Part shown: positions 1 through 64,000 of the stretch, piece by piece
How positions within the stretch are numbered: position 1 is the first letter of the stretch
How the letters are laid out: each line of letters begins with the position of its first letter
Assembly: GCA_003116975.1 (NCBI GenBank)
Contig: BGKB01000150.1
Coordinates: forward strand, 62,001-126,000
From: Aurantiochytrium sp. KH105
Lineage: Eukaryota > Sar > Bigyra > Thraustochytrida > Thraustochytriidae
DNA: 64,000 bases
Direction: 5' to 3'
Made by a program: the position numbers and the translations under genes
The notes under the pieces: model-generated
The model's input: the letters and a program-made list of their open reading frames with translations, nothing else
What the model was told of the DNA's origin: nothing
The model's database searches: none

Positions 1-3000
1 CTTGCGAGGGATTCTCACGCCGCATGTTTAGCGGGGCAGGGTCTTGGTCGAACAAAAGTGAGCTCACACCCGAGGCAGCCGAACCAGCGTTTGACGGCGC
101 CGGCATCGTTGAAGATGAGAGAATAATCCCGAATAACTTTGAGCACTTTTCACGGTCCGCCGTGGTAGCCTCCGGAAGCGCCAACGACGGAGCAAATGAA
201 GCGAACCCTTTGCGGCCCAAGGAAGTTGGCAGACCAGCTTTTCGGCGCAAGAGAAAGTCGTTCGAGGGCAATCTGCTCGACGGCTCGGTCACGGCCTCAA
301 AGGCTTTGACGGAAACGGGCGCATGCAGCAAGAGATCCGTCTTGTGCAACGGAGGCGTCGCCCAAGGCGCGATATCGCGGACGGAACGCTCATGTTTTGC
401 AATCCAGGGCGCTGCAGCTGCTGTCTTGTATTTGGATCGCACAAAGTGGTAACGATCGATGACCTGCTGCAGCGAGTGCGGCGTCGCAAGCGGCCGCGAA
501 ACGAGGTGCTGCACAAGGTCCCAGCTAGGTCCAAACACCTCCACGGCGCGCAGCATAGCAACATCTTCCCAAGCCGTCCAGCTCTCGCTATCTCCGACAT
601 CTTCGTCGTTTGCAGATTTTCCCGATTTCTTTTGTGCGCCTTTGAGCCTGGCCTTAACCTTGGGAACCTGGATTCCCCAATCGATCTCCTTGCCCGTTGT
701 CGAAGAGGGCGGAGGGGCCAGACCCGGAGCCTCGTCCTCATCGTCCTGCAGCATTTCCACGTCAACTGTGGAATCGAGCCGCACCACGTCGCTCGGGCCC
801 GTCGACTCGTGAAGCTCAAGGTCAGCCGAGGAGGCGATGCTGCTAGTACGCGCATTCTTTCTCTCGATTTTGCGTTTCTTGATGCCACTCTCATCGTCGA
901 TGCTGGCGCTGCGACGCTTGACAGGCTCAATCTCAAGTGCTGACAGGTCCGTAGACATGGCCACGATGCGCTGCTTCATAAAGCTCACGGCAAATTTAGG
1001 GCGCTGTGGGACACCGGACGTGGCGTGCATCGCCCCGGAGTAACCATTACCCGCCGCCGACGTCTGTGGAGCCTGGAATCCTAGCATGGGCGGCGCGCTG
1101 GGCAGGGCCTCCTCGTGCTGCACCCCCGCAGCGGAACTGGCTTCTGGCTCAAAAGGAGGGCCGTACACATGAGCCGACGCACCAATCACCTTGCTGTCTC
1201 GTTCAAGGTCCACCAACAAACGCTCCATGTTGGCTTGCTTAGAAAGCTCTGGGTCAACCTCGTAAAAGAGCGGCTCGTAGTTGCTCGTTTGATTCAGCCA
1301 TGTCGCATCCGACATGAGTGCCTCGGCAGGTCGAGTGGTGGCGTGACTTGCCAGCGATGCCGAAGATTGAGCGTCGTCCAGCGCAGCACTTTCGTCCGTT
1401 GCCAAGCTCGAGGCAAAAAGATCCTTGCGGAGCCGACGCGTGTCGACAACAAGCAGCGAGCCGCCAAGCCGTGGATCGCTGAACTGTCGCATGTGCTCCG
1501 CAATGGTGCCTGGTTCCCGTAAGAGAGCCCGCTTCACTGGCGGCAACGGATCCTCCAAGGCCCGTTGTAAAACCTCGGCAATGTGCGCGTACGTCTCCGT
1601 CGGCGCGTCGGTAGTTGCAGTCTCTTCATCATCTTCATCTTCCTCCTCATCGTCTTCGTCATCATCATCTTCTTCCTCGAATGAATGGTCTGCGACTTGC
1701 AGGAACCCGCCAAGCAGAGGATTCGCGGAAACCTCTCGGGGGCTCACGGCTCGGAGTGCGCCGTCCAAATCACCGTGCATAAATTCTTCTTCGACAAACG
1801 CATCCGCACCAGCGGTAGTTGGGCTTGCACCTACATCTTGAGCGGTGAAATCGTCGCAATCACGGAGTCCATCCCCGCCAAAGTCGTCGACACCAAGTTC
1901 ACGCTCTTCAAGCACCACGAGGCCTGGGCCCACGGGCCGTGCTGAGCCCAAGGCGGGGGCTGCGTCGCCACCAGCCACAGCAGCAGCCTTTGCCATGGGT
2001 ACCCGTCCCAAGAATTCGTCAATGGCTTGTTTGACGTAGATGTCGAGCGAGTCCTCATTTGTGCGTTTCCGGACCCGCTCCAAGGCAGCGGTCACCTCGC
2101 TCAGTTCCATGACTTTTGGCTGACGCGCTTTTCCTGTCGATCCTTCCGTGGACTCGTCCTCTTGCGAGCCAGCAACATCGCCACCGGTAGGGTTCATATT
2201 AAAGTCGACTTGCAGGTCTTCCACATAGAATGTCTCTTCTGGTTCCCCACGCAGCGCACGTCGTCGCGCGTGTGCAAGCGCAATGGCGTCGATACGGTCG
2301 GTGAGTGGATCGTCATCGGTACCGACGCCAGGCTCATCAAGAACCACAACAGCGCTTAGTAAGCCAAGTCCATGTTCCAATTCCATTTCGGCCCCGAGAA
2401 GCGCGTCCATGTCATTTACACCAGCCATGAGGACGCGAACCTCGGACGAAGCCACAAATTGCCGAATCGCCACTGCCAAAGTACCGGGAGCGCTCGTGCC
2501 TTCAACGCGCAAGTAGCGAATGCGACTCAAGGTCAGCATCGCTTGCGCGGGAAGCAGCAGCGCTGGATCGTGGGCGACCACGAGGATTTTCCGCGTGCCA
2601 AAGTCAAGCGATGCTAAACGCCTTATGACGCCCGGTAAGGACTTGATGACCCCAGAGAGTTCAGGGCGAGGGTTAGATTTGGCATTTAAGCCCACATGCA
2701 GAGCAGACTCGGCGAAAGCGCCTCCGCCCAAGACAGAAACACACACTGATACAACGCCGATATCGGGAAGAATAGAGAGGACTCTTCCCTCTGTTGGCAC
2801 GAGGTTGTTGGTATATTTTTGGCGAAGAGCGAGCTGCATGCTTGAAGCAGGGGTCTTTGGCTTTGTTGATACATTGAGAGCCGCAGACATTGCAGCGTTC
2901 ATGCTGGGCAGAGCCGTGTCAAGAGGAGGTTTCCATGGTTTGAGCGACTCTGCTGCGCCGCCATTGTCGTCGTCCTTGTCCTCGGCAGTTTCACTGTGCT

Positions 3001-6000
3001 TCTTGCTGCGTTCCCATGCGAGAAAGCCGGGCTCGATGCGCTGTAGACCTGCGGCCATTTTGGCTGGTGTGATGCCGTGCGCCCGGAGGACCTCAAGGCT
3101 CGAATCATCCGCAGCACCAGGCGATTCGTAAAGACCCAAATGTGCCGAGCGGATTTGCCACGGGTAGACGGCAATTTGCGGTAGACCCCGCGCAGAGAGA
3201 GCTGCGATCTCATTAGCGACGGCACTCATGGCGAAAGCGCTTCGTTCAGCACGAGGGAACATTGAGTCCGGGTGGCAGCCGACGGAGAAGAGGCACATGC
3301 TATACATGCCAAGATGACGGGTCTTTGTATCTCGATTACCCCGAGGCGTCAGTTTTTGCGTTAATTTGTTGTATGCCGAAAGCAATCGATCCTTGTAGAC
3401 AACCTGAAGAGGCGTAGGTCCAAAGTTCTTTGTCTCTCGGTCGACATCGACATCGTCAATCCCAGTAATATCCTGGGACCGCCTGCAAAGCGTAAATGCC
3501 TGGACGCAGTCACGCCACGCATTTGCAGACTTCTTGGAAGCCCATTGCTTCTCTTTGCTGGAGCTTCCCAAAAATGCAAAGGGGAGAAGGAAGAAGGCAA
3601 TGTTGGTGGCGTTCGCCTTGGCCTCAGCCTCGTTCGCGGTCACGGCCAGGCGCATGGTACTGCGAAGAAGAGGCAGACGCCGTAAAACGACGACCTCTGG
3701 GTCCACTACAGTGCCCTCGTCCTCGTCTCCATTCTCTCCGTCATCATCCTTGGTGCCAACGACGGAAGGGCTTGCAGCGACCCCCTTGGCCTCTGCGTGG
3801 TCCTCATCGGCGTCAGCGTCGGCAGCAGCCTCGGTTTGATCCTTGTCAATATCGACGAGATCCCACACAAGCGTGTGCCATCTTTGACGGCTAAGAGCTG
3901 CCTCGTTCGTGGCAGCCTCCTCCTGGGTGAGAATGGTAACTCCCGGTTGTGGATGACTTGAGGCAGCGTGAACGCGCCGCGTGACTCTGAGTGCGGGACA
4001 ATAGTTGAGCAAATGGAGACGCCACTGAAAAGCGCGAGCTGGCGTTGTGACGATGAGGTGAGGCCCCCAGGCGCCGACCTCCCCGGCGAGAAGGCCAAGA
4101 AAGGCCACGACGACAGCCTCTTTGCCAAGACCGCGATCATCTGCAAGTACGGCGCCAAGCCGTTGTCTGTGCATGGAGGCCAGCCAGTGCAGAGCGACTT
4201 GTTGGTGAGGGAAAAAAGCTTCGAGCGCTGAGGGTGGCATGAGACGAGGAGGCACGCGAATAGGATCCCCCTTGTTCCGTGCCTTGCACACGGCACGAAC
4301 GGCGCGCGCAAGCGCTGCAAACGCCTTGACGCGTGCAGTGAGATCCTTTTGCGGAATAATAGGCAGCTTCTCAGCGAGACCGCGAATGCTGCGGCCCATC
4401 TCCTCTTCGTCAACATCCGAGGCGACCTCTTCCTCCTCCTCGTCCTCCTCCTTGTCGTCAATGTCGTCTGCCTCCTCGTCCTCTTGATCCACGTGTTTAG
4501 CTTCATTCATTTCAGTGTCGTCATCGACGACTTTGGCGTGGTTACCTTTTCTTGCACTCTTTCCGTTCGCGTTAGCGCTATCTTGGGGTGTTGCAACGTC
4601 TGAGGATCTGTCTGCCATTTTCTCGTCCTCCTCGTCTTCTTCATCTTCGGCGTCAACAGGTTCGGTGCCGGGTCGCAGACCACGTTTGACACGAGCGGTC
4701 ATACGTCGAGGGCGCATAGCGTCTGCCACAACATCTTCAACGGGCCTTTCCAGGTCGCGGGACAGCAAATACAATTCCGTGGCACCAAGATTATCCCCAT
4801 CCGGAAATAAACGCTCCTGCTCGGCAATGGACGCCTCGTCATCTGCCCAAAGGTCTGTTTCTTGTGGGCTACCTTTTGCGTTGTCAATATCCTGCTCGGG
4901 TTCATAATCGTCGTCGCCCTTCTCGTCGTCGTCGACAGCCATGAGTTTTGCGATACTATTGTGTGCGGCACGTGTTGCTCGATTGTCTTCCTCCTCAAGC
5001 TCGCCATTCGTTTCACCCTCGCTAACCTCATCCGCTTTCCCGGCAGAGTCGTCCACGGGTTGCGTGTGAGCAGGGGGCCAAGGCTGAAGCCAGCTCGAGG
5101 AAGACGAAGAAGAAGAAGAAGAAGAAGAGATGGCTGACGCGATGGCGAGTGAGGCTGCGTGGTACTTCCGCGCGCGCGTCTCAATGTCTGCCTCTGTTTG
5201 CACCAGCTCTGCAAGTTTTTCGTCGATGGGTTCATCGGCTTCGGAGTGAAGTACTTCCAACGCGGCCTCCCCTCGTGGGCCTGATCCATCTACTTTCTCG
5301 GTACGGTCTGGCACATAGCGAATGCGGTCAAAGTCAAGTACTTGTTTGGTCACGGGCCGTTTTGATTCACGGGCGTTGCGGAGCGTGGCATCCCAAAAGC
5401 GGCACACATGCGTGGCCACAAGGTCACTAATTGACTTGTGGCGCTCTTCGAGTCGTTTGGCGGCAAGCTCGCGCGCGATTTGGCGCTCCGCGTGCTGTAC
5501 CTTGGCCGCGTACGCAAGTCGCGAGGTGACGCTTCCTTTAAATTTGCGTTCCTCAATAAAGTCAGTTGCCATCCACATCATCTCTTCCAAGACCGTGTCC
5601 CAATGCGAGCGTGTCCGTGGTGCTTCCGGCTGGATAATCATGGCTGTGCCGAGGCTCGCGCGGAGCTTGGCGACGCGGGCAACGTGCACCTCGCGTTGAG
5701 CCATAAGCGCCTTGCGCTTCGAGAGAAAGTCGAGCAATTTGGCATTCATTTTGCGCTGACGTGCGGCAAGGGGTTTCTTCTCTTGCCTCTTGCGCTTGAC
5801 GCCGGCGGTCTGGGCGCTGGCGCTGAGAGCCGAGACGGTGCTACCGCTGCGCTGTTTGTTCGTCACAACCCCTCCAGCAGAAGCGGCGAGATGTCCTCCG
5901 CCCCCTGCAGCGGCAGCGGCCGTCGCAGAGGCAGAACCGGCGGCATTGGCCGTGCCAGCTCTCGCGCCACCGCCGCCACTCCCTGTGGCAGCAGACGTGG

Positions 6001-6178
6001 CGCCAGCCGCAGCATTGCTCTTCTTCTTTGACGCAGACGAAGCTGACTGCTGCGAGGACAAGGACATTTTCCGCTTCATCTTGCTCGCGCTTGCCTTTTT
6101 GCTGGCCGCGCTCTTCGTCGAGGCCTGCGAGGCGGACTCGCGGGCCCCCGACCTGCCATCCGCGCCGGGCGCCGGCAT
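1..6178 (-). CDS. EP400: EP400/EAF1-like chromatin protein with degenerate SNF2 ATPase, C-terminal end outside window
   Basis: One frame stays open from the ATG at 6178 to the window edge, at least 2059 codons with no intron. A low-complexity basic N-terminus precedes an HSA domain (residues about 188-270, with SHWDTVLEEMMWMATDF), the module that recruits actin and Arp4 in EP400, SWR1 and EAF1. Long acidic tracts follow. A SNF2-like body starts near residue 650 (PHQQVALHWLASM, then GAWGPHLIV). Its ATPase motifs are altered: Walker A reads DDRGLGKEAV instead of DExGLGKT, the DEAH-box position reads VWDLVD, and the TGTPLQN position reads VTANEAE. A C-terminal helicase-like lobe (about 1180-1320, with RYLRVEGTS and DRIDAIALAHARRRA) also lacks the usual motifs. 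A SANT/Myb-like domain (about 1865-1915, ESWTAWEDVAMLRAVEVFG) comes near the C-terminus. HSA-SNF2-SANT is the EP400/Domino order, and yeast EAF1 has HSA-SANT only. Inferred role: scaffold of a NuA4/TIP60-type acetyltransferase complex, probably without remodelling activity. It is transcribed divergently from the 7540 gene. Confidence 0.82.
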   Translation of the reverse strand, partial: MPAPGADGRSGARESASQASTKSAASKKASASKMKRKMSLSSQQSASSASKKKSNAAAGATSAATGSGGGGARAGTANAAGSASATAAAAAGGGGHLAASAGGVVTNKQRSGSTVSALSASAQTAGVKRKRQEKKPLAARQRKMNAKLLDFLSKRKALMAQREVHVARVAKLRASLGTAMIIQPEAPRTRSHWDTVLEEMMWMATDFIEERKFKGSVTSRLAYAAKVQHAERQIARELAAKRLEERHKSISDLVATHVCRFWDATLRNARESKRPVTKQVLDFDRIRYVPDRTEKVDGSGPRGEAALEVLHSEADEPIDEKLAELVQTEADIETRARKYHAASLAIASAISSSSSSSSSSSSWLQPWPPAHTQPVDDSAGKADEVSEGETNGELEEEDNRATRAAHNSIAKLMAVDDDEKGDDDYEPEQDIDNAKGSPQETDLWADDEASIAEQERLFPDGDNLGATELYLLSRDLERPVEDVVADAMRPRRMTARVKRGLRPGTEPVDAEDEEDEEDEKMADRSSDVATPQDSANANGKSARKGNHAKVVDDDTEMNEAKHVDQEDEEADDIDDKEEDEEEEEVASDVDEEEMGRSIRGLAEKLPIIPQKDLTARVKAFAALARAVRAVCKARNKGDPIRVPPRLMPPSALEAFFPHQQVALHWLASMHRQRLGAVLADDRGLGKEAVVVAFLGLLAGEVGAWGPHLIVTTPARAFQWRLHLLNYCPALRVTRRVHAASSHPQPGVTILTQEEAATNEAALSRQRWHTLVWDLVDIDKDQTEAAADADADEDHAEAKGVAASPSVVGTKDDDGENGDEDEGTVVDPEVVVLRRLPLLRSTMRLAVTANEAEAKANATNIAFFLLPFAFLGSSSKEKQWASKKSANAWRDCVQAFTLCRRSQDITGIDDVDVDRETKNFGPTPLQVVYKDRLLSAYNKLTQKLTPRGNRDTKTRHLGMYSMCLFSVGCHPDSMFPRAERSAFAMSAVANEIAALSARGLPQIAVYPWQIRSAHLGLYESPGAADDSSLEVLRAHGITPAKMAAGLQRIEPGFLAWERSKKHSETAEDKDDDNGGAAESLKPWKPPLDTALPSMNAAMSAALNVSTKPKTPASSMQLALRQKYTNNLVPTEGRVLSILPDIGVVSVCVSVLGGGAFAESALHVGLNAKSNPRPELSGVIKSLPGVIRRLASLDFGTRKILVVAHDPALLLPAQAMLTLSRIRYLRVEGTSAPGTLAVAIRQFVASSEVRVLMAGVNDMDALLGAEMELEHGLGLLSAVVVLDEPGVGTDDDPLTDRIDAIALAHARRRALRGEPEETFYVEDLQVDFNMNPTGGDVAGSQEDESTEGSTGKARQPKVMELSEVTAALERVRKRTNEDSLDIYVKQAIDEFLGRVPMAKAAAVAGGDAAPALGSARPVGPGLVVLEERELGVDDFGGDGLRDCDDFTAQDVGASPTTAGADAFVEEEFMHGDLDGALRAVSPREVSANPLLGGFLQVADHSFEEEDDDDEDDEEEDEDDEETATTDAPTETYAHIAEVLQRALEDPLPPVKRALLREPGTIAEHMRQFSDPRLGGSLLVVDTRRLRKDLFASSLATDESAALDDAQSSASLASHATTRPAEALMSDATWLNQTSNYEPLFYEVDPELSKQANMERLLVDLERDSKVIGASAHVYGPPFEPEASSAAGVQHEEALPSAPPMLGFQAPQTSAAGNGYSGAMHATSGVPQRPKFAVSFMKQRIVAMSTDLSALEIEPVKRRSASIDDESGIKKRKIERKNARTSSIASSADLELHESTGPSDVVRLDSTVDVEMLQDDEDEAPGLAPPPSSTTGKEIDWGIQVPKVKARLKGAQKKSGKSANDEDVGDSESWTAWEDVAMLRAVEVFGPSWDLVQHLVSRPLATPHSLQQVIDRYHFVRSKYKTAAAAPWIAKHERSVRDIAPWATPPLHKTDLLLHAPVSVKAFEAVTEPSSRLPSNDFLLRRKAGLPTSLGRKGFASFAPSLALPEATTADREKCSKLFGIILSSSTMPAPSNAGSAASGVSSLLFDQDPAPLNMRRENPSQ

Positions 6179-7539
6179 CTCCGCTCGCGCACGACGCGCG
6201 CAGCGCCTCCAACGTTCTCGCTAGCTATCGCTCGCCTTGCCTTCTCCTGCCTAATCTCGCCCTTGCCTGGCCTTGATTTCTCGACTCGTCGGTCTATCCG
6301 CGCTTCTTCGAGGGCCTCCCGCGCGCGCCCTCTCCCATGGACCGCGCGCACGGCCGCCCCGCGCTCGGCCGCGCTCTCGAGCGCGGAGCGAGCGCCGGGC
6401 GCGACGGCGAGCGCCCCCGAGCGGCAGGCTCGGCTCGACTCGACTCGAGGAGGGAGGGAGCTAGATAGATCGGCCAAAAAATTCAAAACAGCCCGCGCCG
6501 CCGCCGCGCCGCGCCGCGCCCCGCCGCGCCGCCCGCCAAGCGCGCAGCGCAGCGCCGCTCGCAGCGCCCGCGCCGCCCGCCGCGCCGCCCGCCAAGCGCC
6601 GCTCGCCGAGCGCGGGCTGGGCTCGCCTCGGCCGGCAGTTTGGATTTGATTGCCTTTTTTTGCCTCCTCCCTTTCCTCGCTTTCCTCTTCTTTTTTTCTT
6701 TTTTTTCTTCTTCTTCTTCGCCGCCCGAACCGGCCTATTTCGAGAACAAGGGGGCTATCGCGGATAGGGGCCCCCGAGACCCAGATCGCCGTCGCCGCCG
6801 ACGAGGACGAGGATGAGGACGAGGACGTGCTTCGTCGTGGGGTGAGCTTGGGTGGAAAGTCGGGGCAGGAGCAGCTGCAGCTACGAGGATTGACTTTGGA
6901 TTTGGGCCTAGGCTTGTGCGTGGCCCCGCAAATCTGTCTGAGACAGCGGAAAAATTTTTAGTGCTATGAGAAAGGTGGAGAGGCCTACGCGAGCGAACAC
7001 AACAAACTACAAAGGCGAAGTCAAGGCGGCAAGTGCGACCTCGAGAAGCCATCACGATCACCTTGGTATGACGAAGCACCCCCCAAAAAGGTCTTCGGCT
7101 ACGGAGTGAAGGATCGCCGCGTACTCTGGCAGCTTTCAAGGTGGTTGCTTGGGTGCTTGGCACTTGAGGTTGCTTCGTCAATCAACCAAAATCAAAACTG
7201 CCTACAGAGATCGCCCGCGAGCGAGCTCTCGCGGGCGCGACGGAGCGGGCGTGAAGAAGCAGCCGTGAGCGGTAGCGACGTAACGCGACGCGACGCGCTA
7301 GCGATCTCGCTCGGCGCTTCTGCTCGCGCTTGCGCAGAGAGCAGAGCAGGCGGAAGCGCAGTAAAAGGAGTCGTCGGGATCGTATCCTGTTGCCTCATCT
7401 TCTCTTCGTTTCATCCTGAGACTTGGTGGGCCTGCCGCTTCGTCCCCGCTTCGTCGGCCGCCGCGTGTAGAGCTAAAACGCCACGGGTGCTCTGGCCGGC
7501 GTGACGCGACGTGCTTCATAGCTTGCTGCGCAAGTCGTC
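6179..7539. other. Intergenic region between divergent genes
   Basis: This 1.36-kb stretch separates the divergent EP400-like and ubiquitin-like genes. It contains very GC-rich, purine/pyrimidine-skewed low-complexity DNA around 6340-6640 and a T-rich run near 6650-6720. I see no convincing coding sequence. It presumably holds both promoters and 5' leaders. Confidence 0.5.
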
Positions 7540-8103
7540 ATGACTTCGCCTTCCATGCATGCATTGACGGTGAAAACGAGGCTGCAAGGCACCAGGGATA
7601 GGCTCGCCATGCCCTCCTCGGCCATGAATGTATGGATCGCGGGGTGTGACGGCGGCCTTCACGCAGCAACCTCGAGGCCAAATATTGACACGGTGCTCAC
7701 GATCGCTTCAAAGTCGCACGTCGAAACAAGAGACTGTTTTTTCACTTGTAATGGGAGACCTCTTCGACCTGCTCTAACTCTTGCGGACAATGGTATTCGC
7801 AAGGGCGACACGATCGAAGTTCACAGACGTCTTCGAGGAGGACTTGACATCGTCCTTTCTGTTCTTATTGGCATAGCGGTCGTGCTAGGGCTCATTGCAT
7901 TGTATTATATTCTACCCAAGATCGTGGCCTGTCTGGGATGGTTCTGGCGCAACGTTCTCGCGCCACCTCTCTTTTGCCTCTATGACTATATCTTTACACC
8001 CATTGGTCATTGCATGCGAGACTGTGTCTTTTCTACAAAGGAAGCCTGCTGCGACTGCTGCGATTCTTGTGATGTCTGTTGCAACCCCTACAAGCGCGTA
8101 TAA
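7540..8103 (+). CDS. Ubiquitin-like domain protein with membrane segment and Cys-rich tail
   Basis: 187 residues from the ATG at 7540. Residues about 29-101 form a ubiquitin-like beta-grasp domain. Its last 32 residues align without gaps to the end of ubiquitin, keeping the positions equivalent to G47, L50, T55, L56, D58, I61, K63 and T66 and ending in RLRGG (97-101). The equivalents of K48 (Arg) and I44 (Thr) are changed. The chain then continues directly into a strong membrane segment (about 102-126, LDIVLSVLIGIAVVLGLIAL), a second hydrophobic stretch (about 133-157) and a Cys-rich tail (ACCDCCDSCDVCCNPY) suited to palmitoylation or metal binding. It could be a membrane-tethered ubiquitin-like protein, or a precursor cleaved after GG. 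Ubiquitin-fold homology is seen directly; processing and role are inference. An alternative start is M24 or M29. Confidence 0.7.
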   Translation: MTSPSMHALTVKTRLQGTRDRLAMPSSAMNVWIAGCDGGLHAATSRPNIDTVLTIASKSHVETRDCFFTCNGRPLRPALTLADNGIRKGDTIEVHRRLRGGLDIVLSVLIGIAVVLGLIALYYILPKIVACLGWFWRNVLAPPLFCLYDYIFTPIGHCMRDCVFSTKEACCDCCDSCDVCCNPYKRV

Positions 8104-8659
8104 GTCTTTCCTCGATCAACAGGTGATTCGATGTGGCCAGGAGCACTGTCCATCACTTCATCACCTCGACTTGCGACGTTGGCGAGCTCGTCGGCGAGCC
8201 GATTTGTAGCTGGTACAAGAGCACGGTATTCTGCGTGGTTGAGACATGGACCTCTGTTTATTTGTCTTGCTCAAGAAACAATCAATCAAGTCAGAGCACC
8301 ATCGCACAAAAAAAAAAACGATCTTGGCCGAAAGCAGGTCTAGCGCTTGAATCCTATGCAAGTAGAAGATAGCCCTACCATATCCTCCCTCTTCCTTCCC
8401 ATCCCACCCTTCAAAAAACCAACAACAAAAGAATCTGTGTCCCTCTTTCTGAAGTTGTGATTCCACACGCGAAATAAAAAAGTTGCCGTTAAAAAAAAAA
8501 GGCCTCCGAGGCCGAGTCCCATCGGCGATGCAGAAGCCAGGCGGTGAAGGTCCCATCAATCCCGAAAGGAAAAGCTTGTGAGCGTGCGTATTGTGCGCGA
8601 GGGGACAAACGCGCGCGCGTGACTAATTGACTCTTGACGATTTACTTGGATCAGGGGCG
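8104..8659. other. Intergenic region
   Basis: This 556-base stretch between two co-directional genes includes A-rich runs near 8309 and 8490 and a short alternating CG run near 8611. A TTG-initiated extension of the downstream frame (8627) was ignored in favour of the ATG at 8660. No other gene is evident. Confidence 0.4.
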
Positions 8660-8984
8660 ATGGGAGATCCGACGTCAAACGCAACGGCAACGGCGGAGGA
8701 AAAGGACTCTGCAGCGGTTGAGCCAGCTGTGCCTGGGAACGCCAAGACGCAAGCCCCGGTTTCTGGCATAGACGAAGCGTCGCGACGCGACGATGAGTCT
8801 GAAACGTCCGAGTCATCTAGTGAGGATGATGGCGAAGCCTCTGTCCTCAATCAAGAAGAGGAGGCGAAGATCTTTCGAGTTGAAGAGGCGCAGCTTGAAG
8901 AGTACGTTTCCATGTCTTGCCCGTCCTCGCAATCGCAAACACTCTTTTGCATCAGAACAAGAAGACTCACGCCTTTGATTCATG

Positions 8985-9027
<43 letters not shown>

Positions 9028-10270
9028 TCGATCCATCTTGCTCATATACAGATACCTTACGCAGATGCGTCTCGACAGTCTCTTTGAAGAGCTTGTTGAA
9101 GAATTGCTCGTTGACACGCCAGACAACCCGGTCAAATACATGATTGATTATCTGTTCGCGCAATTTCCAGACCAGGCACGAGAGTCCTCGTTTGCAAACA
9201 CTTTCCCCACGTCAGCTAATTTCGTTGGTGGCGGGATTCCCTTGACTGGTTTAACCGCGCTTTCAATCGGACACGATGCGGATGAGCTTGAGAACGAAGA
9301 GGAAGACGGCCCCGTTCCTGATGTGACACTCCCCTTTCAGCAAACACAGGGCCGCGAAGCAAATTTGCCGCCTCGCAGACGTGGGGCCGTATGCGCACGT
9401 ACCATTACAGAAGATTCCGCAAGCACGAGCCTTCCTGCCTTGAAGGACTCCACACCTGAAGATGGTCCAACACCCGGAGAGCTTCAAATCCTTTGCGATG
9501 CGCTTGAAAAAGACTTTTACTTTTCACAGCTCAACGCGAACGAGCGCCGTGCGGTCCAATCGGGCTTCAGAATAATGAATTTATCGCAAGATGAGACAGC
9601 TTGCAGACAGGGCGAAACGTCCACTCAGTTCTTTGTTGTGGCCGCTGGTGAATGCAAGCAAGCGCTTCGGGATGAGCACATCCTCACGCTTAAGGCCGCA
9701 ACATGCTTTGGCCATGCCAACCTTTTGCACGCCGCCAAAGCAGTGACGACGGTCACTGTGACGAGCGAGAAGGCACGAGTCTTTTCGATTGACGCGGAAA
9801 AGTTCAGATCGCTGCTCCACTCGTTTCGTAAGAGCACACGAAGCGAATCACATGCCGCTGTGCTGCGCAAGGTACCTGTTTTTGGCACGTCTGTGCTCTC
9901 AGACGTTGAAGTTGGACGTCTTGCGGCCGACGTAGCCACTGTGGAGAATTTTAGCGTGGGTGACATTCTCGTAAGACAGCATGCGCCTTCTGACACAATG
10001 TATGTAATTTTGGATGGAACAGCGCGTTGCGAGCAGCGACTGTCTGCTTCGGATCGTGGTCAGCTCGTGACGTGCTTTGGCGCTGGCGACTGGTTTGGGG
10101 AAATTGCGCTTATCACAGACCGACCACGAGCAGCCTCGGTCATCGCCGAGACGGCAATTACTGCACTCGCTATTGCAAGAGATCGCTTCACGCGCGTGTT
10201 TGGCCCGCTCACAGAAGTTTTGTGTCGCGACGAGGTTCTTTTTCGTCGTTTCGTTTCCGATAAATTGTAG
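8660..10270 (+). CDS. PRKAR1: cAMP-dependent protein kinase type I-like regulatory subunit (two exons)
   Basis: Exons 8660-8901 and 9052-10270 join to give 486 residues. Splicing restores QLEEYLTQMRLDSLFEEL, and the 150-base intron keeps frame without a stop, so an unspliced reading looks open. After an acidic N-terminus, residues about 79-115 resemble the RIIa/DPY30 dimerization-docking fold (YMIDYLFAQFP). Near residue 188 lies RRRGAVCA, matching the pseudosubstrate inhibitor site of type I subunits (RRGA-hydrophobic). Two cyclic nucleotide-binding domains follow. Domain B (about 360-480) has an intact phosphate-binding cassette, FGEIALITDRPRAAS. Domain A (about 245-345) has FGHANLLHAAKAVTT, missing the ribose-binding Glu and the phosphate-binding Arg. 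Expected role: holds the PKA catalytic subunit inactive and releases it on cAMP binding, here probably sensed by one site only. Family call is firm. Confidence 0.88.
8902..9051 (+). other. Spliceosomal intron of the PKA regulatory subunit gene
   Basis: It begins GTACGT and ends ATACAG, is 150 bases long (phase 2) and contains a CTTT tetranucleotide array. Translating through it gives a low-complexity FFLSFFLSFF segment that interrupts the dimerization domain, whereas removing it restores a continuous helix. This is the only clear intron in the window. Confidence 0.85.
8985..9029 (+). repeat. CTTT tetranucleotide microsatellite inside an intron
   Basis: About 11 uninterrupted CTTT units form a pyrimidine-rich tract 22-66 bases before the 3' splice site. 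Confidence 0.95.
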
Positions 10271-10363
10271 TAGGTATCACTTTCTGAAAATGTGTCGAAA
10301 ACGAAGATGGATTACTTTGCTTTGATCGTGATGATTGTATATCGTGTTTCTCGCGCCTTCGAT

Positions 10364-10476
10364 CAATGCAAAGCAATGCAAAGCAATGCAAAGCAATGCA
10401 AAGCAATGCAAAGCAATGCAAAGCAATGCAAAGCAATGCAAAGCAATGCAAAGCAATGCAAAGCAATGCAAAGCAA
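10364..10476 (+). repeat. 10-bp tandem array, unit AAGCAATGCA
   Basis: Ten perfect copies (10371-10470) plus partial copies at both ends. Because 10 is not a multiple of 3, the array is open in several frames and creates spurious open frames on both strands. Confidence 0.97.
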
Positions 10477-10496
10477 GAATTCTCGTCATGAAGCTC

Positions 10497-10635
10497 GCGA
10501 ACATGTGGGCGCACGCAGTGGTGTCCTGCAGAGAAAATGAGCACGATCCAACCTCGCCGTTTGAAAGGACGTCCGCGAACATGTGGGCGCGCGCGGGGTG
10601 CGCGGCAGAGAGAACGAGGATGATCAATCAAATCG
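10497..10635 (+). repeat. Imperfect direct duplication of about 76 bp
   Basis: GCGAACATGTGGGCGC occurs at 10497 and again at 10573. Each copy is followed by related sequence (CAGAGAAAATGAGCACGATC versus CAGAGAGAACGAGGATGATC). The second copy ends about 25 bases before the ATG of the next gene. Confidence 0.75.
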
Positions 10636-10660
10636 CGCTTGCAGGATCGACCCGAATATC

Positions 10661-12412
10661 ATGGCGTCAGTGCTCGCGGGGGGCGCGCGCACAAGCTGGT
10701 CACGCGCTCTCGCGCCCCACATGAAGCACGCGTCGTCACTACCAGTTGCGCTTCTCTCTTTCTCCTTCTTATGCGTCCTTGTTCTCGCCTGTATAACACC
10801 GACAAACGGACAGAGCCCTTGGGAGACGAGCAATACGTTGGCGGGCTTGCACATCACGCACGTGTGTTCCACATTTGCGCCACAGACAGAAAATGGACGC
10901 CGCGAAGCTCACATCATCCAACAAAGCTGGGCCGAAGCAGCACGATTTGCTGAAGACAAACTGCCCGGCACGAAATTCGAGTGGATCAATATGGTACTCC
11001 CCCAAGACGAGTCCTCTGCATCAGGACTCTTGCGTCCGCACAAAACGATTCTTCTCGAGCAACCCGTGCAGAATATTGCAGGAAATAGTGTACCAGCGGT
11101 CGGCGAAATTTTTGCAAAAGCAGACGCCCTCGCCTCTTCACCATGGATCTTGTACACGAACGCGGACATTGGCCTTGCAAATGACTTTTATCTTCGTCTT
11201 GCACGTTTGATTGGCGAGCACCACTTCCCAACTTTAGAAGCAACTCGGTTGGGTCTGCAAGATGCTGCAAAAATGTTTCGCGATTGTCTCTACAGTATGC
11301 AAGCCCCAACTTCCTGCGAGCTTGCGCAAGCGCTCTGTTTTGCAGATGCTGCCGAATGGTGGGCCAACGTTGGCGCCGGCTCTCGCGATGCCGGTGCAAA
11401 GGACCTCTTTTCCACGTATCTGGGCGCGGCATTTGAAAAACGGGTTGGCACATGCGAATTGACAGGTTTGACCTCGATCAATCCCGCGGCGACCCCCCAT
11501 CAGGTAGAGGCTGCATTGTACGAATATAGACGCGAAACGCAACGATTTCTTCCGCTCGCCGGCACAATTACGCGAGTGAATCTACCAGAACAAGCGGTCA
11601 ACCTAGCTCTCCGTGGTCTCTACACAAATGCGGGTCTCCAAGTTCCAATATGGCAACGATTACAACGGCAGCTGGAGCTTGCGGGCGAGTCGCATCCGGG
11701 AAACGATTGTTTCTTTTTCCAAAAAGGTCGTCTTCCGCGTCCGATTCGAAAACTTTGGCATCCTATGGGCATGCGTCCGTGGGGCATGTGGCTTCCGTGG
11801 CAATTTCAGCATGATGAAGCCGGGGCTCAAGTGTGGCGGAGGATCTCTGGTACATCTGGAGATATCTGGACATTTCACCTCGGCGTCTCTGCTGATTTGT
11901 GGCGCGGTCAAGCCCGCTCCGACGACGGAGGCGCCTTTATTCTTGGTCTCGCCGCGAATTGGTACAATGCAACGCAGCACCGCTACGCCTCAGCCTTCCT
12001 AAAAATCCCGTGGTACTGCAACGCGGCGCAGCGCTGGCGCGATAACTCCTTTTGCGCGAAAAATCCACCCTCGTACTGCCGTGGGCGTGTGCATTTGGCA
12101 TGCGACCCCTTTGAGAACCTCAAGTTACGCGCAACACAGTCCTATTTGCGACAGTGTAACTTGCAAATTAACACTGAAGGCGACGGAAGTTTGTCCGGCC
12201 TGCCAGCTTCCCCGGCATCGCTGCAGGCCTTTTGTAAGATGCTTCTCAAATTGACAAAGACAAACACCCTCAAGAATGCCTCCACGAAGACTGCCTCAAA
12301 CGGTACCCGCGCACACCTCGATGATGAAGGCAACGAAGCGGATCAGTTATCATCATCAGCATCATCATCCCTCTTTCGGCAACGGCTCATAAGCACCATA
12401 GGCAACGCCTAG
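10661..12412 (+). CDS. Orphan secretory-pathway protein, possibly glycosyltransferase-like
   Basis: 583 residues from the ATG at 10661. Another in-frame ATG at 10721 would put a hydrophobic segment (ALLSFSFLCVLVLACI) right at the N-terminus as a signal peptide or type II anchor. The remainder looks luminal: many Cys, Trp-rich motifs (MRPWGMWLPWQF) and potential N-glycosylation sites. A segment reading PWILYTNADIGLANDFYLRLARLI recalls the nucleotide-sugar DxD region of GT-A glycosyltransferases (NADI in place of DxD), and GNDCFFFQKGRLPRP follows later. I do not recognise a named family, so the glycosyltransferase suggestion is weak inference. The C-terminus is Ser-rich and low complexity. Confidence 0.6.
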   Translation: MASVLAGGARTSWSRALAPHMKHASSLPVALLSFSFLCVLVLACITPTNGQSPWETSNTLAGLHITHVCSTFAPQTENGRREAHIIQQSWAEAARFAEDKLPGTKFEWINMVLPQDESSASGLLRPHKTILLEQPVQNIAGNSVPAVGEIFAKADALASSPWILYTNADIGLANDFYLRLARLIGEHHFPTLEATRLGLQDAAKMFRDCLYSMQAPTSCELAQALCFADAAEWWANVGAGSRDAGAKDLFSTYLGAAFEKRVGTCELTGLTSINPAATPHQVEAALYEYRRETQRFLPLAGTITRVNLPEQAVNLALRGLYTNAGLQVPIWQRLQRQLELAGESHPGNDCFFFQKGRLPRPIRKLWHPMGMRPWGMWLPWQFQHDEAGAQVWRRISGTSGDIWTFHLGVSADLWRGQARSDDGGAFILGLAANWYNATQHRYASAFLKIPWYCNAAQRWRDNSFCAKNPPSYCRGRVHLACDPFENLKLRATQSYLRQCNLQINTEGDGSLSGLPASPASLQAFCKMLLKLTKTNTLKNASTKTASNGTRAHLDDEGNEADQLSSSASSSLFRQRLISTIGNA

Positions 12413-12801
12413 TAGGTCTTGGGTCAGTCAAGACACTCGTTCGACTATGCATGCCGCGCTCTGGCGAACAGATGCCGGGCAATGCAAGAGTGATGCGCGC
12501 GAGACAGCAATGCAGCATTCGCACACGCGCGTACGCGCGCTCGTTCGCGCGTCAAGCGATCTCTCGATTTTTTGTTTAAAATTCCATTTTTTTTGTTGGT
12601 CGCAACCTCGCAAGGCTTGGTTCGATTTTTTTTTTTCGTTTTGCAATGTGTGCACCCAACTGTACGAGAAGAGCAAGAGGCTGATATGGATGGACGGATA
12701 GATGGATGCTTGGGTGATGACGGTGGCTCTCCAGACTACCTTCAACCGATCCAAGGCGAAGGCACCTTGGATGCAGAAGGTTCGCAAGGGTGGAAGACGC
12801 C
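12413..12801. other. Intergenic region
   Basis: 389 bases between co-directional genes, with T-rich runs at 12567-12650. No gene is seen, though an upstream non-coding exon of the next gene is possible. Confidence 0.4.
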
Positions 12802-15471
12802 ATGCTCGCCGCCACGTCGCTAAAGAAGCCACTGCCACCCCTGCCATCGCAGGATGGTCTCCTTGGTGCGTCAACACCCCTCGTGCCAGACGGCGCTGAC
12901 GCGTCAATGGGCGAACAGCAACCGCTTCTTGTGCGAAAGGCACTCGCGAGACCTCACAGTGCCATGAGCACTCTCTCGCAAGGCGCTGCAAGTGAGGCAT
13001 CCTTTGGTGCACGAAGTGAGCCGCAACATCATGTGAACCTTGCGGACATGAAGAACCGGGAGGACGGGCCTGAATTGGACGCACGCGTTGAAGACGACTC
13101 GAGGCGGCCAAATTCCGCCAGCTACAATGAACTCTTAGCTGATGAAAATGAAATGTTGCGGGAAGAAGTCGTCGAGTTGCGCCGAGCTTTTGTTGAAAAT
13201 CTCCGGGGCAAGCACCGTCGCGGGACCGTGAGCGGAGGCAACTTTCGGACGGTGATCCAGCCAAAGCAGCGACGAAACGACTTGTCTCACTCTTCCTCTT
13301 CTTCTTCTTCTTCTTCTTCTTCTTCTTCTTCTTCACATTTTCCTGCCTCAGCAAAACTTCCACCATCATCATCAACATCATCATTGTCAACGTCGACGTC
13401 ATCATCGTCGTCGTCAGGAGCTGGACCAGCGGGATCAGCAGGATCGGGCAACGCGTGGTCGATGATGTCGAGTGCTTCTTCCTCCTGCAGCAATGACGAA
13501 GATACCTTGGGCCAAGATACCCCGTTGCGGCTTGTTCAGCATGAGCGCGATCTTCAAGTGGCCAAAGGCATGGTGCAGGCCCTCCAAAGAGAAATTGTAG
13601 TTGCGCGAGCAGACAAGTCTCGAACGCAGTCCGCGGAAGACGCGTACAAGACCAAAATTGAACGACAGTCGAAGATGATCTCGCTCATGCAACAGCGCAT
13701 CGCGCGAGACTCGGGCCAGGCGAATCGTCTTCGCGAGCAGCTCAAAGCCAAAACAGATTTGGCAAAGAAATTACATCTCGACCTTGAGCTCGAAAAAGAG
13801 AAGAACAAGCGACGTAAGCATCTTCAACATCCCACACCGTCAAAGTCTCAAATAGCTGCGCAGTCGATGTCCGACGGCTGGACAAGTGAAGACACGGGGA
13901 CAACGGACGCTCAACATCAGGTGCAAGAGATGCAGCTGCCTCCCAGATCCATGTCATCAGCAGCATCAGCATCTGCATCAGCATCTGCATCAGCATCTGC
14001 ATCTGCAACGTCTCTGGGGCGAGATTCCGACGCCGTACCGCGCCCAACGATTCGAGGCAGCGCGCTAAAAAGAGGCCACGTCGAGGCGCCAACGCTCGAA
14101 CGTCCCCGAACAGCTCCATCTTCAGGAACAAGCGCTTGCACCAGCACCAGCACCAGCACAAGCGGAGGCAAAATCCAAAGGAAAACGTCACTGCCGACAT
14201 CCGGTGCAAAACAAGGTCCACGAAAGCCACGTAAGAAAAAGGCAGGGACAACGCCACCAAGCAGTACTCTCGAAGCAGACGAGCTTGACGTACATACGGA
14301 ATACCTCAAGGTCATGTTGAAACGTGCTGACGCCAAGGCCGAGGAAGCATCGCTAGAGGCTAGCAACTCAGCGCAAGCCATCAAGAAGCGAGATGCCGAG
14401 CTGTCGCAACTTCGCAAACGCTTCAGCACGGTGAGTATTCGCGTCCAAGAGCTAAATGCCAAGATTGTCGAGGCGGAACGTTCGGAAGAAGGTAATCTTA
14501 AACGCATTGCACAGCTGGAGCAGCGGGTGCGAGAGCTTGAATCCAGGGGAGCCAAGGACGAAGAACTGGCGCGACAGTACGAAAAGGAAGTGTATGACCT
14601 GCATGGACGCCTTGAGCGCGCATCACAAGAGGCGCGCGCAGCAGAAATGCAAACGGAAGCACTTGGCCGTGATTGCGAGCATGCAATGGCCCGACACCAC
14701 GAGCTTTCCGCCGAGCTAGCTGCCTGGAAGGCCAAGTCAAGCTCGCTCGACAAGGTGGGCGCTGAGCTGCTCGAAAATAAGGCGACGCTTGCGCGCGTGT
14801 TGGCAGAGAAGGAGGACTTGGAATCTCTCGTAAATGCCAATCATGACGTCCAAGCGCGAGCTCGCTCGGCGGTGAAGGACTCTGAGGAGAAAGTGCATTC
14901 GCTAGAAGCCCAGCTTGAGCAAGTTAGACAGGCATATGCAAACCTCAATGCCGAGCAGGCTCAGCTCCGGGAGATCTTGGGCGCCGACTCTAGCGCTGGC
15001 AAGTCGCGTTCACTGCGGGAAGCGCTTCTTGCGCGTCTCGAAGACTTTGAGCACGAGGTCGCGAAGCAGCAACAGAACCAGCGCAGGCCAGCGCCGCGGC
15101 TGGCTTTGCACGTGGTAAGCCCGACGGTGAATGTGACGGTCGTACAGGAGACGCAGGAAATTTTGAACAGCCCCGAGAGCGCGCTCGCGTTGCAGCGGGG
15201 AGGAAGCCAACGTACAGCCAGTGCAGATCTGGGGAAAAGAAGAAAGTTTGGCAAAGCTATCCAATGCCGCGTCAAAGTGGACCGTACTCAAGTCAAGCGT
15301 TGCATTGAAGACAATGTTTTGCCCAAGTTCCTGAAAATGTACTTGAGCATGTCGGACGACGATGCTGAAGGTGACAAGGCGCCAAAGAAATGGATTCGCG
15401 AAATCACATCGAGCCTCCAGCGCTCTGTCGAGGGTTCGCTCACCCGGCTTTACGCGCAATGCGAAAAGTAA
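12802..15471 (+). CDS. Large coiled-coil protein of unknown function
   Basis: 889 residues from the ATG at 12802. The N-terminal half is low complexity: polyserine encoded by a TCT/CTT run (13291-13335) and by TCA/TCG runs, plus Ala-Ser and Thr-Ser repeats near residues 390-470. Residues about 110-140 and 250-340 and most of 490-760 show heptad-rich Glu/Lys/Gln/Leu sequence typical of long coiled coils. The basic C-terminus (about 820-889, with WIREITSSLQRSVEGSLTRL) may be a small folded domain. The layout fits a cytoskeletal, centrosomal or tethering protein, but I do not recognise the family. It converges with mitochondrial L12 downstream. Confidence 0.75.
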   Translation: MLAATSLKKPLPPLPSQDGLLGASTPLVPDGADASMGEQQPLLVRKALARPHSAMSTLSQGAASEASFGARSEPQHHVNLADMKNREDGPELDARVEDDSRRPNSASYNELLADENEMLREEVVELRRAFVENLRGKHRRGTVSGGNFRTVIQPKQRRNDLSHSSSSSSSSSSSSSSSHFPASAKLPPSSSTSSLSTSTSSSSSSGAGPAGSAGSGNAWSMMSSASSSCSNDEDTLGQDTPLRLVQHERDLQVAKGMVQALQREIVVARADKSRTQSAEDAYKTKIERQSKMISLMQQRIARDSGQANRLREQLKAKTDLAKKLHLDLELEKEKNKRRKHLQHPTPSKSQIAAQSMSDGWTSEDTGTTDAQHQVQEMQLPPRSMSSAASASASASASASASATSLGRDSDAVPRPTIRGSALKRGHVEAPTLERPRTAPSSGTSACTSTSTSTSGGKIQRKTSLPTSGAKQGPRKPRKKKAGTTPPSSTLEADELDVHTEYLKVMLKRADAKAEEASLEASNSAQAIKKRDAELSQLRKRFSTVSIRVQELNAKIVEAERSEEGNLKRIAQLEQRVRELESRGAKDEELARQYEKEVYDLHGRLERASQEARAAEMQTEALGRDCEHAMARHHELSAELAAWKAKSSSLDKVGAELLENKATLARVLAEKEDLESLVNANHDVQARARSAVKDSEEKVHSLEAQLEQVRQAYANLNAEQAQLREILGADSSAGKSRSLREALLARLEDFEHEVAKQQQNQRRPAPRLALHVVSPTVNVTVVQETQEILNSPESALALQRGGSQRTASADLGKRRKFGKAIQCRVKVDRTQVKRCIEDNVLPKFLKMYLSMSDDDAEGDKAPKKWIREITSSLQRSVEGSLTRLYAQCEK

Positions 15472-15768
15472 CGTTTGACGCACCACGGAACCGGCCGGCA
15501 GTTCACAAGCCGAGAGCGCGAACCGTATGGTTGCGAGCGATGCGATTGGCTAGCTTTCCAAGGCCACGCGAATAGGCTAGATGCGGCTTTTTGTTTTCCC
15601 TTTTCCCTTCTCCTCCTTATGAGGAAGGGATGCGTGCTCAAACGAAATATGAAGAGGAGGAAAGAAAAGGGATGAAAAGAAAAGAGCGAAAGCTCAAGAC
15701 ACGAGGAAAAGACAAGGCAGACAGGCAGTCAGTAGTTTTTTTGCGCTTATATGAAAAGGACCGACACT

Positions 15769-16320
15769 TTAAACCATCGAGGCCTTGGCACCGAGGCCCT
15801 CAAGGGTCTTGATAATCTCCTCAGCCTCCTCGCGCTTGATGTCGGACATAATGACGCCCGGGGCGCCCTCAACGGCGGCCTTGGCCTCCTTGAGGCCGAG
15901 ACCGGCGAGGTTCTTGACCTCCTTGATAATCTTGATCTTGCCGCTAGCGTCAAAGGAGTCGAGCTGGATGTTTACGATGGGCTTAATCTCCTCCACAGGG
16001 GCGGCTTCCTCGGCGGCATCGGCACTTGCCGCGCCTCCCATGGCGGGCATGGCGCCCATGGGCATCATCATGCCACCGGCGGGCATATCGGGCAAGTTGA
16101 GGCGCGTGTTGAGTTGCTCGACGAGCTCGGACACCTCGAGGAGGTTAAGGGCGACGATGTCGTCCACGATCTTTGCAACGGCGGGGCTCACCTCCTTGGG
16201 GGCTTCTGCGGCATCCGAGAAGCCGCGCGCCCAAGCGGCCTGGACGGACTGCCGGACGACTACGTTTTGCCGCTGCCGCCGGACGGCGGCCACGGCACCA
16301 TGACGCAGGCTCCCGAGCAT
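15769..16320 (-). CDS. MRPL12: Mitochondrial ribosomal protein bL12m
   Basis: 183 residues. The basic N-terminus (MLGSLRHGAVAAVRRQRQN...) looks like a mitochondrial presequence, so the ATG at 16320 was preferred to a longer reading. Residues about 40-75 form the L12 N-terminal dimerization region (VAKIVDDIVALNLLEVSELV), followed by a Met/Gly/Ala hinge. The C-terminal domain (about 113-183) carries family signatures (IKIIKEVKNLAGLGLKEAK, VEGAPGVI, ending in GAKASMV). Role: stalk protein of the large mitoribosomal subunit that recruits translation factors. It converges with the coiled-coil gene and diverges from the 17437 gene. Confidence 0.95.
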   Translation of the reverse strand: MLGSLRHGAVAAVRRQRQNVVVRQSVQAAWARGFSDAAEAPKEVSPAVAKIVDDIVALNLLEVSELVEQLNTRLNLPDMPAGGMMMPMGAMPAMGGAASADAAEEAAPVEEIKPIVNIQLDSFDASGKIKIIKEVKNLAGLGLKEAKAAVEGAPGVIMSDIKREEAEEIIKTLEGLGAKASMV

Positions 16321-17436
16321 GGTCGGTTTGTGTCCTTGTTTGTTTCCTTCGGGTTTCGATCTGCGTCCAATGAATTTCGATGCGATGCGATGCGACGCGA
16401 CGTGATCCAATCCAATTTGATTCAACATGGTTCAATTCGATTTGATTCGTGTCGTATTCGCTTCGTCGTCAGTCATCTTCTTCGTCTTCTCCGGCCCTCG
16501 CACATCCTCATTCTCTCGCATTTTTGCACAGCGCTCAAGGTACGGCTGTCTCGCCACGCCAAGCAGCAGCTCAGGCAGCAGCTCAGGCAGCAGCTCAAGC
16601 AGCAGCTCAAGTAGCAGCTCACGCAGCAGCTCACGCAGCAGCTCAAGCAGCAGCTCACGCAGCAGCTCACGCAGCAGCTCAAGCAGCTGCATCACTACTA
16701 TCACCACCATCATCTCGAGCTCCAGCTCGAGCTCAAGCTCGAGCTCAAGCCCGAGCCCGAGCCCGAGCCCGAGCGCCGGCGTCCCCTCGCTGCGTGCGTC
16801 AAAAGCCCTCCATCTCCTTTTTTCCGCGCCGCCTGGGCCGCATGGCGCGCGGGGCTCGCTCCCGAGCCGGCTGCCTGCGCGGCGCGCGGGGGGTTCTCGC
16901 GCGCTCGCGCCCCGCCGCGCGCCTCTCCGGAGGCCCGCGCGCGCGCGCGCCCTCGCCGCGCGCCGCCGCGCGCGCAGGCCGCGAAATCAACTCACCTCGG
17001 CAGTGGTTTTGCGCCGCTTCTCGCGACTGGCGCCGCGCCGCTGCAAGCCGCGCCGCCTTAACGCGCCGCCCCCCGCCCTGCTCGCCCGCCTTCGCGCGCG
17101 CCGCGCTCGCGCCCCGCGTTTAAGGCGGGTCTGGCCGCGATCCCCTGCCCGCGAAACGGGACCGGCCAGAGATCGACCCCGGGCGCACACCGGGGGCGCG
17201 GGAGGGTGTGCGCGGGGACACGTCGAGGACGGAGAGAGAGAGGGCCGCGGCAGTACGCGAAGGGGGGAAGGGAGGGCGGCGGGAGGGGGAAAAGGGGCGG
17301 GCGGGTGGGCGGGAGAGGGAGGGAGGGCAAGGAGGGGTGCCACGAGGAGCAGGAAAAGACTGAAGATTCGTCGTCCATTTCGTGCTCTTATGTAAAGTTG
17401 TTTTGTTTGTTTTTAGGGGGGGAAGGGGAAAAGCCC
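16321..17436. other. Repeat-rich, GC-rich divergent intergenic region
   Basis: It lies between divergent MRPL12 and the 17437 gene. It contains GATGC/GATTC-like short repeats (16378-16450), a 12-bp tandem array (16567-16686), a GAGCTC/CCGAGC hexamer tract (about 16714-16772), extreme GC-rich DNA (16830-17200) and a G-rich run (17250-17340). Long open frames here are products of composition and periodicity. Confidence 0.6.
16567..16686 (+). repeat. 12-bp tandem array, consensus CAGCTCANGCAG
   Basis: Ten contiguous 12-base units. The variable position is G, A or C, and one unit has GTAG. The period is a multiple of 3, so frames stay open through the array. Confidence 0.95.
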
Positions 17437-18129
17437 ATGGAAGGAAATTTCAGCTGGAGAAGCTGGTCCTCAACACCATTCCTCCAGGCCCAAAAGGCAA
17501 CTGACGAGAGTGAACGCAATGCTACGGCGGTCGTTCGGCTCGTAGGCTTCGCAAGTGGAATTCAAGATGCCGAGGCTGTGTTCAAAGTCGTGCAAAGCAA
17601 GGTCATGGAGCTCGCTGAGGCGTGCGTCTTGGAAAATCGCAAGATGATCGTCACTTGGGACGGCGACTTGCATGCAACGGACAGCTTTAGCGCAATAATC
17701 GACGCTCTCTTCGTTTGCATGCCTCCGAATGTGCTCTTTGTTGCGCACCGTAAGAAGGACGAAGTAGCCGACTTTCTTGTCAAGGGCAACTTTAGCTTTT
17801 TGGACGCCTCCACGGTCCGGCTTGGAGATTCTGAGTCTGTGCAAGAACTATTGGACGACGTAGACTGCCGTTTTGCCATTATTGAAATCTCGGCACATCG
17901 AGCAGCATCGTACCTGGATTTATCCATCTGCGCCTTGGAATGGGCCCGCGACGTTGCCCAGGTACGGGCTATAAATGTTATGTGCGTCGGGGGCGGCGAA
18001 TGCGTTCGCCAGGAAATCTCGCACGTGCGTGCCGGCAAACTCCCCGGTCTTGTCGTCCACTACGCCGCCCTCCCCGTCGCGCGACGCAAGGCTGACGGCA
18101 CGCTCGAGATCGCGGACCATTTTGCCTAA
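17437..18129 (+). CDS. Conserved-looking protein of unknown function
   Basis: 230 residues from the ATG at 17437, which follows a T-rich/AG context resembling a 3' splice site at 17416, so a 5' leader intron is possible. The sequence alternates predicted beta strands and helices (KMIVTWDGDL, AIIDALFVCMPPNVLFVAHR, AINVMCVGGGE) like an alpha/beta fold. I see no signal peptide, membrane segment or catalytic motif that I can name. Codon use and clean length suggest a real gene. Function not recognised. Confidence 0.6.
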   Translation: MEGNFSWRSWSSTPFLQAQKATDESERNATAVVRLVGFASGIQDAEAVFKVVQSKVMELAEACVLENRKMIVTWDGDLHATDSFSAIIDALFVCMPPNVLFVAHRKKDEVADFLVKGNFSFLDASTVRLGDSESVQELLDDVDCRFAIIEISAHRAASYLDLSICALEWARDVAQVRAINVMCVGGGECVRQEISHVRAGKLPGLVVHYAALPVARRKADGTLEIADHFA

Positions 18130-18566
18130 ATCGCGTCTCTCTGCGTATACCCTTTTCCAGTCTTGCACCTGTGCCTTCTTGCGCGAGACGGCATCATTTC
18201 CCGCTCCTGTCAAATACCGTCGCAAGCGCACTGGAATCATTCAATTCTCTCTCCTCATACCGGACGAGAACGAGCCTGAGGTCGAGCGTCGGGGTCACCG
18301 CGGACTGTGTACCACTGCACATACATAGTAGGTCTACCAGTTGCGCGTTTTTCTTTTTCTCTTTTCTTCACTTGCCGCAAGTGGCGCTTGGTTGGTGGCG
18401 GCGAGCGCAGTGCAGAACCGCAAGTCCGAGGCCGCGGGGACCGGGGCGCGCACGACGACGCGGAGGAGGCGCTCGGAAGAGCGGACGCGCAGCGCGGACG
18501 GCGCGAGCGAGCAGGTCCTGCAGCGGCGGAGAGTGAGAGGAAGGGCAACGCCAGAACATCGGCGTC
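18130..18566. other. Intergenic region upstream of DDX47
   Basis: 437 bases between co-directional genes, with a T-rich run at about 18348-18370 followed by a GC-rich leader. No gene seen. Confidence 0.4.
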
Positions 18567-20048
18567 ATGGCGAAGCGGCAGCGCGTCGCGAGCGAGGACG
18601 GCGCAGCGGCGAAGACCACCGCGAAGAAGAAGCTGCAGAAGCTGAGAAAGGACGACGTCGCGGACGATGGGGAAGATGAGGAACCCGTGCGCAACAAGAA
18701 GCAGCAAAGGAATCGCAAAAATGTGGAAAAGGAAGAAGCCACCAGCGATAGCGAAGAAGAGCAGGACCAAGAAGATGGAGAAGAGCAGGACCAAGGAGAA
18801 AAAGAGACAAAGGTGACCTTTGAAGAGCTTAAGGTTCACGAGGAGATTGTCAAGGCGTGCAAAGCGCTTGGCTGGTCCCATGCGACTGAAATCCAGCGCG
18901 AGGCGATCCCGCATGCTCTCGAAGGCCGCGATGTCATTGGCCTCGCCGAGACTGGTTCCGGCAAAACGGGTGCATTCTCGGTGCCTATGTTGTGTCGTCT
19001 CTTGGACCAACCTACGCGGCGACTCTTTGGAATTGTCCTGGCGCCTACTCGCGAGCTCGCGTTTCAGATCCATGAAGTCGTCCAAGGTCTCGGAACATCG
19101 ATTGGCGTCAAGTCTTGCTGCGTCGTCGGCGGCGTGGACCGTGTTGCGCAGGCCATCGCCCTGGCCAAGAAACCGCACATCGTCATTGGAACACCTGGTC
19201 GTGTCGTAGACCATTTGGAGAACACAAAGGGCTTTACCCTGGACTCTGCTCGCGTCCTCGTCTTGGACGAGGCAGACCGCATGCTCTCAATGGACTTCGA
19301 AGAGGAGATTAACTCCATCCTGCAGGCCATGCCTCCTCGCGGCACCCGACAGACGTTTCTTTTTAGTGCTACCATGACGAGCAAGGTTGCCAAGCTGCAG
19401 CGTGCTTCGCTCGACAGCCCTGTCAAGGTCGAGGTGTCCAAGTCAAGATACCAAACGGTCAAGACGCTCGAACAAAACTATATGCTCACCCCGGCGCAGT
19501 ACAAGGACACCTACCTCATTTTTATTCTCAACGAGCTCGCTGGACAGACCGCGATCATCTTCGTTTCAACATGCCACAACGCGACGCGCCTGGCTTTGAT
19601 GATGCGCAATTTGGGCATTGGCGCAACTGCGCTTCATGGCCAAATGCATCAAACCAAGCGCTTGGGCGCCCTCAATCGCTTCAAGTCGCAAGGCAATAAC
19701 GTTCTTGTAGCCACCGATGTGGCTGCGCGTGGTCTCGATATTCCTTCGGTGGACCTTGTTGTCAATTACGATGTTCCTTCGAACGGCAAGGACTATATTC
19801 ATCGCGTAGGCCGCACAGCTCGTGCAGGCAAGGCAGGTCGCGCCGTCACGCTGGTCACACAGTACGATGTAGAAGTGTTCCAGCGCATTGAGACGATGCT
19901 GCGCAAGAAGCTCACTGCTTTTCCCGCACAAAAGGATCTTGTCATGGTTCTTAACGACCAGGTTTCCGAGGCTGCGCGTCAAGCTGTCATGCAGATTCGA
20001 GAAGAAGAGGAAGGCAAGGGTGGCAAGCGCAGATTTCACGGCAAGGGT

Positions 20049-20080
<32 letters not shown>

Positions 20081-20120
20081 CAGAGGACGCGGCCGCGGTC
20101 GCGGAAGGTCAGGCAGATAA
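18567..20120 (+). CDS. DDX47: DEAD-box RNA helicase DDX47/RRP3
   Basis: 517 residues. A basic and acidic N-terminus precedes the Q motif ([14 protein letters not shown]), motif I AETGSGKT (near 128), PTRELA, TPGR, motif II DEAD (near 233), SAT (near 267), [11 protein letters not shown] and [10 protein letters not shown] (near 414). The overall sequence ([24 protein letters not shown]-like linker, LTAFPA) fits the DDX47/Rrp3 subfamily, which acts in 18S pre-rRNA processing in the nucleolus. The C-terminus is a Gly-rich/RG tail encoded by a GGC run (20049-20090). All catalytic motifs are intact. It converges with the phosphatase gene, 182 bases apart. Confidence 0.95.
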
Positions 20121-20302
20121 ACCAACCGAAAAATTTGGTTCGAAATATCAAAACGCCATGTATTGTTTTCTTTCAGAGCATGCCAGTAAACGTTGAAGCG
20201 TTCAGGCAAACACGCGATAAATAAGTCACATTCCATGTAGACGAGAAAAGCTTTGCAGTCAAGGTCCTCGCCTTCAACATCCAAAGGCTCAGACTCACGT
20301 GA

Positions 20303-21155
20303 TTAGTCTACCGGGAGCCACGAAGGTAAGAAAAGCCTCTCCTCTGGAGTAAAGTCCATCGTGAAGAACTCCATGAGCTGATGGTCCAGGAGACGGACGC
20401 TTTGTTTGCAAAAGCGCGAGTACTCTTGGAAAATCCCACTCAGCGCGTAGCCTTGAAGCTTGCGTAGACACCCCACGATTGTACCTGTGCGGTGCTTGCC
20501 CTTGTCGCAGTGGATGAGCACGGGATGATTCCTCACATCAAGGACCTCGCGGAGAGCACGACGAATGGTGTCGTGGCTCATCTGACTGAACGGTTCCTTT
20601 TGGCCCTCGAGAGGGAATCGCAAGAGCCTGATGCCGTTAAGCGCGACAAATTCTCGGTTTTCCTCGCCAATCTTGAGCTCCTTGGCCTCTTCCGCCGACA
20701 TGCAAATCATTGTCCTAATTTTCAGATGTTTGATGAAAGAAAAATTCTTGGCGTTTGGGTAACCACTGCGAAAGACACCTTTGGCCACCATGGCAAAATT
20801 GAGAGGAGGGATCAGCAACTTGTCGCGGCTCACCTGAGGTACGTCTAGAAATACCTCGTCGCCCTCTTCATCGCTGCCCTCGTTCTCGTCGTCGTACTCG
20901 TCATCCTTTTCATTGTCTTCTTCTTCTTCTTCTTCTTCTTCTTCTATTTCTTCATCTATTTCTTCATCTTCCAATCCTTCTTCTTGCCCTTCTTGGCATT
21001 GTTCCTTTTGACACTCTTCATCACCTCGTTTTGCGCCCTGGTCCTCCGCTTTTCCGCTCACCTCGCCGTTCTCGTCCTTGCCGGCCTGGCCCACGCTCGC
21101 GGCAGCCCTCGCAAGTTCATCGCGGCCCTCGCCATCTGCGGTAGCTGCATCATCG

Positions 21156-21201
<46 letters not shown>

Positions 21202-21232
21202 TGCGACCGACGCCGCCGACGCTTTGTAGCAT
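20303..21232 (-). CDS. Siw14/PFA-DSP-type tyrosine or inositol pyrophosphate phosphatase
   Basis: 309 residues. The first 140 are low complexity: a Gly run encoded by (GGC)n followed by Glu/Asp-rich repeats. The C-terminal domain starts at PLNFAMVAKGVFRSGYPNAKNFSFIKHLKIRTMICM, typical of plant and fungal atypical dual-specificity phosphatases. The P-loop HCDKGKHRTG (near 240) has the catalytic Cys and Arg. Yeast Siw14 removes the 5-beta-phosphate of inositol pyrophosphates, and that activity is plausible here. The long disordered N-terminus is unusual for the family. Its start lies 278 bases from the divergent MFS transporter start. Confidence 0.88.
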
Positions 21233-21510
21233 GCCGGCCTTGCGCCCGCCTTGACGCTCTCCTCGTGCGCCACGCCGCGCCTGCCCGCGACCTAGGTCTA
21301 TTGCGTTTTGCTTCGCAGGGCTCCGACACGTGTCGTCTCGTCTCGCGGCACCAAACCTTGCACCAAACCTTGCACCAGACCCAAGAAGGTTTCATCGCGC
21401 GTGCGCGCAAGTTGCGCGCTCATCTCCCCTTCGGTCGCAAGGCCACGCTCGCGAGGCCTCGCTGCCGTCAAGAGCTCGCTGCCCGAAGGAGCGCTCGTAC
21501 GAGACGGGCC

Positions 21511-23007
21511 ATGACCCGCGAGCACGTCGTGCCGCTGCTCGACGGCGACAACGAGCGCGACGAGCAGGCCGAAGACGGTGACGACGAGAATGAGGAGCAC
21601 AAGAGAAGGAGGAAGATTGGGCTCTTCTCCTTGACGTCTGCGACGGTCGTCGCAGTTGGGTGTCTCGGCATGATTGAGTACTCGATGGTCATGCCATCGC
21701 TGGCGCACTACGTGAGGGAGCTCGGGCAGACGAATGTATTTTATGGCGTGTGCCAGGCCGCCTTCTCGCTGTCGCGTCTCATATTTATGCCAGTGTTGGG
21801 TCGCTGGTCCGACAAGAGGCCCATGATTGAGCCATTTCTCTTTAGCATTGTGCTCGCTGCCATCGGTAACGCGCTGTACGGTCTCGCATTTGGGCTGCGC
21901 ACTGCCTGGCTCATTCTTTTCGCTCGTATTCTTGTTGGCATGGGTTCTGCCAATGCGACGCTCACGATGAGCTTTGTGGCGCGGATCACTGAGAAGGAAA
22001 CGCGAACGAAAGCAATGGCGATTCTTAATGGACTAAATCTTATTGGCGTCGTTCTCGGCCCCGCCACAAACCTTTTGATTACGGACGTGGACTTCCAACT
22101 CAACTCCGTTATGGTCTTTAATGGCTTGACAAATCCAGGGTGGGTCATGGTGGTTCTCCTGGCCGGTCTCGTGGTGCTCACTTTGGCGACTTTTCGCGAG
22201 CCTCCTCGGCTCTCTGAAACTGACGTTGCATACGTGTCGCCGTCCTTCGCTCCTCCAAGTGAGAATTCCTCGCCTGCTGTCTCGCTTCGGCGCCCCTCGG
22301 TTATCTCAATCCTTTCGGACGAAACGACGGAGCCGATGCTCGACACGCCGATGCTTCATCGGCAGGCGCGCGCGAGCGCCCTTTCCGTCCGAGGTCTCGT
22401 GAACAATATCATTCGTCACAACTTATGGATGCATTTCGTCATTAGCTTTTGCGGAAACTTTGTCATTAATGAGCTGGACACCGCTCTACCTGCCCTCACA
22501 GAGCACGATTTCGGCTGGGATGCGATCGCAAATTCGTACGTGTACGCAGGCCTAGGGCTAGCGGTCGCACTTTCGCTCATCGTGGTGATCGCAACGTCAC
22601 GATTCGTCTCTGACCGTTCTCTAATTGGCACTGGTCTGTCATTCATGCTGACGGGCGTGATCTTGTCGATCGCGTACTGCCGCCACAAGCCTGCAATGCT
22701 CATGTTTGTGGTATGCGTGTTTTTACAAGGATGTGCTGCACCCATTGTGGGATCACCAAACATGAGTCTGTTTTCGAAGCGTCTCGAGGAGGATGAGAAT
22801 CTTGCCGTGAACATGGGTCTTTACATCGGACTGCTTCAAGGGACTAATGGGCTAAGTCGCGTGGTCGCACCGCTGTACGCTGGCTTTGCACTTCTCGACT
22901 TAGAAGATCATCTTCATGTTTATATCGGCCCGCTTATAGTGGTGGTGCTGGCGCTTGTAGTCTTTTGCGTCAATTATGACGCCGTTCGTGAACGTTCTCT
23001 CGTCTGA
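21511..23007 (+). CDS. MFSD8: MFS transporter, MFSD8/CLN7-like
   Basis: 498 residues from the ATG at 21511. The upstream open frame uses a GTG and was trimmed. A cytosolic acidic N-terminus is followed by about 12 hydrophobic helices. Major facilitator motif A is recognisable between TM2 and TM3 (GRWSDKRPMIEPFL), with motif B-like FARILVGMGSANATLT. A long central loop (about residues 230-300, Ser-rich) separates the halves. The arrangement and motifs fit the MFSD8/CLN7 group of endolysosomal anion or solute carriers. The acidic N-terminus could carry sorting signals. Substrate unknown. The family call is solid; the subfamily is less certain. Confidence 0.82.
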   Translation: MTREHVVPLLDGDNERDEQAEDGDDENEEHKRRRKIGLFSLTSATVVAVGCLGMIEYSMVMPSLAHYVRELGQTNVFYGVCQAAFSLSRLIFMPVLGRWSDKRPMIEPFLFSIVLAAIGNALYGLAFGLRTAWLILFARILVGMGSANATLTMSFVARITEKETRTKAMAILNGLNLIGVVLGPATNLLITDVDFQLNSVMVFNGLTNPGWVMVVLLAGLVVLTLATFREPPRLSETDVAYVSPSFAPPSENSSPAVSLRRPSVISILSDETTEPMLDTPMLHRQARASALSVRGLVNNIIRHNLWMHFVISFCGNFVINELDTALPALTEHDFGWDAIANSYVYAGLGLAVALSLIVVIATSRFVSDRSLIGTGLSFMLTGVILSIAYCRHKPAMLMFVVCVFLQGCAAPIVGSPNMSLFSKRLEEDENLAVNMGLYIGLLQGTNGLSRVVAPLYAGFALLDLEDHLHVYIGPLIVVVLALVVFCVNYDAVRERSLV

Positions 23008-23263
23008 ATCTAGAAATGTAAACAGCCAACAAAAGTTCAAAGCGCGTTTTTTCTTACTATCTTTGCTTCCATTTTCTTTTCCTCTTTTTCTTTTCTTTTT
23101 CTTCCCCTTTGGGGTATACACTGCTTTGAAAAATTTCCACAAAACGACATCTCTTGCCCTCGCGAGACATGAGTCAAATAGGGATTTCAAAGGGCTGCTT
23201 GGTCACGCTACGATTGAAGACGGTTTTGATAGCTCGAGAAAAAGAATCACAAGCTTTTCTGAA

Positions 23264-23836
23264 TTAGACCTTGAACTCGGCAAGTTTCTGTTGCACAACA
23301 CCGGCGCTCTCGTTTTCCCATCCCTTGCCGCTGACGTCAATGCGCTCGCCCATTTTATCCAGGGTCTCCTTGAGCATGTCCCCGAATTCCTTGGCCATGT
23401 CCTCCATGCGCTGTTTGTGCTCATTGATCTCTGCGTCCTTTTGTGCAATGACCTCTGCTCGCTCCTTTTTCATATCATCGATGCTCGCATTGGCCTGTTC
23501 AAGCTTGTCGTTCAGCTCGTTGATGGTATTTTCAAGAATATTGATACGCGTGAGCAGTTCCTCCTGCATCGACTTGTACTGCCGCGTCATATCGGCTGTG
23601 ATCTGGAACGTCTGTTTTTGCTCATCCTCAAAGTCTCGCTTGAGCTCAATGACGCGATTCTGGATCTCTCGCCGCGAAGCCATAGCCTTGGTGGCCTCCT
23701 CCTGGCGCTCTGCGAGTTGTCGTTGAAGTGCGAGATTTTCTGCTTGCAAGAGCTTGGCGACCTCCATGGGCGTCAGCTCGGCGCCGCCCTCACCGCCGCC
23801 ATCGTTCTTCTTGCCCTTGCCCTTGCCCTTGCCCAT
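23264..23836 (-). CDS. DRC12/CCDC153-like coiled-coil protein
   Basis: 190 residues from the ATG at 23836 (MGKGKGKGKKNDGGGEGG). Upstream codons to 23917 are open but begin with TTG. After the Lys/Gly-rich start, residues 20-170 are one long coiled coil (AELTPMEVAKLLQAENLALQ, REIQNRVIELKRDFEDEQKQ, YKSMQEELLTRINILENTIN). The basic start, length and coiled-coil pattern resemble CCDC153, subunit 12 of the ciliary nexin-dynein regulatory complex. If correct, it acts in motile flagella, which thraustochytrid zoospores have. A generic coiled-coil protein remains possible. It converges with the transporter gene. Confidence 0.65.
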   Translation of the reverse strand: MGKGKGKGKKNDGGGEGGAELTPMEVAKLLQAENLALQRQLAERQEEATKAMASRREIQNRVIELKRDFEDEQKQTFQITADMTRQYKSMQEELLTRINILENTINELNDKLEQANASIDDMKKERAEVIAQKDAEINEHKQRMEDMAKEFGDMLKETLDKMGERIDVSGKGWENESAGVVQQKLAEFKV

Positions 23837-25252
23837 CTTTGCTGGTCGCGATTTCCTCTCTTGGTCGCAAAGCTGTTTGCGCTTGTCTTGCCGCAGACGC
23901 TCAGCAGCGTGCTTCAAGTGTACTCCCGCGAAGGTGCCGCAAAAACAGACAGCCTAGGCTCGATTCACTCCACTCCGCTTCACCAGAGAGAGAAGCGAAG
24001 CGCCTTGGCCCCAGACTTTTGCGGCAAGCACGCAAGACTTGTTTTCTTTTCCCATGCGACTGTGGATGAGTGCACACCCTTCGCACATAGCCGTTGGCAA
24101 ATGCGTTGCGCAGAATTTTCAATCCGCACTCGTGTTCTGCAGATTGCGGCGAGGACGCACGGCTTCGACTCGGCCTGAAACGTGCGAATCGTGGCTTTTC
24201 GAATCAGCCGCATAGAATCAAAAAGTTGTTAATTTGTGCGGACCGCGTGCGGTGATGATTTCAGGTGTCGCAAAGCAAGTTGCGATGGCTGTGTGTATAC
24301 ATGAAAGCGACGGATAAGACAGCAAGCAATGTCTGTCGAAACTCTCGTTTTATTTTACCCACTTTACAAGGCTCCCATCAACCTCTTGCAGAAGATTTGC
24401 CGTCACTTGAGATGTTTAGTCACAATAGCATCATCATCAAAACAAGCTGTCGACGCCTTCGATTTTTCCGAGAATGAGCATGAGACAAACGATGATGAAG
24501 CAAGGAAGAACTCCGTGGACTATATCCGTTTTCGGGCCGAAAACGATAACACTTGCTGCACGAGAGATCTTGGGCGACCAGAAAACAACTCTTTTCGATG
24601 ATTCTGTTCTCGAATTTTAGCTGTGCGCCGGCTCGGGTCCATCATCTCTCCGTTCATAAGATTGTATAAGTCTGTAGCCCCTGTATACCGTCCATTGACG
24701 AACTTTGAGCTGGAACACGCCTCTTTCTCGGGATTGGTTAGAATATTCTACAGCGCCGTGCTACATTGAACAATGCCATTCATTGCTCATACTCGATTGG
24801 AAACGGTGTCAAGTCGACATGTATGCGAGCCAGACCTGCCTCACGGGAAAGAGGGAGGGAAACAGCGTTGCGCATCGCGATCGTGCATTCGAGTCCCTCG
24901 CCGATGGAAAGGATTACCAGCGCGCGGAGCCGAGGCGTAGCCATTCCCTCCAAATTAAAAAACGAGAAGGCCTGCAAGTGGCAGCTGAGTGGAGCTGCGT
25001 AGAAATGAAGAGAGGCGCAGGCACCCAGCTGTGACTGGCTCTTAGAACGCCACTCCTGATACAAGGTTCGGCGTAGATGAAGTGGAGTGACAAACGCGCG
25101 TGCGTGCGCATGCACGAAGCAGCAAAGCCGGGACTGCCAGCGGCGGCGCAGACAGCGGCGCTTCTTTGCGGCGTGCGACGAGGTGGTATAGCCCCGGACG
25201 CCCGGGTGAGCTGGCAAGGAGTATAGGAGTGAGAGGTTCGGGCGAACGCGCT
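23837..25252. other. Intergenic region without convincing gene
   Basis: 1.4 kb between divergent genes. Short open frames around 24265-24601 and 24705-25034 lack recognisable domains. The region contains two notable palindromes (24526-24544 and 24741-24752). No tRNA or other RNA gene could be identified by eye. Confidence 0.45.
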
Positions 25253-26953
25253 ATGAGGCCCGTACTCGTGGCCGCGGCAGCCCTTGCCGCGCTCGCGAGC
25301 AGCCTTGTCGAGGCCCAGGAGGCTGTGAACTACGATGATGGCCGAGCATTCCAAGGGGTCTGCGCAGACGATCGAGGCAGACAATTGCCGAGTTACGTCA
25401 AGAAAGGGAACTGGACAAGACAGGATGGCCTCGACCTCTGCGTGGATACTTTTGGCGATGCCGTCATTGGCTATGGCGTCTCGTCGGCGGCAATCATGTG
25501 CTACTTCGACCCGCTCGGCATTCCAGTGCAGCCAGCTGGATGGGACGCTGACCCTGGTGACGGAAATGCCGTGGGCCTTGTGGCAGAAGGAGTCGCAGCT
25601 AGTTTTTCAGATGTGTGCTACGACTTTCGCCACAATGTCAGCGCTCCAAAATATGATGCGGGAAGATCATACAAGGGAATTTGCATCGACGGCGAGGGCT
25701 TCCATCCCCCCTACGCGTTCCATATTCTTCCTCCCTACGCCGACACTCGACAGTTCGGCATTAACTATTGCTTTGAAATCTTTGGTGACAAGACTGTCGC
25801 GTACATGTATTACGATTCAGTCGGCAACGGAGGCGACCGAAATTGGGTTGGCTGCTACTTCGACCCTGATGAAGAACCTCCATTTATACCGTCTGACTGG
25901 AGCTTCTACGAACACGAAGGTGGCCTCCCTATCGTTCGTGGCATGGACAATGGTTTTCCAAACGAATGCTACGATTTTCTGGCAGAACCGATCGCCGGCA
26001 AAGTCGCTCCTGCCTATGATTCAGGAGAAATGTACGTCGGCTACTGCGTGGATGCGGCCGGGCGATATCCGCCCGATCTTTACTTTTTCCAAGATGGCGT
26101 TGGCGAGCAAGAAGGACTCGATAAATGTTTCGAGATCTTTGGTGACAAGGTCATCGGATATAGTCATCAGGAAGGAAGCGCGTCGTGCATCTTTGACCCG
26201 TCGGACTTTCCCGCACCACCTCCAGGGTGGGAAGAATACTATGGCAGTGAAGGATTTACGGCTCCCCTAACCCACGGAAACGGAAATCCTGCTGTGCGCT
26301 GCTATAATTTTCTCGCTTCGACCGGCGCTCCGGACCCCACACCAAGCCCGCCCGCTTGTACCGCGCGTATTTTGGCAGCTGTGGACACAACGTATGCGTT
26401 CAAATACCCCAAGCCTGCCATGCAGACGGCAACGTTGGCATATGCCATCGCTTTCAATGTCGCCCAAGCTTTGGAGCTCGGTGAAAATGTGCGCATGGGG
26501 TTTCTTGACATTGAGCGCACTTCCTTGAACTGGCGCGTCAAGCTCAAAGATGAGGCTGCCGCGAGCAGTGAACGACTGGCCGAGGAGATCTACAAAGCTC
26601 ATCTTGAACTGAATGCTGGCTCGCGTTCGCATAAAACCAAGTTTCCGCCCCTCTTCAAGGACATTATCGATGACCTTGCGGGAAGCGGCGAGGTTCCGAG
26701 CTACATGTTGCTTATCAGTGACGGCGTCTTGCTCAATCCGGACCACTGGCGCAACTACGCCAAGTTGAAGAGCAAACTTGTGGTTCGTCTCGGCGAGGCT
26801 GCGCCCACGATTCTCTGCTATCGCACGCACGGTGAACAAAACACGCGTTTTTTTGACGCCGTATGCGACGAGACCTTTTATATGGGCACGGACGGCAAGT
26901 CGGTGGACGAGATCGCGGGGGACATTGCCTCTCAGATTTGCAGCGTAGATTGA
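25253..26953 (+). CDS. Secreted protein with three Cys repeats and a vWA-like domain
   Basis: 566 residues from the ATG at 25253. A signal peptide (RPVLVAAAALAALASSLVEA) is followed by three repeats of about 100-110 residues (near 26-125, 134-242 and 255-354). Each has the pattern YDxGxxxxGxCxD, a Cys followed by FGDxxxGY or AY, C(Y/I)FDP, then CY(D/N)F, so four conserved Cys per repeat. A Pro-rich linker leads to a domain (about 371-562) resembling von Willebrand factor A (RILAAVDTTYAF, YMLLISDGVL), with DTTYA in place of the DxSxS metal site. Inferred role: extracellular or cell-wall binding protein. I do not recognise the repeat as a named domain. Confidence 0.75.
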   Translation: MRPVLVAAAALAALASSLVEAQEAVNYDDGRAFQGVCADDRGRQLPSYVKKGNWTRQDGLDLCVDTFGDAVIGYGVSSAAIMCYFDPLGIPVQPAGWDADPGDGNAVGLVAEGVAASFSDVCYDFRHNVSAPKYDAGRSYKGICIDGEGFHPPYAFHILPPYADTRQFGINYCFEIFGDKTVAYMYYDSVGNGGDRNWVGCYFDPDEEPPFIPSDWSFYEHEGGLPIVRGMDNGFPNECYDFLAEPIAGKVAPAYDSGEMYVGYCVDAAGRYPPDLYFFQDGVGEQEGLDKCFEIFGDKVIGYSHQEGSASCIFDPSDFPAPPPGWEEYYGSEGFTAPLTHGNGNPAVRCYNFLASTGAPDPTPSPPACTARILAAVDTTYAFKYPKPAMQTATLAYAIAFNVAQALELGENVRMGFLDIERTSLNWRVKLKDEAAASSERLAEEIYKAHLELNAGSRSHKTKFPPLFKDIIDDLAGSGEVPSYMLLISDGVLLNPDHWRNYAKLKSKLVVRLGEAAPTILCYRTHGEQNTRFFDAVCDETFYMGTDGKSVDEIAGDIASQICSVD

Positions 26954-27243
26954 CGAGATCGATTTCCAATTTGCTCATTTTTTTCTTCTATTGTCAAAGG
27001 AAAAGTACCGAAGCCTGCTTTGGTTTTACTGTCGATCTTGATTTAGGCCTACTCCTGGTCGTAGCGGTCGTGACAGTGGCATGGAGCGCACGAGAAGAGC
27101 GAGGGTGTAGTGTCATTGTCGGTAAAAATGCATAAAAAACAATCCCTCATCATGGATGTGAAGTGGTCCCAAAATGAGAGACAAACGAGACAAAGCCAAA
27201 AAACCGCCCAGCCACGGCCAACTTGAAGGACGAGCGAAGGACA

Positions 27244-27450
27244 ATGCTCCCGGAGAGCAAGCGCGAGAGCGGCGACGGTAGCAAAGGCGGCGACGACAGT
27301 GACAGACGACGCAGCGCGGTCGTCGGATCAACGGGGTTGGGAGAGCGCAAAGCCGAGACAGGAATGCAACGATCGCAAGCTCAAACCCTGCAGCGCACGG
27401 GCCCCGTGCGCGCGAGGCGCTTGGACCATTTGGGCAGGCCAATCACGACG

Positions 27451-27487
<37 letters not shown>

Positions 27488-28581
27488 AGACAACCACAAT
27501 GGCAGGGGCGAAAAAGCGAGATGTCTCGACCACCTCGACGACATCATCAACAGCGTTGAGTTCACGAAGGAGTGCCACCAAGACTGCTGCCGCGTCGTCG
27601 GCAGCACGTCGAGCCAGAGCAACTCCAACAAATGCACAAAACCTTTCTCAAACGCCACGTGCGACTGCTGGGAACTCAGAGGCTGCGCCGAGTGACAGAG
27701 CACCCTCGTCGTCTGCACCTGTAACAGAACGAGCAGCAGCAGCAGGAGCAGCAGGAACTGGGCCTGCCAAAACTAAACCAGCGCGAAAAACGATCACAGT
27801 GGCGAGCCGCTTCATGTCGTCTACACCGAAGCAGTCACAGCCTCGGCTAGCACAGCAGACGAGACAAACTCTGCAACCGCAGTCCGCGTCTGCAAGGATG
27901 CGCAAAGCGCCATCTTCTGCGCGTGGGCCATCCACGAGTGCGAGCGCGAGCTCGGCCTCGGCAAGGGCGAGGGCAAGGACGCCATCTACTTCGACACGAA
28001 CGAGTACACCCCTTGCCGCACGTGCAGGATCAACATTCGCCTCGCGGCCTAATTCAAATCAGGCGAGACTCGCGACTCAGGCTAGACCTTCTTCCGCGCA
28101 TGCCAAGGAGAACTCGCGTAGCAATGCGGTTTCCACTCCGAAGACAACCTCGATAAAAACTGCGCCTGCAAATGGTCCGCTCGGAGAAGCATTGCTAGCG
28201 CTTGATGACACTTATCGGCTTGCATTTGTGCGCGCAGAACTAGAGGCCTCCTCCGACTTCGGAGACGAAGAGACTGCTCTTCTGGAAGACTGGAAGCGTG
28301 TTCAGGTTCTTGAGCAGCGTTTACACGAGGCCCGTTTGGAGAGAGATCGTTTGGAAGACGAAGCTCACGTTGCGTTACAAATTAAGGCTTTTGCGGGGAA
28401 GGATCTTACGTGGCTACAGTACGCTGTTCGCGACGTGGGTAGCGCGCTCGCACGTTCCGACTCGCTCGTGCGCGTGCGTACGGCTGAAGGGGAACCGGCA
28501 CTCTCCGATGATCTCGATCCTCACACGCGCACCGCCATGGCTGTTTCACTGTTTCCCACGGCTTCTACTGCTTCTTCGTAA
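27244..28581 (+). CDS. Basic Ser/Thr/Ala-rich protein, possibly HAUS8-like
   Basis: 445 residues from the ATG at 27244. The N-terminal two-thirds is basic and low complexity, with polythreonine encoded by an ACG run (27446-27486). A short motif, KTITVASRFMSSTPK, recalls the conserved element of HAUS8/AUG8 microtubule-binding N-termini. The C-terminal region (about 310-440) is helical (LGEALLALDDTYRLAFVRAE, VLEQRLHEARLERDRLEDEA), consistent with the coiled-coil domain that joins HAUS8 to augmin. This is pattern-level similarity only; the augmin assignment is a suggestion. It converges with BUD23. Confidence 0.55.
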
Positions 28582-28919
28582 GGAAGTTTGGCGCAGGCAA
28601 GAGAGCAAAGTTGGGCAGTCTTTTGGGGTATTCTCCTTTCTTTTTCCCTATTTTCTTTTGTTCTTCACTACATGTATCAAATTGCGTTCCAAGTCAGGCC
28701 AATCACGTCTTGGTCAAGAGAGAATTTGCTTTCCAGGCAATGCGGTTTTCCCGTCCCAAAAAGGAAAAATAAACACAATCTAGAGAAGCAGCAACATTTG
28801 ACTGCTTTTCGGTCGGTCAGTCACAAAAGAGAAATGAAAAAGTGAATATGTCTTACATCGAATACACATCAGCAGCGCAAGAGACAGCCGATCATCGCCA
28901 GCCAGCCAACAAGAGACGT
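28582..28919. other. Convergent 3' region
   Basis: 338 bases between the stops of the convergent 27244 and BUD23 genes. An AATAAA lies at 28768-28773. No gene. Confidence 0.4.
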
Positions 28920-29807
28920 TTAGAACTTGCCCTTGCGCCTACGACCAGAGTACTTGGAGTCGCGCGCCACCTCTTTGCCCTGGCGGCGCTGCCGATCCTT
29001 TTTGTTCATGACCCACTCTCGACTCTTGATGTTGACATCCTCATTGCGCGAGCGTTTTTTGCCACGAAAGCCACGGCGCTCGGACTCGTAGTCTACCGTG
29101 TCAGCGTTCGCAGAACGCCTGCCCGGGTGGAAAAGAGGCCGCTCCTCGCCGGCGCCGTCCTTGCCGCGCGGCAGCTGCGTGGGCTGACCGGCAGAGAGCA
29201 CAAGGTAAAATTTCTTCGCCTTGGCCGAGTTAGGGTAATCGACGACGACGCCACCCGTGAAACCGACAGCCATGGCTGCCGAGGTGATGAGCTCCATTTG
29301 CTGAGGTGTTTCTGGGTACAGCTGCAACACGGCACGTGCACCGCGGCGCAGGGCTCCGTAAAGCTCCTGGAAGAAGCGCTTGAGACGAAGCTTGGGAACA
29401 TGCTCCTTGTGGCTCGAGTAGCACAGCCACTGGACAGCGGAAATGCTGATGGCGCCGTCAAAGACGCCCCCGCGGAAGCCGAGGCCGGTGCCCATGTCGC
29501 GATGGACCACGTCGCCGTCGGAGCCCTCGTCTTTAATGTTTGTTGCAGCGATATCGAGCATGTCTTTTGAGATATCTACGCCAATCCAGGCGTGGCCATT
29601 CTCCTCGATCACGGACCCACTCATGCCCGTACCGCACCCGACGTCAAGCAGGAGGCCGTGCGTGTTGTCCGGCAGGTTGAGCAGCTCCAGGGCACGCTCA
29701 CTAATCTGGCTCTGGATCTGCATCATGCGCGTGCTCCGCGCGTACTTGCTGGCCTCGCGCTCATTGTAGAACAGCTCAGGGGGGGACACGTGCTCAGGCC
29801 TGCTCAT
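28920..29807 (-). CDS. BUD23: 18S rRNA (guanine-N7) methyltransferase BUD23
   Basis: 295 residues. It starts MSRPEHVSPPELFYNEREASKY, as in BUD23/WBSCR22. SAM-binding motif I is LLLDVGCGTG (near 50-60), then WIGVDIS and FDGAISISAVQWLC. The C-terminal basic region (REWVMNKKDRQRRQGKEV, then SKYSGRRRKGKF) is the family's conserved nuclear/nucleolar tail. It methylates one guanine of 18S rRNA with TRMT112 as partner and is needed for small-subunit maturation. The full length looks intact. Confidence 0.96.
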   Translation of the reverse strand: MSRPEHVSPPELFYNEREASKYARSTRMMQIQSQISERALELLNLPDNTHGLLLDVGCGTGMSGSVIEENGHAWIGVDISKDMLDIAATNIKDEGSDGDVVHRDMGTGLGFRGGVFDGAISISAVQWLCYSSHKEHVPKLRLKRFFQELYGALRRGARAVLQLYPETPQQMELITSAAMAVGFTGGVVVDYPNSAKAKKFYLVLSAGQPTQLPRGKDGAGEERPLFHPGRRSANADTVDYESERRGFRGKKRSRNEDVNIKSREWVMNKKDRQRRQGKEVARDSKYSGRRRKGKF

Positions 29808-30149
29808 CGTTCCCGCGCCGGCCGGCGATCGACAGTCCCAACGCGCGCGCTCGAGACCCTGGACCCAGTTCTGCTCGCTCGAGACACAGCCACCAGTTCG
29901 AGTCCACCATTCAAGTTCACTGCCTGCAGTGCGACCTGAGAGTGAGCCGCCCTGTAACCGGTGTTTAGTGGTCTATATAGACGTTAAATATGACAGTTTC
30001 ATAACCACCTTCAACGTTTTAATTTATTAAAAAATTGACGCCCCGGCCAGTCCTGTTTGTCGACGCGACAGAGCAGACGAGACGACAATGATTCCTTGAA
30101 CTGGTGCCGCCATCATGCAAAAGCTCGTTTATTCGTTGGACTGTTAGTT

Positions 30150-30162
30150 CCTAGCCCTGGCT
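30150..30162 (+). repeat. Left terminal inverted repeat
   Basis: CCTAGCCCTGGCT, perfectly complementary to 31395-31407. It is followed by the palindrome ATTTCGTTCGGT...ACCGAACGAAAT (30164-30192). Confidence 0.8.
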
Positions 30163-30566
30163 GAATTTCGTTCGGTCTAACCGAACGAAATTTCGGCGAA
30201 ATAGTTTCCCCGGTATGGCGGCAGGCTGGGTCAGTGAGACCGAACGAAATCTCTGGCAAACACGCGAGGCATTGCATTTTAAATACTTCTATTCAATTTT
30301 AAATCTTGCCGATTGGCCAGATCGTTCCCACGATGCCCCCGCACCCCTCTGCAAGTTTGCAGGCAAATTCTCCCGGTGGAAGGGTTGTTGTTCTTCTGCA
30401 AAGTTGGGTACCGTGAGGGCGAACTTGACCATGACCTAACGACCGCGCTTCATCAAGCGCTACAGCGGCTACAGCGAGCAGAAAAGCTTGGCAGCGACGC
30501 GAGTCATGCTCTGCGATCGTACCCCTGGCATGATCGCGTCCAATGTGTTTGCATAGCGGTCCGTAG

Positions 30567-30948
30567 CGCGAGTTTGAAGCTATAGCAACTGCCTCAAGCG
30601 ATGGCGAGGCCCATGTCGAAGCAGAGCTGGTCGAGACGCTGCAGCTCAACGTCAGCCCAAGCACGGAGGAGGAGGAGGAGGAGCGTGCACATGAGCTCGA
30701 TGAGGGCGCTCGTGATGATATTGACTGGGATAACGCCGATCTGCAAGACGAGCAAGATNAATCAAGCTTGTGCGTGCACTATATGCTGCACTAAGTGCGA
30801 AAAGGGTCAAATCCCTGACGAACACGCTGGACAAGCTCGTAGGACGCAAAAATGGTGCTTGGCATGTGACACCGCCATCTGCAAGCACTGTTGGGCGCAC
30901 TTCCACGCCTCGGATGGTGCTGTCCAGGTAGCTCATGCGAATCTATGA
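30567..30948 (+). pseudogene. piggyBac transposase remnant: acidic N-terminal segment and zinc-finger tail
   Basis: Two frames carry signal. From 30567 one frame reads an acidic segment (EEEEEERAHELDEGARDDID), as in piggyBac N-termini, and stops soon after the ambiguous base N at 30759. The next frame then reads a Cys/His domain (CTICCTKCEKGQ, RRTQKWCLACDTAICKHCW, HFH) resembling the piggyBac C-terminal zinc finger, and ends at 30948. The roughly 400-residue catalytic core expected between them is absent, so this copy cannot encode a transposase. The frame change at the N could be a real lesion or a sequencing ambiguity. Confidence 0.55.
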
Positions 30949-31394
30949 AGCTCCTATACCTTTGCGACTATCCTGGCACGATACGTCGCTCAGCAGCACC
31001 TCTTGGCATGCTCATTCGCTCATTTTAGCAATTGTGCTCTCATTTGGAGGCCGGCAAATCTTGATCACCCGAGCGCAACGCAATTTGAGATTTGGCTAGG
31101 CGAAACTCACCTAACACAGTCTTAGTCATATTACTCCTAATTAATTTCGTTCGGTCTCACTGTATCGGTCTATTCTGGCCAAATAGGCCACTTATCCGCC
31201 GCCTTCCCCCAAAACTAATTTTCCCTACCCCTTGACCAAAACTGTTCCCAAGCCTTTAAAATTTGGCACAGCAATCTACGGGCTGAGGTCCTTCCTTGTG
31301 CTTAATTTCAAGGCGCGCGAGCTAGTTTTGAGCGCGCTGGACGAGATCGCGCAAATGAAATTTCGTTCGGTTTTTCGTTCGGTTTCATGTGGCT

Positions 31395-31407
31395 AGCCAG
31401 GGCTAGG
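31395..31407 (-). repeat. Right terminal inverted repeat
   Basis: AGCCAGGGCTAGG, the exact reverse complement of the left end. Two direct copies of TTCGTTCGGT lie just inside it (31363-31386). Confidence 0.8.
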
Positions 31408-32027
31408 TTCTAATTCATGAATGTTATTTATTAAAAATCGCAAATTCGACTGATAGTCGTTCGCGAAGAAGTTGGTTGGCATTCTGTCATCCATCCACCA
31501 TTCCCACGCTCGCTCCCTCTTCTGTTCCCTCTCCAATCAAGACTCCCCCACTTCCTGCCAGCTGGCTGACGACCCGCCCTGGCCAGATCCAACCTCTCTC
31601 CGCGCCCGTCTCGCCTTCTTCTTCGCCGTGGTCGCGTCCATCGGTCTCAGTCGCTCGCGACCCGAGCGGCCGGACCCGAGTGCCGAGAGCCCGAGTGCCC
31701 GACGCCCCGCACGAGCACTCCTTGTTCGGCGCCAGCCGTGGCCGTTGCGAACGACGGGGCCTCTCGGCATCTCGGGGAAAGGTTGCGGATGACCCTCCCT
31801 CCGGCGGCATCCAAGGCGGCCCCGGGCTGCGCATGTATAGTAGCAGTGCGTGGTACAGGGAAGCCGCGGCATGCAGCCAGGTGGGGGAGCCGCAATGCGC
31901 CGGCCAACGGCGAGCGGCAAACCCGCAACGCACGCACGCGAAGGAAGCGAGGAAGCGAAAAGAGCGAAGACAGGAGCAGGGACGCGCGAGAGCGAGCGAG
32001 AGAGCCGAGAGAGCAGCGGCGACGTGG
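31408..32027. other. Upstream region of the old yellow enzyme gene
   Basis: 620 bases, GC-rich toward the gene. Open frames from 31472 onward in several frames are compositional. The frame that continues into the enzyme starts with a non-family, low-complexity sequence and was not included. Confidence 0.45.
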
Positions 32028-33185
32028 ATGCCGAAGAGGATGTCGTCTTCACTCCTCCTGCAAGCGACCAAGGTGGGCAAGGGCGCCGACGCGCTCGAGA
32101 TCCAGAACAGGGTCTTCATGGCGCCCATGACGCGCGGCCGCGCCACGCGCGAGCATGTGCCCAAGTCCATCATGGGCAAATACTACGAGCAGCGCTCCTC
32201 GGCGGGCGTGCTCATCAGCGAGGGCGTTGGCATTAGCCAGCAGGGCCTTGGGTGGTTCAAGGCTCCCGGCATTTGGACCGACGAGCAGACCGAAGCCTGG
32301 AAGCCCGTCGTCGAGGCCGGCAAGACCAAGGGCGCCAAGATGTACGCGCAGCTCTGGCACATGGGTCGCCAGGGTCACTCCGACGTCATGAAGGAGACTC
32401 CGGTCAGCTCCGCCGAGAAACCCATGTCCAGCCCAATCCCTGCCAACGACCACGAGCGCAAGGAACCCGAGACTCCGCACGCGCTGACGCCCGAGGAAAT
32501 CGCTGCGGTCGTCAAGGACTACGGCAATGCTGCCCGCAACGCCAAGAAGGCCGGCTTTGACGGCATCGAGCTCCACGGCGCGAACGGTTACCTCATCGAC
32601 CAGTTCAATCAATCGGTCATCAACGATCGCACCGACGAGTACGGCGGTTCGATCGAGAACCGACTCCGCTTCTTGCGCGAGGTCCTCGACGAGGTTCTCA
32701 CTGTCTTCCCCAAGGAGCGGATTAGCGTGCGTCTGAGCCCGAACGGCGCCTTTGGCGAGGCTGGCAGCGAAGACAACGTTGAGACCTTTACCGAGGCCAT
32801 CAAGCATCTTGCTAGCAAGCAGATCGGCATCGTGCATCTTATGGACGGTCTCGGCTTTGGTTTTCATGAAAAGTGCGAGCCTTTCACTGCGCAAATGGCT
32901 CGTGAGATCATCCGCGACGTGCAAAAGGACGATATTGTCACGTTGCTCTTGTGCAATGTGGGATACACAAAGGACACGGCCGAGGAACTCATCAAGACCT
33001 CTCTTGATGAGGAGGCTCCTGTTGATGTGGCTGTCGCCTTTGGTTGCCCTTACATTTCGAATCCGGATCTCGTCGAACGTTTCGAGAAAGGAAAAGAGCT
33101 TAACCCGGACGCCCCTCACGCGGCCTGGTGGGGCACGGACAGCGAGGAGGGCTACACTGACTTTCCTCTCTTGTCCGAGGCCTAA
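32028..33185 (+). CDS. Old yellow enzyme family FMN-dependent ene-reductase
   Basis: 385 residues from the ATG at 32028 (MPKRMSSSLLL); the ATG at 32040 is equally possible. Family landmarks: NRVFMAPMTRGRA near the N-terminus, YAQLWHMGRQGH, the substrate-binding His/Asn pair in ELHGANGYLIDQF, then NDRTDEYGGSIENRLRFL and VRLSPNGAFGE. It matches 12-oxophytodienoate reductase-like and NADH:flavin oxidoreductases, which reduce activated alkenes with NADPH via FMN. No targeting signal is obvious, so it is probably cytosolic. The physiological substrate cannot be deduced. Full length for the family. Confidence 0.93.
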   Translation: MPKRMSSSLLLQATKVGKGADALEIQNRVFMAPMTRGRATREHVPKSIMGKYYEQRSSAGVLISEGVGISQQGLGWFKAPGIWTDEQTEAWKPVVEAGKTKGAKMYAQLWHMGRQGHSDVMKETPVSSAEKPMSSPIPANDHERKEPETPHALTPEEIAAVVKDYGNAARNAKKAGFDGIELHGANGYLIDQFNQSVINDRTDEYGGSIENRLRFLREVLDEVLTVFPKERISVRLSPNGAFGEAGSEDNVETFTEAIKHLASKQIGIVHLMDGLGFGFHEKCEPFTAQMAREIIRDVQKDDIVTLLLCNVGYTKDTAEELIKTSLDEEAPVDVAVAFGCPYISNPDLVERFEKGKELNPDAPHAAWWGTDSEEGYTDFPLLSEA

Positions 33186-34770
33186 GCGCACTTCAAGTTT
33201 CAAATTTAGTAGCCCAGGATAGATAGCTCAAGACGAGACAAGAAAATCGCGCGCGCGCGCGCGCGCGCGAGAGAGAGAGTCTATGTAACCTTGCTAGGAG
33301 CCATCATAAAGAGATCTGTCCTCACATCGATAAGATTCACCTCATCTCCATCTACGTTGCTTGGTGGGCGACTCACGCCCACACTCTCCAAGCCAGGTCG
33401 ACCCAATCTCCAGTCAAGTGAAGATAACTTAACAGTGAGTTAACTTCAATAGGTGATTCCTCTTGGCGGATGGCATCATGGCTGCCGCATCTCCAGACAA
33501 GTCCTCGTTCGCATTGCTATCGTCTCACTTCAAGGTCGATCTCGACGACAAGACAAGAGTCTTGCTGGCCACAGACTTGGCGACCCCAGCGATTCACTTG
33601 CACCTCGCAGTCGCTCGCGGTGCTGCTTGTGGAGGTGCGGCTCGCCAAAGGCCATCGCTCCTTGTTAGACTGCACTAACCACCGCCTCATTGCAGTCGCC
33701 ATCACGAGCTTCTCGGCGTCGGTGCGACGACGACTCTTGAAGTGTTTTTCGTTCTTCTCCGGTCAAGCCAGGCCAAGCCAAGCGGCGAGGAGATGAGCAT
33801 TTCGCCCGCCGCTGCCGCTGCGCTGCTGACCGCAGAGCGCTAGCCAGCGTGGCGTCAGCGCGGCGCGGCTCGCCAACGCCCGCCCGCCGCAGCCGCTGCA
33901 GCCGAGGGCGTCCCCCTCGAGGGTTCGCGAGGGCTGCTTCCCGTTCTCTTCCCGTTCTCTTCCCGAAGATTCTTCAGTTCGCCCAAGTCGAGCTCGGCAT
34001 TTGCAGGCGCTGCCCCCAAGTCGGCTTTCTCGACCCTCCAAGTCGGTTATTCTGAATTCCTGCAGTGCGCGCTTTCGAACGTGCAGTTCAAATCCCCTTT
34101 CTTTCCTTCCCCACGGTTAGGCCCGGCAGGCGTTGGCGCAGAGGCTCAGCGCCTCGGAGCTGCCCCGGGCCGGAGCAGGCTCTGCTGCTGCTGGTGTGGC
34201 GGCGGCTACAGCAGGCCGCGGAGGCCCTCTCGCTCGCACACGCCCCGCCTCTCCCGCCTCGCACGGCCCTGCACCCGCCTGCATCCCGCGACGATGCCGG
34301 CCTCGGTTTGAACCCGGCGATGCGCCAACCATGCATGCCCGCCTGCCCGCGCCCGCCGCCGCCGCTCGCCGCCGCGCCGCGCAGGCCGCAGCCGCGGCCC
34401 CTCCGCGCCCGCCGCCCGCCCGCCCGCCGCCCGCCCGCCCGCCGCCCGCGGCAGGCGCTGCGCCACGCGGCATGCGGGCGACACGAAGAGCCTCAGGCGC
34501 AGAGCCGCCCTGCGCCTCGGCGACGCTCTGGCGGAGGCTCTGCGCCCGGCACAAGCACGCACGCGAGCACGCGGGCGACTGCGAGAAGCAGGCCGCCGGC
34601 TACTGCAGCTGCGGCCCCGCGCCGGTGTGCACAGCGCTCAGGCTCACTCGCCGGGCTTCGCGCCCGCCCGAGATTGTCTCGGCAGCGGCGGGCGACCTGG
34701 ACGAGGACGGGCCCGGCAGACCCGAAACTGGCGAGGATACAAACCCAGAACCAGCAGAACCAGAAGCAGA

Positions 34771-34803
<33 letters not shown>

Positions 34804-34832
34804 GCAAGTTTGGAGAGTCGAAGGAGACAAGG
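33186..34832. other. Long intergenic region
   Basis: 1.65 kb between co-directional genes. It contains an alternating CG run with a following GA run (33248-33279), very GC-rich Pro/Ala-coding-like DNA (34130-34700) and a CAG tract (about 34750-34803). A short frame after the ATG at 33472 or 33480 (MAAASPDKSSFALLSSHFKV) has no recognisable family. No RNA gene could be confirmed. Confidence 0.45.
33248..33279 (+). repeat. CG dinucleotide run followed by GA run
   Basis: About 11 CG units followed by about 5 GA units, 60 bases after the stop of the old yellow enzyme gene. Alternating CG of this length is a potential Z-DNA former. Confidence 0.9.
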
Positions 34833-36002
34833 ATGGTGACCACGAGGCAGCAGGCCGCGGCGCCCGCCGAGAGCGAGCGCAAGCGCCAGACGGGCGTCAT
34901 GCACCCCCGCGTGTGGAGCGTGGCGGTCGTCCTCTTCGCGGCGCTCGTCTTTAGCGTGCTCAGCGTCGGCGAGAGCGAGACCAGCAACAAGATCGCCGCC
35001 GATGTTGAGGCCAAGTCGCAGGAGTTCGCCAACGCTGCCGCCGACACCAAGGACGCCGCCGTGGACAAGATCACCCAGGCCTACCAGGACGCCCTTGCCA
35101 GCGTCGACAGCGGCAGCGAGTCCTGGCGCGCAAAGTACGACCGCGCCTACGATGCCACCCGCGAGCAGCTCGAAAACGCCAACCTCGTCAAGCGCCGCGA
35201 GGAGACCGTCACCGACAAGCTCCGCAATGCCTACAACGACATGGAGTCCCGCGTCGAGCAGGCCCGCAAAAAGTACCTCGACTCGTACGACAGCAGCGTC
35301 TCTTCCTCGGTCAAGGAGCTCCGCGCCCAGATGAAGTCCACCGCCGAGGACATCCGTAAGCAGTACAACGACGGTAAGATCTCCCTTGCCGAGGCCGAGA
35401 AGCAGATGCAGGCCAAGGCCAAGGAGGCCCATGACAGCATGTCCAAGTCCCTCGACAGCTCCGACGCCAAGTCCAGCCTCGACAAGGCCTACCGCGAGAT
35501 GCACAAGGAGCTCCGCAGCGCCCACTCCGACTACGTCAGCGTCTACGACACCGTCTACGAGTCCGTTGCCAACGCCGGAAACTCTGCCTGGGATACTGCT
35601 GCCGGCGCCGCTGATGCCGCCAAGCGCGCCGCTGAGGGTGCAGCCGACACCATTCGTGACATCCCCAACACTGCCTCCACCGTTGGTGACAAGGTCTACC
35701 ATAAGGCCCAGGAAGCCCGCTACGCTGCCACTGGTGACTCCGCTACGGACGAGGCCAAGCGCATGTACCACAAGGCCAAGGCTGCCTCCGATGATGCCAT
35801 CCTCGAGGGCCACAAGACCAAGCGTGACGCCAAGGACCAGGGCCGTGGCATCATGAACTCCGCCGCTGATGCCGTCCGTGGCGTCGGTACTACCTGCAGC
35901 AACGCTGCTAACGGCGTCCGCACCCAGTTTGACGTTGCCTACCACACGGCCACGGACTACCTGTCCAACGTCTACGACTCTGCGGTGCAGTCGACCAAGT
36001 AA
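34833..36002 (+). CDS. LEA-like helical repeat protein with N-terminal membrane anchor
   Basis: 389 residues from the ATG at 34833. A short basic cytosolic start precedes one hydrophobic segment (about 29-47, VWSVAVVLFAALVFSVLSV). The rest is Ala/Lys/Asp/Ser-rich amphipathic helix with loose 11-residue periodicity (AKSQEFANAAADTKDAAVDK, AKRAAEGAADTIRDIPNT), recalling group 3 LEA, apolipoprotein-like and lipid-droplet coat proteins. Codon use is strongly biased (GCC, AAG, GAG, CTC), suggesting high expression. Possible roles: membrane or lipid-droplet surface protection, or ER-associated structural protein. I do not assign a named family. The CAG-rich sequence just upstream was treated as leader. 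Confidence 0.75.
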   Translation: MVTTRQQAAAPAESERKRQTGVMHPRVWSVAVVLFAALVFSVLSVGESETSNKIAADVEAKSQEFANAAADTKDAAVDKITQAYQDALASVDSGSESWRAKYDRAYDATREQLENANLVKRREETVTDKLRNAYNDMESRVEQARKKYLDSYDSSVSSSVKELRAQMKSTAEDIRKQYNDGKISLAEAEKQMQAKAKEAHDSMSKSLDSSDAKSSLDKAYREMHKELRSAHSDYVSVYDTVYESVANAGNSAWDTAAGAADAAKRAAEGAADTIRDIPNTASTVGDKVYHKAQEARYAATGDSATDEAKRMYHKAKAASDDAILEGHKTKRDAKDQGRGIMNSAADAVRGVGTTCSNAANGVRTQFDVAYHTATDYLSNVYDSAVQSTK

Positions 36003-36691
36003 TTCCTGTAATTTTTGAATTGATTCTTTTTTTTGGCTGGTAAAATCTTCTTGGATAGTTTGCTCACACCTTTACCTCTCGCATCAGGTATCAGCAGCAG
36101 CCAAGCGCAAGAAAACCTTTGAAACCATTGCTGCCTTTCCTTTTTTTTCGCCAGTGATTTGTAAATCTCTGCCGCAACCAACGTTGATGTCTCGCGAGTA
36201 GACCTAGATTGTAAAAAGCACTCGCTTCACTTCCTCGGTGAACTGCGCGGAATGCTGCGATAGCTCTCAGACATCTCCCTCTTTTCAGTCAGTGCTTGAC
36301 AACAACATGTCATTTTCGCAAATGAGCATTGTGTCTTCGACAGCCTCGCGTTGGCTTCCTAGCGATCTTGCAGCCAGCTATCACGAGGCAGCATACAATC
36401 TGCAGCAGCTGCTGCTCGTCGTCCTTGCGTAAGAATAGCATTCTCGCGACAACATCATGTGCTCGCCATTCTTGCGCAAAAGTATAGCTTTCTTGCGGCA
36501 GCACGGCGGAATGATAGCAAGTCTTCTCTCCAGGCCATCAAAGATCAATGTGAGCGAGCATCTTGGCCTCCTCACTGTCAGTCTCTGACACGGTGTTTCT
36601 AGGCCTACAAAACGTGAATCATCGACAAGCAACTGCCTGGGACAACGTGCGAGCGGGCACAGCGTGGCGCGGCGTGGCGCGGCGCGGCGCG
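36003..36691. other. Intergenic region upstream of AP-3 beta
   Basis: 689 bases between co-directional genes, with pyrimidine runs near 36026 and 36140. Short frames (for example from 36301) have no domain. The AP-3 frame extends upstream through a TTG at 36563, which was not used. Confidence 0.4.
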
Positions 36692-39600
36692 ATGGTGCTG
36701 AGCACGGGGGACAGCAAATTCTTCGAAGAGTCGGTGAACGCGGGCCGGCTGCGCGGGCTGCTGGCCGGAAGGTCGCACAATGCGGCGAGCGGCGTCCAGG
36801 AGCGCACGCAAGCCATGAAGTGGCTGCTGGCCATGGTCAGCAAGGGCCGCGACGTGAGCCAGTTCTTCCCGGACGTCGTCAAGAACGTCGTCGTCCGCTC
36901 CGTGGAACTGAAGAAGCTCGTCTACGTGTACCTCATGCACTACGCGGATCACGACGCCACCTGCCGCGACCTGGCTCTGCTCAGCATCAACTCCTTTCAA
37001 AAGGACCTTGCCGACGGCAACCCCCTCATACGTGGCCTCGCCTTGCGGACTATGACCTCTATCCGCGTGCGCGACATCGTCCAACTGCAAATCATGGCCG
37101 TGCAAAAGTGCGCTGGCGACTCGGCCATCCACGTCCGCAAAACGGCCGCGCATGCCCTCCCGAAAATCTTTAGTCTCGATCCGGGCACCTCCGAGGAGCT
37201 CATCGCTCTCTTGGTCAAGCTCCTTGCGGACCACTCGAACATTGTCGTTGGGAGCGCGGTCGCTGCCTTTCAGGAAATTTGCCCGGGCCGCTTCGACATC
37301 ATTCACCCCATCTTTCGAACGCTTTGCAGCATGCTGCCCGACATGGAGGAATGGGGCCAAATTGTCCTTATTGCAGTATTGACACGATATGCGCGCGAGT
37401 TCTTCATGCGACCAACTCTCTTGCTCGTCGAGCCTGTTCGAATCGGGCCGACAGGCGCAGGTGCAATGACCGCCGCGCAAGCAAGCAAAACTGCCCTGCA
37501 GCAGACCGCGACCCCTGCGCGCAAATTGCCAACGGCGCGGGACTTGCAGTCCTTTTACGCATCCGACGAGGAAGAAGACGAAAACGAAACTGATGCAGGC
37601 GAAGTCAATGGCGAAGGAGGAGGAACCTCGAGGAAGAGCGACAGAAAGAAAGCCAACATGGACACCGGCGACTTCTCGAAGGAACCAAGCTTGTCTTCAG
37701 CAGTATCAAAAGCCGCCAAAGAGGCGCCCCAAAACAACGGTGACGACAATGACGACGGGCAGCAGACACCCGTGGACCGTCCTCTCGAGGCGGACCACAG
37801 ACACATGCTTAAAACGTGCATGCCGCTGCTCTTGAGCCGTAACAGCGCCGTAGTCATGAGCGCGGTGTCCATGTTGTGGTACTGCGGCAAGCGTTCCGAG
37901 TCTGCCATGGCTAAAATCGCCGCCGCACTCGTGCGCCTGCTCCACGGGCCACGCGAAGTTCAGTACATGGCGCTCCAAGCCATTGTTCCCATCGCAAGCG
38001 AGGCACCGCAGTTTTTCCACCAACACCTCGATGCCTTTTTCGTTCGCACTGCCTCGGACCCTTCCTTTGTGCGTGTCGCCAAAGTTGATGTTCTCACAAT
38101 CTTAGCCTATGAGGCCAACGTTGACGCCGTACTCAACGAGTTCGAGGTTTACCTCTCGCACCCCGACAAACCCTTCGTGTGTAGCGTTGTACACGCGGTG
38201 GGCAGACTCGTCAACGCCATGCCGCACCTGGCCGATCGCTGTTTGCGCGGTCTCGCGTCGCTCATGACCTGCCCCGATGAATCGGTCGTTGGTGAGGCGG
38301 TTGTGGTCACTCGCACGGTTCTGCAACAGCATCCGGATCACGCAAACATGGTGCGTCATCTTGTCCGCATGCTCGACCAAACGAGCATTCCGTCTGCCCG
38401 GGCCTCGGTCGTTTGGATCGCTGCCGAATTTGTGCACTTTGTTCCTGATATTGCGCCCGAGGTCTTGCGCAAGCTCGCGCTCTCCTTTGGGGAGGAGGCG
38501 CCCATGGTCAAGATGCAAGTCGTTAACCTTGCGGTCCGTTTGCACATGGCCTTTGCGCAGCCCGAAAGATTTGGAATTCAAAAGCATCTCGACGAGACTA
38601 CAATGAAGGAAATTGGCGGCGTCGTCACGGGCCTCCTCGACTACATTCTCGAGCTCGCGCGCTTCGATGCGAGTTACGATCTGCGGGACCGCGTGCGTCT
38701 TTTGCGAGCTGTGCTCGAACAGGAAGATTTCGAAGATATTCGAGCCGACGTGCTCTTGGCTTCCAAGCCTCCTCCCAATCTGCAAATGATCGAATCCACC
38801 ATTGTTGTCGACCCTCAAGCACGCTTTGTCCTCGATTCTCTGTCCCACTGCGCCGGCCACGGCGCACCTGGGTACCGTCCTCTTACCGATTGGCCTGCAA
38901 CAAAGCCGAATTCTGCGCTGCGGGAACCAGCGGCATCATCGTCTGGATACTATGCGGCATCAAATGCGGCCAACTCATCCTCCGAGCCTCGAGCCGCCTT
39001 TTATGGCGACAGCAGCAGCAGCAGCAGTGGAAGCGATGACGAGAGTGCTGCGTCGCGGTCCACCGGATCACGACGGCTTCGAAACCGGGCGTCCTCGGTG
39101 GCTTCTTCTGCGTCATCATCGTCCTCGGGATCCTCAGGCTCGTCTTCATCTTCAGGGTCGAGCGGCTCATCCTCATCTTCGAGCGGCTCAAGATCACGCT
39201 CCTCCAGTGAATCCTCGAACGATACCGAGGGCGGTGCGAAGGCAAACACTGGCAATGGAGAAAGCGACGACGTTCTCGCCATGTTTGACTCGTACGCCCC
39301 GGGGCGATCCGGCGGTGCCGATCCCATCAAGGCTGAACCGAGCGCACTTACTAGTGACGGCACCAGCAGCGCCGTGGAGCATCATACTGGATGCCAGCGA
39401 GGCGACTCTGCGGGGCAAAAGCTATTAGAGCCTTCTGCGCTCGAGACGGACACGCGACCTCGCTACACAATTCTTGGCGCAGTCCACGGCGATGGACTGC
39501 GTGCAGAGGCCGTCTTTACGCGCAGACCGTCATCCTACAAGAAGAGCATGAACGAGATCTTGGTGTACGTAACGAATGGTCGAGGCCAGGCCATGACTGG

Positions 39601-40150
39601 CGTTCGGGTTACCCACATGCGGCTCAAGGATGACCAGGCGCTCATTCCCTTTCCCGAAATTGCCACACTTCCACCCGGTGCAACGGAGCAAGTCACCATG
39701 CATGTGGACTTTGGAGGCAAGGCCAAGACGCCAATCAAGTTTTGCCTTTCCAACGAACGCGGGGCGTTTTCTGCGAGCCTTAGCGCGCCTTGCGGCGAGC
39801 TTCTCACACCAGCGCCTGCTCTCTTGGCTGACCCTACTGCTTTTGCGAAGAAACAGGCTCAGCTTTCGGGTATGCATGAAGCTAAGCGTGAACATGGGCA
39901 CGGCGAGCTTGTTGCCTCTTTAACCTACGAGGAGCTTGCTGAGCGCCTTTTTCGCGCGGCTAATGTGGCTACCTCCGCCTTTCCCGACGGAGTTGTGGCT
40001 GCTGCCGGCCGCAAACTTGGAAGCGACGGCTCCGATGTCACTGTCGTCATTTCTTTGGATTCCACGCACTTGCGTGTGGGGTCAGACGACTTCCTTCTCG
40101 CTGCCACGCTCTGCGACGACCTGGTCAGCGGCATCTTCAGTCAGACTTGA
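36692..40150 (+). CDS. AP3B1: AP-3 complex subunit beta
   Basis: 1152 residues from the ATG at 36692. It opens with GDSKFFEESVNAGRLRGLL, then adaptin HEAT-type repeats (ERTQAMKWLLAMVSKGRDVS, LVYVYLMHYADHD, NPLIRGLALRTMTSIRVRDI) to about residue 640. They are split, as in AP-3 beta, by an acidic insert (about 290-365). A hinge rich in Ser with acidic stretches (about 770-850) leads to a C-terminal appendage (about 925-1152, with KSMNEILVYVTNGRGQAM). AP-3 sorts membrane proteins from endosomes or the trans-Golgi to lysosome-related organelles. The acidic serine hinge is a likely casein kinase target. Single exon and apparently intact. Confidence 0.93.
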   Translation: MVLSTGDSKFFEESVNAGRLRGLLAGRSHNAASGVQERTQAMKWLLAMVSKGRDVSQFFPDVVKNVVVRSVELKKLVYVYLMHYADHDATCRDLALLSINSFQKDLADGNPLIRGLALRTMTSIRVRDIVQLQIMAVQKCAGDSAIHVRKTAAHALPKIFSLDPGTSEELIALLVKLLADHSNIVVGSAVAAFQEICPGRFDIIHPIFRTLCSMLPDMEEWGQIVLIAVLTRYAREFFMRPTLLLVEPVRIGPTGAGAMTAAQASKTALQQTATPARKLPTARDLQSFYASDEEEDENETDAGEVNGEGGGTSRKSDRKKANMDTGDFSKEPSLSSAVSKAAKEAPQNNGDDNDDGQQTPVDRPLEADHRHMLKTCMPLLLSRNSAVVMSAVSMLWYCGKRSESAMAKIAAALVRLLHGPREVQYMALQAIVPIASEAPQFFHQHLDAFFVRTASDPSFVRVAKVDVLTILAYEANVDAVLNEFEVYLSHPDKPFVCSVVHAVGRLVNAMPHLADRCLRGLASLMTCPDESVVGEAVVVTRTVLQQHPDHANMVRHLVRMLDQTSIPSARASVVWIAAEFVHFVPDIAPEVLRKLALSFGEEAPMVKMQVVNLAVRLHMAFAQPERFGIQKHLDETTMKEIGGVVTGLLDYILELARFDASYDLRDRVRLLRAVLEQEDFEDIRADVLLASKPPPNLQMIESTIVVDPQARFVLDSLSHCAGHGAPGYRPLTDWPATKPNSALREPAASSSGYYAASNAANSSSEPRAAFYGDSSSSSSGSDDESAASRSTGSRRLRNRASSVASSASSSSSGSSGSSSSSGSSGSSSSSSGSRSRSSSESSNDTEGGAKANTGNGESDDVLAMFDSYAPGRSGGADPIKAEPSALTSDGTSSAVEHHTGCQRGDSAGQKLLEPSALETDTRPRYTILGAVHGDGLRAEAVFTRRPSSYKKSMNEILVYVTNGRGQAMTGVRVTHMRLKDDQALIPFPEIATLPPGATEQVTMHVDFGGKAKTPIKFCLSNERGAFSASLSAPCGELLTPAPALLADPTAFAKKQAQLSGMHEAKREHGHGELVASLTYEELAERLFRAANVATSAFPDGVVAAAGRKLGSDGSDVTVVISLDSTHLRVGSDDFLLAATLCDDLVSGIFSQT

Positions 40151-40659
40151 CCACGGACTTGCATGTTGCTCTGCCTGCCTTGTTTGTTTGCCATGCGTAG
40201 TATTCATAAGAAATCATATTTGACGGCTGCTCCGCCTCGGATTATCATCTGCGCCTTCCTCAAGTTGTCGACTTGAATGAAATGAAATGAAATGAATAGA
40301 CACCAAAGCTGCTTCAAGGTGGGCGAGTGATGACACAATAGTAGCAAGTCGGCATGAAGGTGGCGAACGCCGCAGGCCTCAGCTCCTTGACAGCCACACC
40401 AACCAGCCCTGAGCTCCGCTCGACTCGGCGTTCTTCCTCATCAACTCCAAGGCTATTTCTAGTAGCAGCAGGCCACATAGGTACTACCAGTAGCCTTCTG
40501 CATTCACTCGTCAAACCTCGATCGCTAGACCGCGCGCGGGCGCCTGTAGCTCGCGCGGGAAGAGCGGAGAAGGCGCGGCGGCAGGGAGGAGAGCCGCTCG
40601 ACGCCCACCGGAGCGAGGAGCCCGCTGTCCATCCCGCGGCGCGAACGGCGAGAATCGAG
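40151..40659. other. Intergenic region
   Basis: 509 bases. It includes a short AAATG repeat (40276-40296). An in-frame ATG at 40354 would extend the next protein by 102 residues of ordinary-looking sequence; the later ATG was preferred. Confidence 0.4.
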
Positions 40660-41802
40660 ATGGCGGCGTACTTGGGCTTGTGCTGCTCGTGCCTGGAAAG
40701 CCTCTGGCAGGGCGACGAGAAGCGAAACAGCGCCGCGCCGCGCAGCGCCGTGGTCGAGGACGATGACGAGGAGGTCAGAGTCGGGCTCAAAAGCGCGCAT
40801 GCACAGCAAGAAGTGCAGCGCTTCGAGCTCAAAACTCAGCACGAGGACAAGGACGACAAGGCCGATGGCAATGACGATGACGATTATTACACCAACGACG
40901 ATGGTGACGAGACTGGCAATGGAAAGAGCCGCCATCGCCGCCGCAGCAACAGTAAGAGCAGTAGTAGTGGCGACAGTGACGACAGTGACGGCGTCAGCGG
41001 CGACGACGATGGCGACGACGATGAAAACGGTCACGACAAAAATTACGAGAGAGAGAATAACAAGGGTAAGCTGCTCGAGCATGAAGTCGCCAACAAGCGC
41101 GAGGACAACGGAGCAAGAATTGAACAGCAACACGAAATTCACGAGGAAACCCAATTTACCGCCTCGGCTACGCCTCGCGTCACCGTAGATAAGGAAAACG
41201 ACGATGACGACGAAGCGTGGAGCGACGACGATGGCGACGACTGGGACGATGAACCTGAGAACCCGCCCGCTCAGCCTGTGCAGATGGAGCTTGTGAATTT
41301 ACCCCCGGAACTGCAGCAATTGCAGGAAAAAATGAAGGCTCAGCGCCCCCCGGCGAAGCAACATAAGCAAGAATCGCAGGACGATGGATTTGGTAATTTC
41401 GCCGAAGAGGATATTGAAAAGGAAGTCGTGCAGGACGACAAGGAAGAACGCGATGCTGCGCTTGCAATGTTCGAGGAACTTGGGATGGGCTCCCAGCCGC
41501 CTCCACGTAGCACCAGTAGCGTCGCATCGCAAAATAGTAATGGCCGATTCTCCTTTTCCGCCAACGTCGCGCCCCCGCAACAAACGTCAGGTCTCGTTTC
41601 AAGTGCACTTGACATGGGTGAGGCTGGACCTGGGTGGGGCGAGGATGATGACGACGATGATGATCTGAACATGGAAGACGACATGGACCTGCAGGGCGCC
41701 GACCTCTTGGGCAAGACTGACCTGGACCAGCTAATTGATGATGATGACAAGCTCGAGCAATTTCTCGACGATGTCGATGATAGCGATGTAGACGCTGCCT
41801 GA
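40660..41802 (+). CDS. Very acidic protein with clathrin-accessory-like FGNF motif
   Basis: 380 residues from the ATG at 40660 (MAAYLGLCCSCLESLWQ); the upstream ATG at 40354 is an alternative. The N-terminal CC and C suggest palmitoylation. Most of the chain is Asp/Glu-rich and disordered. Two short motifs stand out: DDDGDDWDDEPEN, and DDGFGNFAEED, which fits the acidic FGxF peptides bound by gamma-ear/GGA-type adaptor appendages. A helical segment (ELQQLQEKMKAQ) and a C-terminal acidic helix follow. It lies directly after AP-3 beta on the same strand, which is suggestive but not evidence of shared function. No family recognised. Confidence 0.65.
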   Translation: MAAYLGLCCSCLESLWQGDEKRNSAAPRSAVVEDDDEEVRVGLKSAHAQQEVQRFELKTQHEDKDDKADGNDDDDYYTNDDGDETGNGKSRHRRRSNSKSSSSGDSDDSDGVSGDDDGDDDENGHDKNYERENNKGKLLEHEVANKREDNGARIEQQHEIHEETQFTASATPRVTVDKENDDDDEAWSDDDGDDWDDEPENPPAQPVQMELVNLPPELQQLQEKMKAQRPPAKQHKQESQDDGFGNFAEEDIEKEVVQDDKEERDAALAMFEELGMGSQPPPRSTSSVASQNSNGRFSFSANVAPPQQTSGLVSSALDMGEAGPGWGEDDDDDDDLNMEDDMDLQGADLLGKTDLDQLIDDDDKLEQFLDDVDDSDVDAA

Positions 41803-42048
41803 GGAAACGAGAGCGTTCTTCCTTTGACACTGCGCAAAAATTTGAAGTTTTGTTTTGACTGAATTGACTGAATGTCTATGTGTATATAGCTTTGGGTTGA
41901 TCAAACCGTCGGGGAAAAGTAAAAGGCAAAGCAATACAAAGCCAATGTTGATCTGATCCACTGCATCTACTCTGTGTACTGTAAAGATCCAATGTTCCAG
42001 TTCAGCGCGATTCCCTTTTTTGCGGATGTTGGAACAGATTGACCTTCC

Positions 42049-42073
42049 AGAGAGAGAGAGAGAGAGAGAGAGA
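42049..42073 (+). repeat. AG dinucleotide run
   Basis: About 12 AG units, 11 bases beyond the HDAC stop codon, in the convergent 3' region. Confidence 0.9.
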
Positions 42074-42084
42074 TGACAAGTTTG

Positions 42085-43386
42085 CTATTTCAGGATGCTT
42101 GCGTCGATCGCAGGCTTGGGGGGATCGAAGAACTCGGCCTCGTGCACCGTCTGCTCAAAGGCAGCGCGAGCTTCGGTGTTCTTGTCTGCGTCTTGCATGT
42201 CCTCGTCCTCCTCGGGCTCGGCATGGTCGGGCGCCTGGGCGGATTGCAGACTCGTCGCCTGCACGCCAGGGACATGCTCGAGATTGTCCAACACGTTGCA
42301 GACAGACTCGAGGATGCGCTTGAGGTTTTCGGGCTTGTTACGGTTTTCCATGTTACTCGGCGTGATATGAAGATTGTAGTCCGGGGCAAAGTACTCGTAG
42401 TACACATTCTTGGGTAGCGGGTTTTCCACTTCTTTGTTCAGGATCACACTCGTCTCATAGGTCCAGCAGCGCGCGACGTTGCGCATCGTGTAGCCGCCGC
42501 CGCCAAGCACGAGCACAGGGACATTGAAGCTCTTGACGTATTCAACACAGTCGCCGTGGCCGCGCAGCGAAAGGTTAAAGCAGCCAAGACGATCGCCGGA
42601 GAGCGAGTCGGACCCGCACTGCAAAAGAACGGCCTCGGGCTGAAAGCGCTCAAAGATCTTGGCGATAACGGGCCGGAAAATGCTCACAAAGGTGATATCG
42701 TCCATACCCTCGTCCAACGGCACGTTGACAGAGTATCCCTTGCCCTTGCCGGCGCCGGTGTCGTCGAGGGCGCCCGTGTGCGGGAAGAAGTTTCCGAACT
42801 TGTGAAAGGAGCACGTCATGACACGATCAGTCGTATAGAATGCCTCCTCGACACCGTCGCCGTGGTGCACGTCAATGTCGATATACAGCACGCGTTGGTG
42901 GTATTTGAGGAGCTCGAGAATGCCCAACACGCAGTCGTTGACGTAGCAAAAGCCAGAGGCCTCGGACTTTTTCGCGTGATGCAAACCGCCAGACCAGTTG
43001 ATGACAATGTCTGACGCCTTGGCATTGAGCCGCTTGGCGCCACCCACAGTTCCGCTCGAGTAAATCTGCACAAAGTCGAACATGCCATCAAAGACGGGGC
43101 AGTCATCACCCACATTGAACCGCTGCAGTTGTCGCACATACTGGTCCATGTTGTCGGGCGTCACCGTGCGGAGGAAATTGATGTAGTCGTCCGTGTGGAA
43201 TTTCGTCATGTCTGCCGCGCTGATCAGCGGCGGTCGGAACGAGTCCATGTACTTGTACAAGCCGTAGCCCACGATCAGGTGGTGCGTCAGCGTGATTCGC
43301 TTACTGCGCATCGGGTGGCCTTCGCTGAGCTGCGTAATGCCCACCTCCGAGTCGTAAAAGTACGACACCCTCCGTTTGCCGCTCAT
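42085..43386 (-). CDS. HDAC1: Class I histone deacetylase (RPD3/HDAC1 type)
   Basis: 433 residues. It starts [12 protein letters not shown] and shows the full class I catalytic set: [22 protein letters not shown] (the HH pair), [15 protein letters not shown] (zinc-binding Asp and His), [16 protein letters not shown] (Asp) and [14 protein letters not shown] (Tyr). The C-terminal tail is short and acidic ([15 protein letters not shown]). It is a zinc-dependent deacetylase of histone tails, acting in nuclear corepressor complexes such as Sin3. Length and residues are typical and intact. It is divergent from the glucosidase II beta-like gene. Confidence 0.97.
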
Positions 43387-44295
43387 CGTGCCCTCGATCC
43401 GCGCGCTCGCTGCGCCTCTTGCCTCCCCTCCCCGTGGTCCTCTCTGCTATCGAGGTCGCCGTCGTCCTCGCGGTCGCCGTCGTTGGGTCAGCTGGCCGAT
43501 GCCGCGTGCGCCCTGCTCGCTCGAACCTCGCAGTGAGCCGCGGGGCCGACCGCCAGCGCACGAGCGGGAGCAGCGGCGGCGGCGGCGGCGGCGGCGGAGA
43601 CCAGCACGCAGCCCTCTCCGGCCGCGGCGGGCTTCTCGCGGCGCAGCTCGCTCGCTGGCGACGGCGTCGGGCGCGGCCTCGCACGTGTTGGATTGAAAGT
43701 TTGCCGGCCGGCGCTTTTTGCCTTGAGTTTCGCCCCTCTGGGCCGCTTCTCTTGTGGACGCAGGTACGTGAAGGATTGCGGCCATCGAGATGGTGTGAGT
43801 CGCGGCGGAGGCAATGACAACGAAGGGTGAATGGTTTGCAAAGAGGATGTCGACGGCGAGACATGGGGTAAGGGACAACAAGGCTCGGTTTCAGTATCCC
43901 ATTTCTATAAGAAAGAAAGGAGGGAGAAGGACTCATCTTGTGAGTGCTCTTAGCCGGTACCCTCTTTTTGCCTCGTGTGCTTGTTTGGTTTATCATGGTG
44001 AGGACTATCCGAGGCAAATGATTTTTATGATATAGGTGGATAACGCATCTCTTGCTTTAGAAAAGGCGTAATCTGGCAGCACGTAAATAAACTACGTTGC
44101 CCTTTGCATTTTTTTCCCCTTTCGCAGGCACATCAACAAGCGGTAGTCCACATTCTTCTTCGCTACTAAACGACACGAGTGACCTCGATTCTTTCCTGTC
44201 TGATCATGATTTGATCTAACGAAATCTCGAAGGTTCCACCTTGTCTCGAAGAGGATACGAGCGACCTCACCTTGCTCAATACATGAGAATGAACG
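43387..44295. other. Divergent intergenic region
   Basis: 909 bases between HDAC and the 44296 gene. GC-rich, with a GGC run at 43575-43600. No gene seen. Open frames here on both strands are compositional. Confidence 0.45.
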
Positions 44296-45699
44296 ATGAT
44301 AATGACGACAATGAGGTTTCTTGCAAACAAACCGCCTTCGCCAACCCCGCGATCGAGGCAGGAGCAAAGGATGGATCCTGTCAGAAGACGTCGGGGCGGC
44401 CCCGCTTGGGTCCCAGTCGGCAGTGACGGTAGCGGCGGCGAAGGAAACGATAAGTTCGGCTTTGGTGCGCCGGCAAGCGGAGACGAGCCCCGCGATCGTC
44501 GGCACGGACCACGATGCCAAGGCTTTCTACGCTCGAGACAAACGCGAAGGCTTGTGTTCGCCGGGGTGGCTGCACTTGTCTTTATGAGCATCATTCTGCT
44601 GCAACAGCTGCCGTCGCCAAGGGTAGATGAGGTGCTCGATGAGGCCTCCTTTTGGGATGATCATCGAGACATGCTCGAGGCGATCATGGTGGAGGGCCCA
44701 GGGACAGACGTCGAAACCAAAAACGCGCAAGAAACGGAGCACGTCGCCAACCAAGAGCCGAAGCTCGCCGAAGTTGACGTTGAGGAGGTCAATGCAGAAA
44801 AAAAGGATATGCTGCGGGACGTCCCGTCCGGCCTTCGAGGCGCAGAAAGCCCGGCTTTATCGGCCGCGACGCAAGATGCCAACTTCAAGCTCACATTTGT
44901 CGCCGGCACACGATTTGACGACCCACGACGCTATCTTGTGGGTCAACGTCAGCGCTTTCGATGTCCAGAATCAACGAAAGATGGACCTTTCCTGGGTGAC
45001 TATCACGTCAATGATGGATACTGCGACTGTCCGCAAACTGGCTTTGACGAACCTGGGACCTCGGCGTGCTCTGGCCTGACTCCAGCGACGCAAGAGCCTC
45101 TCTTCTATTGTGGGCACGAAGATGGGAGATGGCTGCCGAGCTCACGTGTGGAAGACGGTGTTTGCGACTGTTGTGACGGAATTGACGAGGGCCCGGGACA
45201 GCGCGCCTGCAAGGATGTCTGTGCGCAACGCAGACGTCAGAGGGATGAGGAGACAAGGCAATCCACCCTTGCGCAGGAGATTCGTGACAGTCTGCTGACG
45301 CAATACCCAAATGTCCTCTTGGATCTTGAAAAGCATAGTCGGGTCAGTAAAGAACTCTTGACCATAATAATGGGCACACAACGTACATTGATCGCAAAAA
45401 CAGGGTCCGACGAATATCAACTGAGCGTGGACAGTGCCAACGTGCTTTCGCAGCGAGCCGGGGGAAGAGGCAGAGGCCTGAGTCTTGGCAAGAATCCTCG
45501 CTGGAACTCAATAACCCAGCGTCTGGAGCTTCGAGGGGGGCAAAAGTGCCCAAATGGCGTGGCACGAGCGGCGGATGTATCTTTCGAATGCGCTCACGAT
45601 GGATCGACCCCAACCTTGCTTCGCGTCGACGAAATTCACACGTGCATGTACTCTGCAAGAGTTCGATCGCCCTTTGGGTGTATTCTGCGTTCGCAATGA
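44296..45699 (+). CDS. Glucosidase II beta-like (PRKCSH-like) type II membrane protein
   Basis: 467 residues from the ATG at 44296; later in-frame ATGs are possible. A basic cytosolic start precedes a membrane anchor (about 84-103, RLVFAGVAALVFMSIILLQQ). The luminal part carries two LDL-receptor-A-like modules as in glucosidase II beta: FRCPESTKDG...YHVNDGYCDCPQTGFDEPG, then FYCGHEDG...VEDGVCDCCDGIDEGPG. The C-terminus resembles an MRH lectin domain (RWNSITQRLELRGGQKCPNG, FECAHDG, CMYSARVRSPFGC) and ends five residues after the last Cys. Unlike canonical glucosidase II beta, it has no cleavable signal, no long Glu-rich coiled coil and no HDEL. Inferred role: mannose-dependent glycoprotein processing in the ER or Golgi. 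Confidence 0.78.
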   Translation: MIMTTMRFLANKPPSPTPRSRQEQRMDPVRRRRGGPAWVPVGSDGSGGEGNDKFGFGAPASGDEPRDRRHGPRCQGFLRSRQTRRLVFAGVAALVFMSIILLQQLPSPRVDEVLDEASFWDDHRDMLEAIMVEGPGTDVETKNAQETEHVANQEPKLAEVDVEEVNAEKKDMLRDVPSGLRGAESPALSAATQDANFKLTFVAGTRFDDPRRYLVGQRQRFRCPESTKDGPFLGDYHVNDGYCDCPQTGFDEPGTSACSGLTPATQEPLFYCGHEDGRWLPSSRVEDGVCDCCDGIDEGPGQRACKDVCAQRRRQRDEETRQSTLAQEIRDSLLTQYPNVLLDLEKHSRVSKELLTIIMGTQRTLIAKTGSDEYQLSVDSANVLSQRAGGRGRGLSLGKNPRWNSITQRLELRGGQKCPNGVARAADVSFECAHDGSTPTLLRVDEIHTCMYSARVRSPFGCILRSQ

Positions 45700-46107
45700 T
45701 ATTGATTGAGGCAACTCTTACGAACAAGAACACTCGCCTTGTCGCTGGCTCGCTGCCTGACTCGCTGGTTGGCTGGCTGCAGAATCTTATGTGGATCTTC
45801 GAATTCAAGTGGCGAAAAGCACCAAAGAATTGCCAATTGAAAGTGAACAGAAACCGCCAACGCGTTGCAAACGCTCTCGCTCGCTCGCCACGCAAACGAT
45901 ACGAAACGGATTGAATTGAATTGAATTTTAAATTGAATTGAATTGAATTGAAATGAATTGAAATGAAATCAGGGGCGCCGTTGGTGACTCACTTCTATGG
46001 AAAGTGAAAGATTAAAAGTAAATCAAGGAGCACGTGATCTCCTACAATTTCCTTATGCAGTATACCTACCTAACTGTTTCTTTCAAAGCAAAGCATGATG
46101 TGTTCGT
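45700..46107. other. Convergent 3' region with AATTG repeats
   Basis: 408 bases between convergent stops. It contains a degenerate AATTG/AAATG pentanucleotide repeat (45911-45968). No gene. Confidence 0.5.
45911..45968 (+). repeat. Degenerate GAATT/GAAAT pentanucleotide array
   Basis: About 11 units of GAATT with GAAAT and TTTAA variants. Confidence 0.85.
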
Positions 46108-49035
46108 TTACCCTTGGCGCAACGTCCAGTTCGACGTTTCCGCGTCGCGCACAAGATCCACAGTGGGCCAGTAGTGATAATCGCATTTCAAAGTAAAAAC
46201 GCGCTTTTTCTCCTTGAGAGAAATGGTTCGAATGCGCACAAACTCGCCGTCTTTCAACTCCGAAACAACTCGGACAAGGTCGTCGAGCGTCGGCGTATCA
46301 TGATCGTTGATGCCCAAGATGAAATGCGTGGCCTTGAGGTCGTACTTGTGTGCCGGAGACCCGTAGAACCACCTGCTACAGTACACGGAGGTCCCCGGGT
46401 CGAAGCCGCGAAAAAATACCGGAGTGTGGGGCTCTTGAATGAACATTCCCGCAAAAAGAACCAGCCGTGACGTTCCGATAAAGGAAAGCGTTGACAGGGG
46501 GACCTGAAAGGTCTGCTCGCGCAAGTCCCGGAGCACAGTGACAGCGACTTCTGCCGGCGCGTCAGATTCATTGTTCGCGCTGGCCTCAAAAACTGCCTGT
46601 TGTACTGCCTCGAAAGTAATCATAGGTGTCTTGTTGATGTCGAGAAGAATGTCGCCGGAGCGAAGCACATTAAAGGAGTGCGAGCGCGCCAGAGCTGATC
46701 GCACGGTGAGAACCTGGTTGTGCGCCTCGGCAGCGCTTGCAAATTGGCGGACTCGCTCGCTTGAAAGACCCATTCCTGCGCGAGCCTTGGAAATGGGTGT
46801 CACGACGAGATCCAATCCAAGTGTTGGCAGCGACGTCTGCGCGCGGCAACCATTGGCTTTGAGGGCATTCACCGTTTCGTAGACGAAATCCGCGTGCACA
46901 CCAACAAAAATCTCCTTGTCCTTGTAGCTGCTCGACTGGTAAGAAAATGACCACCAGAATGCTTGGACACGATTTTCATCGTCAAGTAAGACGCCGCCCA
47001 CGTTGGAGACAAGCTTGTCCACGTGTATAACGAGCTGATTCGGTGCCGTGAAGCGCGGCGGACTCGTGAGGGAGAACATGAGACGCTCCACGTTGGTCAC
47101 CTTGCAAGATTGTTCCACCGTGGTCATTTGATGCGAAAGTCCCGCAAAAGTCGTGGCGTCACCGGCCGCGAGTCTTTGGGGCGAAAGGGCAAATTCCGCG
47201 CGAAAGGGCTCGGGCTCGCGCGTGGCTTCATCGTTGCTGTCGCTATTGCTAGCGCTGAATTCGACCTGAAGCAGGCTCGGGTCATACTGGATAATACTAA
47301 AATTATGCAATGGGTGCACCAAGAGCACGCGCGCGGATATCTCGGCCGTGCCACAAAAGGTAATGCTCACGTTGCAAAGCGTATTGGGGACTGTATTCCG
47401 ATCAACTACCACGAGGCCGTTCTCGGCGTCGACGACGGTGCCCGTACCGTGCATGTTGGAACTTGGAATGCCATCGGCCAAGAAGGGCACATCACAAAGT
47501 ACCATGACAAGTCCGGCACGCTTGTCGTCCGAGACGTGAATCGTGTGCTGCTTGGGTGCAGGTGCGATGGACGGCGATGCGAGGTTCCGAAAATGCCAGG
47601 TTCCTTCTTTGTCGCAGCGCTGCGCATGGCGCCAGACAAACCATGTCCGGTCCACCGTAATGGAGCGCACGAGGATGTGATGGCGGTGCGTCACTTGTGC
47701 GTATCGTACCGAGACGGTGCTAAGATCAGGGTACTTGGCAATGACGCGCTCGAACGTGGCTATGTCGGGCGTCTCCTCGTCGCCAACAGCCAAAATGATC
47801 GCATTCCATGGAACGTTCGCACGTCCAAGCATAAATCCGGACGAAGAGATATACACGGATCCGGCCTCGATGGCGTTGTTGATGGCTTGCATGTAAGAGA
47901 GTGGGTGGATGACTGCGCCAGAGATCTCTAGAAAGCTGCTTGGTGTGAGCGCATGAAGATCAACAGTCTCTAGTTCCACGGTAAGCGTCTCGTCGCCGCG
48001 GCGAAGTGTGAGTTTCACGCTTTCAGAATCATCAAGAACAGCCTCGAGCGGGAGAAACTCGTGAATGTGCTTGCCGTTGAGCTCGAGAAGAATATCGCCA
48101 GGGAGAACGCCCGCGCGCGCTCCAGGTCCGCCAGGGACGACCTGGTCGGCAACAAGAAGGCCTGTCGCTTTAGGAAATTCCTTGCGGATCTCTGCCTCTA
48201 GTTCCCGCGACAGGCCCAGGCGAAGCGCCTCGGTGAATGCCTGATGCTTGAAGATGACTTGCAATGTCCGGCGCGGCACAGTTTCACTTTTACGTAAGTA
48301 CGAGAGGGCGCGCACAACGCGGTCGAGCGGCAAGTAAAAGCTAGACGCTGCTTTGGTCTTGCCGCCTGCGTTGATGGCAACAGCGTGGCCATCGGAATCA
48401 ATGACGGGCGACCCGCTTGATCCGCCCGAGGTCGAGCTTGCCGCTGCATAGTAAAAGGTATTGTGGTCATTGTATTCCTTTGAGCCATAGTGGGGCGCAA
48501 CGCGGTCGAGACGCGCGAGAGTTCCAGAGAGGATGGAGAGTTTTTCGCCGGCGTCGTTGCCAAGAAGGCGGACTTCGAGACCGACCTCTGCGCGCTCGGG
48601 TGAGAGTGGAATCTCCACGACTTCCTGAAATTTGATTTCCTTGGGGTCGAACTGGAAGACACCATAGTCGTGCACGGGGTCTCTAAAGATGGCCTTGATC
48701 TCGACTTCCTCCTTGCTCAAGAACGTCGCGTCGGCGCGAACCGGCCCGCACGAGACCACGTGCCGGTTCGTCAGGATGAGCCCTTTCTCCTTGTCTACCA
48801 CGAACCCCGTCGCGCTCGAGCACCCGCGTCCCTCGCCGTCAAAGGCGCGCACGTAATTCACGCGGAGCACCACGACGGCGGGCGCCACCTTGGCGATGGC
48901 CGCCGCGAAGACGCCGCCGTTGCCGCCGTTGCCGCCGTTGCCGACGCCGCCCAGGCCGCCCATCATGGCCCCATCCAGCGCGCCATTGCCGGCCCCGCCG
49001 GCGGGCTCCTCCAGCGGGCGCGTGGCATCCTCCAT
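46108..49035 (-). CDS. NMA111: NMA111/DEGP7-type serine protease with PDZ domains
   Basis: 975 residues from the ATG at 49035. A Gly/Asn-rich start precedes a trypsin-like domain with the HtrA triad: His in LTNRHVVSCG (near 91), Asp in HDYGVFQFD (near 122) and Ser in SGGSSGSPVID (near 205). PDZ domains follow (GPGARAGVLPGDILLELNGK), then a second, inactive protease-like half (GTGTVVDAENGLVVVDRNTV, with no triad) and further PDZ-like sequence. This duplicated layout and length are those of yeast Nma111 and plant Deg7, nuclear or plastid quality-control proteases linked to apoptosis in yeast. The frame stays open far upstream over the divergent gene, but that extension is antisense to the 49342 gene and was rejected. 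Confidence 0.93.
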   Translation of the reverse strand: MEDATRPLEEPAGGAGNGALDGAMMGGLGGVGNGGNGGNGGVFAAAIAKVAPAVVVLRVNYVRAFDGEGRGCSSATGFVVDKEKGLILTNRHVVSCGPVRADATFLSKEEVEIKAIFRDPVHDYGVFQFDPKEIKFQEVVEIPLSPERAEVGLEVRLLGNDAGEKLSILSGTLARLDRVAPHYGSKEYNDHNTFYYAAASSTSGGSSGSPVIDSDGHAVAINAGGKTKAASSFYLPLDRVVRALSYLRKSETVPRRTLQVIFKHQAFTEALRLGLSRELEAEIRKEFPKATGLLVADQVVPGGPGARAGVLPGDILLELNGKHIHEFLPLEAVLDDSESVKLTLRRGDETLTVELETVDLHALTPSSFLEISGAVIHPLSYMQAINNAIEAGSVYISSSGFMLGRANVPWNAIILAVGDEETPDIATFERVIAKYPDLSTVSVRYAQVTHRHHILVRSITVDRTWFVWRHAQRCDKEGTWHFRNLASPSIAPAPKQHTIHVSDDKRAGLVMVLCDVPFLADGIPSSNMHGTGTVVDAENGLVVVDRNTVPNTLCNVSITFCGTAEISARVLLVHPLHNFSIIQYDPSLLQVEFSASNSDSNDEATREPEPFRAEFALSPQRLAAGDATTFAGLSHQMTTVEQSCKVTNVERLMFSLTSPPRFTAPNQLVIHVDKLVSNVGGVLLDDENRVQAFWWSFSYQSSSYKDKEIFVGVHADFVYETVNALKANGCRAQTSLPTLGLDLVVTPISKARAGMGLSSERVRQFASAAEAHNQVLTVRSALARSHSFNVLRSGDILLDINKTPMITFEAVQQAVFEASANNESDAPAEVAVTVLRDLREQTFQVPLSTLSFIGTSRLVLFAGMFIQEPHTPVFFRGFDPGTSVYCSRWFYGSPAHKYDLKATHFILGINDHDTPTLDDLVRVVSELKDGEFVRIRTISLKEKKRVFTLKCDYHYWPTVDLVRDAETSNWTLRQG

Positions 49036-49341
49036 GCTGCTGCGCCGCGCCGCGCGCGCCGCTCCCGCGCGCGCCGCCCGGCCTCTGCCGCGCCGCGCGA
49101 GCACGCGAAGCCGTCGCTCCGCGCAAGATTGATCGATCGATCGATCTATCTGTTGAGCATTTGCTCCCTCGCGATTTGAAAATCCGCTCGAGGGCGCCCC
49201 GCCCGATCTTTCTCGCGCGCCGCCCCCGCCGGGTCCCGTGCCGCGCGCCGCGGCCGCCTTTGCGAGCAGGGGGCCGCCGCCGGGTGGCGCGAAATACGGG
49301 ACGGGATCGCGCTCGCGGGCGGCGCGGAATCCGGCGCGGGG
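49036..49341. other. Short divergent promoter region
   Basis: 306 bases between the starts of NMA111 and the 49342 gene. It has a GATC repeat (49132-49148) and is otherwise GC-rich. Confidence 0.4.
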
Positions 49342-50301
49342 ATGGCGGCGAAGGCGGAGAAGGCGGCGGAGGAGGAGACCATGGCGGCGGAGGAGGGCGA
49401 GCAGAGCGGCAAGCAGGGCGCGGGCAGGGCGCGGAGGCGGGCGGAGATGGCGGAGCTGCGGCTGAAGATCAGGCTGGGCGGCGGCGCGGCGCCGTCCAGG
49501 CCGGCGGCGGGCGCGTCGGTGCAGGCGGTCGTGGCCGAGTCGCCGGCGCAGGAGCCCGTCTCGGTGCTGCGGCTGCTGCGCGCGTGCAAGGCGCAGACCA
49601 GGACGCGCCGCAAGCGCATGCGCCCCGTGTACCGCGCCCAAGACCCGCGGCTCGCCGCCGCCCACGAAGTCGAGGCCAGCGCCGTCGCCGGCGGCGAGGG
49701 CCAGCGCGAGCTCGAGGAAGAGACCAAGCAGGAGACCAAGCGCGCCGACGGCGGCGACCAGGACGCCGAGCCCGCCGCGAAAAAGGCGGCCAAGGCCCGC
49801 GTGCAGGACTACGGCGCGTGGGAAAAGGTCGCTGCGTTTGACCCGGACAGCAGCGCGGGCGAGGACGCTCGCGGCGAGATGAAAGCCCCTGCCGCGCTGC
49901 AGAGGACGCGCAGTCATTCGCGGACGGCCGCAAACGCCACCATGTCTCCCGACGAGCTCAAGGCGCTGTGGCGGGAAGCACAGGTACAGTACAGGGGGCA
50001 GATTGCGCGTAAGCTCAAACTTCAAGAGATTGAAAAGAAGATCAAGGAAGACCGTGCGCGGGAGATCCAGGCACTGCGTGCTCAGGCCCAGGAGGAGGAA
50101 GCTCGACGTAAGCGGCAAGAGGACGAGGCCAAGGACCGCGAGGAGCGCGAGCGAAATGAGGCTCGCGAGAGAGAGCGCCAGGAGCGCGAACGTCTTGCCC
50201 GAACGATCGATATGGACGCGCAAAAGCAAATTATGCAGGACGGCGACGCTGGCGATGACGACGATGATGACGACGATGATGACGACATGGGCGGCTTTTA
50301 A
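49342..50301 (+). CDS. Charged coiled-coil protein with polyaspartate tail, function unknown
   Basis: 319 residues from the ATG at 49342. An Ala/Glu-rich start, a basic segment (RTRRKRMRPVYRAQDPR) and ARVQDYGAWEKVAAFD, which resembles the short DYxxWDKF motif of some TPR cochaperones. A charged single helix follows (about 210-300, KLKLQEIEKKIKED, RKRQEDEAKDREERER). The end is an Asp run followed by MGGF. I do not recognise a family; nuclear or chaperone-linked functions are guesses. GC content and Ala/Arg usage are highest in the first 150 codons. It converges with the NUDT17-like gene. Confidence 0.65.
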   Translation: MAAKAEKAAEEETMAAEEGEQSGKQGAGRARRRAEMAELRLKIRLGGGAAPSRPAAGASVQAVVAESPAQEPVSVLRLLRACKAQTRTRRKRMRPVYRAQDPRLAAAHEVEASAVAGGEGQRELEEETKQETKRADGGDQDAEPAAKKAAKARVQDYGAWEKVAAFDPDSSAGEDARGEMKAPAALQRTRSHSRTAANATMSPDELKALWREAQVQYRGQIARKLKLQEIEKKIKEDRAREIQALRAQAQEEEARRKRQEDEAKDREERERNEARERERQERERLARTIDMDAQKQIMQDGDAGDDDDDDDDDDDMGGF

Positions 50302-50660
50302 TTGATTATGATAGGATTTGATACATGTTTGACTTTCTTCTCTAGGACTTCCAGTCCCAGGCCCAGTCTTGGTATTTTGTAGTAGTTACGTTCATCTGTT
50401 GCAAGCCGAAGCGGCCAGATAAGATGCTTACAAACTGTGAAGAACGACGACGAAAGCATGGGCGGCTTTCGATCGATGCTTGAGTTTACAGATTAGAACG
50501 CAGAATTACTTGACCAAAACCTCTTCCATTTCCAAGTTTTCTGTTTTTTACTTGGGCTCAACCAAGTTAAAGCGCAAGACGATCGATTTCAATAAGAGAT
50601 TTTTTACGATGAAAGTGACGTGTATTGTACAATTGCGCGAGATGGCGCGAGAATCTTGCA
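50302..50660. other. Convergent 3' region
   Basis: 359 AT-richer bases between convergent genes. No gene seen. Confidence 0.4.
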
Positions 50661-51620
50661 TCAAAGGGATGCCTGTCGCAAAACGCTTTCGTCGTGCTTG
50701 GCTTCAGCAGATGCGCCCAAAAGAGTCCGGATCGCAAACTGCGTGCCGATCACGACATTTTCGCGAAGCTGCTGGAGCGGAACGTCTTGCGTAGATTCAG
50801 GATGAACCTGGACTTGATGATGCCAATTATCTGGGTCAAATTCTGCCTCGTCGGGCACAAAGGCCTTGATACGCCTTTCAGAGTCCACCTCCTCAGTCTC
50901 TTCTAAAAGCATCGCTGCCTCGGTGCGAGATACCCATACAAGCTCGGAGATCTCAGAGACCTGCGGACGAAAGGGGCGCGGATCCGCCGAATGGACGTGC
51001 GACGCACGAACGTGCACGTAGACAACAAGGTGCTGGTGAGAAAGACCGTTTCGCCCTTGGGATTCGTCAAAGGACAGCGGAAAGGTTGACTCCCAAAGGC
51101 AAAAGGGACGAACATCCGTCGCGTTGACGACGTCAAGACCCGTCTCCTCGCGGACCTCACGCAGCCCAGCTTCCACAAGTGACTCACCGCGCTCAAGGTT
51201 GCCCCCCGGAAGAACGTAAAGGCCGCCAAAGGAGCGCAAACGCTGCGGTCGGCGCGTGAGTAGAATTTTGCCGTCTGCGCTCTCGACGAGCACGGCGACC
51301 CCGACCCGAAGGGAAAGATCTTTTCTCTGGTGCTGCGCCGCTTCATAGGCGAACGCTGGGCACATGGGGGTCTTGTGGGCGATCGGGACAACGTCTGGCG
51401 CCGTCTTGCGAGGCCCAGGTCGACCCTCGCTGGTGACAGGGGTCAGCTGGATGCTGAATGCCTCGCGGTCGAAGCCGAGGCGCACCATGGCGCGCCCCGT
51501 TGGCGGCAGTGACCGAGCATCGCCTGTCAGACGACACAAGATGCAACGCCCGAACTCGCACCGCTGCTGGACGCCCGCGCCGAGCGCGAGGACCACCTCG
51601 CACGCTCGATTCTTGGTCAT
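50661..51620 (-). CDS. NUDT17: Nudix hydrolase, NUDT17-like
   Basis: 319 residues from the ATG at 51620; the frame upstream begins with TTG. After about 100 residues of family-specific N-terminus, RVGVAVLVESADGKILLTRR opens the Nudix fold. The Nudix box GGNLERGESLVEAGLREVREETGL (near residues 134-157) has the GX5EX7REUXEEXGU consensus with all metal-binding Glu residues. The downstream sequence (HLVVYVHVRA, SELVWVSRTEA) resembles animal NUDT17, a decapping-type or nucleotide-diphosphate hydrolase. Substrate unproven. No targeting signal is obvious. It is transcribed in the same direction as TrpEG. Confidence 0.85.
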   Translation of the reverse strand: MTKNRACEVVLALGAGVQQRCEFGRCILCRLTGDARSLPPTGRAMVRLGFDREAFSIQLTPVTSEGRPGPRKTAPDVVPIAHKTPMCPAFAYEAAQHQRKDLSLRVGVAVLVESADGKILLTRRPQRLRSFGGLYVLPGGNLERGESLVEAGLREVREETGLDVVNATDVRPFCLWESTFPLSFDESQGRNGLSHQHLVVYVHVRASHVHSADPRPFRPQVSEISELVWVSRTEAAMLLEETEEVDSERRIKAFVPDEAEFDPDNWHHQVQVHPESTQDVPLQQLRENVVIGTQFAIRTLLGASAEAKHDESVLRQASL

Positions 51621-51959
51621 TTTCCCGATCAAAAGAGGTTTTCTCCTCAAGTGCCTCGGAGTGGGCGGACCGATGTGGGGCCGTCTATACGACTAGGCCT
51701 ACTACCGACTCCGACTCGGATCGATTTTAGTAGGCCTGAAAGTAGGATGCCGCGTTCCAGGAGCAACGGCAACAACACGTTGTCTGCGCCGACGATCGGA
51801 TCAAAGTAGACGGTAACTTAGCGCTGACGAGGTTTGTATAGTACTTTCAACAACCGAGGAAAGAGTAAAAGGAAAAAAAGCCGTGCGGTGGTGGAAAGGG
51901 GAAAGAGAAATATTGCTGATGTCACTTCTTTTGCGAGTAGCTAGCTTCGTCTAAGGGGC
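51621..51959. other. Intergenic region
   Basis: 339 bases between NUDT17 and TrpEG, both on the minus strand. No gene seen. Confidence 0.35.
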
Positions 51960-54374
51960 CTAGTCGCTATACTTGAGCTTCTCGATGGCGTTGCGCAGCA
52001 TACAAAGTCCGTCCGAGGGCCGCGTGAGAATGCTCTCCGGATGGAATTGCACCGCGGCCATAGGGAGCTCAGTGTGCTCGACAGCCATGACGGTTCCGTC
52101 TTCAAGTTCGGCGGTGATGGCGAACTTGGTGTCCTTGGTGACAGACTCGCGATTTGCATAGAGCGAGTGATAGCGCGCGACAGTGAACTCTTTTGAGACG
52201 CCGTCAAAGATGTTCCAGCGCCCAGCGCCAGTCTGCTTGACCTGGGAGGGCTTGCCGTGCATCGGGTAATCAAGAACGGCAAGCGTGCCGCCTCCCGCCT
52301 CCACCATGGACTGCAGACCAAGACATACGCCAAATACTGGAATTCGAAGCTTTTGCAGCATGGCGAGCGTTTCGGCGCACTTGAAGTCAGAGGGTTTGCC
52401 CGGACCTGGTGACATGAGAACCATGTCTGGTGCAAGGGCCTTGAGCTCCTCCTCGGTAATACCAAAGCGAACAGTGGTGACCTTGGCGCCAATCTGACGC
52501 ACATAGTTGGCCAGCGTGTGCACAAAAGAATCCTGGTGGTCGATGAGCACAACATGTTTACCAGCACCCACGTTACCAGCAGAGGCGCGGAGGCGCGACT
52601 GCGTGGCCGAGCCGTTCTTGGCCGTGTTCGCAAAGGCCTTGGCTCCCTGGACCGCCTCGACAAACGCCGAGGCCTTGAGCTCCGTCTCCTTCTCCTCAGA
52701 TGCCGGGACCGAGTCGTAGAGGAGAGTGGCGCCGGCACGAACCTCAGAGACCCCGTCCTTGAGGCGAATCGTGCGCAGGGTCATGCCAGTGTTCAAGCTG
52801 CCGTCGAAGCCAACAAAGCCGACGGCGCCGCCGTACCAGCAACGCGGCGAGTGCTCAATGCGCTCGAGAAACTGGATCGCCCACGTCTTGGGCGCGCCGG
52901 TGACGGTGACAGCCCACGTGTGTACGAGAAAGGCGTCAAGAGCATCAAAGGATGCATCTCCATTGGAGCCGTCGCGAAGGTAACCCTCGACATGATCGAC
53001 GGTATGAATGAGCTTGGAGTATTTCTCGATTTGGCGCCGCCCAATCACCTGCACCGAGCCCTGACGACAAATGCGCGACTTGTCGTTCCGGTCCACGTCC
53101 GTGCACATGGTCAACTCGCTCTCCTCCTTTTTGTCCGAGAGAATTTGGCGAATCTGCTCCGCATCCTCGAGCGCGTCAGCACCACGCTGGATCGTGCCCG
53201 AGATAGGGCACGTCTCGACACGCATACCTTCGAGCGTCTTTTCCACGCGCACAAACATTTCAGGGGAAGCGCCAACCAGGTACTCATTGCTACCGAGGTT
53301 GATCTGGAAAAGGTAAGGCGACGGGTTCTTGACACGAAGCATGCGCAGAATCTCCGAGGGCTTGGCCTTGCTTGGCTGCCGAAATGTCTGGCTGATGACT
53401 GCCTCGAAAAGGTTTCCTACCTTGAACTCTTCGCGTGCCTTCTCCACGCTCTTGGCGTACTCGCCGGGCTCGTGGTCGCGCGAGGGCTCGCCGCCTTCCT
53501 GGGGCACGAATGGCGCCTCTTCGCCCTCGCGTTCCAACCCCACCGTGCTTTCGGTGGATCCATCCTCGGTGGTCACCTCGAAATCGTACTCGAGCCTCCA
53601 AGACTTGGCCGTCTGCTTGTCGTGTACAAGGATTGAGTCAGGGAGGTACAGCGCCAGGTCGCGTTGCGAGGGGTCGCGATCCTGCTTGAGCTCGATGGGC
53701 TCAAACTGAAAGGTCAGATCGTAGCCAAAGGCGCCGTAGAGACCGAGCTGGGGGTCCACCTCGGTCTCGGTACGCCACTTGGCGATAATGCTACGCACAA
53801 CGGAAAAGATGGAGTTCTGTTTGCTGCGCTCCTCCTCGGGGAAGCGGGCATTCTCCAGCTCCTTGACGCGTCCCTTGATGGACTCGGCGCTGACCTCGAG
53901 CGAGTCAGCGTCCACGGCTTCGCATGCGCGCATCGCCTGGGAAAGCGCGATCAAAAGCACCTTACCGCGCGCATTGAGCGCTGTCAGCGCGAACTTGCGG
54001 CCCCAGCCTTCGAGCGCCACGGGCGGGTCCTGAAAGCCCATGGTCCAGCGCGCATAGCGCCCCGGGTATTCATAGGCGGACTCAAAGATGCACCCTCGGT
54101 GGCTGTCGAGCGCCTCGACGAGTGCCTCGACGTCTTCCTCGACGGTTGCACTCGTGTCGTGCACCTTGCGGATCACCTTGACCGCGCCCTGCGTCATGAA
54201 CGTGCGGTCGTCCGGCCTGTACCTCGGCCTCCCCGTGGACAGCTCGTCCAAGGCAGGCTCGCCCTGCTGCTGCTGCTGCTGCTGCTGCGGCTGCGGCTGC
54301 TCGCCATTCGCGCCGCCACCTTCATCCGCGCGGAGCCGCTTGCGCTCCGGCTCGCCCTCCTGCGCCGCCGCCAT
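51960..54374 (-). CDS. trpE(G): Fused anthranilate synthase TrpE-TrpG
   Basis: 804 residues from the ATG at 54374. A Glu/Gln-rich start (a CTG/CAG run encodes the polyGln) precedes an anthranilate synthase component I domain. Its chorismate-binding part (about 280-560) has ETCPISGTIQRGADALEDAE, ELTMCTDVDRNDKSRIC, HTVDHVEG and VTVTGAPKTWAIQF. A linker joins it to a glutamine amidotransferase domain (about 605-800) with nucleophile Cys in FGVCLGLQSM and His/Glu in VQFHPES. It converts chorismate and glutamine to anthranilate, the first step of tryptophan synthesis. The single-chain TrpE-TrpG order and signature peptides match the alphaproteobacterial (Rhizobium-type) fusion rather than the separate fungal or plant proteins. 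No clear plastid or mitochondrial targeting peptide. Confidence 0.92.
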   Translation of the reverse strand: MAAAQEGEPERKRLRADEGGGANGEQPQPQQQQQQQQGEPALDELSTGRPRYRPDDRTFMTQGAVKVIRKVHDTSATVEEDVEALVEALDSHRGCIFESAYEYPGRYARWTMGFQDPPVALEGWGRKFALTALNARGKVLLIALSQAMRACEAVDADSLEVSAESIKGRVKELENARFPEEERSKQNSIFSVVRSIIAKWRTETEVDPQLGLYGAFGYDLTFQFEPIELKQDRDPSQRDLALYLPDSILVHDKQTAKSWRLEYDFEVTTEDGSTESTVGLEREGEEAPFVPQEGGEPSRDHEPGEYAKSVEKAREEFKVGNLFEAVISQTFRQPSKAKPSEILRMLRVKNPSPYLFQINLGSNEYLVGASPEMFVRVEKTLEGMRVETCPISGTIQRGADALEDAEQIRQILSDKKEESELTMCTDVDRNDKSRICRQGSVQVIGRRQIEKYSKLIHTVDHVEGYLRDGSNGDASFDALDAFLVHTWAVTVTGAPKTWAIQFLERIEHSPRCWYGGAVGFVGFDGSLNTGMTLRTIRLKDGVSEVRAGATLLYDSVPASEEKETELKASAFVEAVQGAKAFANTAKNGSATQSRLRASAGNVGAGKHVVLIDHQDSFVHTLANYVRQIGAKVTTVRFGITEEELKALAPDMVLMSPGPGKPSDFKCAETLAMLQKLRIPVFGVCLGLQSMVEAGGGTLAVLDYPMHGKPSQVKQTGAGRWNIFDGVSKEFTVARYHSLYANRESVTKDTKFAITAELEDGTVMAVEHTELPMAAVQFHPESILTRPSDGLCMLRNAIEKLKYSD

Positions 54375-55386
<1,012 letters not shown>

Positions 55387-58300
55387 ATGGCGCGTAGCTC
55401 GCAAGGTCGTGCAGAGGCCCTGGTCCACAATGTGCTCAAAGGGACAGAGAAGATCTTGCTCGATACTATCAACGGTCTTCGGCCCGTGCGAAACCAAGGC
55501 TGGTGCATCATGGCTCTCGTCGTTCAGGCCGTGCTTGTCAGTCTCGTTTGCCTTTTCTGGCTGTACCGTGTCACATACGCAAGTACGACGTCGCACCACG
55601 GAATCTTTGGCTGTGAGGCATCAAGCGATAATCTCGCTGGCAAGTCATTTCCCGAACTTGCGTGCGCGGCTCCCGTTGACGTTGTGTATACCTGGGTCAA
55701 TGGCTCTGACCCGCGATGGTTGGAACAACTTCGATATTACCGCGAACAACAGCGCTTGCAGGACGAAGCCAGAGAAGAAACCTCGCCGAATGATGCCGAA
55801 AGTATTGGCGAAACTGTCACCAACGAGAGCGGCGAGGACCTCGGAGCCGCAACCTCTTCCCTTCAGAATCTTCACGAGCAAATTGAGGACCTCGATGAAG
55901 CCATCCGAAAGGTGCAGCAAGAACAAGCGCATCCTGAAATGGATTCTCACGCGCATGAAACGCGAGCGACGCAAACGGCTGATTTCGAGGCCTCCTCAAA
56001 CCTCCGGCCAAGTCGGTCTGCCCAAATTGGGGATCATAACGATGAAGGGCATTTGAAGCAAAGGCTTCTGCTTGATGAGGACTCCGTCGCGAAGGGGCAA
56101 TTCCGGAGAGGACTCCGCTACGGCGAGTCGTACGATGGCGATTTTGGTGCATGGGATAGAGACGCAGATGCCTACTTGCAAGCAAGTCTTGACTACGACG
56201 AGCTCTTGCAACGGGAGTACATTGCAGTCGCAGCCAAAGAGAGAGAAGGGAGCGCAATATCGGAATACGACGACGACGGTACAGTCCAAGCAAATGGAGG
56301 CGACTTCTTTTCGGAAGACAAGCAGGAACCCAGCATTGAAGAGGCTTCGTCTGCAAATCGGTTTCGTGACAACGAAGAGCTGCGATTCTCCCTGCGCTCG
56401 CTTGAAAAATATGCGCCATGGGTGCGTCACATTTACATTGTTACAGACAACCAAATTCCTTCGTGGCTTGACCTCAATCATCCACGCATGACTCTCGTGT
56501 CCCATGCAGACATTTTTGCCAACAAGTCACATTTACCGACGTTTAGTTCTCCCTCGATCGAGGCCAATCTTCACCGCATTCCGGGTCTCGGAGAGAACTT
56601 TATCTACTTTAACGACGACGTCATGCTCGGTGCGCCCGTGTGGCCGAGCGACTTTCACGATCCTGCGCTTGGCCAGCGCATTTTTCTCGCATGGGCGCTT
56701 CCGCACTGCAGCGATGGATGCATTTCCAATTGGATCGGAGACAATTATTGCGATGCTGCCTGCAATGTTGCAGCATGCGACTTCGATGGCGGAGATTGTG
56801 AAGGCGAAAATGCCCAGATGCCAAATTGGGGAGATCCTGACATGCATGCTTTCGGCGGCATGGGCGCCGAGTTTGGCGAATTCGATAACAGCCAAGCGTA
56901 CAGGGAAGAATGCAGTGATGGCTGCCGCAAAGAGTACCTTGCGGATGGCTTTTGCGACCGCGAGTGCGCTCATCCAGAATGTGGGTGGGATGGCGTCGAC
57001 TGCTTTGAGCCAAGCGGTCCGCCAGCGCGCGCGATGCCTTTCGTCTTTGTCGATCCATTTCCCCTGGCAACGAACTTGGTGACTCCTATTGCGCTCCCTT
57101 TTGGCGTTCGCGCCGCGAGTCTCAATTTGTCGCATATTGAAAACGAACCTGAATTGACCATCGAGACCGCCACAGCGACGTCTGCATCCATTGTTACCAA
57201 AGCTACATTTCATCAGCCTACAAAGACTTTGAACCTCGTCTTTGCAAACCCTGGGGCTCCCACCGAGCATCATTTGGTGTGGGGAGGTACTTCGCTCGAG
57301 ACTTTCGCCTTTGGTGAAAATGTGACCACGTTCTTTTCAGAGGTCAAACGTGATCAATATCTTGTTGGGGGCTGCGCGCCTGGCCTCGGGTGTGAACAAT
57401 TTGAAAGTCTCGAGCTCGCCATGCAAATGTGTCTTGTCCGTGGATCTCTTTGTGGAGGCGTCACGAGCTCCAACCGCCACGCGCCGCCTGCGACATACGA
57501 GCTTCGAGCGGGATCTGGCCTTGCGCCCTCGTACACATACGAAGATTCGTGGCAACGGTCCGGTGACTTTGATGGCGCGTGTGCAGAGTCGTCTGCTGAT
57601 CTTTCCGTCGACGTTGAGAAAGTGGCGGTGCACTTGAAAATGTCCGACGAAAGTGCATACTTTATCAACATTACAAGTTCGCTCCCTCTATGCGCCTTTG
57701 GCGCAGCCACCTCTGAGCGTTCATCTTCACAGCGCCGCGGTCTTGCCTCGTCGCTGCCAAGGCCAGAAGAGCGCCGTGTAACTACTCATGCTGCACAGTC
57801 GCCTGCAAATCTCACCTTTGCAGCAGCGCAGTACGTCAAGCAAGCTCGTCTCAAGCGGCAAATGCTCCTGCGCGTCAACGTATTTCGAGCGCACATTGAC
57901 GATTCTCTGCAAAGCAGAGCTGCATGGCGTCCCGACCCTGAAAGCGACCGGGCGAATGCGTCGACGTCATCTGCATCAACACTCGATGCTTTCATGTCAG
58001 AAATGTCGAACGCATCAGAGACTGTCAGCGCCGCTCCTGAGGCATCCGCGGTCGATGCATTGCCGTCACGCGAGCGAAGAACGCTGATTGATACCTTTGG
58101 AGGATCTTTGCTGCATGTGAATAAGCTTTACACGGAAGTGTTTGGCAAAAGGGAGCGACGCGTCATTGCGCACATGCCTCATTTTATGCAAAAGACCCAA
58201 ATTGAGGCCATGCAAGCTCGCTTTGCGGAGGAATTCGCGCGAACTTCGCAAAACAGGTTCCGAAGCACGGATGATATGCAATTCGCATTCGCGTACATGT

Positions 58301-59145
58301 ACTGGATCGTGCACCAGGGGGATCAACCGCTGTTTCCGCCGCGTGAGTACTTTGACAAAGAGCTCGATACGGACGGCGACGGCGTCCTTTCCCCAAATGA
58401 GCTTATTACACTTGCGGCCATGCAAGTTGGAGGCGACGCCGGTCACCACTCCACGCGCGAGACGCTGTTGGCCATGGTCCGATGCGTCGATCCTACGATC
58501 CTAGGGCCACCCCATGACGCTTCGTCTTCAGCGGATGAGGACAGCGAGGGAGCTGACGATGATGAGGAGCTGCAGGAAGAAGCCATCGAAGACAACAAGG
58601 ATGACCTTGTTCGCTTCACGTTTGAGCAGATTATGGCGTGCGAGCTGACGCGCGGGGCTCTTTTAGACAAGACTCCGCGCAAACAGACACATTCGATCAT
58701 CAAGGAAGAGGACAGCCCGGTGGCATTCCAGATGCTCGGCGACGACTTTGTGGACGTGGCTTCACAGCTAGACTCGATTCGAGCGCGCAAACCAAAGTTT
58801 ATATGCGTCAATGACAACATGAATCATCCATCCATGGAGGTCCTGCAAGAGCTGCGCAACTTTCAACTCGCGCTATTCCCGCAAAAGTCCTCCTTTGAGC
58901 TGCCGCTGAATCGCCGCAACCGCTTCTTGTACATGGACGAGTACCATTCTCATCTCTTTTATTACAACCTTTACGCGCGCGCAACATACGCGTTGATTAT
59001 CCTTGTCATCTGCGTGTATTTTTGTCCGTGCTTTGAGGAAGTTCCGGCCCAGAATGCTGACTCTGCACAACGCAGAGATGAGAATGACGTGCGAGCAGAT
59101 GTCGAGGGCGACCCTGAGATGGTTGCATCTTCTAAAGAACAGTGA
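55387..59145 (+). CDS. GNPTAB: GNPTAB-like N-acetylglucosamine-1-phosphotransferase (Stealth family)
   Basis: 1252 residues. An N-terminal membrane anchor (about 42-62) precedes Stealth CR1 DVVYTWVNGSDPRWLEQL (near 97). After an acidic spacer comes CR2 (about 325-420, with NEELRFSLRSLEKYAPWVRH and GENFIYFNDDVMLGAPV). Two Notch-type LNR modules follow (CNVAACDFDGGDC; CAHPECGWDGVDC), then a Cys-rich insert with GCEQFESLELAMQMC and CGGVT. CR3 (about 913-978), an EF-hand loop (DTDGDGVLSPNE, near 996), CR4 (FICVNDNMNHPSMEV) and a C-terminal membrane segment (about 1197-1216) complete it. In animals this Golgi enzyme makes the mannose-6-phosphate tag on lysosomal hydrolases. An AATAAA lies at 59154-59159, just after the stop. 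Confidence 0.93.
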   Translation: MARSSQGRAEALVHNVLKGTEKILLDTINGLRPVRNQGWCIMALVVQAVLVSLVCLFWLYRVTYASTTSHHGIFGCEASSDNLAGKSFPELACAAPVDVVYTWVNGSDPRWLEQLRYYREQQRLQDEAREETSPNDAESIGETVTNESGEDLGAATSSLQNLHEQIEDLDEAIRKVQQEQAHPEMDSHAHETRATQTADFEASSNLRPSRSAQIGDHNDEGHLKQRLLLDEDSVAKGQFRRGLRYGESYDGDFGAWDRDADAYLQASLDYDELLQREYIAVAAKEREGSAISEYDDDGTVQANGGDFFSEDKQEPSIEEASSANRFRDNEELRFSLRSLEKYAPWVRHIYIVTDNQIPSWLDLNHPRMTLVSHADIFANKSHLPTFSSPSIEANLHRIPGLGENFIYFNDDVMLGAPVWPSDFHDPALGQRIFLAWALPHCSDGCISNWIGDNYCDAACNVAACDFDGGDCEGENAQMPNWGDPDMHAFGGMGAEFGEFDNSQAYREECSDGCRKEYLADGFCDRECAHPECGWDGVDCFEPSGPPARAMPFVFVDPFPLATNLVTPIALPFGVRAASLNLSHIENEPELTIETATATSASIVTKATFHQPTKTLNLVFANPGAPTEHHLVWGGTSLETFAFGENVTTFFSEVKRDQYLVGGCAPGLGCEQFESLELAMQMCLVRGSLCGGVTSSNRHAPPATYELRAGSGLAPSYTYEDSWQRSGDFDGACAESSADLSVDVEKVAVHLKMSDESAYFINITSSLPLCAFGAATSERSSSQRRGLASSLPRPEERRVTTHAAQSPANLTFAAAQYVKQARLKRQMLLRVNVFRAHIDDSLQSRAAWRPDPESDRANASTSSASTLDAFMSEMSNASETVSAAPEASAVDALPSRERRTLIDTFGGSLLHVNKLYTEVFGKRERRVIAHMPHFMQKTQIEAMQARFAEEFARTSQNRFRSTDDMQFAFAYMYWIVHQGDQPLFPPREYFDKELDTDGDGVLSPNELITLAAMQVGGDAGHHSTRETLLAMVRCVDPTILGPPHDASSSADEDSEGADDDEELQEEAIEDNKDDLVRFTFEQIMACELTRGALLDKTPRKQTHSIIKEEDSPVAFQMLGDDFVDVASQLDSIRARKPKFICVNDNMNHPSMEVLQELRNFQLALFPQKSSFELPLNRRNRFLYMDEYHSHLFYYNLYARATYALIILVICVYFCPCFEEVPAQNADSAQRRDENDVRADVEGDPEMVASSKEQ

Positions 59146-59402
59146 GCTGCATAAATAAACAGTGCTTCTCTGCTTGGGGAAAGCAGAGACTCGGCTACGT
59201 AATCCTAACAGACGATTCTCCAACCAAGATTTGCGTTGGCTTCGGCCCAAGGCGTTGCAATCTTTGTAACAACGCAAGGAAGTAGAAATTTGTGTAAGCA
59301 CATGGGACAATGTCCGAATCGAAGGGGCGGAGGGCTGGGGGTAGCTACGGATTGAGCGAACATGAGCTTATTATTAGTGATGCCTCCTCAGCCTTGGTGC
59401 GA

Positions 59403-60014
59403 TCACTTGCTCCGGCGCAAGAGCCGCGTGACCTTGTACTCCATGACGACGGTACCGTCTTGATTGATAACTTGCTGCGAGGTGGTGACAAAGCCACGAT
59501 CAGGCTTGGACTTGCTTGGCTTCGATTCGGTCACCTCGAGAAGGACTTGCAGAGTATCACCGCCATAAACAGGGGCCTTGGCCACAACATCGTTCAGACT
59601 GACAAGGGCCACAGCATATCCTTCAAGGATCCCCGAGCCGACAATGAGGGCGTCTGCAATCGACGCCGTGAGCAAGCCCGGCGCGAGACGCCGCTTGTGG
59701 CCAGCCACATTTCGAAGGTACTCCATATCGCCAAAGAGGTTTTCGGCATCGTAGCCAGTGAGGTGCGTGTAGTTGATAATGTCCGCATCATTGATAGTGC
59801 GGCACTTGGTCTCAAGCAGCTGGCCGACTTTCCACGCCTCAAAGGGCATGGCATGATTCCCGGCGCATCGGATCCTCGAGCTCGTTGGGAATGACGAGGG
59901 GCCCGCACAGGCTGCAGCGGATCCGTAGTCGCCTCCGCAGTCGCTTCCGCCGCCTCCAGCGAGGTGAGCTCGGAGCGTCTGCACGCGACGGCTCGAGGCG
60001 CTTCTGTCCGACAT
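59403..60014 (-). CDS. MaoC-like hot-dog acyl dehydratase family protein
   Basis: 203 residues from the ATG at 60014; the frame upstream begins with TTG. A basic Ser/Gly-rich start could be a mitochondrial or plastid presequence. The hot-dog domain runs from about 75: DADIINYTHLTGYDAENLFG, HKRRLAPGLLTASIADALIV, VYGGDTLQVLLEVTESKP and VINQDGTVVMEYKVTRLL. It resembles a bacterial MaoC subgroup. The canonical hydratase motif is GDxNPxH, but here it reads GYDAENLF, so the catalytic His position holds Phe; enoyl-CoA hydratase activity is uncertain. It converges with the GNPTAB-like gene. Confidence 0.8.
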   Translation of the reverse strand: MSDRSASSRRVQTLRAHLAGGGGSDCGGDYGSAAACAGPSSFPTSSRIRCAGNHAMPFEAWKVGQLLETKCRTINDADIINYTHLTGYDAENLFGDMEYLRNVAGHKRRLAPGLLTASIADALIVGSGILEGYAVALVSLNDVVAKAPVYGGDTLQVLLEVTESKPSKSKPDRGFVTTSQQVINQDGTVVMEYKVTRLLRRSK

Positions 60015-60447
60015 TCTCGCAATCCGATCTGCTGGTCTGCTCTTGCTCTTGAACAATCTGCTCGTGCACGGCTTGGCTTGGCTTGGCTTGGCTTGGCTTG
60101 GCTTGGCTTGGCTTGGCTTGGCTTGGCTTGGCTTGGCTTGGCTTGGCTTGACGTTTGTGTTTCACGCTCTTCCTTTGTCCGTACGAGCGGGGCGGTGCGG
60201 ACGCTGGCGTGATGAGTGCTTGGCGTATCTCCTCTCTCTCTCTCTACGCTGTGTGTTTTCGCACGGAATTGTGCTCTTGTCAAGCCTGACGTTTGGCGGT
60301 GTGGCACTACGGATGGGACATGAAGCACGGCGAGCGCGTATAAAGGGTTGATACTTTCTTTGCTAATGTCTGTGGTTCACAGGGATATACATACCGAGCA
60401 CGCGTGTAGAATAGGAACAGGGCATCATTTGAGCAGTATGAATAGCT
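60015..60447. other. Intergenic region with pentanucleotide array
   Basis: 433 bases upstream of the MaoC-like gene and downstream of the coiled-coil gene. It holds the GCTTG array and a TCTC run (60229-60245). No gene. Confidence 0.5.
60071..60150 (+). repeat. GCTTG pentanucleotide array, 16 units
   Basis: Sixteen perfect GCTTG units, about 57 bases upstream of the MaoC-like ATG. Read on the minus strand it gives CAAGC. Confidence 0.97.
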
Positions 60448-61860
60448 TTAAAAACGCATCCATGCAGGGGCGTCGCTATCCGAGGCAAGAGCAGGGTCAA
60501 GGAGAGAAGGTGCTTGGGGTTCGATCGAAGCCCTGGCAGCAGCAGGCTTGGCCGTCGTTGACTGGTCCTCATGACGACCCGTCGTGGAACCCAGGGCTGA
60601 GGCAGTTGTGGAAGATCGCGTGCTTGCCTTTGTAGGACTCGACCCTCTGCGCCCACCCGGTCGGACTCCCGGGAGAGAAGCCGACGGATTACCCGACGAG
60701 GAGTCAGGATCCTCTTCGTGGTTGTTGCTCTTACGCAAGGCAGATGTGTCGTTGCAGCCGTTGGACCCGACACCCGAAGTGTGTTTGACGTATTCGAGAC
60801 GCTCTCTGACCATGCGGTACTTTTTGTTGAGAGACTCGAGCTTTTCAGCGAGGTCGAGAACCTCCTTTTCCTTGGCGACGAGCTTGTCCTGTGCAGCGTC
60901 CGCCTTTTTCACAAGAAAGCTCGCCTTCTTTTGACTCGCCTTGAGCTGATCAGCCAAGCGTGCAGACTTGGCCTCCGCGGCGCTTGCGGCCTCGGTAGCC
61001 TCCTTGCAAAGACGCTCTTGATCCCGATATTTATCTGCATGAGAGGAGACGCGACGCTTTGCGTTCTCCAGAGCGGCCTCGCTTTCCTCGGCGCGGTGCA
61101 AGAGGGTCCTGTTTGATGTGCGAAGCTGCTCGTTATCCGCGAGGAGCTTCTGCATGGCTCTCTTTAATCCGTCCCGTTCCTCCTGGAGCTCCTCCACGGT
61201 GCCCGCGAGTTGTGAGTGAGCATTTTCAGACTTGCGCGCAACCTGTTCGTTTTCTCGCGCGGCCGCGAGCTGTGCTTGGGCCACATCACGAGTCTCGTCC
61301 AAGGCGCGTTGCAGGGTTTCGACCTGTTCCTCAAGGTGGGCGGTGCGCATGGACTGGCCCTGAGAAACGCGTGCGTGCGCCTGCTCAAGCTGCGAGACCT
61401 TGCGCTGCAGCTCTGCAGCCGTCCGCTCCTTCTCGCTGGCAGCCGTTCGCGCCGCGGACACCTTTGCGTTGGCCTGCTCAAGTGCGGCCTCGAGCTCAGC
61501 AATTTCGCGTTCGCTCGACGTCTTTTCTTGCAGGGAATACTTTGCGGCCTCGAGGTCGCGCTCCACGCGTGCTTTTTCGCGAAGAACTTCTTCAATACGC
61601 GCTTCGGCCTTGCTGCAGCGCTCGCCCATGGCATCGAGGAGCTTGTCCTTCATGCGGCCTTCCTCCGACACAATGTTTCGAAGCGCCGCAAGCTCGCCTT
61701 CAACTTGCGACGCTGCAAGTTGGGCACCGTCGCTCAGCGCATGCGAGGAGGGCAGAACCTTGTTCTTGTGTTTTCGCCGCTTCGGCATTACATTGGCGGC
61801 AAAGAGGCCGTTCACCTTGGCCTCCTTGCCGAGCCAGGACGCGCGGTCGCCGCCCGCCAT
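60448..61860 (-). CDS. Coiled-coil protein of unknown function
   Basis: 470 residues from the ATG at 61860. A short basic patch (MPKRRKHKNKV) near residue 25 could be a nuclear localisation signal. Residues about 50-345 form a nearly continuous coiled coil (SQVEGELAALRNIVSEEGRM, EIAELEAALEQANAKVSAAR, LAEKLESLNKKYRMVRERLE). The last 120 residues are Ser/Pro/Thr-rich and disordered, ending PAWMRF. No known family recognised; cytoskeletal or centrosomal roles are typical of such proteins. Confidence 0.75.
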   Translation of the reverse strand: MAGGDRASWLGKEAKVNGLFAANVMPKRRKHKNKVLPSSHALSDGAQLAASQVEGELAALRNIVSEEGRMKDKLLDAMGERCSKAEARIEEVLREKARVERDLEAAKYSLQEKTSSEREIAELEAALEQANAKVSAARTAASEKERTAAELQRKVSQLEQAHARVSQGQSMRTAHLEEQVETLQRALDETRDVAQAQLAAARENEQVARKSENAHSQLAGTVEELQEERDGLKRAMQKLLADNEQLRTSNRTLLHRAEESEAALENAKRRVSSHADKYRDQERLCKEATEAASAAEAKSARLADQLKASQKKASFLVKKADAAQDKLVAKEKEVLDLAEKLESLNKKYRMVRERLEYVKHTSGVGSNGCNDTSALRKSNNHEEDPDSSSGNPSASLPGVRPGGRRGSSPTKASTRSSTTASALGSTTGRHEDQSTTAKPAAARASIEPQAPSLLDPALASDSDAPAWMRF

Positions 61861-64000
61861 CCTGGGGATGCACGTCCACGACGGCGTTGTGCTTGCTGGT
61901 CTCGAGCGCCTCGCTTCCGCGTGGCCGTGCTATACTTCTCTCCCCACGACCTTGTCGTCGCAGTTTTGCTCTGCTCCCTTGAACTTTTGGCTGCTCTTGC
62001 ATACGCCGCGCCGCGCTCGTTGTTCGACGCGGGTCGTATCTCGGCCAGGATTGGTGCGTACAGCCTCGACCCGAGCACGCACGCTTCGATTGCGCCCCAC
62101 GCGCCGCTCCTCGGAGGACTGACGAATGCGTCGGGTTCGCTCGCTTGCGCCCGGCCGCGCTATTTCGCTCTTCGCTTTTTCACTTCTTGCTTCTCGCTTG
62201 GCACACACCCTTTTGCTCTTGCATGCAAGCAAGCAAGCAAACAAGCAAGACCGGGTGAAGCGAGTATTATCCGGCAACAAGTACCCTGACTCGGGCTTCG
62301 TTGGCCGTTCGCGCTCTCAACGAGCAACATGCGCTCTCAGGTTCTCGAGAACTTACTACTTCATTTCACCCAAACGGTGTGTACCGGGCAAGAAAAAAGA
62401 CGAGGTGTGCGCGCGTGGACTCCTCCGCTTCCGCTTCGGCCGCGAGACGAAACGGCCACAGCATAATTATAGGAAAATAAGCGGACATTCTTTGTGCAGC
62501 CGCACAGCTGCGTCGCAAATGACTTTCCTATCCATCCATTTTGAGCAAGATGGCAATTTACGGTAGCTTTGCGGGGTGCAAAATGGAGGAGGGAGGAGGG
62601 AGGGGAGAGAGGGCAAAGAAGAAGTGCCAAAAGTCATTTTCTTCAGAGAGAATGCTGGCGACTGCCTGTCGTTCGCTGGCCTCATTAGTGTCCGCGCCAC
62701 GTCTATGAAGTTGCTGCCCTGATTGACCTTGCTTACTTTACCTAAAATACCTACCTTTGTTTTTGGTTTTTCCTACAGGAGGCCTTGCCTCGCCTGGCTT
62801 CTTCCGTCTTCTTTTTCTCCCCAAAATGTCGTGTGCCCATCTGTGTTGCGCTGCCCTGCGAGGTTGCTGGTGAGGGAAAAGATGCGACGAGCCTCCTTGC
62901 CCGAGGTGTTGTATCACGTTGGAGCGAAGTCAGCGAACTTTTTCGCGCAAACGGATCCATCGCATGTGGTTTCCAAGAATATAAATGCTCACCGTGTGGC
63001 CCGGACGCTCTTCCCCTCTTCCAATTCAAAGGCACAGATGATCGATCGACCAGTCAAGCGACTGCCAGTCGCTGCTACTCCGTAGAAAAAGTGGATCACA
63101 CCCGCGCTTGGTTTTTTGCTTGTTACCTACCCCTCACGACACGCTATGCCCACGAAGGAGGAGCCACCGCAGGCTTCTCCTCTTTTATTTCTTTCTTCTA
63201 TCCAAAATCTCCGGCCAACTCGCTGCGACCGGCTCTGGCTTTCATTCTCGTCGACGCAGGCAGCCTTCCTCCCTTTCGGCCTCCCCCTCCTTCCTCCCTC
63301 CCGGTACTTTCTCGTTCCTCAGGACAGCCCGAGAGAGCGAGACACAATCCGAGCGCGCGGATGTGTTGCGCTTCCCCCCCCATCAGGCTTTCCCCCGCGG
63401 TACACACCCTCATGTCCGTTGAGAGCGCACCCTCGCCGCGGACTCCGCGCAGAGTCTGTTCGCAAGACTTGAGCGGGGCCCGGCGCAGCTAGCGGCGACA
63501 GCTAGCAGCTTGCTATTGTAAGTCCGGCGCACCGCCGGCGTGCTGCGCTCGCGGCGCCACGGAGGCTGGCTAGACCTTGCTCGCTCTGAACGAGCTAGTG
63601 CTGGTTCGTGGCGGACGACGCAGGGCGAGAGCGCGCCGTGCGCGCGACCGCGTCCGGACGCAGGGGCAGTCTGCGCGCAGGACACAGGCCCCGGCCGTGC
63701 GCGCGCCACGGGAGCTCTTCTCGCGCGTGGCGAAGTCGACGTCGAGGTCGAGGTGAAGCGAGTCGTGTCCAGATTGACGAAATCGAGGTGGCGTCCGCGC
63801 TTGCAATCGGCGTGGCTTGACCGCGCCGTGCAGTGCAGGTAGCAACGCGCGCGGCTGCTAGTCGAGCTGCGAACGTCACCTTACCTTGGCGTCGCGCGCG
63901 TCCGCCCGCGCGCACGTTCGTCAGTTCGTTCGTTTTCCCTCTTGAATTGGACGACCGTGTGGGCGGGCCCTTCGTCCATTGTGGTACGCGTGCGCGGCCT
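61861..64000. other. Right-end region without identified gene
   Basis: 2.1 kb with no convincing coding region. It includes a short CAAG-type repeat (62225-62250), a CT-rich stretch (63265-63300) and GC-rich DNA after 63400, which may be the promoter of a gene beyond the window. Open frames such as 62785-63492 and 63540-63842 have no recognisable domain. Confidence 0.45.

Follow-up and report, generated by a model that had tools for sequence, protein, structure and literature searches.

A minus-strand reading frame at the start of the window (the whole stretch of 64,000 nucleotides analysed) probably encodes a scaffold subunit of the EP400/Eaf1 class, part of a NuA4-type histone acetyltransferase complex and carrying a catalytically dead motor. 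In the proposed arrangement, the module of actin/Arp4 and DMAP1/Swc4 would dock on the HSA helix, with TRRAP/Tra1 held by the SANT-like domain. The SNF2 body between them, having lost its ATP-hydrolysis residues, may be kept as a spacer or a protein-binding body, and a separate ATPase of the SRCAP/SWR1 type would take care of H2A.Z exchange. From the sequence we infer that the ATPase is inactive, that the protein belongs to the complex and what its dead motor may do.

The frame and its two copies

The EP400-like gene is an open frame which starts at position 6178 and occupies positions 1..6178 (minus strand), extending beyond the window edge. On contig C150 the complete frame encodes 2335 amino acids; its final 827 coding bases (C150:61174-62000), the Q/H-rich C-terminus included, lie outside the window. 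A second copy of 2331 amino acids is found on C80, and a downstream neighbour is common to both. The protein is made up of an HSA domain, a SNF2 body that is eroded, a SANT-like match below threshold and the Q/H-rich tail.

A frameshift or misassembly was rejected as the cause of the motif loss described below, since there are two copies with identical substitutions in motifs I and II and the frame is open throughout. Introns that would restore the motifs also appear improbable and were rejected: motif I is situated inside a gap-free aligned block, and none of the four canonical patterns is present in any frame. The patterns G[LS]GK[TS], DE[AGSM][HQ], [TS]GTP and R[ILMV]GQ had no occurrence in the six frames of window positions 1-6300. 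A search for orthologues in viral and prokaryote contigs, unlikely places for a eukaryotic orthologue of this protein, yielded 6 and 15 pattern matches, respectively, none of which was confirmed.

HSA domain, SNF2 motor and SANT-like match

Profile and sequence matches both show an HSA domain of the EP400/SRCAP/EAF1 kind. It covers aa 184-248 (5435..5629, minus strand), includes EAPRTRSHWDTVLEEMMWMATDF, and scores 41.1 bits with Pfam PF07529, the cut-off for which is 23 bits. Among known chains it matched EP400 best (52.7 bits), followed by SRCAP (42.1) and EAF1 (27.8); the HSA domain of the SWR1-like gene of the same genome was matched at 15.2 bits, below the value for EAF1. Over the 79 positions of the HSA core, 32 are identical to EP400, 25 to SRCAP and 23 to the genome's own SWR1. 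Between the two copies, aa 184-270 contain a single synonymous and no non-synonymous difference.

The recognisable SNF2 N-lobe block, consisting of the Q-motif region, motif I and motif Ia (aa 658-737; 3968..4207, minus strand), scored 33.6-38.4 bits with PF00176 (cut-off 24.9 bits). EP400 was again the best match among known chains (67.8 bits), ahead of SRCAP (57.6), the SMARCA-type chain 9jao_C (51.1), SWR1 (47.3) and INO80 (39.2), in agreement with the EP400-like identity assigned by the initial annotation. When the part of the protein encoded in the window was searched against the PDB, EP400 came up at E 4e-29 and the first non-EP400 chain at E 5.6e-11; SRCAP is missing from that list and surfaces in the single-segment searches.

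Motif I (4118..4132, minus strand) reads GLGKE in both copies, as the initial annotation had it: the P-loop Lys is kept and the Thr is replaced by Glu. GLGKT is kept in all 20 of the other SNF2 frames read. At the motif II position (3845..3883, minus strand), which is weakly aligned, the sequence is RWHTLVWDLVDID, as compared to RWKCLVIDEMQRV in human EP400; the Asp would be kept and the catalytic Glu lost. The canonical ATP site, GLGKT together with the DE pair of motif II, is missing, with GLGKE and VWDL in its place. Retention of the P-loop Lys may allow the protein to bind a nucleotide.

Motifs II and III are separated by an acidic, Ala-rich stretch (aa 779-842; 3653..3844, minus strand) which is mostly gapped in the profile alignment. 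The motif III position (3617..3652, minus strand) holds RLAVTANEAEAK, where EP400 has RLLLIDSPLHNT; TANEAE lies inside it, and is TADEAE in the C80 copy. A weak candidate for the start of the C-lobe (RKILVVAHD...RYLRVEGT; aa 1192-1249; 2432..2605, minus strand) was found at its expected place in the profile order, and the order of the features suggests a candidate motif VI region, DRIDAIALAHARR (2261..2299, minus strand), which is without RxGQ. When excised, the motif II region scored 3.1 bits, a value exceeded by 1 of 500 shuffles, and the C-lobe region 0.8 bits, exceeded by 2 of 500; in the full protein the respective scores were -0.5 and -3.2 bits. The Pfam SNF2 match ends at profile position 82, 86 or 115-116 of 290, Helicase_C has no Pfam match in the protein, and aa 730-1460 alone matched nothing in the PDB at E<=10. 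When sub-regions were aligned by hhalign to a profile of seven SNF2 motors of the same genome, the best of 40 shuffles was not beaten; the alignment of the whole region to that profile is co-linear. There is thus weak support for the motif II region and the C-lobe being homologous to SNF2, and the intact SNF2 fold layout initially proposed was not upheld beyond the first 82-116 positions.

Human EP400 itself is non-canonical at motif II (IDEMQ), motif III (IDSPLHN) and motif VI (DRIGRC). The ruin of the motifs is therefore only partly special to the protein described here. WDLV at the DEAH-box position and TANEAE at the TGTPLQN position were both read as initially annotated, but at both human EP400 is off-consensus too. 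An altered arginine-finger region was also proposed; its position is not securely alignable.

The SANT/Myb-like match (aa 1865-1911; 446..586, minus strand) lies where a SANT domain is expected after the motor. It scored 17.1 bits with PF00249 on the window-encoded part and 20.8 bits on the segment, both below the Pfam cut-off of 24.4, and it returned no EP400 or EAF1 chain. Of the HSA-SNF2-SANT order originally described, the HSA domain and the start of SNF2 are over their cut-offs and the last element is not; we infer from its sequence that it may be a SANT domain.

Selection on the frame and possible residual function of the motor

The EP400-like frame is maintained by selection: over 2327 codons compared between the copies, pN/pS was 0.212 (Fisher p 4.4e-29). 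The body displayed a pN/pS of 0.22 and the N-lobe block 0.11, against 0-0.018 for the N-lobes of four active SNF2 pairs, taken as blocks of equal size (L001/L002, L003/L004, L005/L006 and L007/L008). In the 361 codons of the N-lobe block 6 non-synonymous and 17 synonymous differences were counted, compared to 2 and 77 summed over the four active N-lobes (p 0.0015). The whole-frame pN/pS of active SNF2 genes was 0.146 for L001/L002 and 0.027 for L003/L004; as the former is close to 0.212, the contrast in constraint is valid for the motor blocks only.

One possible explanation for these values is that the motor is a leftover in decay and has no role, the gene being retained on account of its HSA and SANT-like ends. 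The weaker constraint on the body, the acidic stretch separating motif II from motif III and the weak C-lobe are in line with it, as is the recognisable block (aa 650-740), in which 4 non-synonymous and 4 synonymous differences give no significant constraint (p 0.21). Against it, aa 741-1420 have a pN/pS of 0.207 (Fisher p 5.2e-10), so selection does act on this stretch, even if for no more than folding or spacing, and we regard a roleless remnant as improbable.

An equally improbable scenario is that ATP is still bound, or slowly hydrolysed, at a reorganised site, motifs II and III of EP400 being non-canonical as well. The Lys of GLGKE and the Asp of VWDL are retained, and recombinant EP400 is reported to incorporate H2A.Z (PMC7239659) in spite of the IDEMQ and IDSPLHN of human EP400. 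EP400, however, retains GLGKT and the DE pair, both of which are broken here; R[ILMV]GQ occurs in no frame of window positions 1-6300, and the N-lobe block is less constrained than in the four active motors.

Family placement and the proposed NuA4-type complex

The assignment of the protein to the EP400 type is made with moderate confidence, on sequence similarity and trees. With a trimmed alignment of nine sequences and three models, the EP400 tree had an AU of 0.75-0.83, whereas the tree placing the protein with the genome's own SWR1, within SWR1, had an AU of 0.022-0.036 and was not rejected by SH (0.051-0.088). Such a grouping is expected if the protein arose by a lineage-specific duplication of SWR1, or by an independent fusion of Eaf1 and SWR1, with decay of its motor and a likeness to EP400 that is convergent or a long-branch effect. 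This origin was not rejected with the untrimmed alignment (AU 0.42), nor was grouping with the own SWR1 in four-taxon trees (AU 0.069-0.075) or a tree joining both genes of the genome outside EP400+SRCAP+SWR1 (AU 0.20-0.29). The own SWR1 N-lobe is also nearly as similar as that of EP400 (30/75 and 31/75 identities), and the HSA alone slightly favours grouping with it, by 0.33 log units. We nevertheless consider an SWR1 origin unlikely, given the trimmed trees, the HSA core closer to EP400, and the EP400 plan followed through the SANT-like match and Q/H-rich tail.

An HSA profile search of the genome returned two genes, each on two contigs. The other gene is SRCAP/SWR1-like (SRCAP 766.8, SWR1 703.5, INO80 460.5 and EP400 453.6 bits), has canonical GLGKT, DEAH, TGTPLQN and RIGQ motifs, and gave no SANT match in the part that was read. 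The separate, presumably active SWR1 ATPase called for by the initial annotation was thus found. The HSA model reported neither INO80- nor BRG1-type genes in this genome, so that HSA genes of divergent or split form, a separate EAF1 among them, may have gone unseen. Also present in the genome are the families TRRAP, EPL1, MYST (six matches, read as three genes), EAF6, ING, DMAP1, YEATS, YL1 and BCNT. The subunit families of both complexes are therefore at hand, as a NuA4-type complex apart from H2A.Z exchange would entail, but their presence does not amount to separation.

Similarly to EP400/Domino-A, the preferred EP400-type scaffold has the order HSA, SNF2 body, SANT-like match and Q-rich tail, and it coexists with a separate SWR1-type gene, as EP400 does with SRCAP in humans. 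EP400/Domino-A binds TRRAP through SANT and HD. The differences from EP400 are the lost Thr of motif I and Glu of motif II, an unrecognisable motif VI and an eroded C-lobe. SRCAP/SWR1, second-best for both segments, has an N-lobe of the same INO80-family type and keeps its ATPase motifs. Yeast and plant EAF1 of NuA4 is an ATPase-less scaffold, as is proposed for this protein, and has no ATPase domain between HSA and SANT (PMC7239659); here a body of ~770 residues, with a SNF2-derived N-lobe, separates the HSA domain and the SANT-like match. The divergent PfEAF1 of Plasmodium, the EAF1-type scaffold of a purified NuA4-like complex, is comparable by its description, which gives it no SANT and a size 4.7 times that of the yeast homologue (PMC11036802). 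p400-like proteins have already been listed for some protists (PMC6089883).

Our search of the literature, at the level of titles, abstract openings and excerpts, found no dead-motor EP400-type form. According to PMC7239659, DOM-A is an acetyltransferase scaffold independent of ATP, yeast Eaf1 still works with the Domino ATPase inserted (citing Auger 2008), and the fly and yeast work suggests that an EP400-type motor is dispensable for acetylation. If the reading proposed here is true, a naturally dead yet selected motor would parallel those experiments on the evolutionary scale. It is conceivable, although we would not favour it over its converse, that the HSA-motor-SANT plan predates animals, that Eaf1 is a reduced form and that the motor decayed stepwise, from the odd motifs of EP400 through the dead motor described here to none in Eaf1; this is the opposite of the view that p400 came about by combining Eaf1 with Swr1. 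The intermediate state between EP400 and EAF1 suggested by the initial annotation likewise implies a direction; the small tree favours a grouping with EP400, and an alternative tree still stands. A dead-motor protein, if confirmed, would allow the direction of EP400/Eaf1 evolution to be tested in a protist.

An EP400-like frame with altered ATPase motifs

The EP400-like open frame occupies window positions 1-6178 on the (-) strand and extends beyond the window edge; the complete frame on its contig (C150) encodes 2335 aa. A second copy, of 2331 aa, is carried by contig C80, where the next long frame is the same as on C150, and the two proteins differ in 89 alignment columns, 12 gaps included. 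Because the majority of the SNF2 matches in the 76-Mb assembly are near-equal pairs, one per two contigs, we infer that the two copies are haplotypes.

Two other frames lie nearby on the (+) strand. A 187-aa frame (7540-8103) has a weak ubiquitin-like match (18.5 bits, below cut-off), after which come a hydrophobic stretch and a tail rich in Cys. At 8627-10270, two stretches of cyclic-nucleotide-binding domains (PF00027, 96 bits) resemble a PKA regulatory subunit; this open frame contains a repeat encoding FFLSFFLSFF, perhaps a short intron that has remained open.

The HSA-SNF2-SANT order proposed in the initial annotation was borne out for HSA (aa 184-248, 41.1 bits by Pfam in the window part of the protein) and for the start of SNF2 (aa 658-737, 33.6 bits, the first 86 of 290 profile positions only; 116 of 290 in a six-frame search), whereas the Myb/SANT-like match (aa 1865-1911), although in place, fell below the cut-off of 24.4 bits, scoring 17.1 and, for the segment alone, 20.8. 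Much of the final ∼285 aa is Q/H-rich. A passage of PMC11995519 gives the EP400 order as HSA, motor, post-motor domain, linker, SANT, hydrophobic domain and QP-rich tail; neither a post-motor nor a hydrophobic domain was recognised in the window protein.

Motif I reads GLGKE in both copies, as compared to GLGKT in 20 of 20 other SNF2 frames of this genome (one locus per pair, from the stronger of 56 match rows, six weaker loci being left out). The motif II position reads VWDLVDID and that of motif III TANEAE, or TADEAE in the other copy; four canonical patterns had no occurrence in any of the six frames of window 1-6300. The changes described initially at motifs I, II and III are present, but human EP400 itself (VIDEMQ, LLIDSPLHN, DRIGRC) is also off-consensus in motifs II, III and VI. 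What sets the window protein apart is that the P-loop Thr and the motif II Glu are lost and that R[ILMV]GQ does not occur at all.

Relationship to EP400 and SWR1

In a PDB search with the window part of the protein, human EP400 chains scored E 4e-29, ahead of the best chain outside EP400 at 5.6e-11. SRCAP was absent from this list even though it matches segments, and comparison was therefore made segment by segment. EP400 led for HSA (52.7 bits; SRCAP 42.1, EAF1 27.8) and for the N-lobe (67.8 bits; SRCAP 57.6, a SMARCA-type chain 51.1, SWR1 47.3, an ISWI-like chain 46.1, INO80 39.2). Trees of the HSA core and N-lobe (nine sequences, HSA in four only; five topologies, three models) preferred the EP400 grouping (AU 0.75-0.83). 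An origin from the genome's own SWR1-like gene, within the SWR1 group, gave AU 0.022-0.036 but SH 0.051-0.088, less decisively tested in the untrimmed alignment (AU 0.42); grouping with that gene gave AU 0.069-0.075 in a four-taxon tree and was slightly preferred by HSA alone (0.33 log units). Joining both genes outside EP400, SRCAP and SWR1 was not rejected (AU 0.20-0.29). Since the trees prefer EP400 yet leave this alternative standing, EP400 kinship is the best-supported placement, though not proven.

The SRCAP/SWR1-like gene (L017, on contig C61) encodes just before its ATPase an acidic 60-aa unit in 3.8 tandem copies (4814-5497; 180-base period, 95% matches) with MSVEELRKKYG-like motifs, possibly an expanded histone-binding region. 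After the motor, aa 1858-1940 of its protein (L017:3441-9998) match WW (25.0 bits) and F-box-like (19.1 bits) domains, both below cut-off; to our knowledge, such domains are unusual in a SWR1 ATPase.

Erosion of the motor body and selection between copies

The body was compared with HMMs built from EP400, SRCAP, SWR1, INO80 and the genome's own SWR1-like gene. When excised, the motif II region scored 3.1 bits at the expected place, with 1 of 500 shuffles above it (-0.5 bits in the full protein); the C-lobe region, likewise excised, scored 0.8 bits, also at the expected place, with 2 of 500 above (-3.2 bits in the full protein). With hhalign, no body sub-region scored above the best of 40 shuffles, and aa 730-1460 had no phmmer match. 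Given these scores and the partial SNF2 match, the "intact SNF2 layout" first described was too strong a reading; the sequence is compatible with a body that is eroded and possibly two-lobed.

Between the copies, pN/pS was 0.212 over the whole frame (p 4.4e-29), 0.22 over aa 650-1420 (p 2.2e-10) and 0.207 over aa 741-1420 (p 5.2e-10). For aa 650-740, the block recognisable as SNF2, there were 4 non-synonymous and 4 synonymous changes (p 0.21, not significant), and for HSA (aa 184-270) 0 and 1, too few for a test. In 361-codon blocks around motif I, four active SNF2 genes gave 0-0.018 (in total 2 non-synonymous, 77 synonymous) and the EP400-like gene 0.113 (6 and 17; p 0.0015 against the active blocks); its larger body (28 and 42) differed from these blocks at p 4e-9, the sizes being unequal. 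Whole frames of two active genes gave 0.146 and 0.027, and the contrast is therefore limited to motor blocks. Constraint on the motor looks relaxed, yet not neutral.

A probable scaffold with a dead motor

Passages of PMC6089883 report p400-like proteins from an amoeba and 'molds', and passages of PMC11036802 a divergent EAF1 in Plasmodium. Among the matches listed in our literature search, titles, abstract openings and passages contained no dead-motor EP400. According to passages of PMC7239659, fly DOM-A is an ATP-independent acetyltransferase scaffold that can dispense with its ATPase activity for H4K12 acetylation, yeast Eaf1 function is unaffected by a Domino ATPase placed between HSA and SANT, and recombinant EP400 is capable of H2A.Z incorporation. 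Whether as an intermediate on the way to Eaf1 or through independent decay, the window protein would be a retained scaffold with a catalytically dead motor, exchange being left to SWR1, and as such it may fit a natural end-point of DOM-A behaviour.
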